The position numbers and the translations under genes are program-made. 10,704 bases of DNA from Phascolarctobacterium sp. (lineage in GTDB: Bacteria; Bacillota; Negativicutes; Acidaminococcales; Acidaminococcaceae): contig JAKSOJ010000029.1 of NCBI GenBank assembly GCA_024405645.1, positions 1 to 10,704 on the forward strand, given 5' to 3'. The notes beneath the pieces were generated by a model. The model was not told the DNA's origin and made no database searches. It worked only from the letters and a program-made list of their open reading frames with translations. Below, one piece after another: positions 1 to 10,704 of the stretch (positions within the stretch are counted from its first letter, which is position 1; each line of letters opens with the position of its first letter).

Positions 1-10
1 TTAAAAATAA

Positions 11-44
11 AAAGAGTGCTGAGAAATTCTCGGCACTCTTTTTT
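11..44. terminator. Bidirectional intrinsic terminator
   Basis: A 13-bp stem (positions 11-23 with 29-41, one G-T pair) closes a 5-nt loop. On the plus strand it runs into T39-T44. On the minus strand the A-rich stretch 3-13 gives a U-rich tail. It lies 12 bp beyond the stop of the leftward TPR-protein gene, so it ends that transcript and probably also one arriving from the left. Confidence 0.85.
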
Positions 45-56
45 GCTTTATGTCAC

Positions 57-1316
57 TTATCTTCTTCTGTGATTACCTTGTGGGGCTTGATGTTGTCTCG
101 GAGCTTGTCTATGAGGAGCAGGGCGACTTACATCTTGTCTAGGTTGGTAAACAGGTCTTTGTACTTGGGTTTGTTGAGTTTGAGGTCTAGATTGGTATAC
201 GGGTCTTTGACCTTGCGGGCGACTAATAGTAGGTCTAGAACTTTGAGATTGTGGTCTAGATTGATATACAGGTCTTTGACCTTGCGGACGACTAACAGTT
301 GGTCTAGAAATTTGAGATTGCGGTCTGGATTGTTGAACCGCAGGTCTGTGTTCTTGAGGACGACTTACTGAAGGTCTAGAGGTTTGAGTTTGAGGTCTGG
401 ATTGTTGAACCGCAGGTCTGTGTTCTTGCGGACGACTAACAGTAGGTCTAGAGGTTTGAGTTTGCGGTCTGGACTGTTGCACAGCGGGTCTAGATTGTTG
501 ATGCACAGTATGTCCTTGGAGAGCAGGGTGCTTTACATCATGTCTAGGTTGATGAATAGGAGCTTGCTCTCTGCGTGGTTCCACCCTGCGGGAATTTTCT
601 GCAGAATATCTATTGTGGGGCGCAGGAACTGGTTTATGAACATCATGTCTATGACCATGGTCACGCCAGTGTGGTCTCGGAGGGGGCATAGGAGGTCTGT
701 AATCATGGTGATGATGATGACGCCAATGCCAGAAGATGCCTGTACGGTAGAAGCAACCCCAATAATCAACGAAAACATCGTAATGCGGGCAATAATTGAT
801 GGCGATACCACCATAGAAATGGGAACGATCATAATTGCCTCTGATTCTTTCGATATTGGAAAGATAGTAATAAGCCCAACCCATATAGGTCTTGGCATTG
901 TCATCACTGCCGCGCAGATTGAGGCTAATCATATTCTTCAGAAGCTTCTCTGCACTCTTATATTCGCCCAGGTTATAGGCTGCTGCAGCACCTTTGACGA
1001 GGGATTCTCTCAAGATGTCCTCGTCGTTTTCATAGGCACGACCATCTTCGTACAGCTTGAGTGCTCGTTTGCTCATCTTATAGCAGTTTTGGTAGTCGCC
1101 ACGGTCATAGTAAAGCAGGGACAAATCTGTAACGGACGCCCAACTATTTTTATCATGTTCATAAACAAATTCCAAATTGCTAATTTCTCTATCTAAATCT
1201 TCGTAGGCAACACCACTAGAGGGCATAACTTCTTCTGCATGAGCCTTGTCGGCAAAGCCAAAACCCATGCATGCTACCAAACACATTGCCAAAGCAGCTT
1301 TCTTCAAGTTTTGCAT
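57..1316 (-). CDS. Secreted TPR protein with His-rich segment and RPQ-rich repeat tail
   Basis: 419 aa, not a named family I recognise. Residues 1-27 form a typical signal peptide (basic KK, hydrophobic core, AHA before E28), so the protein is exported. Residues about 58-178 look like three TPR-like helical hairpins (LLYYDRGDYQNCYKMSKRAL, AAYNLGEYKSAEKLL, IRGNYDRSHFYGGIAINY), normally a protein-binding scaffold. Residues 196-227 are rich in His, Trp and Pro, including five consecutive His (200-204), which could bind metal. Residues 277 to about 387 are 23-24-residue repeats made of SRP, Q and V, and the end is very basic (NHRRR). The start is supported by TGGAGGT at 1323-1329, 7 nt upstream of the ATG. 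The basic, disordered tail could contact cell wall or anionic polymers; that is inference. The gene is monocistronic, with a terminator at its 3' end. Confidence 0.85.
   Translation of the reverse strand: MQNLKKAALAMCLVACMGFGFADKAHAEEVMPSSGVAYEDLDREISNLEFVYEHDKNSWASVTDLSLLYYDRGDYQNCYKMSKRALKLYEDGRAYENDEDILRESLVKGAAAAYNLGEYKSAEKLLKNMISLNLRGSDDNAKTYMGWAYYYLSNIERIRGNYDRSHFYGGIAINYCPHYDVFVDYWGCFYRTGIFWHWRHHHHHDYRPPMPPPRPHWRDHGHRHDVHKPVPAPHNRYSAENSRRVEPRREQAPIHQPRHDVKHPALQGHTVHQQSRPAVQQSRPQTQTSRPTVSRPQEHRPAVQQSRPQTQTSRPSVSRPQEHRPAVQQSRPQSQISRPTVSRPQGQRPVYQSRPQSQSSRPTISRPQGQRPVYQSRPQTQQTQVQRPVYQPRQDVSRPAPHRQAPRQHQAPQGNHRRR
156..488 (-). repeat. In-frame 72/69-bp tandem repeats encoding SRPQ units
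   Basis: Three 24-codon units (residues 277-300, 301-324, 325-348; bases 273-488) are followed by a 23-codon unit (349-371) and a shortened one. Each unit starts PAVQQSRPQ or PVYQSRPQ and ends SRPQ(E/G)(H/Q)R. The first two 72-bp units differ at roughly ten positions in the DNA, so the repetition is at nucleotide level and not only in composition. All unit lengths are multiples of three, so gain or loss of a unit would keep the frame. Confidence 0.85.
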
Positions 1317-1357
1317 AATTTTACCTCCAAAATTTACGGAAATACTTTGATGATTAA

Positions 1358-1391
1358 ATTATAATAGGCAAAAATGTTATTTGTGTGGCAA
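1358..1391 (-). promoter_or_regulatory. Possible promoter of the TPR-protein gene
   Basis: Read leftward, TTGCCA (1391-1386) is followed after 19 bp by TATTAT (1366-1361), which overlaps a TATAAT (1363-1358). The spacing is not ideal and the -35 match is only moderate. The position, about 40-75 bp upstream of the start codon, is reasonable. Confidence 0.35.
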
Positions 1392-1482
1392 ATAAAATAG
1401 TTTCAAAAAATTAGTAAATAATCTTCTTTGAGTAAAAGGCTAGTGAATTTAATTTCACCTTAATTCTGCATTTCATTTTGCA

Positions 1483-1511
1483 TTGACTTTTGACCTCTTG
1501 CATTATATAAT
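1483..1511 (+). promoter_or_regulatory. Sigma-70/SigA-type promoter of leuS
   Basis: TTGACT at 1483-1488 and a perfect TATAAT at 1506-1511 are separated by exactly 17 bp. A second TATAAT at 1519-1524 and a second TTGACC at 1490-1495 are present, but their mutual spacing (23 bp) is poor. The predicted start near 1518 leaves a leader of about 60 nt. That leader is too short for a T-box, and no T-box specifier or antiterminator sequence is seen. Confidence 0.8.
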
Positions 1512-1536
1512 TATTTAGTATAATTCCGTAAAGTAC

Positions 1537-1556
1537 GCCTGTGTGCGCAGGCTTTT
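1537..1556 (+). promoter_or_regulatory. Small leader hairpin upstream of the leuS ribosome binding site
   Basis: GCCTG (1537-1541) and CAGGC (1548-1552) form a 5-bp stem with a 6-nt loop, followed by TTTT and a further U-rich run up to the AGGAGG at 1565-1570. It resembles a very short terminator and sits between promoter and start codon. It may be a weak attenuator, a 5'-end stabilising hairpin, or chance. Confidence 0.35.
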
Positions 1557-1577
1557 ATATTTTTAGGAGGAAGAGAG

Positions 1578-4064
1578 ATGCTTCAAGAAAAATATGCTCC
1601 CCATGAGATTGAACCTAAATGGCAACAATATTGGGAAGAAAACAAAACCTTTAAAGTAGAAATCAACAAAAACAAACCTAAATCCTATGTATTGGAAATG
1701 TTCCCGTATCCTTCCGGTAACCTGCATATGGGTCACGTTCGTAACTACTCCATCGGCGACGTAGTTGCTCGTTTCCGCACCATGAAGGGCTTCAACGTTC
1801 TTCATCCCATGGGCTGGGACTCCTTTGGTATGCCTGCAGAAAACGCTGCTATTAAACGTGGCATTCCTCCGAAAACCTGGACCCTGGACAACATCGCTAA
1901 CATGACTCGTCAACAAAAATCCCTTGGTCTTTCCTATGACTGGGATCGCGAAGTTACCACCTGCAAGGAAGACTACTATAAATGGACTGAATGGTTCTTC
2001 GAACTCTTCTACAAACGCGGCCTTGCTGTTAAGAAAGAATCCGCTGTTAACTGGTGCGATACCTGTAACACCGTACTTGCAAATGAACAAGTAATCGACG
2101 GCAAATGCTGGCGTTGCGACAACGACGTTCGCAAGAAAAACCTTTCCCAATGGTTCTTCAAAATCACCGATTATGCTGAAGAACTCTTGAAAGACCTGGA
2201 TCTCCTGGAAGGCTGGCCGGAACGCGTTAAAACCATGCAACGCAACTGGATTGGTCGCTCCGAAGGTTTGGAATTAACCTTCCAAATTCCTGCCCTCAAC
2301 GACGAAGTTGTTGTTTACACCACTCGTGCGGACACGGCTTTTGGCGTAACCTTCATGGCTCTGCCTCCTGAACATCCTCTGGTAGAAAAAATCTGCGAAA
2401 ACAATCCTAAAGCAGAAGAACTCAAAGCTTTCTGCGATAAAGTTCGTAACCAAAGCGATATCGAAAGAACTTCTTCCGAATCCGAAAAAGAAGGTATGTA
2501 CACCGGTGTTGACTGCGTGAACCCCTTCACTGGTCGCAAGGTTGAAATCTGGATCACCAACTACGTTCTGTACGATTATGGTACTGGCGCAGTTATGGGC
2601 GTACCTACTGGTGACCAACGTGACTGGATGTTCGCTACCAAATATGGCATCGACAAAATCGTAACCCTTTGCCCCATTGGCAAGGAACTCAAACTGGAAG
2701 AAATGGACCATGCTTACGAAGAAAAATCCGGTATGGTTGTTAACTCTGGTAAATTCACTGGTATGGAAATGCACGAAGCTCTCAAAGCAATCAGCCTGGA
2801 AGCTGAAAAGCTTGGCTTCGGTAAACGTACCGTTAACTATCGTCTGCGCGACTGGCTGATCAGCCGTCAACGTTATTGGGGCGCTCCGATTCCTGTAATC
2901 TATTGCCCGAACTGCGGCGAAGTTCTTGTTCCTGAAGAAGAACTCCCCGTACGTCTGCCAGAAGATGTAAGCTTCACTGCTGGTGCTAAATCTCCGCTTG
3001 CTACCAGCGAAGAATTCTTACATTGCAAATGCCCGAAATGCGGTGCACCTTCCGTTCGTGAAACCGATACCATGGACACCTTCCTGTGCTCCTCTTGGTA
3101 CTATCTCCGTTACACCGATCCTAAGAATGCTGAAAAATGCTTCGACAAGGATGCAAATATGTATTGGGGTCCTGTTGACCAATACATCGGCGGTATCGAG
3201 CATGCTATTCTCCACTTGCTCTACAGCCGTTTCTTCCTGAAGGTATTGCGCGATGCTGGCCTTGTAGATTATGATGAACCTTTCTCCAATCTCTTAACTC
3301 AAGGCATGGTTATTAAAGATGGCGCTAAGATGAGTAAATCCCTTGGCAACGTTGTATCTCCTGAAGAAATTCTGGAAAAATACGGCGCTGACACCGCTCG
3401 TCTGTTCATCCTCTTCGCTGCTCCTCCTGAAAGAGAATTGGATTGGTCCGATACTGGTGTAGAAGGCTCCTTCCGTTTCCTGAACCGCGTATGGCGTATT
3501 GTTTATGCATTCCAATCTGTATTGGAACAAAAGGTTACCAGCTATGATGTAAGTGCTCTCTCCGAAGCAGATAAAGATCTCCGTCGTCTGCTGCACGGCA
3601 CCATTAAGAAAGTAACCAGCGATATCGATACTCGTTTCAACTTCAATACTGCAATCTCCGCTATGATGGAACTTGTTAATGGTCTCTATGCTTATGAAGC
3701 TAAGAAACAATTCAATGCTGGCCTTGTTTACGAAGCACTCTCCAGCCTCGTAAAGATGCTTGCTCCTTTCGTTCCTCATATTACCGAAGAAATTTGGAAG
3801 GGCGTATTTGACGCAGAATCTTCCGTACATGATCAATCCTGGCCTTCTTATGATGAAGAAGCTTTGAAGGTTGATAATGTAGAAATCGTACTTCAAGTTA
3901 ATGGTAAAGTTCGTGGCCGTCTTGTAGTACCTGCTGCTGCAACTAAAGAAGAGTTGGAAGCTATTGCTTTGAATGATGAGGGCGTTAAGAATGCTGTTGG
4001 CGCTGCTACTATTCGCAAGGTAATTTGTGTTCCTGGTCGTCTGGTTAATGTTGTTGCAAAGTAA
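1578..4064 (+). CDS. leuS: Leucyl-tRNA synthetase
   Basis: 828 aa, the usual length of a bacterial class Ia LeuRS. It attaches leucine to tRNA(Leu) in the cytoplasm using ATP. Visible features: HIGH-type motif HMGH (50-53); a Cys cluster with CDTC (160-163) and CWRC (177-180); the CP1 editing domain, about 225-420, with TTRADT (248-253) and GTGAVMGVP (335-343); a second Cys pair group (CPNC 443-446, CPKC 485-488), likely zinc-binding; KMSKS at 584-588; an anticodon-binding helical domain about 635-760; and a C-terminal domain with [10 protein letters not shown]. The start has AGGAGG at 1565-1570, 7 nt upstream. The editing motif usually written P-x-H-D-Q-R-D reads PTGDQRD, with Gly345 in place of His. 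Codon choice is strongly biased (C-ending Asn, Phe and Gly codons, CGT Arg), as expected of a highly expressed gene, unlike the AT-rich comEA and comEC after it. Confidence 0.98.
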
Positions 4065-4095
4065 TTAAGCATAAGCTGATAAGACATAAAATTTT

Positions 4096-4131
4096 AGAGC
4101 TGCATGATGTGAGTCGTGCAGCTCTTTTTTT
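4096..4131 (+). terminator. Intrinsic terminator of leuS
   Basis: A 12-bp stem (4096-4107 with 4114-4125, one T-G pair) with a 6-nt loop is followed by a run of seven T (4125-4131). It lies 31 bp after the leuS stop and ends only 9 bp before the ribosome binding site of comEA, so it separates the translation gene from the competence genes. Confidence 0.92.
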
Positions 4132-4152
4132 GTGCTCGTGAAGGAGAAACAC

Positions 4153-4776
4153 ATGAATAATACGCAAAAAAAGTTCTTGATGCTGGTGATTTTGATTGCT
4201 ATTTGCATAGTGACTAATCTTATAGTCGGGGTAACTAATCGTAATGATGATGAACAAAAGATTACTTACTCGGAGACTGAAGAAATTAAAGCAAATAGTA
4301 GAAAATCGACTATACGAATTTATGTTTCGGGTGCGGTGATGAAACCAGGCTTATATGATGTTCCTTCTGATTCAAGAGCAGATGATGCAATTAACATTGC
4401 TGGAGGTTTTACAGAACTTGCTGATACAGGAAGGGTAAATCTTGCTCGCAAACTGAAAGATGGAATGCAGGTTAATGTTCCGACTAAGAAGATTGGTAGG
4501 TTATCAAATAACAAGGTACAGAATCAAGACACTAGGGTAAAGGTTCAAGAAGCCGCTTCAAAAAAAGATGATGTTAAGCAAGCTTTAGTTGTGAATATTA
4601 ATACTGCATCAGCTTCAGAATTACAACAACTTCCTGGAATTGGTCCTGCAATGGCACAAAGAATTATTTCAGCTCGAGAACAGTTAAAATTTACATCTGT
4701 GGAGGATTTGTTACGTGTAAAAGGTATTGGAAAAGCTAAATTAGGTCATCTAAAAGGTCTCGTGAGGGCAGAATGA
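4153..4776 (+). CDS. comEA: ComEA-family DNA-binding competence protein
   Basis: 207 aa. ComEA is a membrane-anchored receptor that binds double-stranded DNA outside the cell and hands it to the ComEC channel during transformation. One N-terminal membrane helix (about 8-27) is followed by a charged linker, a SLBB-type domain (about 53-110: [39 protein letters not shown]), a low-complexity linker, and a C-terminal double helix-hairpin-helix DNA-binding domain (about 148-204) with [19 protein letters not shown] and [10 protein letters not shown] chose the ATG at 4153 because AAGGAG (4141-4146) precedes it by 6 nt. An in-frame GTG at 4132 would start at the terminator and has no binding site. 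The 3' end overlaps comEC by 4 nt (ATGA). A promoter of its own is not obvious. Base composition is AT-richer than in leuS. Confidence 0.95.
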
Positions 4777-6359
4777 CATCATTTATTTATGCGTTAGGAC
4801 TATTTTTTCTTGGAAATTATATCGGTTTATTTTTAGATTTTCTGTATTCTTTTCATAATATTTTACTTTTGCCTGCTGTAAGCCTGATTATTTTTTCTCT
4901 TAAAAATCGAAATAAATATTTGTTTACTTATTCTGTGTGTGCAGTATTTTTACTTATAGGTGTTTGGAATGGTGTGAGAGTAGGTCCTAGTGCTGCGATG
5001 AAATTGAGACCATATTGGAGGAAAAATGTCATCGTAAACGGAACTGTAGAACCTTTGTCATGGAAGGAAAAAGATGGCTTGCAAACTTTCGTTTTAAAGG
5101 TTCGAGATATGGAGCTTGAAGCGGGTAAAGTAGAATATAGACAGTCGATTAGAGTAACTGTTGGTGCAAAGACAAAATTGGTCGATAAACAGGTTAAACT
5201 TAGTGGGAAGCTTCACGAGTTAGTAGGGTTTCGTAATCCTGGGTCTTTTGATAGCAAGACATATTATAAAGTTCAAGGAATAAGTGGAAGGCTTGCTAAA
5301 AGCAAACTCATACATTACAGTGTTAACAATAGTTTTGTGACTAAACTCGCTTTGTTGAACATCGAATTAAGAAGAAAATTGGATGAATGTATGCCTGCAA
5401 GATTGAGTCATTTGCTAGGTGGTATGCTTTTAGGAGGTAGTGGACTAGAGGACGATAGTAGAGAGATATTTTTGGATAATGGGCTAAGTCATTTGTTAAG
5501 TGTTTCAGGAACACACTTGGTTTTATTAGCTGGTTTGCTTGGTATTCTATTTAAACCCTTGCCTGAAAAATGCCAAAAGTTGTTAATAGTTATATTTTTA
5601 GGAGTATATGCTTTGCTCTGTGGCCTAAAAGCTCCCATTGTCCGTGCCTTTGTTATGCTTTTCGTTATTCTCTTTGGTGGTAATGGTGCTGAAAAAGGAA
5701 GGCTACTAGGCTTGGCTGGCGTTCTTTTACTTCTTTTCAAACCTGAATGGATTTTGGACGTGGGGTTTCAGTTATCTTTTGGCGCAAGTTTGGGGTTGAT
5801 TTATCTTTCTCCAAAATTAAAGAATTGTTTTGATTTGTTTTTACCAGAAATAATTGCGGAGACGGTTAGTGTAACCATGGGGGTGCAGTTAATTACTCTA
5901 CCCGTAGTGATTAATAATTTTCATCAAATATCTTTAATATCTATCATAAGTAATGTTATTTTATTACCAATCCTAGAAATGACTTCTTTGCTAACGCTTT
6001 GTGGCTTGCTGCTAGCGTATTGCTTTAATGCTTATGGTTTATTAAAAATAAGTAGTTTCTTTATAGATCAGGTATTGGTGCAGGCAAATATTTTACGTTC
6101 TTTACCGTTTAGTACAATTGCCATTGCCTCCTTGCCACCATGGAGCTATGGACTGTATTATGGGATTTTGGTCCTTTGGCTAGATAAAGGTTTTATTAAA
6201 AATTTGGAAAACCAAGAGAGAAAACAATATTTAGCGGGATTGTCAGCCATTTTTGTTGCTGCCTTTTTGTGGTCGAATTTTCTTCCCAAGCCATTTGCAG
6301 TTTATTTTTTGGACATAGTGCTACAAACACCGATACAATCTAACCGTTTGAAATTATGA
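4773..6359 (+). CDS. comEC: ComEC/Rec2 DNA uptake channel, lacking the C-terminal MBL domain
   Basis: 528 aa. ComEC forms the inner-membrane channel that imports single-stranded DNA in transformation. Membrane segments fill 1-70. A DUF4131/OB-like soluble region (about 78-185) includes GFRNPGSFD. The polytopic Competence domain (about 205-505) carries [17 protein letters not shown] (236-252), [12 protein letters not shown] and [13 protein letters not shown] (329-341). The protein then reads FAVYFLDI and stops 14 residues later. In full-length homologues (about 750-800 aa) this point is FLDVGQGD, the start of the metallo-beta-lactamase domain thought to degrade the non-transported strand. No reading frame downstream restores that domain within the window. 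The start overlaps the comEA stop (ATGA), indicating translational coupling. Most likely the gene was cut by the mobile element to its right. Shorter ComEC homologues without this domain are known, for example in Helicobacter, so some function cannot be excluded. Confidence 0.93.
6300..6345. other. Candidate element-chromosome junction (att) inside comEC
   Basis: ComEC similarity is clear through GAC ATA (6312-6317) and fades from 6318 on. There the expected Gly-Gln-Gly-Asp codons are replaced by GTG CTA CAA ACA and an early TGA at 6357. This is where I place the crossover. The exact core dinucleotide cannot be read without the other junction or an empty site. Confidence 0.35.
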
Positions 6360-6377
6360 ATTATGCCTTCAATAAAT

Positions 6378-6407
6378 GTTTTTTAGAGTAATAATTGGCT
6401 AAAAAAC
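6378..6407. repeat. 9-bp perfect inverted repeat
   Basis: GTTTTTTAG (6378-6386) and CTAAAAAAC (6399-6407) with a 12-nt spacer. It lies about 20 bp after the truncated comEC stop. The A/T-only core makes it a poor terminator; a protein binding site is as likely. Confidence 0.55.
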
Positions 6408-6482
6408 CTCTGAAAATTCGTTGTTTGGCTATATTATACTGTTTGTAGATTCTGAAATAATTACGATTCGCTGCAATGATAT

Positions 6483-6509
6483 TCTCAAATAGACTAATTA
6501 TGTTTGAGA
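6483..6509. repeat. 7-bp perfect inverted repeat
   Basis: TCTCAAA (6483-6489) and TTTGAGA (6503-6509) are separated by 13 nt. It is short enough that chance is possible in AT-rich DNA. Confidence 0.35.
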
Positions 6510-6537
6510 TAAACTACATACCGAAATTAGCAGGGTG

Positions 6538-6575
6538 CAAAATTTAACCATAGAATTAGTAATCGTTAAATTTTG
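6538..6575. repeat. 11-bp perfect inverted repeat
   Basis: CAAAATTTAAC (6538-6548) and GTTAAATTTTG (6565-6575) are perfect inverted copies separated by 16 nt. The centres of the arms are 27 bp apart. It lies directly beside the next inverted repeat and about 50 bp upstream of the -10 element of the HTH gene. Confidence 0.6.
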
Positions 6576-6596
6576 AAATTACAGATTTTGTAATTT
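6576..6596 (+). promoter_or_regulatory. Palindromic candidate operator upstream of the HTH regulator
   Basis: AAATTACA (6576-6583) and TGTAATTT (6589-6596) form an 8-bp perfect inverted repeat with a 5-nt spacer, a 21-bp site of the size HTH repressors bind as dimers. It lies just upstream of the promoter of the HTH gene, where autoregulation would be expected. The link is inferred from position only. Confidence 0.45.
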
Positions 6597-6620
6597 TGAA
6601 TGGCTTTCCATACGGATTTG

Positions 6621-6629
6621 TGATATAAT
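6621..6629 (+). promoter_or_regulatory. Extended -10 promoter of the HTH gene
   Basis: TGATATAAT (6621-6629) is a perfect extended -10 (TG-N-TATAAT). There is no good -35 at 16-18 bp, which is normal for this promoter class. It lies inside a direct repeat (TTTGTGATATAA at 6617-6628 and TTTGTATGATATAA at 6629-6642). The leader to the ATG at 6683 is about 50 nt. Confidence 0.6.
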
Positions 6630-6682
6630 TTGTATGATATAAACTGAAAAATTAATTTGGCATACAAAAGGGGGATTCTAAT

Positions 6683-7066
6683 ATGGCAGATTCGTTGGAA
6701 GTTCCAATGATAGAAACAGAAAACAGAGAAGAAACAATGGGTGACCGCATGCGCATTGTAAGGTCCTATCTTAAACTTAACCAAAAAGAATTTGCAGAAA
6801 AATTAGGTATCTATCCTAGCCGTGTCTCTGAAATGGAAAAAGGAGCTATGCAGGTTCCAGCAAATGTTATTATGCAAATTGGGAAACTTGGTTTTGACCT
6901 GAATTGGTTTGTTCTTGGTCATACTAAAAATGACGATGTAATTAAGCTAGTAGACGATAACGTAGCTTTGTTTAAGATTGTAAATGACCTAAAAAAGATG
7001 GATGGTCGGGATTTAAAATTTATTACTGATGTAATCAGCAGCTTTAAGAAAAATTACCACAAATAA
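6683..7066 (+). CDS. Cro/C1-type HTH transcriptional regulator
   Basis: 127 aa. An 18-residue acidic N-terminal extension precedes a classic XRE-family helix-turn-helix (about 21-80): MRIVRSYLKLNQKEFAEKLG, then the recognition-helix region IYPSRVSEMEKG, then VPANVIMQIGKLGFDLNWFVLG, a layout common in phage and ICE repressors. The C-terminal 45 residues are charged and helical, possibly for dimerisation; there is no peptidase S24 domain, so no LexA-like self-cleavage. The start is supported by AAAGGGGGA ending 8 nt upstream. An internal ATG at codon 19 is less likely. It probably represses itself and perhaps the next gene or the convergent recombinase operon; palindromes just upstream of its promoter are candidate operators. 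The specific target is inferred, not shown. Confidence 0.85.
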   Translation: MADSLEVPMIETENREETMGDRMRIVRSYLKLNQKEFAEKLGIYPSRVSEMEKGAMQVPANVIMQIGKLGFDLNWFVLGHTKNDDVIKLVDDNVALFKIVNDLKKMDGRDLKFITDVISSFKKNYHK

Positions 7067-7168
7067 CGAATGGCTATTATTCTGTTTAGGAAGCAAAGGC
7101 AACAATTGAAAGGCCTGAACTAAGTGGCACCGACAGGGACGGATGCATAGTTGTTGAACTGCCAAAGG

Positions 7169-7192
7169 GTTATAACCAGATATAATTATAAC
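7169..7192 (+). promoter_or_regulatory. Candidate operator next to the -35 of the Zn-finger gene
   Basis: GTTATAA (7169-7175) and TTATAAC (7186-7192) are inverted copies with 10 nt between, and TTATAAC also recurs directly at 7170-7176. The right arm touches the TTGACA at 7193. The arms differ in sequence from the palindrome upstream of the HTH gene, so one regulator for both is not evident. Confidence 0.3.
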
Positions 7193-7223
7193 TTGACAAT
7201 ATAAATCTTTAGAGTGATATATA
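7193..7223 (+). promoter_or_regulatory. Promoter of the Zn-finger/TnpW-like gene
   Basis: A perfect TTGACA (7193-7198) is followed by GATATA (7216-7221, 17-bp spacer) or TATATA (7218-7223, 19-bp spacer, preceded by TG as an extended -10). The gene therefore seems to have its own promoter in addition to any readthrough from the HTH gene. Confidence 0.6.
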
Positions 7224-7244
7224 TCTCCGCAAGGAGGTGCTATT

Positions 7245-7715
7245 ATGGCAGAATCTAAAGGAAACGCACAATGTAAAGAATGTGGAAACGTGGTTCAACA
7301 GAAAAAGGGTAAAAAGCTGAAAAAGTTTTGCAGTACTGCCTGTAGGCTAAACTGGTGGAAACATCATCAAGAATTGTTGAATCATAAGGCTAATTATGAA
7401 TTCGTATGTAAAAATTGTGGACAGAAATTTACGGCTTATGGAAATAATCACAGAAAGTTTTGTAGTCATGGTTGTTACATTCAAAGCAGGTTTAGAAAGG
7501 GGTCAGTTATGCAAGATTTAGATAGTAGTGTAAAAGACAGCAATAAAAGGAAGGGCTATACCACTAGAGAAAAAATAGGCGATACTGAATTCATCATAAC
7601 AGTAGAGTTTAGTGAAAATGCTAGAGAAACGCCGTATGAAAAAATAAAAAGGCTTATTCTAGAGGATTATGAAAATTCAAAATGGGAAGCAAGAATCAAG
7701 GATAACCAAAAATAA
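7245..7715 (+). CDS. Two-Zn-finger protein with TnpW-like C-terminus
   Basis: 156 aa. The N-terminal half has two similar treble-clef-like motifs: C10-x2-C13 with FCSTAC (C29, C33), and C55-x2-C58 with FCSHGC (C73, C77). Each reads CxxCG...KFCSxxC, as in DNA-binding fingers of mobile-element proteins. After a charged linker, residues about 103-140 (GYTTREKIGDTEFIITVEFS, then ETPYEKIKRLILED) resemble the short transposon-encoded TnpW family known from Tn4451-like elements: a basic start, 'IGxTxFxVxVxFS', then 'xExxxxKIxRLI'. The role of TnpW is not established to my knowledge. The start is firm: AAGGAGGTG at 7231-7239 lies 7 nt upstream. It follows the HTH gene on the same strand and is convergent with the recombinase operon. 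A DNA-binding accessory or regulatory role in recombination is inference. Confidence 0.8.
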   Translation: MAESKGNAQCKECGNVVQQKKGKKLKKFCSTACRLNWWKHHQELLNHKANYEFVCKNCGQKFTAYGNNHRKFCSHGCYIQSRFRKGSVMQDLDSSVKDSNKRKGYTTREKIGDTEFIITVEFSENARETPYEKIKRLILEDYENSKWEARIKDNQK

Positions 7716-7730
7716 ATCCTTTAAACAAGA

Positions 7731-7768
7731 ACAGCACCACACCAAAATTTTTGCTGGCGTGGTGCTGT
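7731..7768. terminator. Hairpin between convergent genes, likely bidirectional terminator
   Basis: A 10-bp perfect GC-rich stem (7731-7740 with 7759-7768) continues after one mismatch with 3 more pairs (7742-7744 with 7755-7757), closing a 10-nt loop. It sits exactly between the stop of the Zn-finger gene (7715) and the stop of the leftward 133-aa gene (7773). Neither side has a strong U-run, so termination may be inefficient or factor-assisted. Confidence 0.65.
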
Positions 7769-7772
7769 TATG

Positions 7773-8174
7773 CTATTTGGGGTTGATAATTGAATAGTCG
7801 CTGATATTATAAACAATGGCTTTTTGCTTTTCTGAATACTGTCCATTTACCCTGTAGGTATTTCCGATAGGAAGCTCATTGGCAACTATCAGGGAATTTA
7901 CGAACTGTTTGCTTGTGATAACTAACGACCTACCATCATTGGTAAAAAGGTCTGCCGGGACTCTGAATGACATAAAATCAGAAGAATCGCATTCCATAAC
8001 AAGTATGGAATTTCTAGCCTCGTTAACCCTTAAGCAGACATACTCTGGGACACCTAGAAGACGAACAGAATCTCTGTTTACGGACAAGGTGTATTTTTTT
8101 GTGTTGATGGATAAGGATAATACGATTTTCTTCCTTAACCTAGAAGTTTTACGAGGTTTGCTTTCTTCAGCCAT
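7773..8174 (-). CDS. Recombinase-operon companion protein, 133 aa (shared domain)
   Basis: I do not recognise a characterised family. A short basic tail (KPRKTSRLRKK, residues 6-16) precedes a mostly beta-type domain (about 17-128). That domain aligns by eye with part of the upstream 254-aa protein and with the C-terminal half of the recombinase: KYTLSV, then RVNEARNSILVMEC, then VITSKQFVNSLI, NTYRVNGQYSEKQKAIVYNISD. In this copy the usual W before the T-x-x-I step and the M-x-W motif are lost, so it is the most diverged version. It is the last gene of the leftward operon. Its start overlaps the 254-aa gene by 8 nt, with GGAGGA (8185-8190) inside that gene, so translation is coupled. The basic N-terminus suggests nucleic-acid contact. 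It may be an accessory factor for integration or excision, but no function is demonstrated. Confidence 0.8.
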   Translation of the reverse strand: MAEESKPRKTSRLRKKIVLSLSINTKKYTLSVNRDSVRLLGVPEYVCLRVNEARNSILVMECDSSDFMSFRVPADLFTNDGRSLVITSKQFVNSLIVANELPIGNTYRVNGQYSEKQKAIVYNISDYSIINPK

Positions 8175-8931
8175 TGTTGTTGTATCCTCCTGAATTATTG
8201 CTTAGTGGTGGATGTCCGTTGCCGGGGGATTGCCCCAAAGCCTGTTTTTGGGCATCAGAATACGTCTGTCCTGTGTAGCCTTCAAGCTGTTCAAATAAGT
8301 TCAGCTGCTGCCCTTGTACATAGTCATTATAGGATTTGCCGATACGACCTTTATAATCATCAGGATAGTATGTGACAACATGTCTCTTCACTTCACCAGT
8401 TTCTTTGTTGATGAACTCAATAGGCTTTTCTGAGAACATGATAGCTTCGGTGAAATCAAAAATCAATATTACACCTCTAGGAGAGTTAGCAATGCGACCC
8501 ATTATTTTATAACGGCAGTTTCTGTTCCAGCCCATAAGTGAATAGAGCTTTTCTACGAATTCAAGCGAGGTTATAGTCTTATTAATCCATTGGCCATCAC
8601 CTTTAACACGAGCCCATTCTACTGAGGAACTTTCCTCTTCTTTACAGGGGATGACAGCAAGTCTTTTTTTATTAGGATTGACAATGGTGAGAACGTGTTT
8701 AACGCCTTCAAAAAGGCGAATGCAGGACATATTGAAAGTGATTTCTCTATACTTTATGCTGACCGCAGGCTTTTTCAACATAGAGAACTGTGTACGGGGA
8801 GGAAGCTCGTAGCCCTCAAGATCCTCATATTCTAGTTCTAACTTTTGCTCCATACGGGACTTTACAAGTTGTCTGATGAGTTCCTGCTCCTGAATGTTAT
8901 ATGCCTGACCTCCGTTGTTATGTTCATTCAT
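8167..8931 (-). CDS. Recombinase-operon companion protein, 254 aa (shared domain)
   Basis: No characterised family recognised; similar proteins, as I recall, sit beside serine recombinases in other Firmicutes elements. Residues 1-48 are helical and charged (QEQELIRQLVKSRMEQKLELE), possibly a coiled coil. Residues about 56-165 are the shared domain: EITFNMSCIRL, IVNPNKKRLAVIPC, VEWARVKGDGQW, ITSLEFVEKLYSLMGW, CRYKIMGR, GVILIFDFTEAIMF. Residues 166-215 are conserved-looking and charged (GEVKRHVVTYYPDDYKGRIG). The last 25 residues are a disordered N/G/P tail. The start has GAGGAGG just upstream, and the gene lies 19 nt after the recombinase stop and overlaps the next gene by 8 nt, so all three are surely co-transcribed. 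The resemblance to the recombinase C-terminus suggests it binds the recombinase or the same DNA sites; that is inference. Confidence 0.85.
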   Translation of the reverse strand: MNEHNNGGQAYNIQEQELIRQLVKSRMEQKLELEYEDLEGYELPPRTQFSMLKKPAVSIKYREITFNMSCIRLFEGVKHVLTIVNPNKKRLAVIPCKEEESSSVEWARVKGDGQWINKTITSLEFVEKLYSLMGWNRNCRYKIMGRIANSPRGVILIFDFTEAIMFSEKPIEFINKETGEVKRHVVTYYPDDYKGRIGKSYNDYVQGQQLNLFEQLEGYTGQTYSDAQKQALGQSPGNGHPPLSNNSGGYNNNG

Positions 8932-8950
8932 AATGTTTCCTCCTCATAGT

Positions 8951-10704
8951 TTACATTGATGCTAGTAATTGTCTTAGTTCTTGTTCAACCTCGCTGCGGG
9001 TTGGAATTTTGCCAATCAGGGGGTTATCGACTTTAATCCCATCAGCTGTTATATCGTTTTCAGTGATATTGTCAATCAGCCTGTCACGCTTTGCTCTTAA
9101 AGCTAGGCTTAGGCCTAGACTGTCCAAATGGGTGGGGTAGGTATGATTACCCTCGTCCATATGTTTGGTGCCGTCTGCAGAGCTGTCAGCGCTCTTATAC
9201 GTTATGTATTGGACGGAATAATCAGCTGCCTTCTTAGTGTTTTTCCCTACGATGATTTGTGGTTCGTCAAGGAAAAAGATAAGCATCTTGGCATGACCAC
9301 GCTGACGAAAAATTCCTTTGAATTTAAACCTATATTCCTTAATCCAGTTCATATTGGCATAAATGGATGTGCAGAACGAATTAGCGGTAATCTTTGTTGT
9401 GCTGATTCCGTTATCATCCCAAACGATAGTGTTGCTTGTAGGGAATTCACAGGTCCTGATGACAATCGCCTGTAGTATCGGATGATATAAAATCTCAATG
9501 TATTTACTGTTGCCTAGCTTCTTGTGAGCTGCTTTGTTAAAGGTTATGGTTGTTTGCGACAAGGTCATGCTGGCGGTTGAGTTGTTAAGAAAATACACAC
9601 CGTAGGGTACATGGTAGTCGTTAAACTGCATTGAAAGAACCTTGCTATGTTCGGTTCCATTCATAATAGCGGCATCGTGCTTAAGCTGGTTAAACTCATA
9701 GGTGTTGTAGACGCTCTTGCTGATATCGTAGAAAATATTAGCATTTATGGCATTCCAATATGGTGATATGCATACAAATCCTTTTAAAGCACCTTCTGAT
9801 ATTACTGCTATTTCAGATGCACCACAGAGTTTAAGAGAACATGCTGCTGCTGTCTGCGCGGCCTTAGCTATTTCAGGAGTTACAATTCCCTTGTGATGTT
9901 TAGGCACAAACGCTGCATCACGAATCTGAGTGTTCTTTACTATGGTTCGTTTTACATAATCTACTACAACAGTCTTACGGGCGGATAAATCACCCCAACG
10001 GCGTTCGTTTTCAAGTATGTTACGGACCATGCCTGCATTCCAGTTAGTCCTCCCAGTAAGGGTTGGACGCTTTTTGTCGGTAAGTGTTTTAGCTATAGCA
10101 TCAGAGGTAAAACCGCAGATGTAGGCAAGGAAGATAAATCTTACTGTCTTTGCTTCATCCTCTTGTATTACTAGATTGCCGTCTTTGGTGTGTCTATATC
10201 CAAGAAGGTCAGAGACTGGGTATTGTCCTGTGCAGATTCGTTGGTCATAGGATAAAATCATACGACGGCTTTTGTTTGCAGACTCCCAATCAGCAAGCAT
10301 GGCATGCATCTTGAACATCTGGTCACAGTCAGGGTCGAGGGTGTAGATGTCTTCCGTTTCAAAATATACACCTACGGGATGTTGGGGATTCATGGTACGA
10401 AGGGTACGGACCTGTTCAACACAGTCAGATACGTTTCTTGCAAAACGTGATACACTGGCACAGATAATGAGATCCATGGACTTGTCCTTGGCATCCTTCA
10501 TCATGCGCTGGAATTCGGTACGTTTGGTCATGGAAGTGCCAGACTTTCCTTCATCGCTATAAATATCGGTAAGTGTCCAGTTTGGAGTTTTTTCAACTTT
10601 TTCAGTATAATATTTCGTCTGGTTTTCGATAGAGGAAACTTGCTCAGTGCTTTTGGTACTGACGCGGGCGTAAACAGCAACATTCTTCTGCTCATCATCT
10701 TTTA
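8951..10704 (-). CDS. Large serine recombinase, 5' end outside the window
   Basis: 583 codons are visible. The frame stays open to the right edge, so the start lies beyond it, probably only about 5-15 codons away. Numbering from the first visible codon: VAVYARVST (8-16) holds the catalytic Ser15; SIENQ (24-28); YSDEGKSGTS (48-57); SVSRFARN (83-90) carries the conserved active-site Arg. A long E-helix and hinge follow, with KSRRMILSYDQR (144-155), then the Recombinase domain (about 160-285: YPVSDLLGYRH, FIFLAYICGFTSDAIAKTL, GMVRNILENERRWGD, HKGIVTPEIAKAAQ). Such enzymes catalyse site-specific integration and excision through a Ser-DNA link. The canonical zinc ribbon is not visible: only scattered Cys are present (CSLKLC 288-293 and Cys311). 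Instead GALKGFVCISPYW is followed by a domain (about 378-484) shared with the two downstream proteins. It is first in its operon; its promoter is outside the window. Confidence 0.93.
   Translation of the reverse strand, partial: KDDEQKNVAVYARVSTKSTEQVSSIENQTKYYTEKVEKTPNWTLTDIYSDEGKSGTSMTKRTEFQRMMKDAKDKSMDLIICASVSRFARNVSDCVEQVRTLRTMNPQHPVGVYFETEDIYTLDPDCDQMFKMHAMLADWESANKSRRMILSYDQRICTGQYPVSDLLGYRHTKDGNLVIQEDEAKTVRFIFLAYICGFTSDAIAKTLTDKKRPTLTGRTNWNAGMVRNILENERRWGDLSARKTVVVDYVKRTIVKNTQIRDAAFVPKHHKGIVTPEIAKAAQTAAACSLKLCGASEIAVISEGALKGFVCISPYWNAINANIFYDISKSVYNTYEFNQLKHDAAIMNGTEHSKVLSMQFNDYHVPYGVYFLNNSTASMTLSQTTITFNKAAHKKLGNSKYIEILYHPILQAIVIRTCEFPTSNTIVWDDNGISTTKITANSFCTSIYANMNWIKEYRFKFKGIFRQRGHAKMLIFFLDEPQIIVGKNTKKAADYSVQYITYKSADSSADGTKHMDEGNHTYPTHLDSLGLSLALRAKRDRLIDNITENDITADGIKVDNPLIGKIPTRSEVEQELRQLLASM

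Follow-up and report, generated by a model that had tools for sequence, protein, structure and literature searches.

A large serine recombinase and two adjacent companions sharing its C-terminal domain: sequence and model evidence for a candidate multi-subunit recombination system

Large serine recombinases serve as single-protein tools for genome engineering, and the direction of their reaction is set by the zinc-ribbon/coiled-coil part together with an added factor. To our knowledge, directionality factors as a rule bear no sequence relation to their integrase. In a Listeria phage integrase, att DNA is contacted by the zinc domain, from which the coiled coil that serves in synapsis also extends (PMC3783163), and the phiC31 directionality factor binds its integrase via the zinc domain and acts there (PMC5814800). 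In Phi1207.3, which is located at a GA in comEC, orf56 and orf57 each encode catalytic, recombinase and zinc-ribbon domains (PMC4260502). The 2022 paper on the Heliusviridae names nine shared genes, and the words 'recombinase' and 'integrase' do not occur in its main text (PMC9226167). Among open-licence papers in PMC, we found no description of a module such as the one analyzed here.

The stretch of DNA under study (the window) is 10,704 nucleotides long and is the entire contig C158 of an incomplete Phascolarctobacterium sp. assembly (235 contigs, 73% complete). Its features, including the recombinase (R) and the companions (A and B), are collected in Table 1. The terminator-like hairpin separates the convergent genes for B and the zinc-finger protein, and was the only one found, compared with a mean of 0.4 in shuffled sequences. 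Relatives of the zinc-finger protein lie immediately 5' of ordinary serine recombinase genes (L044, L047, L048 and L051).

Table 1. Positions of genes, domains and other features in the window.
Feature	Position	Strand	Remarks
R, large serine recombinase	8951..10702	-	583 aa in window; 5' end beyond contig
R catalytic domain, residues 8-160	10223..10681	-	YARVS and SRFARN motifs intact
R recombinase (DNA-binding) domain, residues 181-285	9848..10162	-	
Shared domain in R, residues 378-484	9251..9571	-	Profiles, R model
R stretch (residues about 330-548) homologous to A 9-218	9059..9715	-	Profiles
Companion A, 254 aa	8167..8931	-	
Shared domain in A, residues about 54-172	8416..8772	-	Profiles
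Companion B, 133 aa	7773..8174	-	8-base overlap with end of A
Shared domain in B, residues 18-131	7782..8123	-	Profiles, B model
Terminator-like hairpin, 16 pairs	7730..7769	-	Directly 3' of B
Zinc-finger protein, 156 aa, TnpW-like end	7245..7715	+	
HTH repressor-like protein, 127 aa	6683..7066	+	
comEC 5' part	4773..6359	+	Foreign codons after about residue 514
comEC/foreign DNA junction	6313..6314	.	After ...TTTTTTGGA

The N-terminal half of R is that of a conventional large serine recombinase. Its catalytic domain matches the Resolvase profile (PF00239, E 4.2e-25) and is followed by a match to the Recombinase profile (PF07508, E 8.4e-14). The active-site serine and arginines are kept, with YxRVS and SRFxRN-type motifs in all 41 R proteins compared, that of the window included; full-length relatives of R have 608-713 aa. 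The C-terminal half departs from the standard in a way that the original prediction had not mentioned. The zinc-ribbon cysteine pattern is found in none of the 41 R proteins, compared with 25 of 25 selected neighbouring serine recombinases (others of the same loci, 420-640 aa, matched by an R query at E <1e-20), and since this pattern is missing R is a variant and not a standard large serine recombinase. At the ribbon position R reads GALKGFVxxxPxW or similar (register set by eye) and the domain shared with A and B comes next, apparently occupying the place that the zinc ribbon and coiled coil take in other large serine recombinases. Given what zinc domains do in the Listeria phage and phiC31 integrases, the part that decides sites and direction would be the one that seems to have been exchanged and duplicated in this module. 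PHROG 36765 matches R 341-396 (E 0.0048). An assignment of R to CcrA, CcrB or CcrC was rejected, the scores lying below the NCBIfam cut-offs (CcrB 91.4 against 900 bits, CcrA 52.2 against 700, CcrC 61 against 900).

One domain had been proposed, from motifs aligned by eye, to be common to R 379-484 (9251-9568), A 56-165 (8437-8766) and B 17-127 (7794-8126). The motifs are present, M-x-W preceding the turn in R and in A and being absent from B, and the profile comparison is significant for all three pairs. Profiles of 47 A, 49 B and 41 R rows, which included loci of whole-genome relatives, were aligned with hhalign, giving 99.85% for A and R (E 1.3e-30, 203 columns), 97.2% for B and R (E 3.2e-11, 117 columns) and 97.2% for B and A (E 4.6e-11, 117 columns); nine controls with reversed alignments reached at most 2.1%. 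As a single-sequence query, A matched the R of its own genome (E 3.6e-5) and the recombinase C-termini of relatives (E 1.7e-17 to 5.5e-16). These matches and the reversed controls rule out a chance resemblance. The window's B, searched singly against 5.8 billion proteins, matched only itself, so the link of B rests on family profiles; the window's A matched 16 of the 49 ORFs at the B position (L010-L056 and the window) at E <0.01, the best at 4.8e-10. The homology of A and R extends past the domain (Table 1), which the original prediction had not included. An internal repeat of the domain's two halves was unsupported in profile comparison (0.3%, control 0.4%).

Structure predictions cover R and B. 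The B model has a mean pLDDT of 87.4 and the R model one of 73.9, with values of 83-93 in the block of residues 371-480. The predicted strands (E) and helices (H) follow the same order, E20-24, E29-32, H34-39, E45-50, E56-61, E69-71, E84-87, H89-98, E106-114 and E119-129 in B, and E378-381, E385-388, H390-395, E401-407, E412-418, E437-439, H441-451, E458-468 and E471-477 in R, where the counterparts of the short strand E69-71 are only two residues long. Six entries, including gp105 of phage KSY1, are common to the viral top-50 lists for the R and B models; several of the six are weak in the R list, which gives no aligned part of R. A Foldseek search of the PDB with B gave no match at E 0.001. 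TM scores are about 0.2 for the best-ranked entries (clamps, guanylate cyclase, PylC, PAS), and an MraZ chain at rank 23 is a weak fold match (TM 0.36). The first half of the domain scored 24.8% against an AbrB profile (1.1% reversed) and the second half 0.8%, while the whole domain core scored 0.3% against an MraZ profile, the positive control of MraZ against AbrB giving 86.9%. Sequence searches at E <0.1 returned no solved relative of A or B. The domain cores are mostly basic (median pI 9.1 in R, 9.4 in A and 8.9 in B, with a range in B down to 6.1), and from this and the weak match to the DNA-binding protein MraZ we infer that the shared domain may bind DNA.

The module is common, with 851 relatives of A and 541 proteins found by the B profile. 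The few source names among the 120 A matches listed read 'hypothetical protein', one being an empty string, and in Pfam, NCBIfam, PHROGs and PADLOC neither A nor B scores above any curated cut-off. Loci were collected by similarity to A, giving 32 genome loci, 10 viral loci and 19 phage records, of which five were read as annotated. The viral loci were found with an alignment of A, the same scan with the window's A alone yielding no match; three linear unverified scaffolds (MT838295, MT838803 and MT836086) were left out of the counts. The phage records belong to the Ca. Heliusviridae/Heliusvirales gut phages, and the 16 annotated ones label the A relative a hypothetical protein. R-A-B is present in all five annotated Heliusvirales stretches read.

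Gene order was compared in 48 loci (L010-L056 and the window), every one selected for holding A. This survey of the companions' neighbourhoods showed that the R-A-B order recurs, in 45 loci, and that B is present in all 48. R and A are separated by at most 25 bases in 41 of 42 measured pairs, and A and B overlap or lie within 9 bases of one another in 40 of 46. L028 and L040 have A and B without R, and the stretch of L051 begins within A. R is shortened in L029 (452 aa) and L041 (301 aa).

Relatives also carry a fourth gene, S, which was absent from the original prediction. It is an ORF of 158-212 aa whose end coincides with, or lies close to, the R start. Thirty-seven loci could be checked, having a complete R preceded by 520 bases or more of sequence; S precedes R in 33 of these, that is, in every checkable locus outside Ca. 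Heliusvirales, the remaining four being Heliusvirales phages. A scan with the resolvase profile PF00239 covered two of the 33 S proteins and gave E 3.5e-5 for L010 (24.4 bits, cut-off 23.3) and E 2.2e-4 for L044 (21.8 bits, under the cut-off). In place of YxRVS, S reads YxKLA, and it was by this YxKLA motif that S had been picked. Of the two arginines of motif 2, one is replaced by Tyr in 33 and the other by Ala in 31 of 34 rows, which include one incorrect ORF. S is a resolvase-like domain that lacks the catalytic residues. The window ends before the position of S, the contig end lying inside R, and S was not found elsewhere in its own genome (73% complete assembly).

A tree of the domain was computed from 72 of the 136 copies, and the program warns of long branches. 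B forms one group (support 100/99) and so does R (93/93); A forms no clear single group, with 1 change in 30% of bootstrap trees. Copies of the phage (Heliusvirales) type and of the window type separate alike within R, A and B, and the simplest reading of this parallel separation is that R, A and B have travelled as a set since before the split. The domain copies look to predate the split of the two module types, A being poorly resolved. Pairwise identities in 31 loci correlate between the C-terminal half of R and A (0.48) or B (0.51), between the N-terminal half of R and A (0.45) or B (0.30), and between the two halves of R at only 0.29. These correlations are modest and, like gene linkage, are no proof of contact.

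The surroundings of the module vary. HTH genes recur upstream in 35 of the 48 loci and a cluster of AAA_25-type genes in 29 (one member scanned, E 4.1e-24). The arrangement begins with HTH, which mostly lies on the opposite strand, and continues with AAA_25, S, R, A and B. Another serine recombinase gene passes a strict threshold in 19 of the 47 fetched loci, 12 of which have two or more; the other 28 show no further one over the threshold, their stretches stopping at 8 kb or at contig ends. In these 19 loci R need not be the integrase, and the other recombinase could perform all integration and excision. L024 and L025 have weaker serine recombinases under the threshold.

Sharp ends of similarity were found beside several modules. 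In L024, L025, L021 and L027 similarity ends at one exact point 3' of B, after TTGACAACAGGAGG, beyond which there are four different flanks, as at the end of an element. These ends suggest that HTH-S-R-A-B may be an independently mobile unit. To the left of this block in L024 there are tandem recombinase genes along with a gene that, judging by a motif, we take to resemble a relaxase, so the block may instead be one end of a larger element. When an empty site at guaA was sought for L023, similarity ended at the guaA stop in three of three relatives fetched, and no close match to the right-hand neighbour was seen within the genus. The comEC gene of the window is interrupted by foreign DNA (Table 1); an uncut comEC allele lies on contig C83, and the other end of the comEC element was not found.

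The duplication of a recombinase C-terminal domain into two stand-alone partners, as originally predicted, is well supported by homology, predicted secondary structure, the R-A-B order and the tree groups of R and B, with A less resolved. The 'three-component' complex of that prediction probably counts too few parts, since S precedes R in the relatives described above. We think it probable that a single serine recombinase system has R, A and B as its subunits, together with S where relatives encode it upstream; in this system the C-terminal domain also occurs as separate subunits, and relatives have a pseudo-catalytic one. R would be the sole catalytic subunit. It keeps the active-site serine and arginines along with the first DNA-binding domain, and its zinc ribbon and coiled coil would have been exchanged for the new alpha/beta domain. 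Encoded in closely packed genes, the free copies A and B of this C-terminal part would join R in a mixed assembly on the recombination site and supply the domain there. They would take over tasks ordinarily carried out by the C-terminal domain or a directionality factor, namely binding of outer half-sites, holding of subunits and choice of the sites that may synapse. S, with its catalytic domain dead, would take a place in the catalytic tetramer or compete for one. We consider such a recombination complex a fair inference; a physical association of R with A and B is putative, as are their control over direction and the reaction that they carry out. Several observations count against one system: the loci with A and B and no R, the shortened R genes, the loci with another serine recombinase, the unclear grouping of A on a tree with long branches, the low end of the pI range, the nearly equal correlation of A with both halves of R, and a search beside B for a repeat that might be the recombination site of R, which gave none that was convincing.

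Three other readings were weighed against a mixed assembly. A and B could be regulators only, which bind R (or S) to inhibit it or to switch direction and stand outside the structure of the active complex. The phiC31 factor binds the zinc domain of its integrase (PMC5814800), and A and B copy what replaces that part here; an S without catalytic residues would also suit an inhibitory subunit. Such a role and the mixed assembly are inseparable by sequence. However, A and B are paired in all 48 loci (A by selection), whereas the factors known to us are as a rule unrelated in sequence to their integrase, and we regard a purely regulatory role as unlikely. A somewhat better candidate, still rather unlikely, is that the module acts in the element's early life or in its replication instead of in integration: expressed beside a repressor and together with the helicase-like AAA_25 gene, it would resolve or rearrange replicating DNA. 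In SCCmec elements, serine recombinases occur alongside a primase-helicase pair. The frequent AAA_25-type clusters and HTH genes favour this reading, as does the primase-helicase pair of SCCmec elements (PMC7581432), but the AAA_25 cluster is missing from 19 of the 48 loci, including L013, L023, L026 and the five Heliusvirales stretches, some of them cut by contig ends. That A and B have left recombination altogether and become transcription regulators built from a DNA-binding domain seems very unlikely. We prefer the multi-subunit recombinase. In its fullest form the recombinase would be split into four or more subunits, namely pseudo-catalytic S, catalytic R and the detached domains A and B; the part that reads the outer DNA and sets direction would be exchangeable, and subunit make-up would choose between integration, excision and shuffling. 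This is a tentative extension that we hold to be possible and somewhat doubtful. If it is true, the reaction is selected by subunit make-up instead of a separate directionality factor. The direction-setting part has seemingly been replaced and copied into free subunits, so the choice of partners could be tested by mixing subunits.

The proposed system would be a new variant of the large serine recombinases. R differs from those of phiC31, Bxb1, SPbeta and the Listeria phage by having another C-terminal domain, and here two free copies of that domain are encoded beside R, with a gene for a dead catalytic domain in relatives. Directionality factors such as phiC31 gp3 and SPbeta YotN are likewise small element-encoded partners that act at the C-terminal part of the integrase; unlike them, A and B occur together and are paralogous to the C-terminal part of the very recombinase that they accompany. 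CcrA and CcrB of SCC and orf56 and orf57 of Phi1207.3 also place several recombinase-derived proteins in one gene cluster. Phi1207.3 and the foreign DNA of the window both lie at a GA in comEC, a likeness at the level of the gene. In contrast to orf56 and orf57, R alone appears to be catalytic here.

One and the same sequence, 3' of B, the 133-aa companion of the large serine recombinase R, terminates four elements among the relatives that carry the 254-aa companion A, and the flanks differ in all four. One flank lies inside what looks, by its motif, like an NDP-sugar dehydrogenase gene, and another end adjoins a truncated polysaccharide-synthesis gene (PF01943). At a further locus, L023, an exact 15-base direct repeat brackets an HTH-S-R-A-B block, and the stop codon of guaA coincides with one of the two copies. 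Coordinates are collected in the table.

Coordinates of features in the window and at related loci
Sequence	Position	Strand	Feature
Window	57-1316	minus	419-aa protein
Window	6313-6314		comEC interruption
Window	7245-7715		zinc-finger protein
L024	9407		element end
L025	9407-9408		element end
L021	9420		element end
L027	9354		element end
L023	4743-4757		direct repeat
L023	9732-9746		direct repeat
L130	3813-10497		four tandem serine recombinase genes
L131	7658-19136		seven tandem serine recombinase genes

S, a resolvase-domain protein without the catalytic serine and arginines, is encoded directly before R in all 33 checkable non-Heliusvirales loci within the range L010-L050. The tandem recombinase arrays of L130 and L131 are located upstream of an HTH-AAA_25-S-R-A-B block and are separated from it by at most three other genes. 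Database proteins in which B is fused, at varying points, to the starts of R, of A, of an AAA_25 gene, or of genes for other recombinases or for sugar enzymes (P0124, P0125, P0132, P0145, P0160, P0162, P0169, P0181, P0193, P0198, P0204 and P0219) may represent real deletions or else assembly chimeras; some are present in several contigs.

Within the window, comEC is cut by foreign DNA after ...TTTTTTGGA. The assembly also contains comEC in uncut form, as an allele on its contig C83 (94% over 274 bases), and may therefore be a mixture of two strains. The zinc-finger protein has a TnpW-like end (PF14202, E 9.9e-9), and four of its relatives are encoded immediately upstream of ordinary serine recombinase genes; no such gene is visible in the window. 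By eye, the 419-aa protein has a tail of repeated RPQ/SRPT-type units.

The predicted fold of B resembles those of uncharacterised phage proteins, namely gp105 of Lactococcus phage KSY1 (BFVD A6MAH0) and proteins of phages Menlow, PhiSH19 and phiEa2809, with TM scores of 0.52-0.61 by query length and E values of 4.5e-5 to 4.9e-4.
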